Source: Ruminococcus sp.
Lineage (GTDB): Bacteria; Bacillota; Clostridia; Oscillospirales; Acutalibacteraceae
Direction of reading: 5' to 3'
Length of the DNA: 52,005 nucleotides
NCBI GenBank assembly: GCA_017458105.1
Contig: JAFTGC010000032.1
Location: 1 to 52,005 of the forward strand
Shown: piece by piece, positions 1 through 52,005 of the stretch
Numbering within the stretch: the stretch's first letter is position 1
How the letters are laid out: each line of letters begins with the position of its first letter
Notes under the pieces: generated by a model
Database searches by the model: none
Told to the model about the DNA's origin: nothing
The model's input: only the letters and a program-made list of their open reading frames with translations
Position numbers and translations under genes: made by a program

Positions 1-24
1 CATCTTTTGTGTTACAGTATTCAT
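1..24 (-). CDS. Possible start of an unidentified gene, cut by window edge
   Basis: On the minus strand an ATG at 24-22 opens a frame reading MNTVTQKM before the window ends. An AAGGAG ribosome binding site lies at 42-37, 12 bases upstream, which is slightly long. A well-spaced promoter on the same strand (134-139/111-116) supports real transcription in this direction. Only eight residues are visible, so no family can be named. It could also be a chance reading frame in a leader. Confidence 0.35.
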
Positions 25-96
25 AGCAAATAGGTTCTCCTTTGTTTGGATAGTTGTTGCAAATTAACTTTAACACAGAAGTTTCCTATTTGCTAT
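23..96. repeat. 12-bp perfect inverted repeat in a leader
   Basis: Positions 23-34 (ATAGCAAATAGG) and 85-96 (CCTATTTGCTAT) are exact reverse complements with a 50-base loop. On the minus strand the loop contains the AAGGAG motif, and the base of the stem touches the putative ATG at 24-22. Folding could therefore affect translation of that gene. Confidence 0.6.
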
Positions 97-110
97 CCTT
101 TTTTCTATCT

Positions 111-139
111 ATTGTAACGCATCTATTGTAAACCTACAA
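111..139 (-). promoter_or_regulatory. Predicted sigma-A promoter, minus strand
   Basis: Reading the minus strand, TTGTAG (139-134) and TACAAT (116-111) are separated by exactly 17 bases. The predicted transcript starts near 104 and runs leftward through a 12-bp inverted repeat (23-34/85-96) to the putative ATG at 24. The sequence ATCTATTGTAA is directly repeated at 107-117 and 121-131, overlapping the promoter. Confidence 0.5.
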
Positions 140-169
140 TTTTAAATTATATAAATTTTGATAAATCTA

Positions 170-198
170 TTGACTAATAAAATTATTGGTGGTATAAT
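170..198 (+). promoter_or_regulatory. tRNA-Gly promoter
   Basis: TTGACT (170-175) and TATAAT (193-198) are separated by 17 bases, a near-perfect vegetative promoter. The -10 ends 18 bases before the mature tRNA 5' end at 217, so a short 5' leader is expected for RNase P to remove. Confidence 0.85.
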
Positions 199-216
199 AC
201 ATAAAGTAATATAGTT

Positions 217-292
217 GCGGATGTAGCTCATCTGGTAGAGCGCCACCTTGCCAAGGTGGAGGTAGCGGGTTCGAGCCCCGTCATCCGCTCCA
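217..292 (+). tRNA. tRNA-Gly (anticodon GCC)
   Basis: The 76 bases fold as a complete tRNA. The acceptor stem is GCGGATG/CATCCGC, the D arm GCTC/GAGC, the anticodon stem CCACC/GGTGG around loop TTGCCAA (anticodon GCC), and the T arm GCGGG-TTCGAGC-CCCGT. The discriminator base is T and the CCA end is encoded at 290-292. The gene stands alone between its own promoter and a hairpin terminator. Confidence 0.97.
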
Positions 293-302
293 GTTTTTCT
301 GA

Positions 303-330
303 AGCGGTGGTTTAAACCGCTGATTTTTTT
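303..330 (+). terminator. Terminator after tRNA-Gly
   Basis: AGCGGT (303-308) pairs with ACCGCT (316-321), followed by a run of seven T at 324-330. It separates the tRNA from the TSCPD gene, whose ATG lies at 358. Confidence 0.8.
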
Positions 331-357
331 ACTCAAAAATAAATTGGAGTGATACAA

Positions 358-618
358 ATGTCATATTCATACACATATATTCCTAAAAGAGTATGTTCAA
401 GACAAATAAAAATTAAATTGGATGATAAAGGAAAAATCCTTAGTGCCAATTTTACGGGCGGATGTAACGGCAATACAAACGGAATTTCTGCTCTTGTGCG
501 TGGAATGTATGCCGAAGACGCCATAAAGAGGCTTAAGGGTATAGACTGCAACGGACGAGGAACAAGCTGTCCTGATCAACTTGCCATAGCACTTGAAAAA
601 GCACTGGAAGAGTTTTAA
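358..618 (+). CDS. TIGR03905-type TSCPD domain protein
   Basis: This 86-residue protein matches the small clostridial family named for its TSCPD motif, seen here near the C-terminus (GRGTSCPDQLAIAL). It has Cys residues at CSRQ, GGCNGN, DCNG and TSCPD and conserved glycines in FTGGCNGN. The same domain occurs at the C-terminus of some ribonucleotide reductases, but the free-standing family has no settled function. I chose ATG 358 because GGAG at 346-349 sits 8 bases upstream; a GTG at 349 overlaps that motif. It is the first gene after the tRNA terminator and has no partner in the window. Confidence 0.88.
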   Translation: MSYSYTYIPKRVCSRQIKIKLDDKGKILSANFTGGCNGNTNGISALVRGMYAEDAIKRLKGIDCNGRGTSCPDQLAIALEKALEEF

Positions 619-641
619 TATATTTACCCATAAAATTATTA

Positions 642-670
642 TTGAAAAATCAGTATATATGTTGTAAAAT
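642..670 (+). promoter_or_regulatory. Promoter of the Ig-like lipoprotein gene
   Basis: TTGAAA (642-647) and TAAAAT (665-670) are 17 bases apart, 18 bases before the ATG at 689. An AGAGGTGG ribosome binding site lies between them and the start. Confidence 0.7.
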
Positions 671-688
671 AAGTGTAGAGGTGGTTTA

Positions 689-2074
689 ATGAAAAAATAT
701 CTCTCAATAACTTTGTTACTTACTTTGTTGGTTGGTATACTTCTCACTGGCTGCGGTAAGGTTGATGTTATCGGCGTTACACTGTCCAACAGTGCTGTTG
801 CCATTAAAATAAACGAAACTTTTGTACTTACAGCAACAGTTACACCTGCCGATGCTTCTGAGCCGATGGTGTATTGGGAAAGCTCAGATACCTCTGTGGC
901 AACGGTTAAGTCCGGTGTTGTAACTGCAGTGGGCTCGGGTCAGGCTACAATTACGGCTTTTACTAAAAACGGAATAAACAACACTTGTACAGTTACTGTT
1001 GAGAATGTTCTTACAAAGAAAATTAAATTGGATAAATCAAGCTTTACCATGATGGTTGGTGCAACTCAGGAAATTCACTATACTATCCTGCCTGAAAATG
1101 TAACCGATAACACTGTTTCATGGGAGAGCAGTAACCCTAAGGTTGCCGTTGTGGATAAAGGCAAGGTAACAGCCAAGGGTGTAGGTAGTTGTGTGATAAC
1201 AGCAAGTACCGAAAACGGTGTTAAGGCAAAATGTGAGCTTATTGTAAAGATTAAGCCAACAGGTGTTAGGGTAAGTAAGCCGACGGCTTCCTTAACAACC
1301 GGTGATACATTACAGCTTTCAGCAAAAGTACTTCCTGCAAACACTGCGTATAAAAATATTACATGGGAGTCATCTGACGAAAAGATTGCAACAGTTGACA
1401 GCAACGGTAAAGTTACGGCAAAAACGGCGGGCACATGTAAAATTTATGCAACAACATCTAATAACAAATATGATTATTGTACAGTTACTGTAACTCAGGG
1501 AGTGCTTGAGTTCAGTGGTAAGGGTAATGATACCTTGACAGATGTCAATGTTACAAAGGGTGTTTACAAAATTATTATGACACACGAGGGTAAGGGTGTG
1601 TTTAAAGTTATCGGCACGGATTCCTCGGGCGGTGCATACACTTACATTGATACAAAGGGTAATTACACAGGCAGCAATCTATACGCTAACGGAGACAGCA
1701 GCGGTGTCAAGAATGCCACAATCAAAGTTGCGGCAACAGGTAAATGGACATTGAAGATTGAGGCTATTAAAAATAACGGTACTGACCATATTTCCGGTAC
1801 AGGCGATTGCGTAACTCCAATGTTCCGTGGCACAAATAAGAAGGATATTGTCAAGATGAAAAATGAAGCAGATGGCGATTTCACTATTTTCTTATTTGAT
1901 GAAACCGGCAAAAAACTCGGTACTCTTTGCGACGAAATCGACAATTACGATGGTAGCTGTGATGTAACCCTCGACAGAAACAAGTACTACTTCTTCGTTG
2001 TGTTCTCACAGGGTAAATGGACGATTGACTTTGGCAATAAGTCCAGTATAACAACCGTTTCTCCGGGTGCTTAA
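689..2074 (+). CDS. Lipoprotein with three bacterial Ig-like (BIG2) domains
   Basis: This is a 461-residue predicted surface lipoprotein. Residues 1-22 form a lipoprotein signal ending in the lipobox LLTGC, so Cys22 should be lipidated. Three BIG2 repeats follow at about 27-108, 109-188 and 189-270. Each carries the family pattern of V.W.SS...ATV...G.VTA...G...ITA. The remaining 190 residues look like two related beta-rich repeats, each ending in GKWT (about 270-375 and 380-455). No catalytic motif is visible, so adhesion or wall association is only inference. It sits alone between the TSCPD gene and sigG. Confidence 0.88.
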   Translation: MKKYLSITLLLTLLVGILLTGCGKVDVIGVTLSNSAVAIKINETFVLTATVTPADASEPMVYWESSDTSVATVKSGVVTAVGSGQATITAFTKNGINNTCTVTVENVLTKKIKLDKSSFTMMVGATQEIHYTILPENVTDNTVSWESSNPKVAVVDKGKVTAKGVGSCVITASTENGVKAKCELIVKIKPTGVRVSKPTASLTTGDTLQLSAKVLPANTAYKNITWESSDEKIATVDSNGKVTAKTAGTCKIYATTSNNKYDYCTVTVTQGVLEFSGKGNDTLTDVNVTKGVYKIIMTHEGKGVFKVIGTDSSGGAYTYIDTKGNYTGSNLYANGDSSGVKNATIKVAATGKWTLKIEAIKNNGTDHISGTGDCVTPMFRGTNKKDIVKMKNEADGDFTIFLFDETGKKLGTLCDEIDNYDGSCDVTLDRNKYYFFVVFSQGKWTIDFGNKSSITTVSPGA

Positions 2075-2113
2075 TCATATGTTCTTGTATAGAACGGTAT
2101 AATGTATAAAATT

Positions 2114-2157
2114 ATCTCCTTTGGCAATACTTATATCAGAGTATTGTCGGAGGGGAT
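2114..2157 (+). promoter_or_regulatory. Leader hairpin sequestering the sigG ribosome binding site
   Basis: Positions 2114-2131 pair without interruption with 2140-2157 (14 Watson-Crick and 4 G-U pairs, 8-base loop). The 3' arm contains the entire GGAGGGG ribosome binding site (2149-2155) of sigG, three bases from the ATG at 2161. In the folded RNA the site would be fully paired, implying low or conditional translation. Confidence 0.8.
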
Positions 2158-2160
2158 TTT

Positions 2161-2943
2161 ATGCAATATAACAAAGTTGAAATTTGCGGCGTAAACACAG
2201 GAAAACTTAAAATATTAAAAGAAGATGAAAAGAAAACTCTGCTCAACATTATGCACACAGGTACCCCTGCACAGCGTTCGGCTGCCCGAGAAAAAATGAT
2301 AAACGGCAATCTACGGCTTGTTCTTTCTGTTATACAGCGTTTTACAAACAGAGGAGAAAATCTGGACGATCTCTTTCAAGTTGGTGTGATAGGGTTGATT
2401 AAGGCAATTGATAATTTTGACTGTAATATGAATGTTAGGTTCAGTACCTATGGTGTACCTATGATCATCGGGGAGGTGAGAAGGTATCTGCGTGATAATA
2501 ATTCGCTTAGAGTTAGCCGTTCAATGAGAGATACCGCATATCATGCAATGCAAGTTAAGGAAAAATTGATAAATAAGAATAACCGTGAACCTACAGTTGA
2601 AGAAATTGCTAAAGAGATGAATGTTCCCAAAGAAAATGTTGTTCTTGCTTTAGAGGCAATCGTCGAGCCGGTTTCGCTTTATGAACCGGTATTTTCTGAC
2701 GGTGACGATACAATCTATGTTATGGATCAACTCAGTGATAATAACAGCGAGGGTAACTGGCTTGAAGAAATTGCTTTTAAAGAAACTATAAAAAAGCTAA
2801 GTGACCGAGAAAAAAAGATACTTTCAATGCGTTTTATGAAAGGAAAAACTCAGATGGAAGTTGCAGAAGAAATCGGAATAAGTCAGGCTCAAGTGTCAAG
2901 AATTGAAAAAGGTGCTTTAAACCGTATAAAAAAGAGTATGTAA
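2161..2943 (+). CDS. sigG: Forespore sigma factor SigG
   Basis: This is a 260-residue sigma-70 family factor. Near-identity to the B. subtilis SigG start (NKVEICGV) and to the region 2 core (VRFSTYGVPMIIGEVRRYLR) sets it apart from SigF and SigE. Sigma regions 2 (about 45-120), 3 (125-185) and 4 (200-258, with QMEVAEEIGISQAQVSRIEK) are complete. SigG directs late forespore genes during sporulation. In Bacillus it follows spoIIGA-sigE; here it stands alone after an unrelated lipoprotein gene. A strong GGAGGGG lies three bases before the ATG but is inside a long hairpin (2114-2157). Confidence 0.96.
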   Translation: MQYNKVEICGVNTGKLKILKEDEKKTLLNIMHTGTPAQRSAAREKMINGNLRLVLSVIQRFTNRGENLDDLFQVGVIGLIKAIDNFDCNMNVRFSTYGVPMIIGEVRRYLRDNNSLRVSRSMRDTAYHAMQVKEKLINKNNREPTVEEIAKEMNVPKENVVLALEAIVEPVSLYEPVFSDGDDTIYVMDQLSDNNSEGNWLEEIAFKETIKKLSDREKKILSMRFMKGKTQMEVAEEIGISQAQVSRIEKGALNRIKKSM

Positions 2944-2949
2944 AAAAAT

Positions 2950-2988
2950 GGTGGTTGCTGTCAATAATTAACAGTAACCGCCTTTTTA
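2950..2988 (+). terminator. sigG terminator
   Basis: A 12-bp stem (2950-2961 with 2971-2982) with a 9-base loop is followed by TTTTT at 2983-2987. It begins seven bases after the sigG stop. Confidence 0.92.
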
Positions 2989-3052
2989 TTGTCTATAATT
3001 TTATTATAAACGCCAAAAATACTTTAGCGGTTTAAAGTCCCAAAATTTTTGC

Positions 3053-3081
3053 TTGATTTTTTTGGAATATGGTGTTACAAT
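3053..3081 (+). promoter_or_regulatory. Promoter of the aldolase-like gene
   Basis: TTGATT (3053-3058) and TACAAT (3076-3081) are 17 bases apart. An AAAGGAGAG ribosome binding site follows at 3101-3109. Confidence 0.75.
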
Positions 3082-3116
3082 CATATCATAAGATAAGATA
3101 AAAGGAGAGATAAGAA

Positions 3117-4097
3117 ATGGCAAAAAAAGGTGATCTTCTTACAGTAAGGGAAGATATTCGTGTTGTTGATGCAACAATCCGTGACGGCGGACTATGCAAC
3201 GACTTCAGATTTACTGACAAATTCGTAAAAGATTTATATCACGCAAATGTAAAAGCAGGCGTTGATTATATGGAATTTGGTTATAAAGCTTCTAAAGAAA
3301 TTTTTAAGGAAGAAAATTTTGGCAAGTGGAAGTTTTCAAATGATGACCACATCAGAGAGGTTGTAGGAGAGAATGATACCAACCTCAAAATTGCAGTTAT
3401 GGCTGATGTTGGCAGAACAGATTTTAAAAATGATATAATTCCTAAGAACGAAAGTCCGATTGATTTAATCAGAATTGCTACATATATTAATACAATTCCG
3501 GCTGCCGTTGAAATGATTGAGGATGCAGTAAAAAAAGGTTACGAAACTACAATCAATATTATGGCTGTTTCTAAGGCTACAAGAGAGGATATTGTTTCTG
3601 CCCTTGAAATTTTCGGAAAAACTCCTGTAAATGCTTTTTACATTGTTGACAGCTACGGTGCACTTTATCCTGAGCAAGCTCGTGATTTGGCTGACCTTTA
3701 CTGTGAAATTGCTGATAAATACGGCAAATCCGTAGGTGTTCACGCTCATAACAATCAACAGCTGGCTTTTGCAAATACAATTGAAGCAATGACACACGGC
3801 GTAAGTTATCTTGATGCAACAGTTGACGGAATGGGCAGAGGTGCGGGCAACTGTGCTCTTGAGTTATTGCTCGGTTTCCTCAAAAATCCTAAATATCAGG
3901 TTCAGCCTATTATTAAAATTATCGAGGAGCATACCAGTGCATTAAGAAAGCAGGGAGTAAAGTGGGGTTATGATATTCCTTATATGCTCACAGGTCAGTA
4001 TAACACTCACCCTCGTCCTGCAATTTCATTCACAAATGAAAACAGAGAGGATTATTACAATTTTTCAAACGAAATTTTTGACATTATAAATGGATAA
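3117..4097 (+). CDS. DRE-TIM metallolyase (HMGL-like aldolase)
   Basis: This is a 326-residue TIM-barrel enzyme of the superfamily containing HMG-CoA lyase, isopropylmalate synthase and 4-hydroxy-2-oxovalerate aldolase. The N-terminal motif VVDATIRDGGL replaces the classical D.TLRDG and supplies the metal-binding Asp and catalytic Arg. VGVHAHNNQQ (about 206-215) provides the two metal-binding His, and DGMGRGAGN (about 239-247) is the conserved glycine-rich loop. The C-terminus lacks the LeuA regulatory domain and any acyl-CoA signature. It is a single-gene unit with its own promoter and terminator, so the substrate cannot be read from context. Homologues are often labelled only as aldolase catalytic domain proteins. 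Confidence 0.85.
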   Translation: MAKKGDLLTVREDIRVVDATIRDGGLCNDFRFTDKFVKDLYHANVKAGVDYMEFGYKASKEIFKEENFGKWKFSNDDHIREVVGENDTNLKIAVMADVGRTDFKNDIIPKNESPIDLIRIATYINTIPAAVEMIEDAVKKGYETTINIMAVSKATREDIVSALEIFGKTPVNAFYIVDSYGALYPEQARDLADLYCEIADKYGKSVGVHAHNNQQLAFANTIEAMTHGVSYLDATVDGMGRGAGNCALELLLGFLKNPKYQVQPIIKIIEEHTSALRKQGVKWGYDIPYMLTGQYNTHPRPAISFTNENREDYYNFSNEIFDIING

Positions 4098-4102
4098 TCT
4101 TT

Positions 4103-4163
4103 AAAATCATACACCGATTAAGTTATCAAAAAGTAATTTGATCGGTGTTTTCTGTATGATTTT
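4103..4163. terminator. Nested inverted repeats after the aldolase gene
   Basis: ACACCGAT (4111-4118) pairs with ATCGGTGT (4141-4148), followed by TTTTCT. An outer pair, AAAATCATAC (4103-4112) with GTATGATTTT (4154-4163), overlaps the inner stem. The two pairings compete, but either gives a hairpin next to a T-run. Confidence 0.7.
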
Positions 4164-4165
4164 CC

Positions 4166-4194
4166 TTTACAAAAATGTTTTAATAGTGTATTAT
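4166..4194 (+). promoter_or_regulatory. Promoter of the pyrH operon
   Basis: TTTACA (4166-4171) and TATTAT (4189-4194) are 17 bases apart, leaving a leader of about 43 bases before pyrH. Confidence 0.65.
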
Positions 4195-4243
4195 ATAGAT
4201 GTATTTAGATTTTGTATGATAAGCGACAGGAGAATTTTTAATT

Positions 4244-4948
4244 ATGGATAAAAAGTACAAAAGAGTATTGCTGAAACTTTCGGGAGAGTCATTGGCAGGC
4301 TCTGATAAAAAGGGCATAAACTTTGACATTGTTGAGTCTTTTTGCGAAGCTATCAAAAAGTGTGTTGACGAAGGTGTTGAGGTAGCCATTGTAGTAGGTG
4401 GAGGTAACTTCTGGAGAGGTCGTTCCTCAGGTGCTATGGATAGAACAAGAGCAGATCATATGGGTATGCTTGCAACAGCAATCAATGCTCTTGGCGTAGG
4501 TGATACACTCGAGCAGAAGGGCGTTGATGTCAGGGTTATGACAGCAATCTCAATGCCGCAAGTTGCAGAGCCTTATATCCGTAACCGTGCTGTCCGTCAC
4601 CTTGAAAAAGGCAGGGTAACGATTTTTGGCTGCGGAACAGGTAATCCGTTTTTCAGCACAGACACCGCTGCTGCCCTTAGAGCTGTTGAAATTGAGGCAG
4701 ATATTATTATGAAGGCAACACTTGTTGACGGAGTTTATGACAGTGACCCTAAAACCAACCCTGATGCAAAGAAGTACGACAATGTTTCTTTTGATGAGGT
4801 TCTCGCAAAAGGACTGCAGGTTATGGATAGTACGGCAGCTTCACTGTGTAAGGATAATAATATGCCTATACTTGTGTTTAGCATTGATGAACCTATGAAT
4901 ATCTATAAAGCTGTTTGCGGTAAGAATATAGGAACTATTTGTGAATAA
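4244..4948 (+). CDS. pyrH: UMP kinase
   Basis: This 234-residue amino-acid-kinase-fold enzyme phosphorylates UMP to UDP with ATP in the cytoplasm. KLSGESLAG near the N-terminus, [10 protein letters not shown] (about 49-58), [11 protein letters not shown] (about 69-79) and the late D-T-A-A motif ([16 protein letters not shown], about 139-154) are all typical of bacterial PyrH. The length is usual. An ACAGGAG ribosome binding site precedes the ATG. It heads the conserved pyrH-frr-uppS-cdsA cluster; rpsB and tsf, which often precede it, are absent. Confidence 0.97.
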
Positions 4949-4977
4949 TATTAAGCTTATAATGGAGGCTATAAATT

Positions 4978-5532
4978 ATGGATAATGTTATAAAATCTAC
5001 AAAAGAAAAAATGCAGCGTAGGGTTGAACACCTTGAGAGTGAATATTCTTCAATCCGTGCAGGCAGAGCTAATCCGGGTGTGCTTGATAAAGTAACAGTT
5101 AATTATTACGGAACACCAACACCAATAAACCAGGTTGCTTCTGTTTCTATTGCCGAGGCAAGAACTCTCGTTGTTCAGCCTTGGGACACAGGTCTTTTAA
5201 AAGAAATCGAAAGAGCAATACAGATTTCCGATATAGGAATTAATCCTCAGAACGATGGTAAGGTTGTCAGACTGATTTTTCCACCGCTTACAGAGGACAG
5301 AAGAAAAGAAATTGTTAAAGAAATCAGTAAAATGGCCGAGGACAGCAAGGTTCAGATTCGTAACGCAAGGCGTGAGGCTAATGACAAAATCAAGGCTTTA
5401 AAAAAGTCGGGTGATATTACTGAGGATGAACAGAAGAACGGCGACAAGAAAATTCAGGATTTAACCGATAAATTTGTAAAGGAAATAGACGCAATTTCTT
5501 CAAAAAAGCAGAAAGAGATTATGGCAATCTGA
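4978..5532 (+). CDS. frr: Ribosome recycling factor
   Basis: This 184-residue protein splits post-termination ribosomes together with EF-G. The sequence SIRAGRANPGVLDKV and the segment around LTEDRRKEIVKE are hallmarks of the three-helix bundle, with the small beta domain between them (about 32-104). GGAGG at 4962-4966 gives a well-placed start. It follows pyrH by 29 bases and is separated from uppS by a single base. Confidence 0.97.
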   Translation: MDNVIKSTKEKMQRRVEHLESEYSSIRAGRANPGVLDKVTVNYYGTPTPINQVASVSIAEARTLVVQPWDTGLLKEIERAIQISDIGINPQNDGKVVRLIFPPLTEDRRKEIVKEISKMAEDSKVQIRNARREANDKIKALKKSGDITEDEQKNGDKKIQDLTDKFVKEIDAISSKKQKEIMAI

Positions 5533-5533
5533 T

Positions 5534-6274
5534 ATGGCTTTATTTAAGAAAAAAGAGGTTAATTCCATTGAAGATATCATACTTCCGGAGCATGTCGGCA
5601 TAATAATGGACGGCAACGGCAGATGGGCTAAAAAGCGTGGTTTGCCAAGAAGTGCCGGGCATTCAGCGGGTGCAAATAATTTTCGCAAAATTATCCGTTA
5701 TTGCAGCGACATCGGTATCAAGTATCTTACAATGTATGCTTTTTCTACAGAAAATTGGCGTCGTCCGGAGGATGAGGTTTCTGCTTTGATGAAGTTGTTT
5801 AAGCAATATCTTGAAGAAGCACTCAGAGATTTTAAAGATGACAGTATTAAGCTTCGTTTTATAGGTGACACTACCGCTTTTCGTGAAGATATTCAAGAGC
5901 TTATGAAAGAGGCGGTAGAGGGCAGTAAAGACCGTGACGGAATGGTGCTTAACCTGGCTATGAACTATGGTGGCAGAGATGAAATTGTGCGTGCAGCTAA
6001 AGTTATTTCCGAAAGAGTTTTAAAAGGTGAAATTTCCCCTGAAGAAATAAATGAACAAATGATTTCCGACAGTATCTATACTGCCGGGCAGCCTGACCCT
6101 GACCTTATAATCAGACCGTCAGGAGAATACAGAACTTCAAATTTCCTCCTGTGGCAGTCGGCATATTCAGAGTATGTTATTATGGACAAACTGTGGCCGG
6201 ATTTCAGTAAAGATGATATGAATTTTGCCCTTTTGGAATATGCCAAGAGAAATCGCCGTTTCGGCGGAGTTTAA
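5534..6274 (+). CDS. uppS: Isoprenyl transferase (undecaprenyl diphosphate synthase)
   Basis: This 246-residue cis-prenyltransferase elongates farnesyl diphosphate with IPP to the C55 carrier used for peptidoglycan. IIMDGNGRWAKKRGLPRSAGH carries the catalytic Asp and the phosphate-binding residues. YAFSTENWRRP, DLIIRPSGEYRTSNFLLWQSAYSE and RNRRFGG at the C-terminus complete the family motifs. The ATG lies one base after the frr stop without a strong ribosome binding site, suggesting translational coupling. dxr and ispG downstream supply its precursors. Confidence 0.96.
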   Translation: MALFKKKEVNSIEDIILPEHVGIIMDGNGRWAKKRGLPRSAGHSAGANNFRKIIRYCSDIGIKYLTMYAFSTENWRRPEDEVSALMKLFKQYLEEALRDFKDDSIKLRFIGDTTAFREDIQELMKEAVEGSKDRDGMVLNLAMNYGGRDEIVRAAKVISERVLKGEISPEEINEQMISDSIYTAGQPDPDLIIRPSGEYRTSNFLLWQSAYSEYVIMDKLWPDFSKDDMNFALLEYAKRNRRFGGV

Positions 6275-6287
6275 GGGAGGTAATATT

Positions 6288-7106
6288 ATGAAAACAAGGG
6301 TTATTTCTGCTGCTATAGGTATTACAGTGGTTTTAACAATATTGATTTTGAGCCAGACGCTAACCGCTTTAATTGCAACAACTTTGCTTTCTTTTGTAAC
6401 GGTTATGATGACCAGCGAGGCTTTGAACGCAAAAAAACTTATGAAAGATATAACCATAAGTCCTGTTTGCATTATGGTTTCTTTTACAATGCCTATGCTT
6501 TCATTCACAAGGTTTTGGTTTGTACCGTTCTTTGCGTTTATTGTTGCTGTGCTGTGTATTATGGTTTTCTTTCATGAAACAGTAAAGCTTGAAAATATTG
6601 CGTATGCTTTTTTTACAACTACTATAATATCAGTAGGTATGTCGTCAATAACAATGCTTTCTACAACCTACGACAAGTATTGTGCGTTTTTTATTGTACT
6701 TACAATGGCAACTCCGTGGATTGCAGATGCCGGTGCTTATTTTGTAGGAATTAATTTTGGTAAGCATAAACTATGCCCGAAAATCAGCCCTAAAAAGACA
6801 GTCGAGGGAGCCGTCGGCGGGCTTATCACAGGCTGTATCAGTGCTATTTTTATAGGTTTAATTTTTGACTTCATGTTTGGCTACATTTATTTAAATTATT
6901 GGGCACTGGCAATTATCGGTCTTATAAATACACCGCTTTCAATGCTCGGTGATTTGAGTTTTTCAATAATCAAGAGAACGCTCGGTATTAAAGACTACGG
7001 CAATGTTATTCCGGGTCACGGCGGAATGCTTGACAGATTCGACAGCGTAGTGGTAACCGCTCCGTTGGTTTATGTGGTAACGCTGTTTACAGTGATTATT
7101 ATTTAA
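6288..7106 (+). CDS. cdsA: Phosphatidate cytidylyltransferase
   Basis: This 272-residue integral membrane enzyme makes CDP-diacylglycerol from phosphatidate and CTP. About seven hydrophobic segments are visible. The signature near the C-terminus, reading SMLGDLSFSIIKR then KDYGNVIPGHGGMLDRFDS, contains the conserved Asp residues. Earlier possible starts lie inside uppS; ATG 6288 is preferred because GGGAGG lies 8 bases upstream, 13 bases after the uppS stop. Confidence 0.95.
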   Translation: MKTRVISAAIGITVVLTILILSQTLTALIATTLLSFVTVMMTSEALNAKKLMKDITISPVCIMVSFTMPMLSFTRFWFVPFFAFIVAVLCIMVFFHETVKLENIAYAFFTTTIISVGMSSITMLSTTYDKYCAFFIVLTMATPWIADAGAYFVGINFGKHKLCPKISPKKTVEGAVGGLITGCISAIFIGLIFDFMFGYIYLNYWALAIIGLINTPLSMLGDLSFSIIKRTLGIKDYGNVIPGHGGMLDRFDSVVVTAPLVYVVTLFTVIII

Positions 7107-7127
7107 TGTATAATTCAAAATATCTAT

Positions 7128-7155
7128 TCCGGCAGAACTTAACTGCCGGATTTTT
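7128..7155 (+). terminator. Terminator after cdsA
   Basis: TCCGGCAG (7128-7135) pairs perfectly with CTGCCGGA (7143-7150), followed by TTTTT. It closes the pyrH operon. Confidence 0.93.
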
Positions 7156-7222
7156 GTTTGTGAGCAATTTTTAAATATAATAAAAAACCTTGTGACAGAA
7201 AACTGAAAAATTAAAAAATATA

Positions 7223-7251
7223 TGGAAAAACCTGCTTATATGTGTTATAAT
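7223..7251 (+). promoter_or_regulatory. Promoter of the dxr operon
   Basis: An extended -10, TG at 7243-7244 then TATAAT at 7246-7251, is the main support. The -35 at 7223-7228 (TGGAAA, 17 bases upstream) is weak. The predicted leader before dxr is about 69 bases. Confidence 0.6.
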
Positions 7252-7326
7252 ATCCTAAAATAAATAGTGAATTTTATATGAATTATAAAATTTTTCGATG
7301 TAAACCATACAAAGAGGTATGTATAA

Positions 7327-8475
7327 ATGTTTAAAAATATTTCAATCCTCGGTTCAACCGGTTCAATCGGTACACAGGCACTTGATGTAGCAAGCAAACT
7401 TAATTTAAATATCCGTGCTCTTACTGCATATAGTAATATTGACCTTCTTGAACAGCAAATAAGAAAATTCAGACCGTCAATTGCCTCGGTGTTTTCCGAA
7501 GAAAAAGCCGCTGAATTAAAGCTGAGAGTTGCCGATACACCAACAAAAATCCTTCCAGGGATGGATGGTCTAATAGCCGCCGCAGTCTGTAATGAGGCAG
7601 AAATGGTACTAAATTCAGTTGTTGGTATGGTAGGTCTTACACCGACCCTTTCAGCAATCAAGGCAGGTAAGCATATTGCACTTGCCAATAAAGAAACCCT
7701 CGTTGCAGGCGGAAAACTTGTTATGGATGCCGTTAAAGAGTACGGTGTGAATATGTATCCTGTAGATAGTGAGCATTCTGCAATTTTTCAGTGTTTACAA
7801 GGGATGAATGAAAAAAAAGAGCTGAAAAGGCTTATTCTTACTGCATCGGGAGGACCGTTTTTCGGCAAAACGGTAGATGAGTTAAAAGATGTAACAGTTG
7901 AACAAGCTTTAAATCATCCAAACTGGTCAATGGGAGCAAAAATTACGATTGATTCTGCATCTATGATGAACAAGGGTTTGGAAATAATTGAAGCCAGCTG
8001 GCTTTTTGATATGCCTGCAAGCAAGATTGATGTGCTTGTACACAGGGAGTCGGTGGTTCACAGTCTTATTGAATTTGTAGACAATTCTGTTATTGCTCAA
8101 CTCGGAGTTCCTGATATGAGGATTCCAATTCAATATGCCATTACATATCCGTCAAGGTACGAAAGTCCTGTAAAACAACTTGACCTTGCGGATTTTGCAA
8201 GTCTTACTTTTGGTAAGCCTGACTACGAAACTTTCACTTGTTTGTCAGCTTGCAAGAGGGCAATTGAGCTTGGTGGTACCGCCCCCGCTATAGCCAACGG
8301 TGCCAACGAGGTTGCCAACAAGCTGTTTCGTGACGGTAAGATTAAATTTCTTGAAATTGGTGAGCTGGTAACTTCCGCTCTTGATAATTTAAAAATTAAC
8401 GAAATTATAACTGTTGATGATGTTATAAACGCTGATAAAAACGCAAGGCAGTATGTTATAGATACTGTGAATTAG
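7327..8475 (+). CDS. dxr: 1-deoxy-D-xylulose 5-phosphate reductoisomerase
   Basis: This 382-residue NADPH enzyme converts DXP to MEP, the committed step of the non-mevalonate isoprenoid pathway. ILGSTGSIGTQALDV is the nucleotide-binding start. ANKETLVAGG, PVDSEHSAIFQ (metal-binding Asp and Glu), LTASGGPF, the Ser-Met pair in TIDSASMMNKGLE and NGANEVAN are all present. AAAGAGGT at 7310-7317 precedes the ATG. It is the first gene of the dxr-rseP-ispG-polC block. Confidence 0.97.
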   Translation: MFKNISILGSTGSIGTQALDVASKLNLNIRALTAYSNIDLLEQQIRKFRPSIASVFSEEKAAELKLRVADTPTKILPGMDGLIAAAVCNEAEMVLNSVVGMVGLTPTLSAIKAGKHIALANKETLVAGGKLVMDAVKEYGVNMYPVDSEHSAIFQCLQGMNEKKELKRLILTASGGPFFGKTVDELKDVTVEQALNHPNWSMGAKITIDSASMMNKGLEIIEASWLFDMPASKIDVLVHRESVVHSLIEFVDNSVIAQLGVPDMRIPIQYAITYPSRYESPVKQLDLADFASLTFGKPDYETFTCLSACKRAIELGGTAPAIANGANEVANKLFRDGKIKFLEIGELVTSALDNLKINEIITVDDVINADKNARQYVIDTVN

Positions 8476-8499
8476 GAGGAGATTAAAATTACTTCAATA

Positions 8500-9846
8500 T
8501 TGACAACAATAGCTTTAATTGTGATTGGTGTTCTGTTGTTTGAGCTGATTATTTTTCTTCATGAACTCGGACACTTCATAGCTGCAAAAAAAAGCGGAGT
8601 AAAAGTAAATGAGTTTGCCCTTGGAATGGGTCCTAAAATTTTCTCGTTCGGCAAGGGCGAAACTAAGTATTCATTGCGTGCTTTCCCTATAGGCGGTTTC
8701 TGTGCAATGGAGGGCGAGGACGAAGAGTCCCCAGAGCCACGAGCGTTTAACAATGCTAAAATATGGAAAAGGATGATAATAGTAATTGCAGGTGCAGCTA
8801 TGAATATCATTCTCGGCTTTGTTATGATGTTTGTTGTAGTTGTTCAGCAGGATTCATACAGCTCTACAACAATCTCAGATTTTCCTGCAAGTTCGTTTTC
8901 TGCAAACAGCGGTTTGCAAAAGGGCGATGTAATTAAAGAAATCGGCGGTTACGGTGTAACAAACAGTATGGATTTCAGTTTTCCAATTGCCACTGCAGAT
9001 TTAAAAGAGGTTGACGGCAGTACCCTTACTGTATATAAAGAGGACTGTTGTAACTATCTTTTCAGACACTGTTTAGCAATTGTGAACGATGAAAAAGCAC
9101 CTATAACAGATGATAAAATTATTAATAAAGTTGACAAAGTGATGAATAGTGCCTCCGCAAAAATAAATTTGTGTGAGAGCAAAAAAGATGCTGAATCAAT
9201 TTACAATGATGCCTACAAAAAGGTGGACGAAATTTGCGGTGTTAAAAATTCAAAAATTGAAAAAATTGTTGAGAAAGAAACACGCAAGCGTTATACAGCA
9301 GATGTATTGGTCGAAAGGGACGGCAAAGAGATTGAACTCAAAGATGTGGAGTTTTATACCTATACCACAGCTGATAATCCCGACCCGCAGGTTGGTATAG
9401 ATTTTTATGTTGAACCTATTGAAAAAAATGTCGGTACGGTGATAAGCCAAACCTTTAAACAGACAGTATCAGCTTGTAAAATGATTTACGCAAGCCTCGG
9501 CGGACTGCTTTCGGGTAAATTTGGTTTTAAAGAGATGTCGGGTCCTGTCGGCATTGCTTCTGCGGTTACACAGGTAGCGTCCGATGGTTTGCAGACAGCA
9601 GGTTTCCTTGAGGCGGTAAACCGTATTTTGTATGTAATGATGTTAATTACAATCAACCTTGGGCTATTCAATATGCTTCCGTTTCCTGCACTTGACGGCG
9701 GTAGGTTTGTGTTCCTGGTCATTGAGGCAATCAGAGGGAAGTCGGTTCCACGCAAAGCCGAGGCTATTGTAAACGGAGTCGGCATGGCACTGTTGCTTAC
9801 TTTTATGGCAGTTGTCACAGTGAGCGATATTATAAAATTATTTTAA
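8500..9846 (+). CDS. rseP: Site-2 family intramembrane zinc metalloprotease RseP
   Basis: This M50 protease cleaves transmembrane substrates such as anti-sigma factors and leftover signal peptides. HELGH in the first membrane helix and LPFPALDGGR in a C-terminal helix form the zinc site. A GLQKGDVIKEIGG segment marks the PDZ domain, which is split by roughly 100 charged residues (about 170-280) not usual in the family. The start is uncertain: TTG 8500 is the first conventional codon, but the GGAGG at 8475-8479 is about 20 bases away and ideally placed for an in-frame ATT at 8488, which would add four residues. Confidence 0.93.
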   Translation: MTTIALIVIGVLLFELIIFLHELGHFIAAKKSGVKVNEFALGMGPKIFSFGKGETKYSLRAFPIGGFCAMEGEDEESPEPRAFNNAKIWKRMIIVIAGAAMNIILGFVMMFVVVVQQDSYSSTTISDFPASSFSANSGLQKGDVIKEIGGYGVTNSMDFSFPIATADLKEVDGSTLTVYKEDCCNYLFRHCLAIVNDEKAPITDDKIINKVDKVMNSASAKINLCESKKDAESIYNDAYKKVDEICGVKNSKIEKIVEKETRKRYTADVLVERDGKEIELKDVEFYTYTTADNPDPQVGIDFYVEPIEKNVGTVISQTFKQTVSACKMIYASLGGLLSGKFGFKEMSGPVGIASAVTQVASDGLQTAGFLEAVNRILYVMMLITINLGLFNMLPFPALDGGRFVFLVIEAIRGKSVPRKAEAIVNGVGMALLLTFMAVVTVSDIIKLF

Positions 9847-9867
9847 AAATTAGTTTGGTGATTAATT

Positions 9868-10908
9868 ATGGCAAGCAAAAGGCAGGTTAAGGCAGGCAGC
9901 ACATTAATCGGCGGTGGTGCAAAAATTGCAATACAGTCGATGCTTAACATTCCTGCACATAATATTGAGGACAGTGTAAAGCAGGCAAAAGCACTTGAGG
10001 ATGCAGGCTGTGATATAGTAAGGGCTGCAGTACCGAATATGGAGGCTGTAAAGCTTATCTCGGCACTAAAGGAAAATATCAGTATCCCTGTTGTGGCGGA
10101 TATTCATTTTAACTACAAACTTGCGTTGGAATCAGTTGCCGCAGGCGTAGATAAAATAAGAATAAATCCGGGCAATATCGGTGCTGACAGCCGTGTAAAA
10201 GCGGTGGCTGATGCCTGTGCAAATAAAAATATTCCTATAAGAATAGGTGTAAACTCCGGTTCGCTCGAAAAATCAATTCTTGCAAAATACGGAAGTCCTA
10301 CTCCGCAGGCGTTGTGCGACAGTGCGTTATACCATGCTTCTCTTCTTGAAAAATTTGATTTTAACGACATTGTTTTGTCAATGAAAAGCTCGTCCGTAAA
10401 AAATATGGTTGAGGCTTATGAGCTTGCTTCTCAGCGATGTGACTATCCTTTGCACCTCGGTGTTACCGAAGCAGGTACCGAAAGAATGGGTATTATTAAA
10501 TCTTCTGCCGGCATAGGAGCACTTCTTATAAAGGGAATAGGCGATACAATCCGTGTCAGCCTTACAGCCGACCCTGTAAGAGAAATTTATGCTGCAAAAG
10601 ATATTTTAAAATCGCTCGATATGTACGAGGGAGTACAGTTTGTATCCTGCCCAACCTGCGGAAGAACAAAAATTGACCTGATAGGACTTGCAAATCAGGT
10701 TCAGGAGCGTCTTAAAGATTGCAACAAAAACATCAAAGTTGCAGTTATGGGATGTGTTGTGAACGGACCCGGCGAGGCAAAAGAAGCTGATATAGGAATT
10801 GCAGGCGGCGATAAGCAGGGTTTGATCTTTAAAAAAGGCGAGATTATCTGTAAGGTTCCAGAAGAAAATTTGCTTGACGCACTTATGGAAGAAATCGAAA
10901 AGTTGTAA
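9868..10908 (+). CDS. ispG: 4-hydroxy-3-methylbut-2-enyl diphosphate synthase
   Basis: This 346-residue [4Fe-4S] enzyme converts MEcPP to HMBPP, the second-last step of the MEP pathway. The cluster ligands are Cys in SCPTCGR (about 258-262) and Cys in VMGCVVNGPGEAKEADIGIAGG (about 291-312). AIQSMLN near the start and VADIHFNYKLAL are also family motifs. The length fits the short bacterial form without the plant insert. It lies 21 bases after rseP and 12 bases before polC. The upstream ribosome binding site is only a weak TTTGGTG. Confidence 0.96.
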   Translation: MASKRQVKAGSTLIGGGAKIAIQSMLNIPAHNIEDSVKQAKALEDAGCDIVRAAVPNMEAVKLISALKENISIPVVADIHFNYKLALESVAAGVDKIRINPGNIGADSRVKAVADACANKNIPIRIGVNSGSLEKSILAKYGSPTPQALCDSALYHASLLEKFDFNDIVLSMKSSSVKNMVEAYELASQRCDYPLHLGVTEAGTERMGIIKSSAGIGALLIKGIGDTIRVSLTADPVREIYAAKDILKSLDMYEGVQFVSCPTCGRTKIDLIGLANQVQERLKDCNKNIKVAVMGCVVNGPGEAKEADIGIAGGDKQGLIFKKGEIICKVPEENLLDALMEEIEKL

Positions 10909-10920
10909 GAAAGAACATAG

Positions 10921-13900
10921 ATGAATACAGTAAACAACATATTTTCACAATACATAAGCACCGAATCTGTTGACCCTGTCATTTTAAATTCCGGTGTCGA
11001 AAATATAATAATAAACAGTAAAAACCGTACTTTGCTTTTTACTTTAAAGTGTGACAGCTTTGTTGAAGGAAAAGCCGTTAAAAACCTTATTGACGAACTT
11101 ATGAACTCCGGGCTTGAGCTGAACAGGGTAAATATTGTTCCAAGATTCAGTCCGTCTGCCTTTGGCGTGCATTGTTTTGATCAGCTTCTTTCTATAATGA
11201 AAGAGCGTATTCCGGCACTTAACGGCACTTTCAAGGACTGCGAGGTGCGTTATGAAAATAACAATCTTAATATAACAATTAAGCACGGCGGCGGTAACCT
11301 GCTAAAGATGAAGAAGTTTGATAAGGAACTTTCAAATCTTGTTTACGAGCAGTTTGGGTTAAGAATTTCAGTAACCGTTGACGGAGTAACTCAGGTTGAT
11401 GCCGAGAGCGAAAGCTATATTGAGGAGCAAAAAATTGTTCAAAAAACAACTGCCCGTCAAGAAATTAAAGCGGCAGTACAAACCTATGCAATCGAAACCG
11501 AGGAATTTATAGAAGATGCTGAACAGCGTAAACAGAAAAAAGAGGGTTTTGTAGAGATTCGTGAGGGCGACAGTCTTTATCCTCAGGTTAATTTGCAGTG
11601 TTGTAAACCACTATACGGCAGAATGATAAAAAATCCGCCTTCTCCGATGGAAAATATTGCTGAAGACAGCGGAAAAATTGTTGTATGGGGTGATGTGTTC
11701 AGTATTGATAAGCGTACAACCCGTTCAGGTGATAAAAATATTTTCAATATTCTTGCAACCGATTATTCAGGTTCCTGTAATATAAAGGTTTTTAACGATA
11801 TAAATTCCACAAAGGTATTGGATGGCATAAAAAAGGGAATGACTATTATTGCCGAGGGCAATGTTGAGTTTGACCCTTATGCAAAGGAACTTGTTTTAAA
11901 TGCGCGTTCAATCGGTACAACCGAAAAAATAAAGGTTGTTGATAATGCCGAAAAAAAGCGTGTTGAACTTCACCTTCATACAAATATGTCGGATATGGAC
12001 GGCGTAACTTCTGCTTCCGAGATTATCAACCGTGCCTATCAGTGGGGACATAAAGCGGTAGCTATAACTGACCACGGAGTTGCCCAGGCATTCCCTGAGG
12101 CTATGAATACAGCCGAAAAAATTAATAAAGAAGAAAATAAAATTAAGGTGATTTACGGTTGCGAGTCTTACTTTGTTGATGACTTCGTTTCAGCGGTAAA
12201 GGGTGGGGCAGATGAACCTATAGACGGTACTTTTGTATGCTTTGATATAGAAACAACAGGTCTTTCGGCAGCAAGAGATAAAATTACCGAAATCGGTGCT
12301 GTCAAGCTCAAAAACGGCGTGGTAGTAGATACTTTTGAAACCTTTGTTAATCCAGAGCGTCCTATTCCACAGAAGATTGTTGACCTTACCGGTATCAACG
12401 ACAGTATGGTTGCGGACGCACCAAAGGACGAAGAAGCAGTCAAGGCATTTATGGAATTTGTAGACGGAGCGGTGGTTGTAGCACATAACGCACCTTTTGA
12501 TACATCGTTCATAAGCAATGTCTGCGGAAGAATTGGAATTGACTACAACTTAACTTCAATTGATACGGTTGCAATTGCCCGTTCAATTCTCCCCGATATA
12601 AAGAATGTCAAACTCGACACCGTAGCAAAATACCTGCGTTTGGGTTCTTTTAATCATCATAGGGCTACCGATGATGCTGAGATTTTGTCAAGGATTTTTA
12701 TTTCGCTATGTGACAGACTTCGTGATGATTATGAAGTGAAGTCTATACTGGACATCAACACACACCTAAACGGAACAGACCAAAAAAAGCTTCCTGCTTA
12801 TCACCAAATAATTCTTGTTAAGAATCAAACAGGGCTGAAAAATCTTTATAAGCTTATTTCATATGCTCATCTTAAGTATTTTTACAAAAAGCCGAGAATT
12901 CCTAAGTCTGAGCTTATTAAACATAGGGAAGGGCTTATAATCGGCTCAGCCTGCGAGGCAGGCCAGCTTTATAGAGCAATTTCAGGCGGTAAACCGTGGG
13001 GCGAAATTAAGGATATAGCTTCGTTCTATGATTATCTTGAAATTCAACCGCTCGGCAATAACGAATTTATGATTCGCAACGGTTCTGCAACCCGTGACGA
13101 TTTGATAAAATACAATAAAACAATAATAAAACTCGGTAGGGAACTGAATAAGCCTGTTGTTGCAACCTGCGATGTTCATTTTCTTGACCCACACGATGCA
13201 GATTACAGAAAGATTTTGCAGGCATCAAGGGGCTATAAAGACGCTGATAATCAGCCACCTCTATACTACCGTACAACTAAAGAGATGCTCAGAGAATTTG
13301 ATTACCTCGACGAGCAGACAGCGTACGAAATTGTAGTTGAAAATCCGAACAAAATTGCCGATATGTGTGACTATGTACGCCCTATTCCACCGGGCAATTT
13401 TCCACCATTCATTGAAGGTGCAGAGGAACAGCTTAACTCAATCACATGGCAGCGTGCAAAGGAAAAATACGGCGACCCTCTTCCTCAGATTGTTGAAGCC
13501 CGGCTTAATAAGGAGCTGGATTCAATCAACAAATACGGATTTTCTGTTTTGTATATGACCGCTCAAAAGCTTGTTGCCGACAGTGAGGCTCATGGCTATT
13601 TGGTTGGTTCACGAGGTTCTGTAGGAAGTTCATTTGTTGCAACAATGTCAGGTATTTCGGAAGTTAATCCACTTTGTCCGCACTATTTGTGTAATAAATG
13701 TAAGCACAGCGAGTTTATCGAGGACGGCAGTTACGGTTCCGGATTTGACTTACCGTCAAAGGATTGCCCTGAGTGTGGCGAGCCTATGGAGCGTGACGGG
13801 CACGAAATCCCGTTTGAAACCTTCCTTGGTTTCAAGGGCGACAAAGTACCTGATATAGACCTTAACTTCAGTGGAGAGTATCAGAGTAAATCCCATAGAT

Positions 13901-15279
13901 ATACGGAAGAACTATTCGGGCATGACAATGTGTTTAAAGCAGGAACCATTGCAACTGTTGCTGACAAAACGGCAATAGGTTATGTCAGAAAATACGAAGA
14001 GGATAAAGGCTTTATTTTTTCAAAAAGTGAACAGTTGCGTTTGGCAAGCGGATGTACCGGTGTGCGAAGAACAACAGGTCAGCATCCGGGCGGAATGGTT
14101 GTTGTACCTAAGGGGAAGGAAATTTACGACTTTTGTCCTGTTCAGCATCCTGCAAATGATATGAAGTCCGACAATGTTACAACTCACTTTGACTTCCATT
14201 CAATTCACGATACTATTTGTAAGCTTGACGAACTCGGACACGATGCTCCGACGGTTTACCATTATCTTGAGATGTTTACGGGAATTCCTGTTATGGATGT
14301 TTCTATGTCCGACCCGGATGTTTATTCACTATTCACTTCACCGGAAGCACTTGGTGTTACCGAGGAGGATATAGGCTGTGCAACGGGTACTCTCAGTTTG
14401 CCGGAATGTGGTACAGGTTTTACAAGGCAGATGATGGTTGATGCACGACCAAAGTGTTTTGCCGACCTCATGCAGATTGCCGGACTTTCGCACGGTACTG
14501 ATGTTTGGCTTGGCAACGCTCAGGAGCTTATAAGAAAAAATATATGCACAATTTCTGAAGTTATAGGTACCCGAGACAGTATTATGACATACTTAATGCA
14601 CAAGGGTCTGGAACCGGGCATGGCATTTAAAATTATGGAGATTGTCCGTAAGGGCAACGCCACAAAGCTACTTACCGAAGAACATTTTAAAGAAATGCGT
14701 GAACACAATGTGCCGGAATGGTACATAGATTCTTGTATGAAAATCAAATATATGTTCCCAAAGGCTCACGCAGCGGCGTATATGATTTCAACTCTGCGTT
14801 ACGGCTGGTACAAAGTTCATAAACCACTTGCTTATTATGCTGCATATTTTACAGTGCGTGGTGAAGACTTTGACGGTGCAACAGTTATGAAGGGCAGAGC
14901 CGCCGTTCAGCAAAAAATGAAAATGATTAAACAAAAGGGCAATGAGGCAAGTGCTAAGGAAACAACCGAGTTTGCAACTCTGGAAATAATCAACGAGATG
15001 ATGGCAAGAGGAATAGAATGCCTGCCTGTTGATATTTACAAATCTAAGGCAAAGATGTTTGTTATAGAGGATGGTAAACTGAGGCTTCCTTTTATGTCGC
15101 TTGCAGGCATCGGCGAGGCCGCTGCAATTTCTCTTGATGAATGCGGAAAAAAGGGAACATACCTTTCTATTGAAGAAATGACAGTGAAAACCAAAGTGAC
15201 TAAAGCGGTTATTGAAACGCTTCGTGAAGTAGGAGCACTCAAAGGCTTGCCTGATAGTTCGCAGATTTCATTGTTCTAG
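10921..15279 (+). CDS. polC: DNA polymerase III alpha subunit, PolC type
   Basis: This is the 1452-residue replicative polymerase of Gram-positive bacteria. It has an N-terminal region and OB fold (about 1-335) and a PHP domain starting with VELHLHTNMSDMDG (about 343). A proofreading DEDD exonuclease is inserted at about 435-600 (FVCFDIETTGL, HNAPFD, HRATDDA). The polymerase core carries VGSRGSVGSSF, a zinc-finger-like CNKC...CPEC segment (about 921-960), and PDIDLNFSGEY with catalytic Asp residues. The late FPKAHAAAYM and helix-hairpin-helix segment are present. There is no frameshift. Only a weak AAGAAAG precedes the ATG, so coupling to ispG is likely. Confidence 0.98.
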   Translation: MNTVNNIFSQYISTESVDPVILNSGVENIIINSKNRTLLFTLKCDSFVEGKAVKNLIDELMNSGLELNRVNIVPRFSPSAFGVHCFDQLLSIMKERIPALNGTFKDCEVRYENNNLNITIKHGGGNLLKMKKFDKELSNLVYEQFGLRISVTVDGVTQVDAESESYIEEQKIVQKTTARQEIKAAVQTYAIETEEFIEDAEQRKQKKEGFVEIREGDSLYPQVNLQCCKPLYGRMIKNPPSPMENIAEDSGKIVVWGDVFSIDKRTTRSGDKNIFNILATDYSGSCNIKVFNDINSTKVLDGIKKGMTIIAEGNVEFDPYAKELVLNARSIGTTEKIKVVDNAEKKRVELHLHTNMSDMDGVTSASEIINRAYQWGHKAVAITDHGVAQAFPEAMNTAEKINKEENKIKVIYGCESYFVDDFVSAVKGGADEPIDGTFVCFDIETTGLSAARDKITEIGAVKLKNGVVVDTFETFVNPERPIPQKIVDLTGINDSMVADAPKDEEAVKAFMEFVDGAVVVAHNAPFDTSFISNVCGRIGIDYNLTSIDTVAIARSILPDIKNVKLDTVAKYLRLGSFNHHRATDDAEILSRIFISLCDRLRDDYEVKSILDINTHLNGTDQKKLPAYHQIILVKNQTGLKNLYKLISYAHLKYFYKKPRIPKSELIKHREGLIIGSACEAGQLYRAISGGKPWGEIKDIASFYDYLEIQPLGNNEFMIRNGSATRDDLIKYNKTIIKLGRELNKPVVATCDVHFLDPHDADYRKILQASRGYKDADNQPPLYYRTTKEMLREFDYLDEQTAYEIVVENPNKIADMCDYVRPIPPGNFPPFIEGAEEQLNSITWQRAKEKYGDPLPQIVEARLNKELDSINKYGFSVLYMTAQKLVADSEAHGYLVGSRGSVGSSFVATMSGISEVNPLCPHYLCNKCKHSEFIEDGSYGSGFDLPSKDCPECGEPMERDGHEIPFETFLGFKGDKVPDIDLNFSGEYQSKSHRYTEELFGHDNVFKAGTIATVADKTAIGYVRKYEEDKGFIFSKSEQLRLASGCTGVRRTTGQHPGGMVVVPKGKEIYDFCPVQHPANDMKSDNVTTHFDFHSIHDTICKLDELGHDAPTVYHYLEMFTGIPVMDVSMSDPDVYSLFTSPEALGVTEEDIGCATGTLSLPECGTGFTRQMMVDARPKCFADLMQIAGLSHGTDVWLGNAQELIRKNICTISEVIGTRDSIMTYLMHKGLEPGMAFKIMEIVRKGNATKLLTEEHFKEMREHNVPEWYIDSCMKIKYMFPKAHAAAYMISTLRYGWYKVHKPLAYYAAYFTVRGEDFDGATVMKGRAAVQQKMKMIKQKGNEASAKETTEFATLEIINEMMARGIECLPVDIYKSKAKMFVIEDGKLRLPFMSLAGIGEAAAISLDECGKKGTYLSIEEMTVKTKVTKAVIETLREVGALKGLPDSSQISLF

Positions 15280-15289
15280 GAGGAATATA

Positions 15290-16507
15290 ATGAAAAATAA
15301 AAGACTAAAAAGAGGTTTTTCCTATATTGCGTTTGCTGCATTGATGACGCTCATTATAATTAACCTCAACAATGATAATCTATGGTCATTTGTCGGCACG
15401 GTTTTCAGTGTCTTTACACCGTTTATATACGGATTTTTGATTGCATATATACTGAAGTTTCCGTTTAATTTTTTTGAAAAAAAGACATTTGCAAAAATCG
15501 GAACAAAGCGTCCTAAACTTGCCGTAATAAGGCATCCGTTGGCTATTTTAACAACTTATGCTGCGGCTGTTGCGGTTATAGTTATCCTTATGCTGATAAT
15601 TGTTCCTCAAATGGTGGATAGCTTTGAAAAACTGTCTACTTCTATTCCGGAATATGTTAAATCCTTTGAAAAAGCACTCAGTGATTCTGTAGACTGGGTT
15701 AATTCAAAGTTCGGGCTTGGAGTCAATATTGATGAGAACACCTATGGCACTCTCAATAAAATCGCAAAATATATTTCGGGAGGCAGCCTTACAGACTTGC
15801 TAAAAGATTTTGCGACAAACCTTTTCCCGTTTGCTCTTTCTACTGTAAAAAATTTTTACACAGGTGCGTATAATTGGATAATCGGCATAGTTGCTTCGGT
15901 GTATTTTCTTTCTTCAAAAGATAAGCTGTGCAAACAGATGCGTAAACTCACAAACGCTTATTTACCAAAAAAATGGGCAAATAAAGCATTTGAAGTTACC
16001 GAGCTTTCAAACAAAGTGTGCGGTAACTTTATCATAGGCAGGGTCGTTGATGCACTTATCATAGGTGTGCTGTGTTACCTTGTGCTTGTAATATTCCGCT
16101 TTGATTACGCTGTGCTGATTGCCGTAGTTGTTGGTGTTACCAATATAATTCCGTTTTTCGGGCCGTTCCTCGGTGCAATCCCAAGTGCCTTTTTGTTGCT
16201 TATGGTTGACCCTAAGGAGAGCTTTTGGTTCATTATAATCATAATTATTATACAGCAAATTGACGGTAACATAATCGGACCAAAGGTAATAGGTGACAGA
16301 ATCGGTATTTCAGGTTTTTGGGTGCTTTTCAGTATTATCATCGGTGGCGGTTTGTTTGGTATAGCAGGAATGATTCTCGGTGTTCCGGCATTTGTTATCG
16401 TCTATAATTTGCTCAGCAAAAATGTCAACAAAAGGCTTAAAACCAAGAGTAATACACCCGAAAAGGAAAAAATCGGAAAAACTACTGATGAAACAATCCT
16501 AAAATAA
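15290..16507 (+). CDS. AI-2E family (PerM/YdiK-like) membrane transporter
   Basis: This 405-residue polytopic protein has about seven to eight hydrophobic segments. It shows the family pattern: an N-terminal helix pair, a soluble stretch (about 100-185) and a C-terminal block with GVTNIIPFFGPFLGAIPSAF, IQQIDGNIIGPKVIGDRIGISGFWVLFSIIIGG and GVPAFVIVYNL. Members export varied solutes, and some are Na+/H+ antiporters; the substrate here is unknown. AGGAGG overlaps the polC stop ten bases before the ATG, so it is likely the last gene of the dxr operon. The C-terminal 25 residues are charged. Confidence 0.93.
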   Translation: MKNKRLKRGFSYIAFAALMTLIIINLNNDNLWSFVGTVFSVFTPFIYGFLIAYILKFPFNFFEKKTFAKIGTKRPKLAVIRHPLAILTTYAAAVAVIVILMLIIVPQMVDSFEKLSTSIPEYVKSFEKALSDSVDWVNSKFGLGVNIDENTYGTLNKIAKYISGGSLTDLLKDFATNLFPFALSTVKNFYTGAYNWIIGIVASVYFLSSKDKLCKQMRKLTNAYLPKKWANKAFEVTELSNKVCGNFIIGRVVDALIIGVLCYLVLVIFRFDYAVLIAVVVGVTNIIPFFGPFLGAIPSAFLLLMVDPKESFWFIIIIIIIQQIDGNIIGPKVIGDRIGISGFWVLFSIIIGGGLFGIAGMILGVPAFVIVYNLLSKNVNKRLKTKSNTPEKEKIGKTTDETILK

Positions 16508-16526
16508 AAGCAACGGAAGTCTATGG

Positions 16527-16555
16527 TTGACATATTGCGTTTAATATGTTACCAT
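16527..16555 (+). promoter_or_regulatory. Promoter of the his genes with an operator-like repeat
   Basis: TTGACA (16527-16532) and TACCAT (16550-16555) are 17 bases apart. Inside the spacer, CATATT (16531-16536) and AATATG (16543-16548) form an inverted repeat, and TTAGC/GCTAA (16557-16568) form another at the expected transcription start. Either could bind a regulator. Confidence 0.7.
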
Positions 16556-16585
16556 ATTAGCACGCTAAAGTGAATGAGGTATATT

Positions 16586-17758
16586 ATGAGGAAAAATTTG
16601 AAGATAACCCCTGAGGGTACAAAGGATTATCTTTTTGAAGAATGTATAGTTTCTGACGATATTTGTGTAAAAATCAAAAACTGTTTTACTCAGCGTGGCT
16701 ATGCTAAGGTTGATACACCTTGCATTGAATTTTACGATTTGTTCACGCTGGAGGATTCGGGCTATACACAGGAGTCTATGTTTAAGACAACTGATAACAA
16801 GGGCAGACTCATGGTCATGCGTCCGGATTCTACACTTCCGATTGCCAGAATGGCGGCAACAAGGCTTAAAAATTACGAAATGCCTCTAAGGCTGTTCTAT
16901 GCTCAGTCCGTCTACAGAAATAACCCTACACTTTTGGGTAGAAGCAACGAAGTTATGCAGATGGGCATTGAACTTATTGGTGCCACCGGCAAGAGGGCAG
17001 ACCTTGAAATACTGACAACAGCGGTTGATGTACTTTCGGCAACTGTTGAAGATTTCAGAATAGAAATCGGTCATGCAGGATTTTTCGACGCACTTATTGA
17101 GAAGATGGATATTGACGAGGATACATCTGAGTCTATCCGCTTAAGTATCGAGAGTAAGAATTACTCAAGTCTTAATACAATACTGGATAAACTCCCTGAA
17201 TCAGCCGAGGCTGTGGCAATTCGTAAATTGCCAAGATTGTTCGGCGGTGAGGAAGTAATTGAAAAAGCGTTCAAACTCTGTAACGGCACAAAGGCAGAGA
17301 ATTCTCTTAAATATGTAAAAGAGCTTTACCGTTCACTCCAAAAGCTCGGTCTGAGCGATAAACTCACCATTGACTTGGGTATAGTGCAAAAAACAAGCTA
17401 CTACAGCGGAATTGTGTTTAATGCTTTTGTAACAGGTATCGGAGATGCGGTTATTTCGGGCGGAAGATATGATAAGTTGATGGAAAACTTTGATTTTCCA
17501 AACGGTGCTGCGGGTTTTGCAATAAATATTGATGAAGTTGTTAAGCTTAATCTCAAGGGCAAATATAGGGACAAAGGTATTGTTCCCGAGGTACTTGTCT
17601 GTGCAAAAGACGGATATGAAATTGAAGCAATTACAAAGACAAAAGAACTTGTTAAACAAGGCATAAAGGCAGTTTTCAGCACATTTTCAACTTATGAAGA
17701 AGCCAAAAAGTATGCTGAAAAAACAGGCGTAAAAGAAATTATAAATATAGGTGAATAA
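16586..17758 (+). CDS. hisZ: ATP phosphoribosyltransferase regulatory subunit HisZ
   Basis: This 390-residue protein resembles the catalytic core of histidyl-tRNA synthetase (class II fold) but lacks the anticodon domain. It partners short-form HisG. Motifs include the N-terminal TPEGTKDYLFEE, VMRPDSTLPIARMAATR (motif 2-like) and SGGRYDKL (motif 3-like). I chose ATG 16586 because GAGGT lies 5 bases upstream; the ATG at 16574 overlaps that motif. It heads hisZ-hisG-hisA-hisI and overlaps no neighbour, with hisG starting just after its stop. Confidence 0.93.
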   Translation: MRKNLKITPEGTKDYLFEECIVSDDICVKIKNCFTQRGYAKVDTPCIEFYDLFTLEDSGYTQESMFKTTDNKGRLMVMRPDSTLPIARMAATRLKNYEMPLRLFYAQSVYRNNPTLLGRSNEVMQMGIELIGATGKRADLEILTTAVDVLSATVEDFRIEIGHAGFFDALIEKMDIDEDTSESIRLSIESKNYSSLNTILDKLPESAEAVAIRKLPRLFGGEEVIEKAFKLCNGTKAENSLKYVKELYRSLQKLGLSDKLTIDLGIVQKTSYYSGIVFNAFVTGIGDAVISGGRYDKLMENFDFPNGAAGFAINIDEVVKLNLKGKYRDKGIVPEVLVCAKDGYEIEAITKTKELVKQGIKAVFSTFSTYEEAKKYAEKTGVKEIINIGE

Positions 17759-17759
17759 G

Positions 17760-18392
17760 ATGAGTCCATTAAGAATCGCCCTCACAAAAGGCAGACTTGA
17801 AAAGGATACAATTAAATTATTTCAAAAAATCGGCTATGATTGCGATGCAGTCATAAATAAGGGCAGAAGGCTCATTTTGCCTATCGGAAACGGAGAAATT
17901 GAGGTCGTGTTGGCAAAAGCCGCTGATGTAATTACATATGTGGAAAACGGTGTTTGTGACCTTGGCGTTGTCGGTAAGGATACAATCCTTGAGAACGGAC
18001 ATTCATTTTATGAGTTACTTGACCTTGGCTTTGGTAAATGTAAATTTGCCCTTGCAGCCAAAAAAGGCAGCGACTTTTACGGCGGATACAAGGCAATTAC
18101 AATTGCAACAAAGTACCCAAATGTTACAAGAGCATTTTTTGAAGAAAAAAATATGGATGTTCGAGTGATAAAAATTGAAGGTTCTGTCGAGCTTGGTCCT
18201 CTTATCGGTTTGAGTGACGCAATAGTTGATATTGTTGAAACAGGCTCAACACTTAAAGAAAACGGGCTTGAAGTTATTGAGGATGTTTGTCCGATTTCCG
18301 CAAGGCTTATTGCAAATGTAGCAAGTCTTAAACTTCGCAAAAAAGAAATTGAAGATTTAGTAGATCTTATCGGCAAGGAGATTAACCCATAA
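17760..18392 (+). CDS. hisG: ATP phosphoribosyltransferase, short form
   Basis: This 210-residue catalytic subunit joins ATP and PRPP in the first step of histidine synthesis. It is the short form without the C-terminal allosteric domain, in agreement with hisZ next door. LTKGRLEKDT, GVVGKDTILE and the PRPP loop DIVETGSTLKENGLEV are clear. ATG 17760 has AGGTG 6 bases upstream at 17749-17753; a GTG at 17751 would overlap it. Its stop codon overlaps the hisA ATG by one base. Confidence 0.96.
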   Translation: MSPLRIALTKGRLEKDTIKLFQKIGYDCDAVINKGRRLILPIGNGEIEVVLAKAADVITYVENGVCDLGVVGKDTILENGHSFYELLDLGFGKCKFALAAKKGSDFYGGYKAITIATKYPNVTRAFFEEKNMDVRVIKIEGSVELGPLIGLSDAIVDIVETGSTLKENGLEVIEDVCPISARLIANVASLKLRKKEIEDLVDLIGKEINP

Positions 18393-19108
18393 TGTATATA
18401 GTACCGGCAATTGATATAAAAGACGGCAACTGTGTAAGGCTTAAAAAGGGCGACTACAACACAGTTCATAAAGTTGCAGAAAATCCGTATAAAACAGCTG
18501 AAAGCTTTAAAAAAGCAGGGGCTGAGTATATGCATATGGTTGACCTTGACGGAGCAAAGGACGGGGCAATGAAAAACGCAGATTTAATCTGCGATGTTGC
18601 AAAATCCTGCGGATTGCTTGTTGATGTCGGAGGCGGCATTCGTAATCTTGAAGCAATCGAACACTACCTTTCAAGGGGAGTAAATCAGGTTGTCCTCGGC
18701 TCTGTTGCTGTGAAAAATCCTCAGATAGTAATTGATGCTGTGAAAAACTTCGGCGATAAAATTATCGTGGGAATTGACGCTGTAAATGGAATTGTTAAAT
18801 CCGAAGGTTGGATTGACGGCAGTGACATAAATTATATTGAGCTTGCCAAAAGAATGGAAGATGTCGGTGTACGTAAGTTTGTGTTTACTGATATTGACCG
18901 CGACGGTATGCTCAGCGGTCCCAACTTGGAACAACTTAAGGCACTCAGCAGCTCCGTAAGTGCGGATATTGTTGCAAGTGGCGGCGTGTCGGATATTAAT
19001 GATATTAAAAATCTGCTCGAGCTTGAAATTTTCGGAGCAATTTGCGGAAAGTCAATATATGCCGGAACACTTGACTTGGCAGAGGCTGTCAAGTTAACAA
19101 GAGGTTAA
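18392..19108 (+). CDS. hisA: ProFAR isomerase HisA
   Basis: This 238-residue half-barrel-duplicated TIM enzyme isomerises ProFAR to [19 protein letters not shown] holds the first catalytic Asp, and [14 protein letters not shown] holds the second with its phosphate-binding loop. [17 protein letters not shown] and ASGGVS are further phosphate-binding motifs. The distinction from HisF rests on the start and on the D-R-D-G segment. The start overlaps hisG in TAATG, so translation is coupled. Confidence 0.96.
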
Positions 19109-19110
19109 TT

Positions 19111-19431
19111 ATGGATATGAATTTAGATAAATATTTTGTAAAGTCGGAACTTATTCCTGCGGTAATTCAGGAAAAATCCACAGGTGAGGTTTTGATGGTA
19201 GCTTGGATGAACAGAGAATCAATGCAAAAAACCTTTGAAACAGGTTACACTTGGTTTTGGAGCAGAAGCCGTCAGGAGCTTTGGAACAAAGGTGCAACTT
19301 CGGGTCATTTGCAAAAAGTGGTTGAAATTTTTGCCGACTGCGATGACGATACTCTTCTTATTACAGTTGAACAAACAGGGGCGGCTTGTCACACAGGCAA
19401 CCACAGTTGCTTTTTTAAAAAATTAAAATAA
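19111..19431 (+). CDS. hisI: Phosphoribosyl-AMP cyclohydrolase
   Basis: This 106-residue zinc enzyme opens the PR-AMP ring in histidine synthesis. [35 protein letters not shown] and the metal ligands D-C-D-D-D and [13 protein letters not shown] are typical. It is the cyclohydrolase alone; the HisE pyrophosphatase half found in bifunctional HisIE is absent. It is the last gene of the cluster. hisD, hisC, hisB, hisH, hisF and hisE are not in this window. Confidence 0.96.
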
Positions 19432-19436
19432 AAAAT

Positions 19437-19478
19437 TGAGGCTTTACTAAAACAAAAGTTTTGGTAAAGTCTCATTTT
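19437..19478. terminator. Terminator between hisI and spo0A
   Basis: Positions 19437-19453 pair with 19458-19474 (17 pairs, two G-U) around an AAAA loop. ATTTT follows on the plus strand and an A-rich stretch precedes it, so it can serve both converging units. Confidence 0.85.
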
Positions 19479-19504
19479 AAATTAATACGATTAAAGCAGG
19501 AGAT

Positions 19505-19540
19505 TGGCAACAGTGTACAATAGGTTGTACACTGTTGCCA
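19505..19540. repeat. Perfect 16-bp palindrome with 4-base loop
   Basis: TGGCAACAGTGTACAA (19505-19520) and its exact reverse complement (19525-19540) flank TAGG. No T-run follows on either strand. A second small hairpin, TGCCG/CGGCA (19551-19565), lies between it and the spo0A stop. Confidence 0.85.
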
Positions 19541-19569
19541 TATGGTAATTTGCCGAGTTACGGCATAAA

Positions 19570-20334
19570 TCAGGAAGCGGTTCTAAGTTGAAGCCTGAGT
19601 TTATCACTTATCATTGCAATAAATTCGCTGTTTGTCGGCTTACCTCGTGAATTGTGAATGGTATAACCAAAGTAAGAGTTGAGCACATCAACATCACCTC
19701 TGTCCCAAGCTACTTCAATTGCGTGGCGTATAGCCCTTTCAACACGGCTAGAGGTGGTTTCGTACTTCATAGCAACAGAAGGATAAAGTTCCTTTGTTAC
19801 TGCGTTGATAATCTCAGGTTTTTCAACCGACATCATTATTGAATCTCTGAGGTAGTGGTAGCCCTTAATGTGTGCAGGTACACCGATTTGGTGCAAAATT
19901 TCAGTAATTTTCATCTCAATGCTTAAGTTACCGGCAAGGCTTGAACCTGCTGCTGTATTTTTGGTGTTTATAAGCATTGTGATGTTTTCGGCAAGGTCTT
20001 TGATGTTGTAAGGCTTCAGTACAAAATAAGAAGCCCCGTTGTTCATAGCTTCTTGCTCAAGCAAAGCACTTCTGAATGTTGAAAAAGCAATAAAAAGCGG
20101 AATGCTGCCCTCGCCCTGGCGAATATGTCGCATAACGCTGATACCGTCAAGTCTTGTTAGGAAAAGGTCAAAAAGAACAACATCAGGGCGTATTTCCCTT
20201 ATTTTGTTCAGCAAATCCTCTCCGTCTTTTGCTGAGTAATATACGGAAAAGTTCTTGTTGTTGAGGTAACGAATGGTTTCTTCATCAAATTCGTTTGGTT
20301 CTTCGGTTAGCAGTAGTTTGATTTTATTCTCCAT
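19570..20334 (-). CDS. spo0A: Sporulation master regulator Spo0A
   Basis: This is a 254-residue response regulator controlling entry into sporulation. The C-terminal DNA-binding domain is highly conserved, reading [36 protein letters not shown] and [17 protein letters not shown]. The N-terminal receiver (1-120) keeps the probable phosphoacceptor Asp in VVLFDLF and the Lys in VLKPYN. However, the usual acidic pair appears as TEE (residues 10-12), and the conserved Thr of the TAFG segment is Ala. I chose ATG 20334 because GGGAG lies just upstream. It follows spoIVB on the same strand, as in Bacillus. Confidence 0.97.
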
Positions 20335-20694
20335 GAAAATTCTCCCTTGTTTATTTGTTGTGCTAATAATACCATAAATTGGTAAATATAGCAATACCTT
20401 TCAACGAAATTTTTAAAAGTTTTTTTCGTTATTTTACGACAATTAGTAATAAAATCTATTATAAAAGTATAATAAATTAAATAAAATAAGAAAATACAAT
20501 TATTTTTTTATTGTAAAATAGTTGTATTATTACAAAAAGGGAGGATTTTGTAATTTTAATAGGCTTAATAGGTTACATTGCTGTTAAGTCTGATTTTTGA
20601 GCGAAGGTTGTAAAAATTGATACTTTACAGTCCTGTAACCCGATTTTGTAACCAAAAAAAAGATATTTTGCCGTAATTTCGGTTGAAAAGTATT
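20335..20694. other. AT-rich spoIVB-spo0A intergenic region
   Basis: No coding sequence is supported here. TTGTCGTAA on the minus strand (20442-20434) differs by one base from a 0A box (TTGTCGAA) and could mark autoregulation of spo0A. TGTAACC occurs twice (20634-20640, 20647-20653), with its complement GGTTACA at 20571-20577. I see no convincing sigma-A or sigma-H promoter and no clear terminator for spoIVB. Confidence 0.5.
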
Positions 20695-21696
20695 TTATTG
20701 TTCACTTTCATCAAGCATTGTCTGAATATATATTCCATACCCCTTTGTAGGGTCATTTACAAAAACATGAGTAACCGCACCTACTATTTTATCGTTCTGC
20801 ACTATTGGAGAACCACTCATTCCTTGAACTATTCCGCCTGTTTGTTCAAGAAGTTTTTTATCCGTTACTTCTATGATTAAATCTTTATCCTTGTCAAACA
20901 GAAGTTTGTTGGTAGGTTTAATTTCTACCTGATACATTTCCGGAGTTTCTCCAATTATTGTGGAATAAATATATGCTTTGCCGGGTTTAATTTCTTTGCT
21001 GTCAGCAATTTTATATTCTTTATATTGCGGTTTGAATTCGCTGTTGCAAAACAGCCCAAACTTTGAGTTACAATATGCCGAACCTATTTCGCTGTCTTTA
21101 AAATATCCGCTCAGTCCGCCGGGCGAGCCGCTGCGTCCTTTTTCAACACCTTCAATTACTGCCGGGCAAATATCCCCCTCGTGCATAGGTAATAGGGTTG
21201 AGGACTCTTTATCGCATATTCCGTGCCCAAGACAGGCAAATGTGTTATTGTCTGTGTCATAATAGGTTATAGTTCCAATCCCGGCACAACTGTCTTTAAT
21301 CCACATTCCGGCAGTATATTTTCCGTTCACCTGTTTAGGCTTAAGAGTAAAGTCCATAATTTCATAATCTCTGTTGACGGTAATTTTCAGGCTTTTTCCA
21401 TTTGATTTTTCAATAATATTTTTGACTTTACGGTTATCCTCAATTTCATTACCGTTTATCATAACAATAATGTCATTGGTACGCAGTCCGCACTCCTCAG
21501 AGGCAGAATCTTTTCTTACTTTTGTAATCATTACGCCTTGCGAATAAAACTTGATGCCGAACGGCTGACCGCCAATCTGAACAGTTTTATCGCTGTAATT
21601 ATTAGAAGTTGCAATTACATTATTATATTCCGCTGTTATTTCCAGCGTAGCAATAACAGCAATAACGGCAATTATTAGAGAGATGACTTTTTTCAC
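20695..21696 (-). CDS. spoIVB: Stage IV sporulation serine protease SpoIVB
   Basis: This 333-residue S55-family protease is secreted from the forespore and triggers pro-sigma-K processing in B. subtilis. Residues 1-22 form an N-terminal membrane anchor and a PDZ domain spans about 45-125 (GLRTNDIIVMINGNEI). The catalytic His lies in FACLGHGICD, and the catalytic Ser in VQGMSGSPIVQNDKIVGAVTHVF. GTG 21696 is the likely start, with AAAGGGTG 8 bases upstream; an earlier ATG at 21723 lacks such a site. The pairing with spo0A is a conserved arrangement. Confidence 0.96.
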   Translation of the reverse strand: MKKVISLIIAVIAVIATLEITAEYNNVIATSNNYSDKTVQIGGQPFGIKFYSQGVMITKVRKDSASEECGLRTNDIIVMINGNEIEDNRKVKNIIEKSNGKSLKITVNRDYEIMDFTLKPKQVNGKYTAGMWIKDSCAGIGTITYYDTDNNTFACLGHGICDKESSTLLPMHEGDICPAVIEGVEKGRSGSPGGLSGYFKDSEIGSAYCNSKFGLFCNSEFKPQYKEYKIADSKEIKPGKAYIYSTIIGETPEMYQVEIKPTNKLLFDKDKDLIIEVTDKKLLEQTGGIVQGMSGSPIVQNDKIVGAVTHVFVNDPTKGYGIYIQTMLDESEQ

Positions 21697-21883
21697 ATAA
21701 TCACCCTTTCTAAAATAAATCACAGCAATTTATATGTCACACTTTTATTTTTATAAAATATGTTGTATAATAGACTGGTAAGTAGGATTAAATATTTTTG
21801 TTTTGGCAGATAAAAATATATTGTACAGATAAATTCATTTATCAATGCCATAAATTTTATCATAATAAAAAAATTGGTGCAGT

Positions 21884-24199
21884 ATGAAAATTGAAAAAAA
21901 AATCAACGGTCTTACCTCTGCCGAGGTGCAGGAGCGTGTCAAACACGGAAAAGTTAATGTTGACCAATCCAAACCCGAGAAAACTATCGGTTCAATAATG
22001 ATAAAAAATATTTTTACATTATTTAATCTTTTGAATCTGCTTTTGGCAGCTGCTGTTTTTTTGGTCGGTTCCTATAAGAATATGCTTTTTATGGGTGTTG
22101 TTTTTTTTAACACTATAATTGGTATTGTACAAGAGCTTAGAAGTAAAAAAGCTGTTGATAAGCTCACGATAATAACGGGCAACAGCACCACCGTTCTGCG
22201 TGATGGTAAAAAACAAAAAATTAATAATGACGATATTGTACTTGATGATATAATCTATTTTGAACGCGGTAATCAGATTCCTGCAGATTGCAAAGTTGTA
22301 AGCGGCCGGTGTTATGTGAATGAGAGCTTGTTGACCGGCGAGAGTAAGCTTATCAAAAAATCGGCAGGGGACAAGTTGCTGTCCGGAAGTTTTATAAATT
22401 CCGGCAACTGTTATGCAAAAACTATATCGGTTGGTGCAGACAAGTATGCTTCACAACTTAACAATTCGGCTAAATATTATAAAAAGATAAATTCCGAAAT
22501 TCTCTCAACAATTAAACGCATTATTAAGGTTGCAACAATAATTTTAATTCCTTTGGGTATAATCTTGTTTATCAACCAATTTTTTATACTTGACGGTTCT
22601 ATTGAAAGTTCAGTAGTAAAAACTGTCGGAGCATTGATTGGTATGATACCGGAGGGGCTTGTTTTGCTCACAAGTACAGTTCTTGCTGTTTCTGTAATTA
22701 GGCTTTCAAAACGAAATGTGCTTGTTCAGGATTTATATTGTATTGAAACACTTGCAAGAGTTGATGTGCTTTGCCTCGATAAAACAGGTACGCTCACTTG
22801 TGACGAGATGCTTGTTGAAAAAGTCGTTCCGTTTGACGGTGTTGATAATGAGGAGGTAATGTCATTTCTTTCAAATTTTGCCAATAACAGCCCCGACTAC
22901 AACAGTACAATGAATGCCATAAGGGACTATGTAGGCGGCTATGAGTTTGAAAAGGCAGATTTTATTGAACCTTTTTCATCTGAGAAAAAATGCTCGTCTG
23001 TAAAAATCGGTAACACAGTGTTGCTTTGCGGTGCAGGCGAATTTATTCTTAATGATGAAGAATCAAAGTATCTTGATGAAATTAAGGCTTATGAAGAAAA
23101 TTACAGAGTACTTACATTTATACAAATTGAAAATAATGAAAGAACACCAATCTGCAATGTACTTTTAAAGGATAAACTCAGAAAAAACGCAAAGGAAACC
23201 CTTGATTATTTTAAAAAGCAGGATGTTACCCTAAAGATTATTTCGGGTGACTCTGTGAATACAATAGTAAATATTGCAAAGACTTTTGATATAGACGGTT
23301 ATAAAAATGCAGTTGATTGCAGCACTTTTAAATCTGATGAAGAAATAAATGAGGCGGCTGAAAAATATACAATTTTTGGCAGAGTTACACCTCAGCAAAA
23401 AGAAATGCTTATTAAGGCTATCCACAACAACGGACATTCTGTTGCAATGACAGGCGACGGTGTAAACGATGTATTGGCTTTAAAATGTGCTGATTGCTCA
23501 GTGGCTATGGCTTCGGGCAGCGAGGCGGCAAAGTGTGTTTCACAGATTGTCCTTGCCGACAATGACTTTTCTTCAATGCCTCATATAGTAGCCGAAGGGC
23601 GAAGAACAATTCATAATATACAGCGGAGTTCATCTTTGTTCCTTGTCAAAAATATTTTTTCAATTTTAATTTCTGTATTTGTAATCTTTTTTGGTGTTCC
23701 GTATCCATTCCAATCTATTCAGCTTTCGTTTGTGGGTGGACTCACAATCGGCATACCGTCTTTCATACTTGCACTGGAATATAACAACAAGATAGTGCAA
23801 AATAACTTTTTCCTGAACATAATTTCGGGTGCAATTCCGGCCGGATTAACCATAACATTGAATGTTTTGTTGGTTACGGTAATTTCTCCTGTCTTAGGGT
23901 TAACAAGTATGCTGTCAGAAACTTTCTGCATTATGGTTACAGCATTCACGCTTTTTATACTTGTGGTGAAAATTTCAATACCGTTTAATAAACTGCGTGC
24001 GTCACTTGTGATATTCATATCAGTTGCTCTTACAATAGTATTTGTATTTTTACACGATATAATAAATACCGCTATACTTAATTTTAACCATTTTGTAATT
24101 TTCCTCGTTCTGTGTACTGTTTCTATATTACTGTTTATAATATTTACAGTAATTATGAATAAAATCAAAGAAAAAATTGTGCAAACCTACAAAAATTAA
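21884..24199 (+). CDS. Cation-translocating P-type ATPase (CtpE-like)
   Basis: This 771-residue protein is a complete P-type ATPase. It has two N-terminal membrane helices (about 40-85), an actuator domain with LLTGES (about 150), and helices 3-4 ending in GMIPEGLVLLTS. The phosphorylation site is DKTGTLT (about 303), the hinge is TGDGVND (about 525), and about six C-terminal helices follow. It has no N-terminal metal-binding CXXC domain, arguing against a copper or zinc pump. The PEGL helix resembles actinobacterial CtpE, a proposed calcium importer; the ion here is uncertain. Only a weak GGTG precedes the ATG. It diverges from spoIVB. Confidence 0.92.
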   Translation: MKIEKKINGLTSAEVQERVKHGKVNVDQSKPEKTIGSIMIKNIFTLFNLLNLLLAAAVFLVGSYKNMLFMGVVFFNTIIGIVQELRSKKAVDKLTIITGNSTTVLRDGKKQKINNDDIVLDDIIYFERGNQIPADCKVVSGRCYVNESLLTGESKLIKKSAGDKLLSGSFINSGNCYAKTISVGADKYASQLNNSAKYYKKINSEILSTIKRIIKVATIILIPLGIILFINQFFILDGSIESSVVKTVGALIGMIPEGLVLLTSTVLAVSVIRLSKRNVLVQDLYCIETLARVDVLCLDKTGTLTCDEMLVEKVVPFDGVDNEEVMSFLSNFANNSPDYNSTMNAIRDYVGGYEFEKADFIEPFSSEKKCSSVKIGNTVLLCGAGEFILNDEESKYLDEIKAYEENYRVLTFIQIENNERTPICNVLLKDKLRKNAKETLDYFKKQDVTLKIISGDSVNTIVNIAKTFDIDGYKNAVDCSTFKSDEEINEAAEKYTIFGRVTPQQKEMLIKAIHNNGHSVAMTGDGVNDVLALKCADCSVAMASGSEAAKCVSQIVLADNDFSSMPHIVAEGRRTIHNIQRSSSLFLVKNIFSILISVFVIFFGVPYPFQSIQLSFVGGLTIGIPSFILALEYNNKIVQNNFFLNIISGAIPAGLTITLNVLLVTVISPVLGLTSMLSETFCIMVTAFTLFILVVKISIPFNKLRASLVIFISVALTIVFVFLHDIINTAILNFNHFVIFLVLCTVSILLFIIFTVIMNKIKEKIVQTYKN

Positions 24200-24277
24200 C
24201 TTATTTTGAAAAATATAAAACCTTAGAGCCTCTTTTTGTGTCATTTTAAATAGAAACACTCAAGAGGTGGTGAACAG

Positions 24278-24424
24278 ATGACATGGCGTAAGCTTATTGA
24301 GCAGTCTATGCTCGAAGATATGAAAAAAAATAAACTTCCCGAATCAGCAATTAGGAAGATTTGTTTCGATGTCATCAATTCAACAAGGAGCAGTAAATCA
24401 GATGATATTAAAAAATCGTCATGA
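24278..24424 (+). CDS. 48-residue small protein coupled to a sigma factor gene
   Basis: A strong AGAGGTGGTG ribosome binding site (24263-24272) precedes an ATG at 24278. The frame starts MTWRKLIEQSMLEDMKKNKL and ends DDIKKSS, 48 residues in all. It is charged, probably helical, with one Trp and one Cys and no membrane segment. It overlaps the start of the sigma factor gene (24402) by 23 bases in another frame, and that gene's AAGGAG lies inside it. The arrangement suggests translational coupling. I do not recognise the family; a sigma-binding role would be a guess. Confidence 0.65.
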   Translation: MTWRKLIEQSMLEDMKKNKLPESAIRKICFDVINSTRSSKSDDIKKSS

Positions 24425-25679
24425 CAAAATAAGTCATAATATAGATACGGCACAATTGGCAAAATGGGTTAAAAAAGCAAAAGACGGTGATAAGTCGGCA
24501 CTTGAAGAAGTAATAAAACTTACAAGTGACTATGTGTATTATTATTGTCTTGTTATGCTAAATGATGAACAGAACGCACTTGATGCAGTTCAGGATATAT
24601 TTATAGTTGTTATTCAAAAATTAGATACAGTTAAAAACCCTCGGGCGTTTCTCGGTTGGCTCAAGATGGTAACCTCTAACTATTGTACAAATAAGGTTAC
24701 CAGAAAAACTGAGTACATAATCAGCTCTGATGATGAAAATAATATTTTGGAAGATTTTGAAGATTTTGATGACCAGAAAATCCCCGAGGAGCGTATTGAC
24801 AACGAAGAAACAAGCAATATGCTTATGGGTATAATCAAGAAATTGCCGGAAGCTCAAAGGGAGTGTATCCTTATGTACTACTATCAGGATATGTCCATAG
24901 CTGAAATTTCAACAGCCGTTGGCATAAGCGAAGGTACAGTTAAGAGCAGGCTAAATTATGCCAGAAAAACCATCAAAAAGGGTGTTGAGGAGTTTGAGGA
25001 AAAAGGATTTAAACTTTACGGTCTTACTCCGATTCCATTCATAGCTTATTTTTTAACTAACACAGCGGCGGCTCTTTCGGCACCTATTCAGGCAGAGAGT
25101 GTGATTGCCGCAGCAGAAACCGCAGCAATTTCTTCAATTGCGGTGGATGCAACGGTTTTAACATCGGCAGTTGCAGCAACAGGCATTGCTGCAGGAAGTC
25201 TTTTTGGTACAGTTTTATCAACTAAAATCGCGGCTGGAGCAATGGCAGTGGCACTTCTTGCAGGTGGCGGTATCATAGGTTTTACAAGCTTAGAAAAGGA
25301 TAAGGAACAGCCTGCAAAGATGGTACTCCCCAAAATATCAACAGCTGATACTGCCAAACGCAAGTCGTCAGGTAAGCTTGTGAAAAAGAAGAAAAAACAT
25401 ATCTCAGTTGCAACAGCCGATACTGCTGTTCGTAAAAAAGCACCACAAAAAACTTATAAGTCTGCAGCGAAAAACAAGGCAACGGAATATACTGAAGAAA
25501 AAAATGATAAAGGTTTCGAAGTGTATCAAGAAAGTATAAACGAAAATACTACAGAAATAACCGAGGTTTATGAGCCGACTCCTTCAACCCAACCTGTTAC
25601 AATATTAACAGAACCTACTCTCCCTTTACCTAGGGAAACAGCTTCACAACAAACTTATCATATATATAATTACAGGTGA
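24402..25679 (+). CDS. ECF-like sigma factor with C-terminal membrane anchor
   Basis: This 425-residue protein begins as a normal ECF-type sigma factor. Region 2 lies at about 33-100 (ALDAVQDIFI, NPRAFLGWLKMVTSNYC) and region 4 at about 145-197 (LPEAQRECILMYYYQDMSIAEIS, GISEGTVKSRLNYARKTIKK). An Ala-rich stretch (220-280) and a hydrophobic helix (about 283-305) follow. The last 120 residues are Lys-rich, then Thr/Pro-rich (PTPSTQPV), as in exported wall-spanning linkers. The sigma domain would thus be tethered to the membrane by its own tail. ATG 24402 has AAGGAG 11 bases upstream; ATG 24369 has no such site. Confidence 0.9.
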   Translation: MILKNRHDKISHNIDTAQLAKWVKKAKDGDKSALEEVIKLTSDYVYYYCLVMLNDEQNALDAVQDIFIVVIQKLDTVKNPRAFLGWLKMVTSNYCTNKVTRKTEYIISSDDENNILEDFEDFDDQKIPEERIDNEETSNMLMGIIKKLPEAQRECILMYYYQDMSIAEISTAVGISEGTVKSRLNYARKTIKKGVEEFEEKGFKLYGLTPIPFIAYFLTNTAAALSAPIQAESVIAAAETAAISSIAVDATVLTSAVAATGIAAGSLFGTVLSTKIAAGAMAVALLAGGGIIGFTSLEKDKEQPAKMVLPKISTADTAKRKSSGKLVKKKKKHISVATADTAVRKKAPQKTYKSAAKNKATEYTEEKNDKGFEVYQESINENTTEITEVYEPTPSTQPVTILTEPTLPLPRETASQQTYHIYNYR

Positions 25680-25723
25680 AAAATTTAAGATTTTTACATT
25701 TTTTTGTTATAACCCCTCTTTGA

Positions 25724-25765
25724 CTGTGACGGACTTTCAAATTTTGAAGCTCCGTCACAGTTTTT
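25724..25765 (+). terminator. Terminator after the anchored sigma factor gene
   Basis: CTGTGACGGA (25724-25733) pairs perfectly with TCCGTCACAG (25751-25760), followed by TTTTT at 25761-25765. Confidence 0.92.
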
Positions 25766-25779
25766 ATAATTACTTTTAT

Positions 25780-25807
25780 TTGAATTTTATAAAATGTGTG
25801 GTATAAT
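25780..25807 (+). promoter_or_regulatory. cca promoter producing a nearly leaderless mRNA
   Basis: TTGAAT (25780-25785) and TATAAT (25802-25807) are 16 bases apart. The -10 ends only six bases before the ATG at 25814, so transcription should begin at or next to the start codon. Confidence 0.75.
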
Positions 25808-25813
25808 GCTGTT

Positions 25814-27163
25814 ATGAAAAAAATGAAAAATAATTTACCAGAAAATGTTTTATATATAATGAAACGGCTTTCTCAAAACGGTTATGAAAGCTTTGTTGTC
25901 GGCGGGTCGCTTCGCAATCTTCTTTTAGGCGAAGAGCCAAAGGATTTTGATATGACAACCAATGCAACACCTGAGGAAATTTTGCGAATTTTTGCAGACT
26001 GCAAAACCTTTGATAACGGGCTGAAACACGGTACGGTCAGTATTGTTTTTGATGGTGAGGTTTACGAGGTTACAACCTACAGAATTGACGGAGAGTATCT
26101 TGATAACCGTCATCCGAAGGAAGTTAGATTTACCGATAATATCAAAGAAGACTTATCACGAAGAGATTTCACTGTTAATGCAATTGCTTACAATCCGAAA
26201 ATCGGAATTGTAGACTATTTTAACGGTGAGGAGGATATAAAATGCAGATGTATTCGGTGTGTCGGCAATGCGGATGAGCGTATGAAAGAGGACGCCCTTC
26301 GTGTGCTTAGGGCATTACGTTTTGCCTCGGTTTACAATTTTACAATTGAGCCTCAAACCGAACAGGCTATTTTCAACAATATGTCGCTTCTGAAAAACAT
26401 ATCCTATGAACGAATCTCCACTGAGCTTAAAGGCATCCTTATCGGGCAGAATGTCGGTTATGTTTTAAAAAAATTTTGTGATGTTTTTGCCGTTTTTATC
26501 CCTGAGTTAAAACCGATGTTCGGCTTTAACCAAAACAATCCCCACCATGATAAAAACCTTTGGGAACACACGGTATGTGCCGTGCAAAATGTCGAAAATA
26601 AGCCATTGTTGCGTACCGTTATGTTGTTTCACGATATATGCAAGCCACAAGCACAGACTATAGACAAAAACGGTGTGTCGCATTTTCATAATCACGATAA
26701 AATGGGTTCGGAAACCGTTAAAATGATTCTAAAACGCTTGAAATTTTCAAAAAAATTTACCGAAACGGCAAGTATGCTCATTTACTATCACGATACAAGA
26801 ATTTCCGCAGATAAACCAAGTGTAAAAAAATTACTTAACATTTTAAATGAGGAAAATTTTCGTCTGCTTATGAAAATTCAATATGCCGATATTATGGCAC
26901 AGTCACAGTATAAAAGAACCCAAAAAATCACTGTCCACTCAAAAGTGAACAGTCTTTTTGAAGAAATTATCAGAAATAACGAGTGCTATACCTTAAAACA
27001 ACTTGCAGTGAACGGCAGAGATTTATTCACCATAGGTATTCAAAAAGGGGATATAATCGGCAAAATTTTAAATGAACTTTTGGAGCTTGTGATAAACGGT
27101 AAATTAAAAAATGAAAAAAAAGAGCTTTTAGCATACATAAAAAAACAGGCTGTATCAGAATGA
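25814..27163 (+). CDS. cca: CCA tRNA nucleotidyltransferase
   Basis: This 449-residue class II nucleotidyltransferase adds CCA to tRNA 3' ends. The active site reads VVGGSLRNLLLGEEPKDFDMTT, with the catalytic DXD. RRDFTVNAIAYNP and EDALRVLRALRFASVYNF are the nucleotide-recognition motifs. An HD domain lies at about 250-330 (WEHTVCAVQN, FHDICKP, HFHNHDKMG), found in one branch of the family. No ribosome binding site precedes either ATG (25814 or 25823), and the promoter is only six bases away. The encoded tRNA-Gly already carries CCA, so this enzyme may serve repair or other tRNAs. Confidence 0.95.
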   Translation: MKKMKNNLPENVLYIMKRLSQNGYESFVVGGSLRNLLLGEEPKDFDMTTNATPEEILRIFADCKTFDNGLKHGTVSIVFDGEVYEVTTYRIDGEYLDNRHPKEVRFTDNIKEDLSRRDFTVNAIAYNPKIGIVDYFNGEEDIKCRCIRCVGNADERMKEDALRVLRALRFASVYNFTIEPQTEQAIFNNMSLLKNISYERISTELKGILIGQNVGYVLKKFCDVFAVFIPELKPMFGFNQNNPHHDKNLWEHTVCAVQNVENKPLLRTVMLFHDICKPQAQTIDKNGVSHFHNHDKMGSETVKMILKRLKFSKKFTETASMLIYYHDTRISADKPSVKKLLNILNEENFRLLMKIQYADIMAQSQYKRTQKITVHSKVNSLFEEIIRNNECYTLKQLAVNGRDLFTIGIQKGDIIGKILNELLELVINGKLKNEKKELLAYIKKQAVSE

Positions 27164-27187
27164 GATTCATTCCGATACAGCCGTTTT
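27148..27187. terminator. Bidirectional terminator between cca and malic enzyme genes
   Basis: GGCTGTATC (27148-27156) pairs with GATACAGCC (27174-27182), and the stem extends inward with one mismatch. TTTT follows on the plus strand and a longer T-run on the minus strand. The cca stop (27161-27163) lies within the hairpin. Confidence 0.88.
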
Positions 27188-27213
27188 GCTTAAAATATGT
27201 TCGGTTTATTGTC

Positions 27214-28386
27214 TTAAATTCTGTTTACACCTGTTTTCTTTGCAGCTTCAATAACAGCATTCGCAACAGCTTTGCCTATTCTTTTGTCCAGTGCGTCAGG
27301 CAGAATGTATTCGGCATTCAGCTTATCATCAGTAACAAGATTTGCAATTGCATAAGATGCGGCAATTTTCATTTCTTCATTGATTTCTTTTGCACGGCAG
27401 TCAAGAGCTCCTCTGAAAATGCCCGGAAAAGCGAGAACATTGTTAATCTGGTTAGGAAAATCACTTCTTCCTGTTCCTACAACAGCGGCACCTGCCTTTT
27501 TTGCCTTGTCCGGCATAATTTCCGGCGTAGGATTTGCCATTGCAAATATAACAGGTTTTTCAGCCATAGATTTAACCATTTCTTCGTTTACGATTCCTGG
27601 GGCACTTACTCCGATGAACAAGTCGGCACCTTTTAAGGCATCGGCAAGTGTGCCTGTTTTTTTATTGCGGTTTGTAAAACCTGCAAGCTCAGCGTGTGCA
27701 GGTTTAAGTGTTTTGTCACCCTCGCATATTATACCGTTTATGTCGCACATGGTGATGTTTTTTGCTCCGATATTCATAAGATGACGGCATATTGCAGTGC
27801 CTGCAGAGCCTGCACCGTTAATTACAATTTCAATTTCACCGATATTTTTGCCGACAACTTTAAGTGCATTCAGCACACCTGCAGCAACAATTATTGCCGT
27901 ACCGTGCTGGTCATCATGAAAAACGGGTATATCGCATTTTTCCTTTAGCTTAGCTTCAATTTCAAAGCATCTAGGAGCAGAAATATCCTCAAGGTTTATT
28001 CCGCCGAAGCTTCCGCTGATAAGATAAACTGTGTTTACAAATTCGTCAACATCTTTGCTTCTGACGCAAATAGGGAAGGCGTCTACATCTGCAAACTCCT
28101 TAAATAATGCACATTTACCCTCCATAACAGGCATACCTGCCTCAGGTCCAATGTCACCAAGCCCGAGTATTGCCGTGCCGTCGGTTACAACGGCAACAAG
28201 GTTATTTCTGCGTGTTAATTCAAAAGATTTATCATAATCTTTGTTGATTTCAAGACAAGGCTCGGCTACTCCGGGAGTATAAGCCAGCGAAAGGTCGCTT
28301 TTATCATTGATCTCAACTCTTGAAACAACCTCAATTTTTCCGTTCCATTCATAGTGTTTTTTCAAAGATTCTTGTCTGATGTCCAT
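27214..28386 (-). CDS. NAD(P)-dependent malic enzyme, short form
   Basis: This 390-residue enzyme oxidatively decarboxylates malate to pyruvate. It is the short bacterial form without the phosphotransacetylase-like C-terminal domain. The catalytic Tyr is in [11 protein letters not shown] and the Lys in [13 protein letters not shown]. The metal-binding acidic residues are in EIEAKL and FHDDQHGTA, and the Rossmann motif is [11 protein letters not shown]. The start is probably ATG 28386, 8 bases after GGAGG; the ATG at 28392 is too close. It supplies pyruvate and NAD(P)H alongside the fermentation genes in the window. Confidence 0.93.
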
Positions 28387-28431
28387 ATCCATTTCCTCCA
28401 AATGTTTTACATATTAAAACAATACCATACT

Positions 28432-28460
28432 ATTATACAACTAAAATAAAATACATTCAA
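28432..28460 (-). promoter_or_regulatory. Malic enzyme promoter
   Basis: On the minus strand TTGAAT (28460-28455) and TATAAT (28437-28432) are 17 bases apart. It stands back to back with the rnpB promoter, eight bases separating the two -35 elements. Confidence 0.75.
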
Positions 28461-28468
28461 TAGCGAGA

Positions 28469-28497
28469 TTGACAAATTTATAATTATCATTTAAAAT
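28469..28497 (+). promoter_or_regulatory. rnpB promoter
   Basis: A consensus TTGACA (28469-28474) and TAAAAT (28492-28497) are 17 bases apart. The expected transcription start, about 28504, coincides with the 5' end predicted from RNase P helix P1. Confidence 0.85.
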
Positions 28498-28503
28498 AAT
28501 AAT

Positions 28504-28848
28504 TGAACCGGATTGGGCAACTGCGGTTAGAAGCGAAAGCGACTATCCGAGGAAAGTCCGAGCTCCACAGAGCAATAATAACGGCTAACGGCCGCCGGGG
28601 GTGACCCCAGGGATAGTGCAACAGAAAATTACCGCCACAGTTATGTGGTAAGGATGGAAAGGCGAGGTAAGAGCTCACCGGTGTTATGGAAACATAACAG
28701 CCGTGTAAACCCTATTTGGAGCAACACCGTGGTAGGACATATATGCTTGCTCGGCAGTCCTTAGGAGGTGGCATCGAGCAAATGTGGTAACACTTTGCCA
28801 AGATAGATGGTTGTCCGCGACAGAACTCGGCTTACAGATTCGGTTTAA
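28504..28848 (+). ncRNA. rnpB: RNase P RNA
   Basis: This is the catalytic RNA that matures tRNA 5' ends. The universally conserved cores are present: GAGGAAAGTCCGAGCTCC near the 5' side, ACAGAAAATTACCGCC, GGAAAGGCGAGGTAAGAGC in the specificity domain, and ACAGAACTCGGCTTA near the 3' end. Helix P1 forms between 28506-28513 and 28838-28845. The length is about 345 bases. The 5' end fits the upstream promoter, and the 3' end is set by the adjoining terminator hairpin. The exact ends are estimates. Confidence 0.97.
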
Positions 28849-28872
28849 CGGCCCCGCAAGGGGTCGTTTCTT
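28848..28872 (+). terminator. rnpB terminator
   Basis: ACGGCCCC (28848-28855) and GGGGTCGT (28860-28867) form an 8-bp stem capped by a GCAA tetraloop, followed by a T-rich stretch. Confidence 0.9.
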
Positions 28873-28896
28873 TATTGTAAACTCTATTCAAAATAG

Positions 28897-28925
28897 TTGC
28901 AAATTGTTTCCAAATGATATATAAT
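28897..28925 (+). promoter_or_regulatory. Promoter of the murD operon
   Basis: TTGCAA (28897-28902) and TATAAT (28920-28925) are separated by 17 bases, about 50 bases before murD. Confidence 0.75.
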
Positions 28926-28975
28926 ATTTTTAATATACAATCATTATTTTGATGTTTATAAGGAGGGTTATAGTT

Positions 28976-30364
28976 GTGAGCAAAACAGATAACTTTTTTA
29001 ATAGTATAAAGGATAAGAGGGTTGCTTTCTGCGGCCTTGGAATCAGCAATTTTCCTGTTATGGAAATGTTTGTAAAGCACGGTATTGATGTAACAGCCTG
29101 TGACAGAAGAACCTTTGAACAACTCGGCGACAGTGCAAAAAAGGCTCAGCAGTTGGGTGTTAAACTTTCGCTGGGTGAAGACTATTTAAAAAAACTTGAT
29201 GTTGACATTGTTTTCAGAACGCCGGGTATGAGATATTATATGGATGAACTCAATCAAATGCGTAAACACGGTGTAACTGTTACTTCTGAAATGGAGCTTT
29301 TTTTCGAGCTTTGCGACTGCAAAATTATTGCAATTACCGGTTCTGACGGCAAAACAACAACAACATCCATCGTTGCCGAATTTTTGAAGGCGGCAGGCAA
29401 AAGAGTGTTTTTGGGCGGCAATATCGGCAAACCGTTGCTTCCTGAAATTGAGGATATAAAAAGCGATGATTACGCAGTAGTTGAACTTTCATCTTTTCAG
29501 CTTATTTCAATGCGTCAAAGTCCTAATATTGCTGTTGTAACAAATGTAGCACCTAACCACCTTGATATTCACAAGGATATGCAGGAATATATTGATTCAA
29601 AAAAGAATATAATTCTTCACCAGAGTGCTTTCTCACGGGCAGTTCTTAATCTGGATAATGATATTTCCAATTCTTTTGAAGAAGATGTGCGTGGAAATCT
29701 TGCAAAGTTCAGCAGAAAGTCAACTGTTTATAACGGAGCATATTTAAAAGATAACCAAATTATCTACAGCGACTTTGGCAAGGAAACTAAGGTGATTGAT
29801 ATTTCCGATATATTTATTCCGGGAATGCACAATGTAGAAAATTATATGGCTGCAATTTCTGCTGTTTGGAGAATAGTTGATGTTGAAACAATTGCTGAAG
29901 TTGCAAGGACTTTTAAGGGTGTTGAGCACCGTGCCGAGTTTGTAAGGGAGCTTGACGGCGTTAAATATTATAATGATTCAATCGCTTCAAGTCCTACCAG
30001 AACAGCTTCGGGAACACTCTCTCTTTATGACGAAAAAATTATCGTAATTGCAGGCGGTTATGATAAAAAACTTGATTACTCAGAACTTGGTGAGGTAATC
30101 TGTAACAAGGTTAAAATCCTCATTCTTATGGGAAATACAGCCGATAAAATTGAGGATGCAACAAAAAATGCACCTTCGTACTCCGAAGGCAATCCTATAA
30201 TTTACAGGGTTGCAAATATGGAAGATGCGGTTGCAAAGGCAAGAGAATGTGCTGTTAAAGGCGACAGAGTTTCGCTTTCGCCCGCAAGTGCCAGCTTTGA
30301 CCTGTACAAGAATTTTATGGATCGTGGTATTCACTTTAAGAATATCGTCAACTCCCTTAAATGA
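28976..30364 (+). CDS. murD: UDP-N-acetylmuramoyl-L-alanine--D-glutamate ligase
   Basis: This 462-residue Mur ligase adds D-Glu to UDP-MurNAc-Ala with ATP in the cytoplasm. It has an N-terminal UDP-binding Rossmann domain (RVAFCGLGISN), a central ATPase (TGSDGKTTTTSIVAEF, VELSSFQL, NVAPNHLDIH) and a C-terminal domain (GVEHRAEFVRELDGVKYYNDSIASSPTRTASG). The start is GTG 28976, with AGGAGGG 8 bases upstream; an ATG at 28949 lacks a site. No other mur genes of the dcw cluster are nearby. Its stop overlaps the next ATG in ATGA. Confidence 0.96.
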   Translation: MSKTDNFFNSIKDKRVAFCGLGISNFPVMEMFVKHGIDVTACDRRTFEQLGDSAKKAQQLGVKLSLGEDYLKKLDVDIVFRTPGMRYYMDELNQMRKHGVTVTSEMELFFELCDCKIIAITGSDGKTTTTSIVAEFLKAAGKRVFLGGNIGKPLLPEIEDIKSDDYAVVELSSFQLISMRQSPNIAVVTNVAPNHLDIHKDMQEYIDSKKNIILHQSAFSRAVLNLDNDISNSFEEDVRGNLAKFSRKSTVYNGAYLKDNQIIYSDFGKETKVIDISDIFIPGMHNVENYMAAISAVWRIVDVETIAEVARTFKGVEHRAEFVRELDGVKYYNDSIASSPTRTASGTLSLYDEKIIVIAGGYDKKLDYSELGEVICNKVKILILMGNTADKIEDATKNAPSYSEGNPIIYRVANMEDAVAKARECAVKGDRVSLSPASASFDLYKNFMDRGIHFKNIVNSLK

Positions 30365-31098
30365 TAAATTATATCGAAAGCGGAAGTTCTTTTGAAAATA
30401 TAATCTCCGCACACGGTAATCACGATGTTTTTTTGACAAAAATTATTGTTCTGTACCGTGCTTACGGAATTTCAAAATATGCAGATTTTTGGTACCAGCA
30501 TATCTTCGGGCGTGTAACGGCAATAATCTGTCGTGTCGGCAATGATTTTTTGCTTAGCTGTACTAATTTTACGGATTTTGAAGAATTGAAAGAATTTTTG
30601 AATGTTTTGGGATTTACCTCAGTGTTGTGTGATGAAAAAATCCCGATAAATCCCGTTTGCAGTCGATGTAAAACAGGGTTTGTAATGCAGTTAAAAAATA
30701 AAACTGTATGTAATATACAAAATGTAACAACCGACAGAAACTACAAGGAGCTTTACAGTTTTCTGAAAAAAATAAACAGCAGTAGCATACCTTTGCCCGG
30801 TTATGCGGATTTTGTTACCGATTTGTTTGCAAAAGTACGCAATAATATTGCTGAGATTCATACAATTAAATCGAATGAAAAAATAATTGCCGCCTGTATT
30901 TCGGTAACAGACGGCATAAATACTGTTATTTCACCATTGGCAACCTCTGAAGAATATAGAGGAAAAGGGCTTGCAAAGGCTCTTGTTTACAGCCTTCAGG
31001 GCAATGTGTGTTTACTCTGTAACGATGGAATAAATCGTATTATATACGAAAAAATGGGATTTGCCGTAATCGGTAATTGGAAGGAAATTTACAGATGA
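30361..31098 (+). CDS. GNAT-family N-acetyltransferase with extra N-terminal domain
   Basis: This is a 245-residue protein. The C-terminal half (about 125-245) has the GNAT acetyl-CoA loop in SEEYRGKGLAKALVYSL and a typical ending IIYEKMGFAVIGNW. The N-terminal 120 residues are not a family I recognise, apart from a CSRC motif at about 100. No substrate can be named. It overlaps murD by four bases (ATGA) and its stop overlaps the next ATG in the same way. All three are therefore translated from one mRNA, but a wall role is only suggested by position. Confidence 0.82.
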   Translation: MINYIESGSSFENIISAHGNHDVFLTKIIVLYRAYGISKYADFWYQHIFGRVTAIICRVGNDFLLSCTNFTDFEELKEFLNVLGFTSVLCDEKIPINPVCSRCKTGFVMQLKNKTVCNIQNVTTDRNYKELYSFLKKINSSSIPLPGYADFVTDLFAKVRNNIAEIHTIKSNEKIIAACISVTDGINTVISPLATSEEYRGKGLAKALVYSLQGNVCLLCNDGINRIIYEKMGFAVIGNWKEIYR

Positions 31099-32345
31099 GT
31101 TTTTTTGATTTTGATGGGCGAGTTCTTGAACTTGCCGAAAAAGCAATGCAAAATGCAAAACCTCAGCTTTATGAGATAGAAAAAATACAGGAATATAATC
31201 AAAATAAAATCCTCAAGGCATTCCAGTTGTGCGGAGTTTCAGAAAGTCACTTTGCCGACAGCACCGGCTACGGCTACAGTGACCGTGGCAGGGAAGTCCT
31301 TGACAAAGTTTATGCAACTGCATTTGGAGCGGAGGACGCTATTGTAAGGCAGAGCTTTCAGTCGGGAACCCACGCACTCACCGTTGCACTTTTCGGTATG
31401 CTCAGACCGGGCGACACTATGCTTTCTGTTGCCGGTATTCCGTATGATACAATCAGAAGTGTAATCGGAATAGAAGGAGATTATTCAGGCTCGCTTAAAG
31501 ATTTTAATATTCACTATGACGAAGTTCCGCTGCAAAACGGTAAGGTCGATTATAATGCTTTAAAAGACAAACTATCAGTACATCCCAAAATGGCGTATAT
31601 CCAGCGTTCAAGGGGTTATTCGCTCAGAAGTGCATTAACAATTTCCGATATAAAAAAGATAGTTGAAACAGTCAAATCCGTTTCACCGGAAACAATTATT
31701 ATGGTTGATAACTGTTATGGTGAGTTTGTTGAAAAACTCGAACCCACTCAGGTCGGAGCAGATATTATGGCAGGATCGCTCATAAAAAACGCAGGCGGCG
31801 GAATTGCTCCTACAGGCGGTTACATAGCAGGCAGAAGTGACCTTGTAAAAATTTGTTCGTACCGTTTGACAACTCCGGGAACAGGCAGAGAGCTTGGTGC
31901 AACGCTCAGCACAAAAAGAGAGATGTTTATGGGTGCTTTCAACGCTCCTCATATTACAGGTGAGGCACTCAAAACAGCAGTTTTTGCAAGCAGTCTTTTT
32001 AAAAGTATGGGTTACGGTGTTTCGCCTGAAGTTGACGAAACCCGTGGTGATATAGTTCAGGCAATTTTACTTGAGAATGAAGAAAATTTAATTGCTTTCT
32101 GTCAGGGGATACAGTCGGGCTCACCAGTTGACAGCTATGTAACACCTTTGCCGGATGATTTGCCCGGCTACGACAGCAAAGTTATTATGGCGGCAGGTGC
32201 TTTTACACTTGGTTCAAGCATTGAACTTTCGGCAGATGCACCGCTGAGAGAGCCGTTTGCAGTGTGGATGCAGGGTTCTTTTAACTTTCACAGCGGAAAA
32301 ACAGGTGTTATGCTCGCTGCCAATAAAATTCTTTATAAGAAATAA
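31095..32345 (+). CDS. Methionine gamma-lyase-like PLP enzyme (YnbB family)
   Basis: This 416-residue enzyme belongs to the fold-type I PLP family, related to cystathionine/methionine lyases and formerly labelled aluminium resistance protein. The PLP Lys is in AGSLIKNAGGGIAPTGGY. VDNCYGEF supplies the PLP-binding Asp, and RQSFQSGTHALTVALFG the phosphate-binding region. The FADSTGYGYSDRGRE and TPGTGRELGATL segments are specific to this family. ATG 31095 overlaps the upstream stop in ATGA, with AAGGA upstream; a TTG at 31077 is less likely. The true substrate is not established. Confidence 0.9.
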   Translation: MSFFDFDGRVLELAEKAMQNAKPQLYEIEKIQEYNQNKILKAFQLCGVSESHFADSTGYGYSDRGREVLDKVYATAFGAEDAIVRQSFQSGTHALTVALFGMLRPGDTMLSVAGIPYDTIRSVIGIEGDYSGSLKDFNIHYDEVPLQNGKVDYNALKDKLSVHPKMAYIQRSRGYSLRSALTISDIKKIVETVKSVSPETIIMVDNCYGEFVEKLEPTQVGADIMAGSLIKNAGGGIAPTGGYIAGRSDLVKICSYRLTTPGTGRELGATLSTKREMFMGAFNAPHITGEALKTAVFASSLFKSMGYGVSPEVDETRGDIVQAILLENEENLIAFCQGIQSGSPVDSYVTPLPDDLPGYDSKVIMAAGAFTLGSSIELSADAPLREPFAVWMQGSFNFHSGKTGVMLAANKILYKK

Positions 32346-32364
32346 ACATTTCGGGAGAAATTCT

Positions 32365-33651
32365 ATGACATTCAATGTAATTACACTGGGGTGTAAGGTC
32401 AATCAATACGAGTCGCAGGTTATGACAGAAATTATGCTGAAAGACGGATTTAGTCTATCTGCATCAAAGGATAATGCGGATATTTTTATCGTTAATACCT
32501 GTACGGTAACTTCAGTGAGCGACAGCAAAAACCGAAAATTAATTCGTCGGATTCGCCGAAATAACCCTGACTCAGTGATAGTTGTAACAGGATGTATGTC
32601 ACAGGCTTTTCCCGAAGACGAAGTATATGAAATATGCGATATTGTGGTTGGCAACACAAACCGAGGCGAAATCGCATCATTGATTAAATCGCATCTGAAA
32701 AGCAAAGATAAATTTTATGAGGTTGAAACTCATAAAACAGGCGAAGTTTTTGAACCTCTTATGATTTCTGATTTTGAGGAGAGAACCCGTGCCCAAATCA
32801 AAATTGAGGACGGATGCAACCGCTTCTGTGCCTATTGTATAATTCCGTATGCAAGGGGCAGAGTGCGTTCAAAAGACCCGGGCGAGCTTTTTGAAGAAGC
32901 AAAAACACTCTCAGCCAAAGGCTATAAGGAAATTGTTCTTGTAGGAATTAATCTTTCGTGCTTTGGTCAGGAAACAGGTCAAAATTTATGTGATGCAGTT
33001 GAAACCGTTGCAAAAGTTCACGGCGTAGAGCGTATCCGATTAGGTTCTCTTGAGCCTGAAAGGTTAGACCCTGAGTTTATAGAAAGGCTTGCAAAATGCA
33101 AAAAACTTTGCCCGCAATTTCACCTTTCACTTCAATCAGGCTGTGACGAAACATTAAAGCGAATGAACCGCCATTACACTACAGCTGAATATAGAGAGAT
33201 AGTAGAAAATCTTCGCAACTCCTTTGACAATTGTTCTATAACAACCGATGTTATGGTGGGCTTTGCAGGTGAAACGGATGAAGAATTTAATAAGTCGCTC
33301 GATTTTGTACATTCAATTCGCTTTGGGAAGGTTCATGTGTTCAGTTATTCAAGAAGAAAGGGTACAAAAGGCGACCTTTTACCAAATCAGATTGAACAAT
33401 CGGTTAAGAGCGAACGCAGTAAGCGAATGATAGCTGTAACTGAATCAGACAGAAAAGATTTTTTGCAAAATCAAGTTGGTGGAGTATATCCTGTGCTATT
33501 TGAGCGTAAGCGTCCCGACGGATACTGGGAAGGATACACAATGAACTATACTCCGGTACATATTTATTCCAATAAAGAATTATCTGATGTAATTGCTGAA
33601 GTAAAAATAATTTCAGCTTCCGATGATTACTGTTCAGGTGAGTTAGTCTGA
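32365..33651 (+). CDS. mtaB: tRNA t6A37 methylthiotransferase MtaB
   Basis: This 428-residue radical-SAM enzyme converts t6A37 to ms2t6A37 in tRNAs for ANN codons. The N-terminal UPF0004 domain has three cluster Cys (TLGCKVNQYES, VNTCTVTS, VTGCMSQ). The radical-SAM motif is EDGCNRFCAYCIIPYARG, and a TRAM-like C-terminal domain follows. VNQYES at the first Cys distinguishes MtaB/YqeV from MiaB. ATG 32365 has GGGAG 8 bases upstream and lies 19 bases after the previous gene. Its 3' end overlaps the convergent glycosidase gene by 25 bases. Confidence 0.94.
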   Translation: MTFNVITLGCKVNQYESQVMTEIMLKDGFSLSASKDNADIFIVNTCTVTSVSDSKNRKLIRRIRRNNPDSVIVVTGCMSQAFPEDEVYEICDIVVGNTNRGEIASLIKSHLKSKDKFYEVETHKTGEVFEPLMISDFEERTRAQIKIEDGCNRFCAYCIIPYARGRVRSKDPGELFEEAKTLSAKGYKEIVLVGINLSCFGQETGQNLCDAVETVAKVHGVERIRLGSLEPERLDPEFIERLAKCKKLCPQFHLSLQSGCDETLKRMNRHYTTAEYREIVENLRNSFDNCSITTDVMVGFAGETDEEFNKSLDFVHSIRFGKVHVFSYSRRKGTKGDLLPNQIEQSVKSERSKRMIAVTESDRKDFLQNQVGGVYPVLFERKRPDGYWEGYTMNYTPVHIYSNKELSDVIAEVKIISASDDYCSGELV

Positions 33652-34880
33652 TTCATAGTTTTTTTCAAATTTGCAATTTCTTTTTTTGCCGACTTTTCAC
33701 TCATAGAAGCATAACTGTAAAGCATAAAACCGTCATATTTTTTCTCAAAAGATATTTTGTACTCCTTGCTTAAAATATCGTTAAAATCTTCCCATGTGCC
33801 TTCATCGCTGTCTGTTCCTGCTTTGTATCCGGCAAGTCCGGAGTAAATTTTCAAATTTTTATTTTTCTTAATCTTGTTCCAACTGTCAACAGCATCTTCG
33901 TAGGCTAGTGCAGGGTTGTCAAGGCTGTAGTACAGCTGAGGGCAGATATAATCTATATATCCTGACTTGCTGCACCAGTTTTTTACATCTGCATAAATTT
34001 TGGAGTTGTTTTTTATGTTGCCTTGCGGCGAAATTCCAAAGACAATATTTTTGTTTGAAGAGTGAACAACTTTATAAACACTGCGAATCAGCTTGTTTAC
34101 ATTTTCTTTCCGCCAGTCAGAAAGGCTCAGGCTTTTGTTTTTCTGTGCTTTGGTGTAGTTTGTGTATTCGGTTTTGTCAAAGGATTTGTCACTTGTCGGA
34201 TAAAAATAATCGTCAAACTGTATTCCGTCAATGTCATAGTTGTCGGTAATTTCCTTAACACCGTCTGAAATCAACTGTTGAACCTTTTTTAATGCAGGAT
34301 TTAGAAAAATTCCGCTTTCAATTTTTTTACCGAGCGATTTGTCCTTTTCGTATGGATTATCTGTTGATAGTACCGAGGGTGTGTTGTTGGTGCTGATTCT
34401 GTAGGGATTTATCCATGCTTGAATTTCAAGTCCGCTTTTATGACATTTACTGCACATATAATTAAGGGCGTCATATCCGCAGTCAACACCTTGTGTACCG
34501 CTCAAAATGTGAGAAGATGGGAATAGTTTTGATTTGTAGAGTGCGTCCGAAAAAGGACGAACCTGTACAATCAGTGTATTGAATCCAAATTCAACCGCAT
34601 CATCTGCAATTCGGTCAAATTTTTTTTTAAATTCCGTGTAACTGCGGTCAGTACCGCTCATATCAAGCTCCATATATGTAACCCAAAGCCCTTTCATATT
34701 GGCATTTTTGCTCTGTTTTTTAGTTGCAGTAGTAGTTGGCGGAGCAGTTGTTTGAGGTTCGGTGTTGATTTTAACTGTATTAATAACAGGTACAGTTTGT
34801 AGATTTTCAAAATAATTCAGAGCCATAACCGTAGCAAACAGAGCAACGATTATCATCGTAAGATAAATTTTAGTTTTCAA
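33627..34880 (-). CDS. GHL10 (DUF187) glycoside hydrolase-like exported protein
   Basis: This 417-residue protein belongs to the YngK-like family 10 hydrolases. Residues 1-22 form an uncleaved signal anchor and a Thr-rich spacer (TAPPTTTATKKQS) follows. The TIM-barrel domain starts at MKGLWVTYMELD. FNTLIVQVRPFSDALYKS, AWINPYRIS, DGIQFDDYFYP and VFGISPQGN are family motifs. It probably acts on wall or other extracellular glycans. TTG 34880 is the likely start, 9 bases after GGGAGG; the ATG at 34889 abuts that site with no spacer. Confidence 0.9.
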   Translation of the reverse strand: MKTKIYLTMIIVALFATVMALNYFENLQTVPVINTVKINTEPQTTAPPTTTATKKQSKNANMKGLWVTYMELDMSGTDRSYTEFKKKFDRIADDAVEFGFNTLIVQVRPFSDALYKSKLFPSSHILSGTQGVDCGYDALNYMCSKCHKSGLEIQAWINPYRISTNNTPSVLSTDNPYEKDKSLGKKIESGIFLNPALKKVQQLISDGVKEITDNYDIDGIQFDDYFYPTSDKSFDKTEYTNYTKAQKNKSLSLSDWRKENVNKLIRSVYKVVHSSNKNIVFGISPQGNIKNNSKIYADVKNWCSKSGYIDYICPQLYYSLDNPALAYEDAVDSWNKIKKNKNLKIYSGLAGYKAGTDSDEGTWEDFNDILSKEYKISFEKKYDGFMLYSYASMSEKSAKKEIANLKKTMNQTNSPEQ

Positions 34881-34909
34881 GTGTAACATCCTCCCGAGGT
34901 GATTTTGAT

Positions 34910-35194
34910 ATGCCTGTATATTTAGCAGTCGGCTATTTTTTTGTTATAAATTTAATAGCCCTTGCAATTACATATTATGATAAAAAAGCAAGTAAAAGGC
35001 ACCGTCGCAGAGTAAGAGAAAACACCCTTATGTTGGTGGGTGCTTTGGGCGGGGCTCCGGTTATGTACCTTACAATGAAGGTGATTCGCCACAAAACAAA
35101 GCATTTTATATTTATGTTTGGTTTGCCGTTAATTTTTATTATAGAAGTTGCTATAGTGATTTTTATTGCTTTTTCTTCAAAGGTTTTTGGGTGA
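34910..35194 (+). CDS. DUF1294 (YsdA-like) membrane protein
   Basis: This 94-residue protein has three hydrophobic segments (about 3-22, 38-56, 67-90). The conserved family core is YYDKKASKRHRRRVRENTLMLVGALGGAPVMY, ending in RHKTKH. The function of the family is unknown. GAGGTG at 34896-34901 precedes the ATG. It diverges from the glycosidase gene with only 29 bases between start codons, and its stop lies within the ribosome binding site region of the next gene. Confidence 0.9.
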   Translation: MPVYLAVGYFFVINLIALAITYYDKKASKRHRRRVRENTLMLVGALGGAPVMYLTMKVIRHKTKHFIFMFGLPLIFIIEVAIVIFIAFSSKVFG

Positions 35195-35198
35195 TAAA

Positions 35199-36062
35199 AT
35201 GTTTGGTTTTCTTGAATTTACTGTTACCCAATCCTGCGACGGTATGCTTTGCAAAGAATATTTAAAAAAAGTTTGCAATGTGTCATCAAAAATGATAACA
35301 AAGCTTGTTCGTACAGAAATGGGAATTACTCGAAACGGTGAATTATTGAGAACAGTTGATTCTGTTTGCAACGGTGATGTTATCCGTCTGAAACTTCCCC
35401 AAGATGAGAATGAAATCATTCCTACAGAGGGCGAGCTTGATGTTATGTATGAGGACAATCATATTCTTATAGTGAATAAACCCGACAATATGCCTGTTCA
35501 TCCAACAAAGAACCATCAGACCGATACCCTCGCAAATATTGTCCGTTTTTACAGTCTGAATAAAAATGAGCATTACACCTTTCGTGCAATAAATCGGCTT
35601 GACCGTGATACTTCCGGACTGGTGGTAATAGCAAAGGATAGGTACACAGCTTCGTGCCTTAAAGGGCTTTATAAGGAATACACAGCAGTATGCCAAGGTG
35701 AGATGATTAACGACGGTACAGTTAGTGCAAATATTAGACTATGTCCAAACAGTAAAATGTTGCGGGAAGTTCATACCAGCGGTGCATATGCGGTAACTCA
35801 TTATAAGGTTTTGCAAACAAACGGAGAGCATACATTAATACTATGCACTCTTGAAACCGGAAGAACTCATCAAATTCGTTGCCATATGAGCTACCTTGGC
35901 TTTCCGTTGGCAGGAGATGATTTGTATGGAGGTTCAAAGGAAAAAATTCACCGTCAGGCACTCCACTGTTCAAGAGTTGAATTTAAACACCCCGTAACGG
36001 GAGAAAATATAGATATAAAATCCAAAATTCCTGAAAATATTAGACAAATTATAGAGTTATAA
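35199..36062 (+). CDS. RluA-family pseudouridine synthase
   Basis: This 287-residue enzyme isomerises uridine in rRNA or tRNA. An S4-like RNA-binding segment occupies about 15-70. The catalytic motif is INRLDRDTSGLVVIAK with the essential Asp, and TGRTHQIRCHMSYLGFPLAGDDLYGG is the second signature. ATG 35199 lies four bases after the DUF1294 stop with GGGTGAT upstream. The site modified cannot be told from sequence alone. A second, more distant family member lies at 50405. Confidence 0.92.
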   Translation: MFGFLEFTVTQSCDGMLCKEYLKKVCNVSSKMITKLVRTEMGITRNGELLRTVDSVCNGDVIRLKLPQDENEIIPTEGELDVMYEDNHILIVNKPDNMPVHPTKNHQTDTLANIVRFYSLNKNEHYTFRAINRLDRDTSGLVVIAKDRYTASCLKGLYKEYTAVCQGEMINDGTVSANIRLCPNSKMLREVHTSGAYAVTHYKVLQTNGEHTLILCTLETGRTHQIRCHMSYLGFPLAGDDLYGGSKEKIHRQALHCSRVEFKHPVTGENIDIKSKIPENIRQIIEL

Positions 36063-36153
36063 TTCGCCAAAGTAATAATTAACAGAATATTATATGTTAT
36101 TATATGGGTTGGTAGAAATTTTAATAGTTCATTTACGGAAAGGTCGCATTAAG

Positions 36154-37224
36154 ATGGAAGAAATCAAAATTGAACTAACCAAAACTCCAAAGGCTAAGCC
36201 CGAGGATGAGAGTAATCTCGGCTTTGGTCGTATTTTTACAGACCATATGCTTATTATGAATTATGATGAGGGTCAGGGTTGGCACGATGCAAGAATTGTA
36301 CCTTACGGTCCAATCGCACTTGATCCTTCGGCAATGGTTCTTCATTACGGACAGGAAGTTTTTGAGGGTATGAAGGCATACCGTAATGTAAACGGCGGTA
36401 TAAATCTTTTTAGACCTGATAAAAATATGGCAAGACTCAATGTTTCAAATGAAAGATTGTGTATTCCTCAGATAGACGAGGCTTTCTGTGTAGAAGCTAT
36501 CAAAAAGCTTGTTGAAGTTGAGAAGGATTGGGTTCCGCACTCAGAGGGAACTTCGCTTTATATCAGACCGTTTATCTTCTCAACAGATGCACATCTTGGT
36601 GTTCACCCGGCTGAGCATCTTCTGTTTGTAACAATCTGTTCGCCTGTTGGTGCATATTATCCTGAGGGACTTAACCCTGTTAAGATTTATGTGGAAGAAA
36701 AGTATGTCCGTGCCGTAAAGGGAGGTATGGGCTTTACAAAAACAGGCGGTAACTATGCGGCTTCTCTCAAAGCTCAGGATGAGGCAGAAAAGCAGAAATA
36801 TACTCAGGTTCTTTGGCTTGACGGTGTAGAAAGAAAGTACATCGAAGAAGTTGGAACAATGAATGTGTTCTTCGTAATTGATGACGAGATAGTTACACCT
36901 GCCCTTCAGGGTTCAATCCTCAGCGGTATCACAAGAATGAGCACCATTGAGTTGCTGAACGCTTGGGGTTATAAGGTTTCTGAGAGAAAAATCTCAATTG
37001 ACGAAGTTGTTAAAGCTTCTGAAGAAGGCAGACTTAAAGAGAGTTTCGGAACAGGTACAGCTGCCGTTATATCACCAATTGGCGAGCTCAAGTTTGGTGA
37101 TAAGAAGATGAGCATCAACAACGGTGAAATCGGCGAAATCAGCCAGAAACTTTACGATAACCTCACAGGAATTCAGTGGGGCAAAGTAGAGGATACCATG
37201 GGTTGGGTTGTTCCGGTTTGTTAA
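36154..37224 (+). CDS. ilvE: Branched-chain amino acid aminotransferase
   Basis: This 356-residue fold-type IV PLP enzyme interconverts Val, Leu and Ile with their 2-oxo acids. LHYGQEVFEGMKAYR, FTKTGGNYAASLKAQDEA (containing the PLP Lys region), EEVGTMNVFFV and GSILSGITRMSTIELL are clear IlvE type-II signatures. ATG 36154 is preferred to 36094, with AAAGGTCG upstream. It is monocistronic, closed by a terminator. Confidence 0.95.
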   Translation: MEEIKIELTKTPKAKPEDESNLGFGRIFTDHMLIMNYDEGQGWHDARIVPYGPIALDPSAMVLHYGQEVFEGMKAYRNVNGGINLFRPDKNMARLNVSNERLCIPQIDEAFCVEAIKKLVEVEKDWVPHSEGTSLYIRPFIFSTDAHLGVHPAEHLLFVTICSPVGAYYPEGLNPVKIYVEEKYVRAVKGGMGFTKTGGNYAASLKAQDEAEKQKYTQVLWLDGVERKYIEEVGTMNVFFVIDDEIVTPALQGSILSGITRMSTIELLNAWGYKVSERKISIDEVVKASEEGRLKESFGTGTAAVISPIGELKFGDKKMSINNGEIGEISQKLYDNLTGIQWGKVEDTMGWVVPVC

Positions 37225-37242
37225 TCTGAATAGTTTCAAAGT

Positions 37243-37283
37243 AAAGCATCGGCTAAACTCAACGGTTTAACCGGTGCTTTATA
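37243..37283. terminator. Terminator between ilvE and TIGR04086 gene
   Basis: AAAGCATCGGCTAAAC pairs with GTTTAACCGGTGCTTT with two mismatched or wobble positions (37243-37280). The A and T ends make it usable on both strands. Confidence 0.8.
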
Positions 37284-37285
37284 GC

Positions 37286-37693
37286 TTATTTTATCAGCTT
37301 TTCTTTCTTGTTAATTCCTATTATTCCTCCAACAGTTCCGCCCAACAGACAGGCGATAAATTTTAAGAAGGTAAATAAAGTAACGGTACCGTCCATAGCA
37401 ATCATACCGGCACAAAAGATAATTACAAAAAATAACAGTCCGCTCACAGAGCCGTTTATAATCCCTTTTATACCTGCGATTTTTGAACACGCAAACCCCG
37501 ATACATAGGCACTGATACCGCATATTATTGTGAGAATTATTTCCAGAACAACATTATCCAGTATTCCTGTGCTTGTCATAATTACCGAAGTTATGCTTAG
37601 AAGAATAAGCAGCACAAGTTCGCCCAATATAAGCCCAACAACAAGCCCCTTGATAAATTTAAATTTGTTAAATTCAATAGTAAGACTTTTCAA
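37286..37693 (-). CDS. TIGR04086-type membrane protein
   Basis: This 135-residue protein has four hydrophobic helices (about 13-37, 46-68, 77-99, 105-127) joined by short loops with glycine-rich helix faces (GLVVGLILGE, LLGGTVGGIIG). It matches the clostridial TIGR04086 family of unknown function, often found near protein export genes. Its ATG at 37693 diverges from the PF06541 gene. Confidence 0.85.
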   Translation of the reverse strand: MKSLTIEFNKFKFIKGLVVGLILGELVLLILLSITSVIMTSTGILDNVVLEIILTIICGISAYVSGFACSKIAGIKGIINGSVSGLLFFVIIFCAGMIAMDGTVTLFTFLKFIACLLGGTVGGIIGINKKEKLIK

Positions 37694-37768
37694 TAATAAC
37701 GCACCTCCAAAATCTCTACCATATAATATTCACAACATACGCTTTTTAGAATATCGTTTAATATAAAC

Positions 37769-37797
37769 TTGCACATAATTGTGCATTATGATAAAAT
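37769..37797 (+). promoter_or_regulatory. Promoter with embedded palindrome
   Basis: TTGCAC (37769-37774) and TAAAAT (37792-37797) are 17 bases apart. TGCACA (37770-37775) and TGTGCA (37780-37785) form an inverted repeat over the -35 and spacer, an operator-like placement. Confidence 0.65.
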
Positions 37798-37839
37798 GTA
37801 TGCAGACAATTATTTTAAAATTAAGATTTTGGTGATAAT

Positions 37840-38586
37840 ATGGTTGTTTTCGTAAAATATACCTATATATTTGCTGTTGGTAGTGTTGTTGGATGGTTGG
37901 TTGAGCTGCTTTACAGGCATTTCGTAAGCAATCCAAAGGTAAATGGCAAACGCAAGTGGGTAAATCCCGGGTTTTTAACAGGTCCATATCTTCCGCTTTA
38001 TGGGTTTAGCTCATGTATTTTATACTTATTGTCGGGTTTAGACAGTTATATTTCGATAGATAACTCAGTGCTTCGTATAATCGTATTACTGGTTATGATG
38101 GCAATTTGCATAACGGTAATAGAATACATTGCCGGAATGATTTTTATTAAGCGTATGAAAATTATGCTATGGGATTACAGCCGAAACCGATTTAATATTC
38201 AAGGGATAATTTGTCCGCTATACAGCTTTTTTTGGTTGCTTTTGGGGGCATTTTACTATTTTGCGGTTTATCCTTATTTTATAACTACTGTTGAATGGCT
38301 GTTTGAGCATATAATTTTTTGCTTTTTTGTTGGAATGTTTTTAGGTGTGTTTATTCTTGATCTGGTTCAGTCATTGCAAATTATGATTAAGATTAAGCAG
38401 TTTGCCGAGGATAATAATGTTGTTATTATTTATGAGGAATTTAAAGCCAATCTTAGAGAAAGGGCAGAGGGAAGAATAAGCTCTGTTCGGGCGTTTATCG
38501 GTAAACACAGTTACCAGACAATTTATAATAGTCTAACGGAATATTTCCGGGAAAAAATCAAAAATATCGAGAAAAAAGGTAAATAA
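37840..38586 (+). CDS. PF06541-type membrane protein (putative ABC transporter type IV)
   Basis: This 248-residue protein has an N-terminal signature FAVGSVVGWLVELLYRH then KRKWVNPGFLTGPYLPLYGF, followed by four further membrane helices (about 62-78, 85-107, 127-150, 155-178). The soluble C-terminus is charged (180-248). The motif LWDYSRNRFNIQGIICPLYS is conserved in the family. Despite the Pfam name, transport has not been shown. GGTGAT precedes the ATG. Confidence 0.87.
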   Translation: MVVFVKYTYIFAVGSVVGWLVELLYRHFVSNPKVNGKRKWVNPGFLTGPYLPLYGFSSCILYLLSGLDSYISIDNSVLRIIVLLVMMAICITVIEYIAGMIFIKRMKIMLWDYSRNRFNIQGIICPLYSFFWLLLGAFYYFAVYPYFITTVEWLFEHIIFCFFVGMFLGVFILDLVQSLQIMIKIKQFAEDNNVVIIYEEFKANLRERAEGRISSVRAFIGKHSYQTIYNSLTEYFREKIKNIEKKGK

Positions 38587-38606
38587 ATTATATATAGAAA
38601 TGGAAA

Positions 38607-38640
38607 AGGGTATGCACCAAAGTGGTACATACCCTAAAAT
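38607..38640. terminator. Terminator between PF06541 gene and NfnAB operon
   Basis: A 12-position stem with one mismatch (38607-38618 with 38624-38635) separates the converging genes. A T-run follows on the minus strand, so it mainly ends the NfnAB transcript. Confidence 0.8.
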
Positions 38641-38652
38641 TTTAACTATAAA

Positions 38653-40041
38653 TTATTTTTCAGAAAGTGCCTTATCAATAGCTGCTGCAGCTTTTTTACC
38701 TGCACCCATTGCAAGTATAACTGTTGCGGCACCGGTTACGGCGTCACCGCCTGCGTAGACGTATTCACGACTTGTAAGACCGTCTTCATCGGCAATAATT
38801 CCACCCCACTTTTGAGTGTCAAGTCCGTCTGTTGTGGACTTGATAAGCGGGTTAGGTGAGGTACCGATAGACATAATTACACAGTCCATAGGGATAACAT
38901 ATTCGCTACCCTCTACTGCTACAGGGCGTCTTCTGCCACTTGCATCAGGTTCTCCGAGTTCCATCTTAATACACTTGATACCTGTTACATTATCATCATC
39001 GTCACCGAGAATCTCAACAGGGTTGTTAAGTGTACGGAAGATTATGCCCTCTTCTTTAGCGTGGTGAACTTCTTCTGCTCTTGCAGGGAGTTCAGCTTCG
39101 GATCTTCTGTATATTATGCTTACCTCTTCGGCACCAAGTCTTAGAGCAGAACGGGCAGCGTCCATTGCAACATTACCTCCGCCTACAACAGCAACCTTTT
39201 TAGCGTGCATAATAGGTGTTGTGCTGTTGTTTTGGTACGCCTTCATAAGGTTTACTCTTGTGAGAAATTCGTTGGCTGAGTAAACACCGTTGAGGTTTTC
39301 GCCCGGAATTTTCATAAATCTAGGCAAGCCTGCCCCGCTGCCAATAAATACAGACTCAAATCCCATATCCTGCATGAGTTCGTCTATGGAAAGTACCTTA
39401 CCGATAACCATATTTGTTTGAACAGAAACACCTAAATCCTTGAGGTTTTCAACTTCTTTGTTTACTATAGCTTTTGGCAGTCTGAATTCAGGGATACCAT
39501 ACTGAAGAACACCGCCGGCAGTGTGCAATGCTTCAAAGATAGTAACCTCGTAACCCTTTTTAGCAAGATCACCTGCACAAGTAAGTCCGCTCGGACCACT
39601 TCCGATAACAGCAACCTTGTGTCCGTTGCTCTTTGGCTTAACAGCTTTTTCTTTGTTGTTTGCATTGTGATAGTCGGCAACATATCTTTCAAGTCTGCCT
39701 ATGGCAACAGGCTCTGTTTTAATACCGCGAACACACTTGGATTCACACTGTGACTCCTGAGGACAAACTCGTCCGCATACAGCAGGTAGGGAAGAGCTCT
39801 CGCTTATTACCTGATATGCACCCTCAAAATTTTCCTCAGTGATCTGTTTAATAAAGTTAGGAATATCTATGTTTACAGGGCAGCCGTTTACGCAGGGCTT
39901 GTGTTTGCAATTAAGACATCTGCTTGCTTCATCAAGTGCCATTTGCTGTGTATATCCTGTGGCAACTTCAAGAAAGTTTTTTGCTCGTACAGCAGGTTCC
40001 TGCTGAGGCATATCTGTTCTTGGAATTTTCATATTAGGCAT
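38653..40041 (-). CDS. NfnB/GltA-like NADPH:acceptor oxidoreductase large subunit
   Basis: This 462-residue protein has N-terminal Cys motifs for two [4Fe-4S] clusters (CLNCKHKPCVNGCP, CGRVCPQESQCESKC). An FAD-binding GSGPSGLTCAGDLA and an NADP-binding VGGGNVAMDAAR segment follow. Databases often call it glutamate synthase small chain (GltA). No glutamate synthase large subunit is present, and its partner is the ferredoxin-reductase-like gene two bases upstream. This pairing is diagnostic of NfnAB (electron-bifurcating NADH-dependent reduced ferredoxin:NADP oxidoreductase) or the related SudAB. GGAGG precedes the ATG. Confidence 0.93.
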   Translation of the reverse strand: MPNMKIPRTDMPQQEPAVRAKNFLEVATGYTQQMALDEASRCLNCKHKPCVNGCPVNIDIPNFIKQITEENFEGAYQVISESSSLPAVCGRVCPQESQCESKCVRGIKTEPVAIGRLERYVADYHNANNKEKAVKPKSNGHKVAVIGSGPSGLTCAGDLAKKGYEVTIFEALHTAGGVLQYGIPEFRLPKAIVNKEVENLKDLGVSVQTNMVIGKVLSIDELMQDMGFESVFIGSGAGLPRFMKIPGENLNGVYSANEFLTRVNLMKAYQNNSTTPIMHAKKVAVVGGGNVAMDAARSALRLGAEEVSIIYRRSEAELPARAEEVHHAKEEGIIFRTLNNPVEILGDDDDNVTGIKCIKMELGEPDASGRRRPVAVEGSEYVIPMDCVIMSIGTSPNPLIKSTTDGLDTQKWGGIIADEDGLTSREYVYAGGDAVTGAATVILAMGAGKKAAAAIDKALSEK

Positions 40042-40043
40042 AA

Positions 40044-40886
40044 TTACTTTACCTCCTTATTGAGAAGGTTACAGCTTTCTTCGTAAGCGTGTTTCTCAAA
40101 CTCTTTATAAATTCGGCTTCTTTTTATAGCCTCGTCAAAATCGACCTTATGACCGTCAAAGTCAGGACCGTCAACACAGGCAAACTTTGTTTCTCCGCCA
40201 ACAGTAAGTCTACAGCCGCCGCACATACCTGTACCGTCAATCATAATCGGGTTCATAGATACAACAGTTTTTATGTTATATTGCTCGGTGAGCTTTGCAA
40301 CGAACTTCATCATAATCAAAGGACCGATCGTTATAACCTCGTCATATGTATTGCCTTCTTTAATTAGCTGTTCCAAAGCGTTTGTAACAAGTCCCTTTTC
40401 TCCGTAAGAACCGTCATCTGTCATCATTTTAAATACATTTGAGTGGCTCTTGAATTCATCTTCAAGTATAACTAAGTCCTTATTTCGGAAACCTACAACA
40501 GAGTGGACCTCAGTTCCCTGATCAAAGAGCTTTTTAGCAACCGGGTAAGCAATAGCACAACCTACGCCGCCGCCTACAACGGCAACCTTTTTAAGACCGT
40601 CTGTGTGTGTAGGAGTGCCGAGAGGCCCCACAAAGTCCTGGATGTAATCGCCCTCATTAAAAGAGTTCAGCTGATTTGTTGTAGCACCAACAATCTGAAA
40701 AATGATGGTTACGGTGCCGTTTTCTCTGTCAAAATCAGCAATGGTCAGTGGGATTCTCTCGCCGTTTTCATCGGTACGAAGTATGATGAACTGACCGGGT
40801 TCAGCTTTTTTTGCGATTAGAGGTGCGTCAATCACCATTTTTGTAACAGTGGGATTGAGTACCTGTTTACTAATAATTTTGTACAT
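40044..40886 (-). CDS. NfnA-like ferredoxin:NADP/NAD oxidoreductase small subunit
   Basis: This 280-residue FAD/NAD-binding reductase has a C-terminal [2Fe-2S] motif, MCGGCRLTVGGETKFACVDGPDFDGH (about 217-242). GQFIILR and PLTIADFD are FAD-binding, and VAVVGGGVGCAIAYPVAKKL is the nucleotide-binding loop. It is the small subunit of the NfnAB/SudAB pair, transcribed first. ATG 40886 has GGAAG 7 bases upstream; the ATG at 40892 is too close. Confidence 0.92.
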   Translation of the reverse strand: MYKIISKQVLNPTVTKMVIDAPLIAKKAEPGQFIILRTDENGERIPLTIADFDRENGTVTIIFQIVGATTNQLNSFNEGDYIQDFVGPLGTPTHTDGLKKVAVVGGGVGCAIAYPVAKKLFDQGTEVHSVVGFRNKDLVILEDEFKSHSNVFKMMTDDGSYGEKGLVTNALEQLIKEGNTYDEVITIGPLIMMKFVAKLTEQYNIKTVVSMNPIMIDGTGMCGGCRLTVGGETKFACVDGPDFDGHKVDFDEAIKRSRIYKEFEKHAYEESCNLLNKEVK

Positions 40887-40922
40887 TTGCATACTTCCTT
40901 ACATAAAATTATACCATAGTAC

Positions 40923-40952
40923 ATTTTACACTATTGATTGGTGCTTTGTCAA
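40923..40952 (-). promoter_or_regulatory. NfnAB operon promoter
   Basis: On the minus strand a consensus TTGACA (40952-40947) and TAAAAT (40928-40923) are 18 bases apart. No Rex-like operator overlaps it. Confidence 0.7.
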
Positions 40953-41015
40953 TCTATTTTTTATATTGTTTTAATTTTTTGTAACAAAAAATCGAATTAA
41001 ATTTTGTTAATTATG

Positions 41016-41050
41016 TAAAAATAGACCGTATCCATTTTGTGATACAGTCT
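41016..41050 (-). terminator. Terminator after the HPr gene
   Basis: A 10-position stem with one mismatch (41023-41032 with 41041-41050) is followed on the minus strand by TATTTTTA. It closes the lipid kinase-PAP2-HPr unit. Confidence 0.75.
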
Positions 41051-41119
41051 GTTAAAAACTTTTATGTTTAATAAAAATAAAGTTTATAAAGATTATCAGA
41101 TAAAAATTTTCGGTGGATA

Positions 41120-41386
41120 TTACTCGCCAAACCGGCTTTCGATTAACTCAACAGCTTCTTTCATTGCGGCTTTTTCATCGGGACCGTCAAATTCAATGGT
41201 AATTTCGGTGCCGCACTTTATACACGCTGTAATTAAGTTCATAATACTTTTGCCGTCAATCTGATGATTGCCTTTTATTACGGTAACGGAAGTACCCTCG
41301 TATTTGCTCATGGCTTTAACAAAATCCCCGGCAGGTCGCATATGTAAGCCGTGTCTGTTTTTAACAGTAATTGTTTTTGATAGCAT
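41120..41386 (-). CDS. ptsH: Phosphocarrier protein HPr
   Basis: This 88-residue HPr carries both regulatory sites: the phosphoryl-accepting His in KNRHGLHMRPAG and the regulatory Ser in GKSIMNLI. It is therefore an HPr rather than a Crh protein, which lacks the His. Enzyme I is not nearby. ATG 41386 is preferred, with GAGGAG upstream; it begins 24 bases after the PAP2 gene on the same strand. In this lineage such an HPr may serve sugar uptake or carbon catabolite control. Confidence 0.93.
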   Translation of the reverse strand: MLSKTITVKNRHGLHMRPAGDFVKAMSKYEGTSVTVIKGNHQIDGKSIMNLITACIKCGTEITIEFDGPDEKAAMKEAVELIESRFGE

Positions 41387-41409
41387 AATTAAATCTCCTC
41401 GGTTTACAA

Positions 41410-41910
41410 TTATAAAATGAAAAAAAGCAGTCCAAATAAAGAGCTGATAAATGCGGCACCCAAAACATCGCTTGGGTAGTGAATTCCTGCAATCGGTCGT
41501 AAAACAGCAATAGTAATAGTTACCAAAAGCGAAGCCGCACCAAGCCATACATTTATATATAGAAAAGAAAAGGTTATTATGACAGAACTTGCAACATGTC
41601 TTGAAGGGAAACTCTTTCTCTTTGTTTTTTTAGGGAATAAAGGTTTGATGTTTGTTTTTTCGTAAGGTCTTAGTCTGTTAATGAGAATTCTCATAACTGT
41701 TACGGCTAAAAATGTAAATAGCGGTATTGTAAAAACCTTGATAAATCTTAAATCCCATATTATAACAAGATAGAACAACAACAAAGGATAGCCTATATAA
41801 TGGATATAAGGAGTAAATTTATAAACAAATTTAAGAAATTTATATAGTGGCTTATTTTGAATGATTTTGTTCCGCATATTCATATATTTTTCGGAATTTA
41901 TAAAAATCAC
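41410..41910 (-). CDS. PAP2-family membrane phosphatase
   Basis: This protein of about 163-166 residues has four to five hydrophobic helices and the three PAP2 catalytic motifs: RLRPYEKTNIKP, FPSRHVASS (PSGH variant with Arg) and AVLRPIAGIHYPSD. Members dephosphorylate phosphatidate or undecaprenyl diphosphate. The start is doubtful: GTG 41910 overlaps the only ribosome binding site (AGGAG, 41914-41910), the next ATG (41883) is 26 bases away, and the codon at normal spacing is ATA (41901). It overlaps the end of the lipid kinase gene, so coupling is expected. Confidence 0.9.
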   Translation of the reverse strand: MIFINSEKYMNMRNKIIQNKPLYKFLKFVYKFTPYIHYIGYPLLLFYLVIIWDLRFIKVFTIPLFTFLAVTVMRILINRLRPYEKTNIKPLFPKKTKRKSFPSRHVASSVIITFSFLYINVWLGAASLLVTITIAVLRPIAGIHYPSDVLGAAFISSLFGLLFFIL

Positions 41911-42806
41911 TCCTCGATCTGTGGTTTTAAAAAAGCGATTGCACGGGCATGGTTTGTAATTACGGCTGTTGAAGTTTCACCGCCAAATTCTCCGTCAAGC
42001 GTCCATGCAATAGCGGAATCACTATTGATTGTAAAGTTTGAATCTCTTATATATACAAGGTGTTTGCTTTCGGTTTTGCCCGTGAGAAGGTCGTTGATAG
42101 TTTCCTGTAAATCAATGGGATTTGTAGGGCTTTTCACAAAAATTGCTTCAAACTTACCGTCGTCAAGTTCTACAGAGCGTTCATTGATTTTCAACAGACC
42201 GCCCACAGAAAATGTGTTGCATATCATTCCGTAAATAAAATTATTTTCAATTGTTATGTTATTTGCTGTAATATTAATGTGTATACTTTTTATTTTTGAA
42301 AGCTGTTTTATACCTTCAAGAAAGTATGCCAACTTGCCCAGTATATTTTTAATATTTTGAGGGGTTGAATAAGCAACCTCGGTAAATGCACCAAACCCGG
42401 CAATATAGTTAAAATATCTTCCGTTAAATTCACCAATATCATAGGGGAAAAGCATACTGTTGGGTATTGCGTCAACGCATTTTGTTATGTTTTTTGAAAT
42501 TCCGAGAGAGGTTGCAAAATCATTTACAGTACCTGCAGGAATATATGCACACGGCTTTCGTAACTGAGCTTCAACACTCATATATCCGGTTGTTACTTCG
42601 TTAAGAGTACCGTCGCCGCCTGAACACACAATCATATCGAAGTTATTCATATTTGATATAACAAACCTTGTTGCGTCACCCTTTGATTTAGTTGGCAGCA
42701 CAGTAACTGTACCCAGTTCCGAAAGGTTTTCTATTATATATGAAAGTTTGCCTTTGATAAGCCCTTTACCTGAAATAGGGTTATAGATAAATAAAATTTT
42801 GCTCAT
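41907..42806 (-). CDS. YegS/BmrU-family lipid kinase
   Basis: This 299-residue protein of the diacylglycerol kinase catalytic fold phosphorylates a lipid, probably diacylglycerol. It starts with YNPISGKG; CSGGDGTLNEV is the nucleotide-binding motif, PAGTVNDFATSLG follows, and GEFGGETS lies near the C-terminus. It lies directly before a PAP2 phosphatase, which could catalyse the reverse reaction. The ATG at 42806 has GAGGA upstream. Confidence 0.93.
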   Translation of the reverse strand: MSKILFIYNPISGKGLIKGKLSYIIENLSELGTVTVLPTKSKGDATRFVISNMNNFDMIVCSGGDGTLNEVTTGYMSVEAQLRKPCAYIPAGTVNDFATSLGISKNITKCVDAIPNSMLFPYDIGEFNGRYFNYIAGFGAFTEVAYSTPQNIKNILGKLAYFLEGIKQLSKIKSIHINITANNITIENNFIYGMICNTFSVGGLLKINERSVELDDGKFEAIFVKSPTNPIDLQETINDLLTGKTESKHLVYIRDSNFTINSDSAIAWTLDGEFGGETSTAVITNHARAIAFLKPQIEE

Positions 42807-42836
42807 AAACAGTAATCCTCTTCCATTATTATACTG

Positions 42837-42865
42837 ATTATAACAGATTTTGGGTTAATTTTCAA
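42837..42865 (-). promoter_or_regulatory. Lipid kinase operon promoter inside an inverted repeat
   Basis: On the minus strand TTGAAA (42865-42860) and TATAAT (42842-42837) are 17 bases apart. Perfect 11-bp inverted repeat arms, TTATTATACTG (42826-42836) and CAGTATAATAA (42866-42876), flank it immediately on both sides. Confidence 0.75.
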
Positions 42866-42952
42866 CAGTATAATAAGTTATAGATTTTTTATATCTATTT
42901 TACCGTTTTTAGTTATATCAAAAAATACATATATGCTATGCCAATTTTGTGG

Positions 42953-42981
42953 TTTACATATCATAAAAAATATGTTAAACT
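42953..42981 (+). promoter_or_regulatory. adhE promoter
   Basis: TTTACA (42953-42958) and TAAACT (42976-42981) are 17 bases apart. The -10 lies inside the Rex-like operator, as expected for repression. Confidence 0.6.
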
Positions 42982-42989
42982 TTTAACAA
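42972..42989. promoter_or_regulatory. Rex operator upstream of adhE
   Basis: ATGTTAAACTTTTAACAA matches the redox repressor Rex consensus (TTGTTAANNNNTTAACAA) at all but the first conserved base. TGTTAA and TTAACA are perfect inverted arms around ACTT. Rex releases DNA when NADH rises, which would induce the NADH-consuming AdhE. Confidence 0.85.
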
Positions 42990-43039
42990 AGCACAACCAA
43001 GGGGTTTAGTGCGACTCATTATATTAAGGAGAGAAAATT

Positions 43040-45643
43040 ATGGCAAACTATGAAATCGTAGATAGCGTAGAAGCTCTTGAAGCCAAGCTTGAACAGGTTC
43101 GTAAGGCTCAGGAAGTATTTTCAACCTACACACAGGAGCAGGTTGATAAAATCTTCAAGGCAGCAGCTTCTGCAGCTAATAAGCAGAGAATTCCGCTTGC
43201 TAAAATGGCAGTGGAAGAAACAGGTATGGGTATTGTTGAAGATAAGGTTATCAAAAACAACTACGCAGCTGAGCATATCTATAATGCTTATAAGAATGTA
43301 AAGACCTGCGGTGTTATTGAGGAAGATAAGGCTTACGGTATAACAAAAATTGCTGAGCCGATTGGCGTAATTGCAGCAGTTATTCCTACAACCAACCCTA
43401 CATCAACTGCTATCTTTAAGACACTTCTTTGCTTAAAGACAAGAAACGGTATCATCATTTCTCCACACCCAAGAGCAAAGAAATGTACAATCGCAGCTGC
43501 TAAGATTGTTCTTGAGGCTGCCGTTGCTGCAGGTGCTCCTGAGGGAATCATAGGTTGGATTGATGTTCCTTCAATCGAAATGACCAACCTTATTATGAAA
43601 GAAGCTGACACAATCCTTGCAACAGGTGGTCCCGGCATGGTTAAGGCTGCATATTCAAGCGGTAAGCCTGCTCTCGGTGTTGGTGCCGGTAACGCTTCAG
43701 CGATCATTGACTCTTCAGCTGATACTATCAATGCAGTTAACTCAATTATTCACTCTAAGACATTTGATAACGGTATGATTTGTGCAACAGAGCAGACAGT
43801 TATCGCTGACCAGGCTGTATATGATGCAGTTAAAGCAGAGTTTATCAAGAGGGGTTGTTACTTTCTCAACGAAGAAGAAAAGGATAAAATCCGTAATACA
43901 ATGCTTATCAACGGTGCACTCAATGCAAAAATCGTTGGTCAGCGTCCTGTAACTATCGCTCAGATGGCAGGATTTGAAGTTCCTGAGGATACAAAGGTTC
44001 TCATCGGTGAGGCTACAAGTACAGATACAAGCGAAGCTTTTGGTCATGAAAAGCTTACAACAATACTCGGTATGTATAAGTCTGAAAACTTTGAGGACGC
44101 ACTTAATATTGCAGAAACTCTTCTTGTTAATAACGGTGGTCTCGGTCATACAGCAGTACTTTGGGTTGACAATGTAAATGAAAGAGAAAAGCTCAATGAG
44201 TTTGCAGCAAGAATGAAGACTTGCCGTCTTATTGTAAATACACCTTCTTCACTTGGTGGTATCGGTGATCTCTACAACTTTAAGTTTGCTCCATCACTTA
44301 CACTTGGTTGCGGTTCATGGGGCGGTAACTCAGTTTCTGAGAATGTTGGCGTTAAGCACTTGATTAATATTAAGACAGTTGCAGAGAGAAGGGAAAATAT
44401 GCTTTGGTTCAGAGCACCTGAAAAGGTTTATATCAAGAAGGGTTGCCTGCCGGTAGCTCTACAGGAACTCAAGGATGTTATGAATAAGAAGAGAGTATTT
44501 ATCGTAACAGACCAGTTCCTTTACAAAAACGGTTACACAAAATGTGTTACAGATAAACTTGACGAGCTTGGCATCCAGCACTCCACATTCTTTAATGTTG
44601 CTCCGGATCCAACACTTGCTTGTGCACTTGAAGGTGTTGAACAGCTCAGAGCATTTGAGCCTGACTGTATCATCGCTATCGGTGGTGGTTCAGCAATGGA
44701 TGCTGCCAAGATCATGTGGGTTCTCTATGAGCATCCTGAAGCAGACTTTATGGATATGGCTATGCGTTTCATTGATATTCGTAAGAGAGTTTACACATTC
44801 CCTACAATGGGCGAGAAAGCATACTTTATCTGTATTCCTACATCAGCCGGTACAGGTTCTGAGGTTACACCGTTCGCAGTTATCACTGACGAAAAGACAG
44901 GTATCAAGTACCCTCTTGCTGACTATCAGCTTCTCCCTAATATGGCTATTGTTGATACAGATATGCACATGACAGCTCCTAAGGGTCTTACATCTGCATC
45001 AGGTATCGACGCACTTACACACGCACTCGAAGCATTTGCTTCCGTAATGGCAACAGATTACACAGACGGTCTTGCACTCAAGGCAGCTAAAACAATCTTT
45101 GAGTTCCTTCCAAGAGCTTACGATAACGGTCCTAACGACCCTGTAGCCAGAGAGAAGATGGCTAACGCTGCTACAATGGCAGGTATGGCATTTGCAAATG
45201 CGTTCCTCGGTGTTTGTCACTCAATGGCTCATAAGCTCGGTGCTTACCATCACCTTCCACACGGTGTTGCAAACGCATTGCTTATCAATCTTGTAATCAA
45301 GTTTAACTCTTCTGAGTGTCCTAGAAAGATGGGTACATTCTCACAGTATGACCATCCGCACACACTTGAAAGATATGCAGAGTTTGCTGAGTACCTTGGT
45401 GCTAAGGGTAAGACTGACGAGCAGAAGGTTGATAACCTTATCAAGTTAATTGATGAGCTCAAAGAAAGAGTTGGCATCAAAAAGACAATCAAGGATTACG
45501 GCATTGATGAAGAGAAGTTCCTTGAAACACTTGATCAGATGAGTGAAGACGCATTTGATGACCAGTGCACAGGTGCTAACCCAAGATTCCCACTTATCTC
45601 TGAGATTAAGGAAATGTATCTCAAGGCTTACTACGGTGAGTAA
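43040..45643 (+). CDS. adhE: Bifunctional acetaldehyde-CoA/alcohol dehydrogenase
   Basis: This 867-residue protein makes ethanol from acetyl-CoA using two NADH. The aldehyde dehydrogenase half (about 1-440) has the catalytic Cys in NGMICATEQ. The iron-dependent alcohol dehydrogenase half (about 455-867) has AIGGGSAMDAAK, PTSAGTGSEVTPFAVI and the metal-ligand His residues in CHSMAHKLGAYHHLPHG. AAGGAGAG (43027-43034) precedes the ATG. Codon use is markedly more regular than in neighbours (few rare codons), typical of a highly expressed gene. Confidence 0.98.
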   Translation: MANYEIVDSVEALEAKLEQVRKAQEVFSTYTQEQVDKIFKAAASAANKQRIPLAKMAVEETGMGIVEDKVIKNNYAAEHIYNAYKNVKTCGVIEEDKAYGITKIAEPIGVIAAVIPTTNPTSTAIFKTLLCLKTRNGIIISPHPRAKKCTIAAAKIVLEAAVAAGAPEGIIGWIDVPSIEMTNLIMKEADTILATGGPGMVKAAYSSGKPALGVGAGNASAIIDSSADTINAVNSIIHSKTFDNGMICATEQTVIADQAVYDAVKAEFIKRGCYFLNEEEKDKIRNTMLINGALNAKIVGQRPVTIAQMAGFEVPEDTKVLIGEATSTDTSEAFGHEKLTTILGMYKSENFEDALNIAETLLVNNGGLGHTAVLWVDNVNEREKLNEFAARMKTCRLIVNTPSSLGGIGDLYNFKFAPSLTLGCGSWGGNSVSENVGVKHLINIKTVAERRENMLWFRAPEKVYIKKGCLPVALQELKDVMNKKRVFIVTDQFLYKNGYTKCVTDKLDELGIQHSTFFNVAPDPTLACALEGVEQLRAFEPDCIIAIGGGSAMDAAKIMWVLYEHPEADFMDMAMRFIDIRKRVYTFPTMGEKAYFICIPTSAGTGSEVTPFAVITDEKTGIKYPLADYQLLPNMAIVDTDMHMTAPKGLTSASGIDALTHALEAFASVMATDYTDGLALKAAKTIFEFLPRAYDNGPNDPVAREKMANAATMAGMAFANAFLGVCHSMAHKLGAYHHLPHGVANALLINLVIKFNSSECPRKMGTFSQYDHPHTLERYAEFAEYLGAKGKTDEQKVDNLIKLIDELKERVGIKKTIKDYGIDEEKFLETLDQMSEDAFDDQCTGANPRFPLISEIKEMYLKAYYGE

Positions 45644-45739
45644 TCTTTAAAGGTATTACTTATAAATTTAAAATATTGAGAATGTTTAGTTTTTCTGCTT
45701 ATTAAGTTTAAGCAAATGTTTTCATAATTTTCTCATATA

Positions 45740-45800
45740 GAGCCGCAAGTAATGGCTGGTGTTTATCCGTGCTGTTAATTTGCGGCTCATATTTTATTTT
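45740..45800 (+). terminator. adhE terminator
   Basis: GAGCCGCAA (45740-45748) pairs with TTGCGGCTC (45780-45788). An inner TAATGGC/GCTGTTA stem extends it, followed by a T-rich tract. Confidence 0.75.
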
Positions 45801-46039
45801 AAATAATGTAAAAACAAACAAAAATAAACCTAAAAAACTTACAGTTTTTAGCACTTCAAAGCACTAAAATGTTTAAAATGTATAAAAATATATAAGTAAA
45901 TTGCCATACATTTATAATCATTAAAGTAAAAAACGAGAATCATTATTATTATTTTTGTATAAGTAATATTTAATAATCTCGGAATATTTGGCAAAACTGA
46001 AGAAAATGCAAAATATCCTGAAAAAATTCTCTAAATTCC

Positions 46040-46068
46040 TTGAACTTTTAACTATAGTGTGTTAGAAT
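46040..46068 (+). promoter_or_regulatory. pflB promoter
   Basis: TTGAAC (46040-46045) and TAGAAT (46063-46068) are separated by 17 bases, predicting a leader of about 140 bases. Confidence 0.75.
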
Positions 46069-46077
46069 ACAGATAAA

Positions 46078-46137
46078 GATATGAAACACCATATCTTGTT
46101 TAACAGTTACCAAAGCTGGGTGAAACCGGCTTGATAA
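46078..46137 (+). promoter_or_regulatory. Structured pflB 5' leader
   Basis: Two hairpins lie between promoter and gene: AGATATG/CATATCT (46078-46097) and AAGCTGG/CCGGCTT with loop GTGAAA (46113-46132 approximately). No T-run follows, so this is not an obvious terminator. It does not match the ZTP (pfl) riboswitch core. Confidence 0.5.
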
Positions 46138-46213
46138 TGTACAATATGTTGTGTGAGTTGTAGTGAGGTTGGAAAAGTGCTTCATTGCAAAATAAAGAGA
46201 GAGGAGACTTTTC

Positions 46214-48466
46214 ATGATCGATTTTAAACAGTGGGAAGGATTTGAAGGTGACATCTGGAAAGAAGAGGTCAATACTCGTGACTTTATCCAGAACAACTAC
46301 AAACCTTATGACGGAGATGCAGAGTTCCTTGCGGGTCCTACTGAGGCAACAGATAAGCTGTGGGGTATTCTTCAGGGCTTACAGAAAGAAGAAAGAGCTA
46401 AGGGTGGCGTGCTTGATATGGATACACACATTGTATCCACAATCACATCACACGAGCCTGGATATATCAGTGAGGAAACTAAAGCACTTGAAAAGGTAGT
46501 AGGTCTTCAAACAGATAAACCGCTCAAGAGAGCATTTATGCCTTTTGGCGGAATCAAGATGGCAGAGCAGGCTTGTGCAACTTACGGCTACACACCTGAT
46601 CCGCTTCTTCACAAGATTTTTACTGATTACAGCAGAACTCATAACCAGGGTGTATTTGACGCTTATACACCTGAGATGAAGCTCGTTCGTCATAATAAGA
46701 TTGTTACAGGTCTTCCTGACACATACGGTCGTGGTAGAATCGTAGGCGATTACAGAAGAGTTGCTCTTTACGGTATTGATTTTCTTATTGAAGAAAAGAA
46801 AAAGGATTTAGCTAATTGCGGCGACGGTACTATGACTGATGATGTCATCAGACTTAGAGAAGAAATCTCATTGCAGATTAAAGCTCTCAATGATATGAAG
46901 ATTATGGCTAAATCATACGGTTATGATATTTCATCTCCTGCAAGTGACGCTAAAGAAGCTGTTCAGTGGCTGTACTTTGGTTACCTCGCAGCTATCAAGA
47001 CACAGAACGGTGCTGCAATGAGCGTTGGTCGTGTATCAACATTCCTTGATATTTATATTCAGAGGGATCTCGACAGAGGCATCATCACAGAGTCTGATGC
47101 TCAGGAGCTTATCGACCATCTCGTTATGAAGTTCAGAATGGTTAAATTTGCTCGTATTCCGTCTTATAACCAGCTCTTCTCAGGCGACCCTGTTTGGGCT
47201 ACACTTGAAGTTGCAGGTACAGGTGTTGACGGCAGATCAATGGTAACAAAGAACGACTTCCGTTTCCTCCACACTCTTGAGAACATGGGCCCTTCACCGG
47301 AGCCAAACCTTACAGTTCTTTACACTTCAAAGCTTCCTAAGCCATTCAAGGATTATGCTGCTAAGGTTTCCATTAACACAAGCTCAGTTCAGTACGAAAA
47401 CGATGATGTTATGAAGCCTGTATGGGGCGATGACTATTCAATCTGTTGCTGTGTATCTGCAACACAGACAGGTAAAGAGATGCAGTTCTTCGGTGCAAGA
47501 GCTAACCTTGCAAAGTGTCTTCTTTACTCCATTAACGGTGGTGTTGACCTCAAGACAAGAGAGCAGGTTGGTCCGGCTTATCGTCCAATCACTTCGGAAT
47601 ACCTTGATTATGATGAGGTTATCGTAGCTTATGATAGAATGATGGATTGGCTTGCAGGTTTGTATGTAAATACACTGAACCTCATTCAGTATATGCACGA
47701 TAAGTACTACTATGAAGCTGCTGAAATGGCTCTTATTGATACAGATGTAAGAAGGACTTTCGCAACAGGTATTGCAGGTTTCTCACATGTTGTTGACTCA
47801 CTTAGTGCTATTAAGTACGCTAAAGTTAAGACTGTAAGAGATGACACAGGTATTGTTGTTGATTATATCACCGAAGGTGACTTCCCTCGTTACGGTAACG
47901 ATGATGACAGGGCAGATGAAATTGCTCGTTGGTTGCTCAAGACTTTCCTTGATAAAGTTAAAAAGCATCACACATACCGTGATTCTGAGCCTACAACTTC
48001 TATCCTTACTATCACATCAAATGTTGTTTACGGTAAGGCTACAGGTTCTATGCCTGACGGCAGAAAAGCAGGAGCTCCGCTTTCACCTGGTGCTAACCCA
48101 TCATACGGTGCAGAACAGAGTGGATTGCTCGCTTCACTTAACTCTGTTGCAAAACTGCCATATCACTGGGCTCTTGATGGTATTTCAAATACTCAGACAA
48201 TTAACCCGGATGCAATTGGTCACAACGAAGAAGAGCGTGTAACAAACCTCGTACAGGTTATGGATGGTTACTTCGATCAGGGTGCACACCATCTGAATGT
48301 AAATGTATTCGGCAGAGATAAACTCATTGATGCTATGGAACATCCAGAAAAGGAAGAGTATGCTAACTTTACAATCCGTGTATCGGGTTATGCAGTTAAG
48401 TTCATCGACCTTACAAAGGAACAGCAGCTTGATGTAATCTCCCGTACTTGCCACGCTTCACTTTAA
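46214..48466 (+). CDS. pflB: Formate C-acetyltransferase (pyruvate formate-lyase)
   Basis: This 750-residue glycyl-radical enzyme cleaves pyruvate with CoA to acetyl-CoA and formate. The active-site Cys residues are in [19 protein letters not shown] (about 410), and the glycyl radical loop is [10 protein letters not shown] near the C-terminus. The oxygen-sensitive radical is installed by the product of the next gene. GAGGAG (46200-46205) precedes the ATG. Codon use resembles adhE, suggesting high expression. Its last base is the first base of the pflA ATG. Confidence 0.98.
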
Positions 48467-49221
48467 TGGCAGAGATTAATAACGAAGTTTGGGGATATGT
48501 CCATTCTCTTGAGAGTTTCGGTTCGGTTGACGGACCCGGAGTAAGGTTTGTTGTTTTCTTGCAAGGCTGTGCTATGCGTTGTCAATTTTGCCATAATCCT
48601 GAAACATGGGAGGGCAGAGGTAAACAATGGACAGCAAAGGATTTATATAACAAAGTAAAAAATTATAGGAAATACTGGGGCAAAACAGGAGGAATCACCG
48701 TCAGTGGCGGTGAGCCTCTGCTCCAGATGGGCTTTGTTACAGAATTCTTTAAGTATGCTAAACAGCAAGGAATTCATACAGCTATAGATACAGCAGGTCA
48801 ACCTTTTTCGGAAAATCCGCAATGGCTTGAACGATTTGAAAATCTTATGCAGCTTACCGATTTGGTTTTACTTGATCTCAAGGATATGGATGAAACAGCT
48901 CATAAAAAACTTACAGGTGTAAGCAATAAAAACATTTTAAAAATGGCACGATGGCTTTCCGACCATGGAAAGCCTATGTGGATAAGGCATGTTCTTGTTC
49001 CCGGTCTAACGGATAGGGAAGATGATCTCAATAGTATGCATGAGTTCATCTCCTCTTTAAAAACTGTTGAGCGTGTGGAGGTTCTTCCTTATCATACTTT
49101 GGGTTTGTTTAAATGGGATAATTTAGGAATAGATTACCCGTTAAAGGGAATTCCTTCTCCAACAGAAGAGCAAGTAGAGCGTGCTAATAAACTTCTCCAT
49201 ACTGATAAATATTCCAAATAA
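48466..49221 (+). CDS. pflA: Pyruvate formate-lyase-activating enzyme
   Basis: This 251-residue radical-SAM enzyme abstracts hydrogen from the PflB glycine. The cluster motif is CAMRCQFCHNPETW (CX3CX2C). GGITVSGGEPLLQ, DTAGQPF, LLDLKDMDETAHKKLTG and IRHVLVPGLTD are the family signatures. ATG 48466 overlaps the pflB stop (TAATG); an ATG at 48448 inside pflB is unlikely. Codon use reverts to the ordinary level, unlike pflB. Confidence 0.97.
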   Translation: MAEINNEVWGYVHSLESFGSVDGPGVRFVVFLQGCAMRCQFCHNPETWEGRGKQWTAKDLYNKVKNYRKYWGKTGGITVSGGEPLLQMGFVTEFFKYAKQQGIHTAIDTAGQPFSENPQWLERFENLMQLTDLVLLDLKDMDETAHKKLTGVSNKNILKMARWLSDHGKPMWIRHVLVPGLTDREDDLNSMHEFISSLKTVERVEVLPYHTLGLFKWDNLGIDYPLKGIPSPTEEQVERANKLLHTDKYSK

Positions 49222-49228
49222 AAAATTA

Positions 49229-49260
49229 ACAGCCGACCCTTTTGAGGATCGGCTGTTTCG
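49229..49260. terminator. Bidirectional terminator after pflA
   Basis: ACAGCCGA (49229-49236) pairs with TCGGCTGT (49249-49256), flanked by an A-rich run on the left and TTT on the right. It also ends the small Cys-rich gene on the minus strand. Confidence 0.88.
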
Positions 49261-49270
49261 CATTTAAAAA

Positions 49271-49477
49271 TTAAATTTCAAAATCTTCTTTACTGAATTT
49301 TTGCAACTGAGCAGTAGTTTCCGGAATACGCAGAGTAGGATTATATTTAAATTTTCTGCATTTTCCGTTTTTTATTTGTTTTCTTTCATTGCATATGTAT
49401 CCGCTTTGAATGTCACTTCCATTACTGCAATAACTGCAATCAGGTTTTATATTATTGCCGAATAATTTTGTTTTCAT
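49271..49477 (-). CDS. Small Cys-rich protein, conserved clostridial type
   Basis: This 68-residue hydrophilic protein has four Cys in a CSYC-X13-C-X10-C pattern (KPDCSYCSNG, GYICNER, GKCRKFKYNP), which suggests a small zinc or iron site. The C-terminal KFKYNPTLRIPETTAQLQKFSKEDFEI is characteristic, and I recall similar unnamed proteins in many Clostridia. The start at 49477 has GGTGATG upstream. It has its own terminator, and divergent pgeF shares the promoter region. Confidence 0.82.
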   Translation of the reverse strand: MKTKLFGNNIKPDCSYCSNGSDIQSGYICNERKQIKNGKCRKFKYNPTLRIPETTAQLQKFSKEDFEI

Positions 49478-49518
49478 AATTTCATCACCATTTCTATTAT
49501 AAACAATTTTCTCACCAC

Positions 49519-49547
49519 TTGCAAGTGTTAATAATATATTGTAAAAT
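49519..49547 (+). promoter_or_regulatory. pgeF promoter
   Basis: TTGCAA (49519-49524) and TAAAAT (49542-49547) are 17 bases apart, giving a very short leader of about 12 bases that still contains GGGTGAT. Confidence 0.7.
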
Positions 49548-49564
49548 ATAAATGGGTGATAAAT

Positions 49565-50395
49565 TTGAAAATTAACAGCAAAACAATGAAGTTAAATGAA
49601 AATATGGGTGTGCCATACCTTACTTACAACCGTCTTTCTGAAATTCCGTTTATACATCACGCTTTTTCTACAAAGCATGGCGGTGTTTCAAAATGGGAAT
49701 GGACATCAATGAATTTTGCATTTTCACGGGGTGACAAATCTGAAAATGTAATAGAAAATTATAAGATATTCAGTAAAGCAGCAGGTTTTGATTATAACAC
49801 TCTTGTTACTTCAAGTCAGGATCACAATACTTTCGTTCGTCCGGTTACTTCCAATGAATATGGGATAGGAATATGGAAAGAAAAAGACATACTTTCTGTT
49901 GATGCTCTGATTACCAATGAACCAAATGTTACATTGGTAACTCATTATGCTGACTGTACGCCACTTTTCTTTGTCGATGTTAAGCAAAAGGCAATTGGTC
50001 TTGCACATGCAGGCTGGAGAGGTACCGTCGGCAGAATAGGTGAAAAAGTCATAAAAAAAATGACTGAACTTTATTCTACAAATCCGTCAGATGTTATTGT
50101 TTGCATAGGTCCTGCTATTTCAGCTTGTTGTTATGAGGTTGATAGAGATTGTGCTGATAATTTTTATGCACTTACCGATCTTGATGTTTCAGCTTTTGTA
50201 TTTCCGAAAAATGGTAAAAAATATATGCTTGACCTGCTCGAAGCAAACAAACAAATTGTTATTAATTCGGGTGTTCTTGAAGAAAACATTGTAAAAAGTG
50301 ATTTGTGTACAAAATGCAACTCAGATTTATTGTGGAGTCATAGAGCAACAAACGGAAAAAGAGGAACTATGTGTGCGTTTATGTGCATTAAATAA
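49565..50395 (+). CDS. pgeF: Peptidoglycan editing factor PgeF (laccase domain, YfiH family)
   Basis: This 276-residue protein of the multicopper-oxidase-like DUF152 family removes wrongly incorporated residues from cell wall precursors in E. coli. HAFSTKHGGVS, YADCTPLFF and HAGWRGTVGRI hold the metal-binding Cys and His. CIGPAISACCYEV and HRATNGKRGTMCAFM are further signatures. TTG 49565 is the likely start, just after GGGTGAT (49554-49560); GTG 49556 lies inside that site. The RluA-type gene follows by nine bases. Confidence 0.92.
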   Translation: MKINSKTMKLNENMGVPYLTYNRLSEIPFIHHAFSTKHGGVSKWEWTSMNFAFSRGDKSENVIENYKIFSKAAGFDYNTLVTSSQDHNTFVRPVTSNEYGIGIWKEKDILSVDALITNEPNVTLVTHYADCTPLFFVDVKQKAIGLAHAGWRGTVGRIGEKVIKKMTELYSTNPSDVIVCIGPAISACCYEVDRDCADNFYALTDLDVSAFVFPKNGKKYMLDLLEANKQIVINSGVLEENIVKSDLCTKCNSDLLWSHRATNGKRGTMCAFMCIK

Positions 50396-50404
50396 GGGTA
50401 CGAT

Positions 50405-51373
50405 ATGAGAGAATTGTTAATAGAAAAAAATGATTCCGGGCAAAGATTAGATAAATTTTTACAAAAGAAATTTAAAACAATGCCCAAGTCAATGATGTAT
50501 ATGTATATTCGAAAAAAATGTATAAAGGTAAACGGAAAAAAATCAGTTCCACAGGTTATGCTTAATCAGGGAGATTTACTTACATTTTATATAAAAGATG
50601 AATTTTTTGAAAATTCCGATAATTCCGAAAATTATGATTTTTTAAAAGCTCCTATAAAGTTCGATATAATATACGAGGACGAAAACTTACTTCTCATTGA
50701 TAAAAAACCCGGTTTGATTGTTCACCAAGACAGTAGTTATCATTTTGATTGCTTGCTTACAAGAGTGCAGCATTATCTTTTCGATAAAAATGAGTACAAT
50801 CCTAAGAAAGAAAATTCCTTTGCTCCTGCACTTGTCAATCGTATAGACCGCAACACGGGTGGAATAGTGATAGTAGCAAAAAATTCTGAGGCATTGAGGA
50901 TTTTAAATTATAAAGTTAAGAACAGAGAGCTTGAAAAAATCTACCTATGCTTGCTGATTAATGAACCTAAAAAGAAATCCGATACACTTCACGGTTATAT
51001 AATAAAAGATGAAAGCAGAAATAAGGTAACAGTGTTAAAAAATCAAGTGAATGGTAGTAAGGAAATACTAACAAAATATAAGGTATTAGGGACGAAAAAA
51101 CATCTTACGCTCTGTGAAGTTGAGCTTCTCACCGGAAGGACTCACCAAATACGTGCTCATTTTTCTTCAATCGGATGTCCTCTGTTGGGTGATAATAAGT
51201 ACGGCGATAAAAAATTAAATCAAAAATACCATCTCAACAGACAGTGTCTTTACAGCTATAAACTTAAATTTAACTTTACTACAGAAAGTGGTTCACTGAC
51301 ATATTTAAACGGAAAAGAATTTGCAGCCGATAACATTGATTTTATGAAATATTATCAGGTATTCACTGATTAA
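50405..51373 (+). CDS. RluA-family pseudouridine synthase (RluC/RluD-like)
   Basis: This 322-residue protein has an S4 RNA-binding domain (about 12-65, GQRLDKFLQKKF) and a pseudouridine synthase domain. The catalytic motif is VNRIDRNTGGIVIVAKN, and LTGRTHQIRAHFSSIGCPLLGDNKYG is the second signature. KIYLCLLINEPK is also typical. The target is probably 23S rRNA, but this is not shown. It lies in one unit with pgeF. Confidence 0.93.
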   Translation: MRELLIEKNDSGQRLDKFLQKKFKTMPKSMMYMYIRKKCIKVNGKKSVPQVMLNQGDLLTFYIKDEFFENSDNSENYDFLKAPIKFDIIYEDENLLLIDKKPGLIVHQDSSYHFDCLLTRVQHYLFDKNEYNPKKENSFAPALVNRIDRNTGGIVIVAKNSEALRILNYKVKNRELEKIYLCLLINEPKKKSDTLHGYIIKDESRNKVTVLKNQVNGSKEILTKYKVLGTKKHLTLCEVELLTGRTHQIRAHFSSIGCPLLGDNKYGDKKLNQKYHLNRQCLYSYKLKFNFTTESGSLTYLNGKEFAADNIDFMKYYQVFTD

Positions 51374-51468
51374 AATGTTTTTGTAAACAGTTTGAGTAGT
51401 GATTTAATCAGATGTTTCCTAAGTAACACTTTTTGCTTGATAGCGTATTATATACAAGGGGTGATCAA

Positions 51469-51612
51469 GTGAGGTGCTGTCGATTACAGCGTAGAACAGG
51501 TATCAGCTTCGGTGTTGGACTTTTGTTGGCTACAATTTGTCCAAATAATGTCCTTACGGTTTGTTGTGCCATAGTAATCATCCTTTTATCATTTATGCTA
51601 TGCAGGAGGTAG
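51469..51612 (+). CDS. 47-residue membrane protein upstream of spoVM
   Basis: A GTG at 51469 preceded by AGGGGTGAT (51457-51465) opens a frame starting MRCCRLQRRTG and ending MLCRR. Two hydrophobic stretches (about 12-24 with glycines, and 28-45) are joined by CPNN, giving a helical hairpin with basic ends and six Cys. The AGGAGG that serves spoVM codes for its last two Arg, so the two genes are tightly coupled. I do not recognise the family. Confidence 0.6.
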   Translation: MRCCRLQRRTGISFGVGLLLATICPNNVLTVCCAIVIILLSFMLCRR

Positions 51613-51614
51613 CT

Positions 51615-51707
51615 ATGAAGGTAATTGTTATTCAAAATCCAAGATTTATTAGCCCGATACTCCGAAAGTGGTACGGAATCAAAAAGGAGAGTCCCCAACA
51701 AACATAA
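51615..51707 (+). CDS. spoVM: Stage V sporulation protein M
   Basis: This 30-residue protein starts MKVIVIQNPRFISPILRKWYGIKK when read from ATG 51615. It aligns without gaps to B. subtilis SpoVM (26 residues), sharing Met1-Lys2, Ile6, Pro9, Phe11, Ile15, Arg17 and Gly21 with a basic residue at 10. SpoVM is an amphipathic helix that recognises the curved forespore membrane and anchors the SpoIVA coat basement. An AGGAGG lies six bases upstream. The C-terminal tail ESPQQT is longer than usual. Confidence 0.85.
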   Translation: MKVIVIQNPRFISPILRKWYGIKKESPQQT

Positions 51708-51753
51708 TCAACATCACAAACATAATAAACCGCCAAAGCGATAAATAATGACC

Positions 51754-51801
51754 CGACCCCCGAAAGTTAGAATAAAACCTAACTTTCGGGGGTCGATTTT
51801 T
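51754..51801 (+). terminator. Terminator after spoVM
   Basis: A perfect 17-bp stem (51754-51770 with 51779-51795) and an 8-base loop are followed by ATTTTTC. Confidence 0.95.
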
Positions 51802-51879
51802 CAATATATAGAATGTTTTTGTGGCATTGTTTTAAATCAATATTAAAGTAATATTCAAAGGAAACAGAGCTTGTAAAAT

Positions 51880-51937
51880 AAAGTGTGTAAGTTAGAAAAA
51901 TAGCTTGCACACTTTTTGCATTTTCAGCTAAGTGTGC
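51880..51937. repeat. Three inverted copies of an AAGTGTG motif
   Basis: AAAGTGTGTAAGTTA (51880-51894) pairs with TAGCTTGCACACTTT (51901-51915) around GAAAAA, with two G-U pairs. The latter also pairs with AAGTGTGC (51930-51937). The three copies lie before and within a promoter. Confidence 0.75.
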
Positions 51938-51943
51938 TACAAT
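51916..51943 (+). promoter_or_regulatory. Promoter of the right-edge gene
   Basis: TTGCAT (51916-51921) and TACAAT (51938-51943) are 16 bases apart, about 30 bases before the ATG at 51974. Confidence 0.65.
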
Positions 51944-51973
51944 GAAAGAAATGACAGAAAAGGAATGAACGCA

Positions 51974-52005
51974 ATGACAAGGAAAAAGAAAGAAAGCACA
52001 CCGGG
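51974..52005 (+). CDS. Start of a gene cut by window edge, possibly a transposase
   Basis: ATG 51974 has AAAGGA 9 bases upstream and reads MTRKKKESTPG before the window ends. The basic start and the AAGTGTG inverted repeats just upstream are compatible with an IS256-like transposase gene and its element end, but this is a guess from 10 codons. Confidence 0.5.
   Translation, partial: MTRKKKESTP

Follow-up and report, generated by a model that had tools for sequence, protein, structure and literature searches.

A large hairpin preceding the sigG (spoIIIG) gene of Bacillus subtilis, credited in the accessible text of PMC5942855 to Masuda 1988 and Sun 1991, is proposed there to block read-through, and cannot form in RNA started at the sigG promoter, PsigG. 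According to the same text, a second, small hairpin of 5 bp at the ribosome binding site (RBS) is found in sigG's own mRNA and dampens translation 2-4-fold; when strengthened, it nearly blocks translation. Hairpins at the RBS with an energy no higher than -6 kcal/mol are given for 4 of 13 Clostridia, and a 14-nt PsigG spacer for 14 of 15 Bacilli (PMC5942855). The read-through sigG RNA of B. subtilis is described as untranslated in the part of PMC2530871 that is accessible, where Northern blots of Clostridium acetobutylicum are said to reveal spoIIGA-sigE-sigG, spoIIGA-sigE and sigG RNAs. C. difficile sigG has at least two promoters, one before spoIIGA and one just 5' of sigG (PMC7438776, partial text). 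A comparable logic is known from phage T4 gene e, where late promoters lie within the 5' strand of a structure that cuts lysozyme synthesis 100-fold (PMC3014915, partial text). In gene e and in I-TevI long early transcripts bury the ribosome site and late ones leave it free, as is proposed here for sigG, but phage timing and unrelated promoters and genes set these systems apart.

The DNA analysed here, called the window, is a stretch of 52,005 nucleotides from a Ruminococcus sp. The sigG coding sequence spans positions 2161-2943 of the + strand, and is identified by an open reading frame and by profile NF006071 (420.5 bits, above the cut-off of 372); TIGR02850 scores 412 bits, below its cut-off of 457. 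The start codon is ATG; TTG is the assigned start in 25 of the 35 sigG loci of the genus (L001-L034 and L056), and is often fused to a T-run. The adjoining upstream gene, found at 689-2074 on the + strand and therefore co-directional with sigG, encodes a Big_2 Ig-like protein whose N-terminus looks lipoprotein-like by eye. It ends 86 bases 5' of sigG, no terminator-like site was found by the terminator scan on the + strand between 1900 and 2104, and the gene is the likely source of read-through RNA. As the initial annotation had stated, sigE is not located upstream; the best sigE match in the genome, of 343.9 bits (cut-off 348.6), is on a separate contig, C21. Nor was sigE found upstream of sigG in any of the 35 genus loci, for which 180 to 1500 upstream bases (median 1500) have been examined. 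The absent spoIIGA-sigE operon is genomic context, and is taken as no part of the hairpin device.

The sigG hairpin results from the pairing of positions 2114-2131 (5' arm) with 2140-2157 (3' arm) of the + strand. Its 18 uninterrupted base pairs, read directly from the sequence, include 14 Watson-Crick and 4 G-U pairs (2117-2154, 2121-2150, 2122-2149 and 2124-2147). The Shine-Dalgarno sequence GGAGGGG (2149-2155), which ends 5 nt 5' of the ATG at 2161, lies inside the 3' arm and is paired throughout. Both features had been noted initially and are borne out. Residues 2132-2139 constitute the loop, within which the computed fold adds one U-G pair (2132-2139), leaving a 6-base loop at 2133-2138. 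The fold of region 2075-2200 has a minimum free energy of -38.9 kcal/mol versus -20.14 (sd 3.1) for shuffled sequences, so that the stem exceeds chance by far (z -6.05; none of 200 shuffles as stable). At Rfam gathering thresholds the sigG leader has no match, the two matches of the window being RNase P and a tRNA.

The 5' arm, of sequence ATCTCCTTTGGCAATACT, coincides with promoter spacer and -10 element, and is predicted to occur in read-through RNA only; the 3' arm would be present both in this RNA and in sigG's own. Among the leaders of relatives, conservation within the hairpin is highest in a string of the 5' arm fitting GNCAATAMT, which is present in most sigG leaders of the genus and the order, and is preceded mostly 14-15 bases ahead by GHATR. 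The GHATR-N14/15-GNCAATAMT shape is that of promoters read by sigmaF and sigmaG, an assignment that was put to the test with matrices. In the window the -35 element GTATA (2104-2108, + strand), assigned by matrix and by its conservation in relatives, is separated by 14 nt from the -10 element GGCAATACTT (2123-2132, + strand), assigned by motif and matrix, of which residues 2123-2131 also serve as the loop-proximal half of the 5' arm. The spacer is 15 nt long in 24 of 34 genus leaders.

Leaders of sigG have been gathered from 56 of 59 related genomes; three (G021, G036, G047) lack a whole leader. G031 has two equal sigG copies, of which one was used; these copies, full-length matches of equal score on contigs C17 and C54, are perhaps an assembly duplicate. 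The class sample comprises 83 leaders from 118 genomes, the others being repeats of the own or order set, partial sigG genes, or genomes with no sigG-like match. Early promoter counts relied on matrices trained on the same leaders, and were repeated with matrices derived from other sets, reverse complements serving as control. With a matrix built on 73 class leaders, 34 of 35 genus leaders outscored their own reverse complement (medians 17.8 vs 2.5), 27 leaders against 1 reverse complement reaching a score of at least 12; in the rest of the order, 19 of 21 leaders exceeded the control (14.2 vs 4.0). Conversely, with a matrix trained on genus and order the reverse complement was exceeded by 75 of the 83 leaders of the class (14.0 vs 3.0), and with a pooled matrix by all 80 Bacillaceae sigG leaders. 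When both strands of the window were scanned, the sigG site ranked first, at 24.2 bits, among three matches of at least 15 bits. The strict promoter pattern had 2 matches across the own genome versus 3 for the reversed control, and alone is thus uninformative genome-wide; the second match sits, by eye, among trp genes. At loci L006 and L036 a sigmaF/G promoter could not be recognised in the roughly 110 bases preceding sigG. On the matrix comparisons, the hairpin's 5' arm appears to be sigG's own sigmaF/G-type promoter.

The residue equivalent to A2138 is an A in all 34 genus leaders with a promoter, and because of this constancy we infer that transcription starts there (2139 is also possible), on the + strand and within the loop. 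Outside the genus, A is found at the expected start in 8 of 19 leaders of the rest of the order, 29 of 73 of the class and 4 of 80 of the Bacillaceae. An RNA starting at about 2138 would lack the 5' arm, so that only read-through RNA would fold. The mean unpaired probability calculated for the Shine-Dalgarno sequence of the window (6-base site) is 0.00 in read-through RNA versus 0.67 in the own RNA; the medians for the 52 of 56 leaders endowed with a promoter are 0.01 and 0.50. For the predicted own RNA, 2138-2200, the computed fold is no more stable than those of shuffled sequences (z -0.20), and the ribosome site has no stable pairing. The hairpin is thus most likely a property of RNA entering from the upstream gene. 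Control of translation, as initially annotated, is its likely purpose. The accompanying proposal that the hairpin is part of normal sigG mRNA, and keeps SigG low until the stem is opened, is very probably wrong: the 5' arm being a promoter, the hairpin would mute read-through RNA instead. The promoter predicts a start downstream of 2120, the very observation that the initial annotation had named as contrary to its proposal.

Complementarity of promoter and leader is retained among species while the sequence of the arms diverges. The pairing energy of promoter and leader from the same species averages -20.27 kcal/mol, versus -12.24 (sd 0.49, n=52) with permuted partners, and the lowest of 5000 permutations reached -14.08. 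Removal of leaders more than 80% alike left 37 leaders of genus and order, in which matched and permuted energies were -19.5 and -11.7 kcal/mol (z -14.0); z values of the dereplicated sets are -7.7 for the genus (18 leaders), -10.0 for the rest of the order (19) and -10.9 for the class (55). The Bacillaceae sigG set gave z -1.3 with just 4 non-redundant leaders, too few to inform. Loci with a promoter score below 8 (L006, L036, L044 and 10 class loci) have been left out of energy counts. Pairing at or below -15 kcal/mol is found in 28 of 34 genus leaders, 16 of 19 leaders from elsewhere in the order, 30 of 73 in the class, where the other 43 are weaker, and in all 80 Bacillaceae leaders. An alignment of related leaders had been suggested initially as a check on the stem. 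Of the 53 promoter-bearing leaders of genus and order, 40 were passed through MAFFT and RNAalifold (the 13 omitted include several weak pairers), and no consensus structure was returned. This result is ascribed to slips of register, and support therefore comes from the energy permutation and not from column covariation.

The strength of pairing varies with the direction of the upstream gene. In genus and order the median energy is -23.4 where this gene is co-directional (n=43, 40 at or below -15) and -9.5 where it is divergent (n=9, three of them at -15 or less; p 0.0006 by the Mann-Whitney test, relatives not being independent). Three of 9 divergent loci are strongly complementary, and 3 of 43 co-directional loci are weak. 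Orientation was curated by hand with the energies in view, hence not blind, and L033 and L006 were excluded. In the class, leaders with sigE upstream have a median of -16.7 (n=48, 27 at or below -15), compared to -9.5 for those in which none was found (n=25, 3 at or below -15; p 0.018).

The large B. subtilis hairpin resembles that of the window, judging from its published description, in gene, in burying the ribosome site in read-through RNA and in being absent from PsigG RNA; the 14-nt promoter spacer of the window is also that of the Bacilli described. In B. inaquosorum and B. mojavensis (B. subtilis is not among the loci) the 5' arm of the large hairpin is seen by eye inside the promoter spacer, as in the window, and in Bacillaceae leaders TTTTTCCCACCC of the spacer faces, by eye, GGGAGGGAAAAA at the ribosome site. 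The window differs from B. subtilis in hairpin sequence, in having the Big_2 gene upstream instead of sigE, and ATG instead of GTG as start codon. Median complementarity is about equal in the genus, which has no sigE upstream (-23.05), and in Bacillaceae (-23.6). The initial annotation had referred to a published B. subtilis leader hairpin that dampens sigG translation. Such a hairpin exists, but the dampening one is the 5-bp element, which shares with the window a paired sigG ribosome site and is located, as far as the source describes it, within the own mRNA, where the window is predicted to have no comparable stable structure. The window element, known here from sequence alone, appears instead to match the large read-through hairpin, kept with no sigE upstream, and the sequence evidence suggests that this hairpin has been kept far beyond Bacillus.

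A similar arrangement is found at spoIIR. With the sigG-trained matrix, 29 of 30 regions upstream of spoIIR exceed the control (medians 12.8 vs 0.7), 17 of 30 versus 0 of 30 reaching at least 12. Matches are weaker upstream of gpr (26 of 30 above control, 8.4 vs 1.6) and weak at SASP genes (24 of 30, 3.3 vs -0.3; one locus was too short). Promoter-leader complementarity of spoIIR gave z -7.7 in the order, with 11 of 20 leaders at or below -15 (30 of the 31 loci from relatives were covered; 26 of these have a promoter, and dereplication left 20), and z -4.6 in the class, with 6 of 26 at or below -15 (30 of 77 loci, 26 after dereplication). In the gpr control no such complementarity was found (z -0.9; 2 of 19 at or below -15; 30 loci, 19 with a promoter). 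Bacillaceae spoIIR gave z -6.5 on 17 loci out of 20, after two near-copies and a locus lacking a promoter had been set aside; promoter scores are low (4.1 to 11.5), the -35 element being a differing GTTTA, and the best match was used unaltered. In many spoIIR leaders of genus and order the promoter contains ACCTGCC or ACCTGTC, and the ribosome site GGCAGGT or strings resembling GGACAGGT. In the spoIIR upstream regions inspected (L119-L148, L316-L345, L376-L395), a few genus members have TTTTTTT between stem and ATG. The genome hosting the window, 83.6% complete, has no spoIIR that could be found. The window also includes spoIVB (20701-21603, minus strand; L371), upstream of which the sigG matrix found no convincing sigmaF/G-type promoter; 2 of 28 spoIVB loci score at least 9. 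Complementarity at spoIIR like that at sigG, observed for spoIIR in Clostridia and Bacillaceae, would be new as far as searched. Neither it nor a hairpin in Clostridia with no sigE upstream was reported in the titles and abstract openings among the matches listed, most subscription papers lying outside the search.

The hairpin is best explained as a device proofing sigG against read-through, a reading to which we assign a probability of roughly 0.85. Promoter DNA would encode the 5' arm, so that stray RNA is muted and RNA from PsigG is open. We infer that in this organism polymerase arriving from the Big_2 gene copies both arms; the resulting RNA would fold and bury the ribosome site, and mistimed translation of sigG, or its translation in the wrong cell, would be prevented. 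Forespore polymerase, carrying sigmaF and later sigmaG, would start at about 2138 in the loop, yielding an RNA devoid of the 5' arm with an open ribosome site. The computed support is given by the hairpin, the motif overlapping its 5' arm, the complementarity across diverged species and the link with upstream direction. The initial suggestion that control at the RNA level replaces operon control is better phrased as shielding from the neighbour's transcription.

The hairpin might also, or mainly, act as a terminator, read-through polymerase stopping at a U-run before the start codon and PsigG transcripts escaping because they lack the 5' arm. Runs of at least 4 T in the 12 bases before or into the start codon occur in 24 of 35 genus sigG leaders, compared with 4 of 21 genes of the window, sigG probably being one of these. 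At least 5 T in 8 bases come directly after 14 of the 34 genus stems, and several spoIIR leaders have TTTTTTT after the stem. Since T-runs lead into the TTG start in many genus sigG leaders, the element may also terminate read-through in relatives. Such tails are hard to count, as U-runs pair with the A-run ahead of the stem. In the window, however, the tail is ATTTTATG, and an intrinsic terminator, a GC-rich stem with at least 5 T in the next 8 bases, is not listed here by the terminator scan; in Bacillaceae sigG, 0 of 80 leaders have a T tail of this kind. Termination is held to be an unlikely account, if one still to be reckoned with.

Far less probable is that the stem belongs to normal sigG mRNA and lowers translation always, or until some factor opens it. 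The small B. subtilis hairpin does act in this way, lowering translation 2-4-fold in the available account (PMC5942855), and a TATAAT at 2098-2103 could start RNA just 5' of the stem. This hexamer, however, is found upstream of the motif in just 2 of 34 genus leaders, those of the window and of L010, being absent from the other 32 with a promoter, and the GHATR-N14/15-GNCAATAMT motif turns up repeatedly in different families as well as before spoIIR. Moreover, as the strengthened B. subtilis hairpin nearly blocks translation in the description available, an 18-bp stem in all sigG mRNA would be hard to tolerate. The least credible account makes the inverted repeat an operator site in the DNA, bound by a repressor of sigG, with no RNA structure involved. 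The repeat does overlap the promoter and is nearly symmetric, but its arms diverge while staying complementary to the partner arm, and in strong cases it takes in the ribosome site.

Returning to the proofing against read-through, its extension to sporulating Firmicutes at large is tentative, and we would give it slightly under even odds. One trick would operate on sigG and spoIIR, viewed with the same reserve as the two genes committing the forespore: the sigmaF promoter would be antisense to the ribosome site of the very gene it drives, often with a terminator at the end, making the message valid only if started at that promoter, and the complement would re-evolve in each species and relax where no neighbour reads in. 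If the reading of the hairpin is true, it would explain how a sigma factor sensitive to mistiming can be placed behind an active gene. A hairpin first described behind sigE would be maintained in Clostridia and outlive the loss of the sigE neighbour, and spoIIR would be indicated as a second gene under a like guard. The resulting sequence rule, a promoter complementary to its own ribosome site, may serve to find other genes barred from read-through expression.
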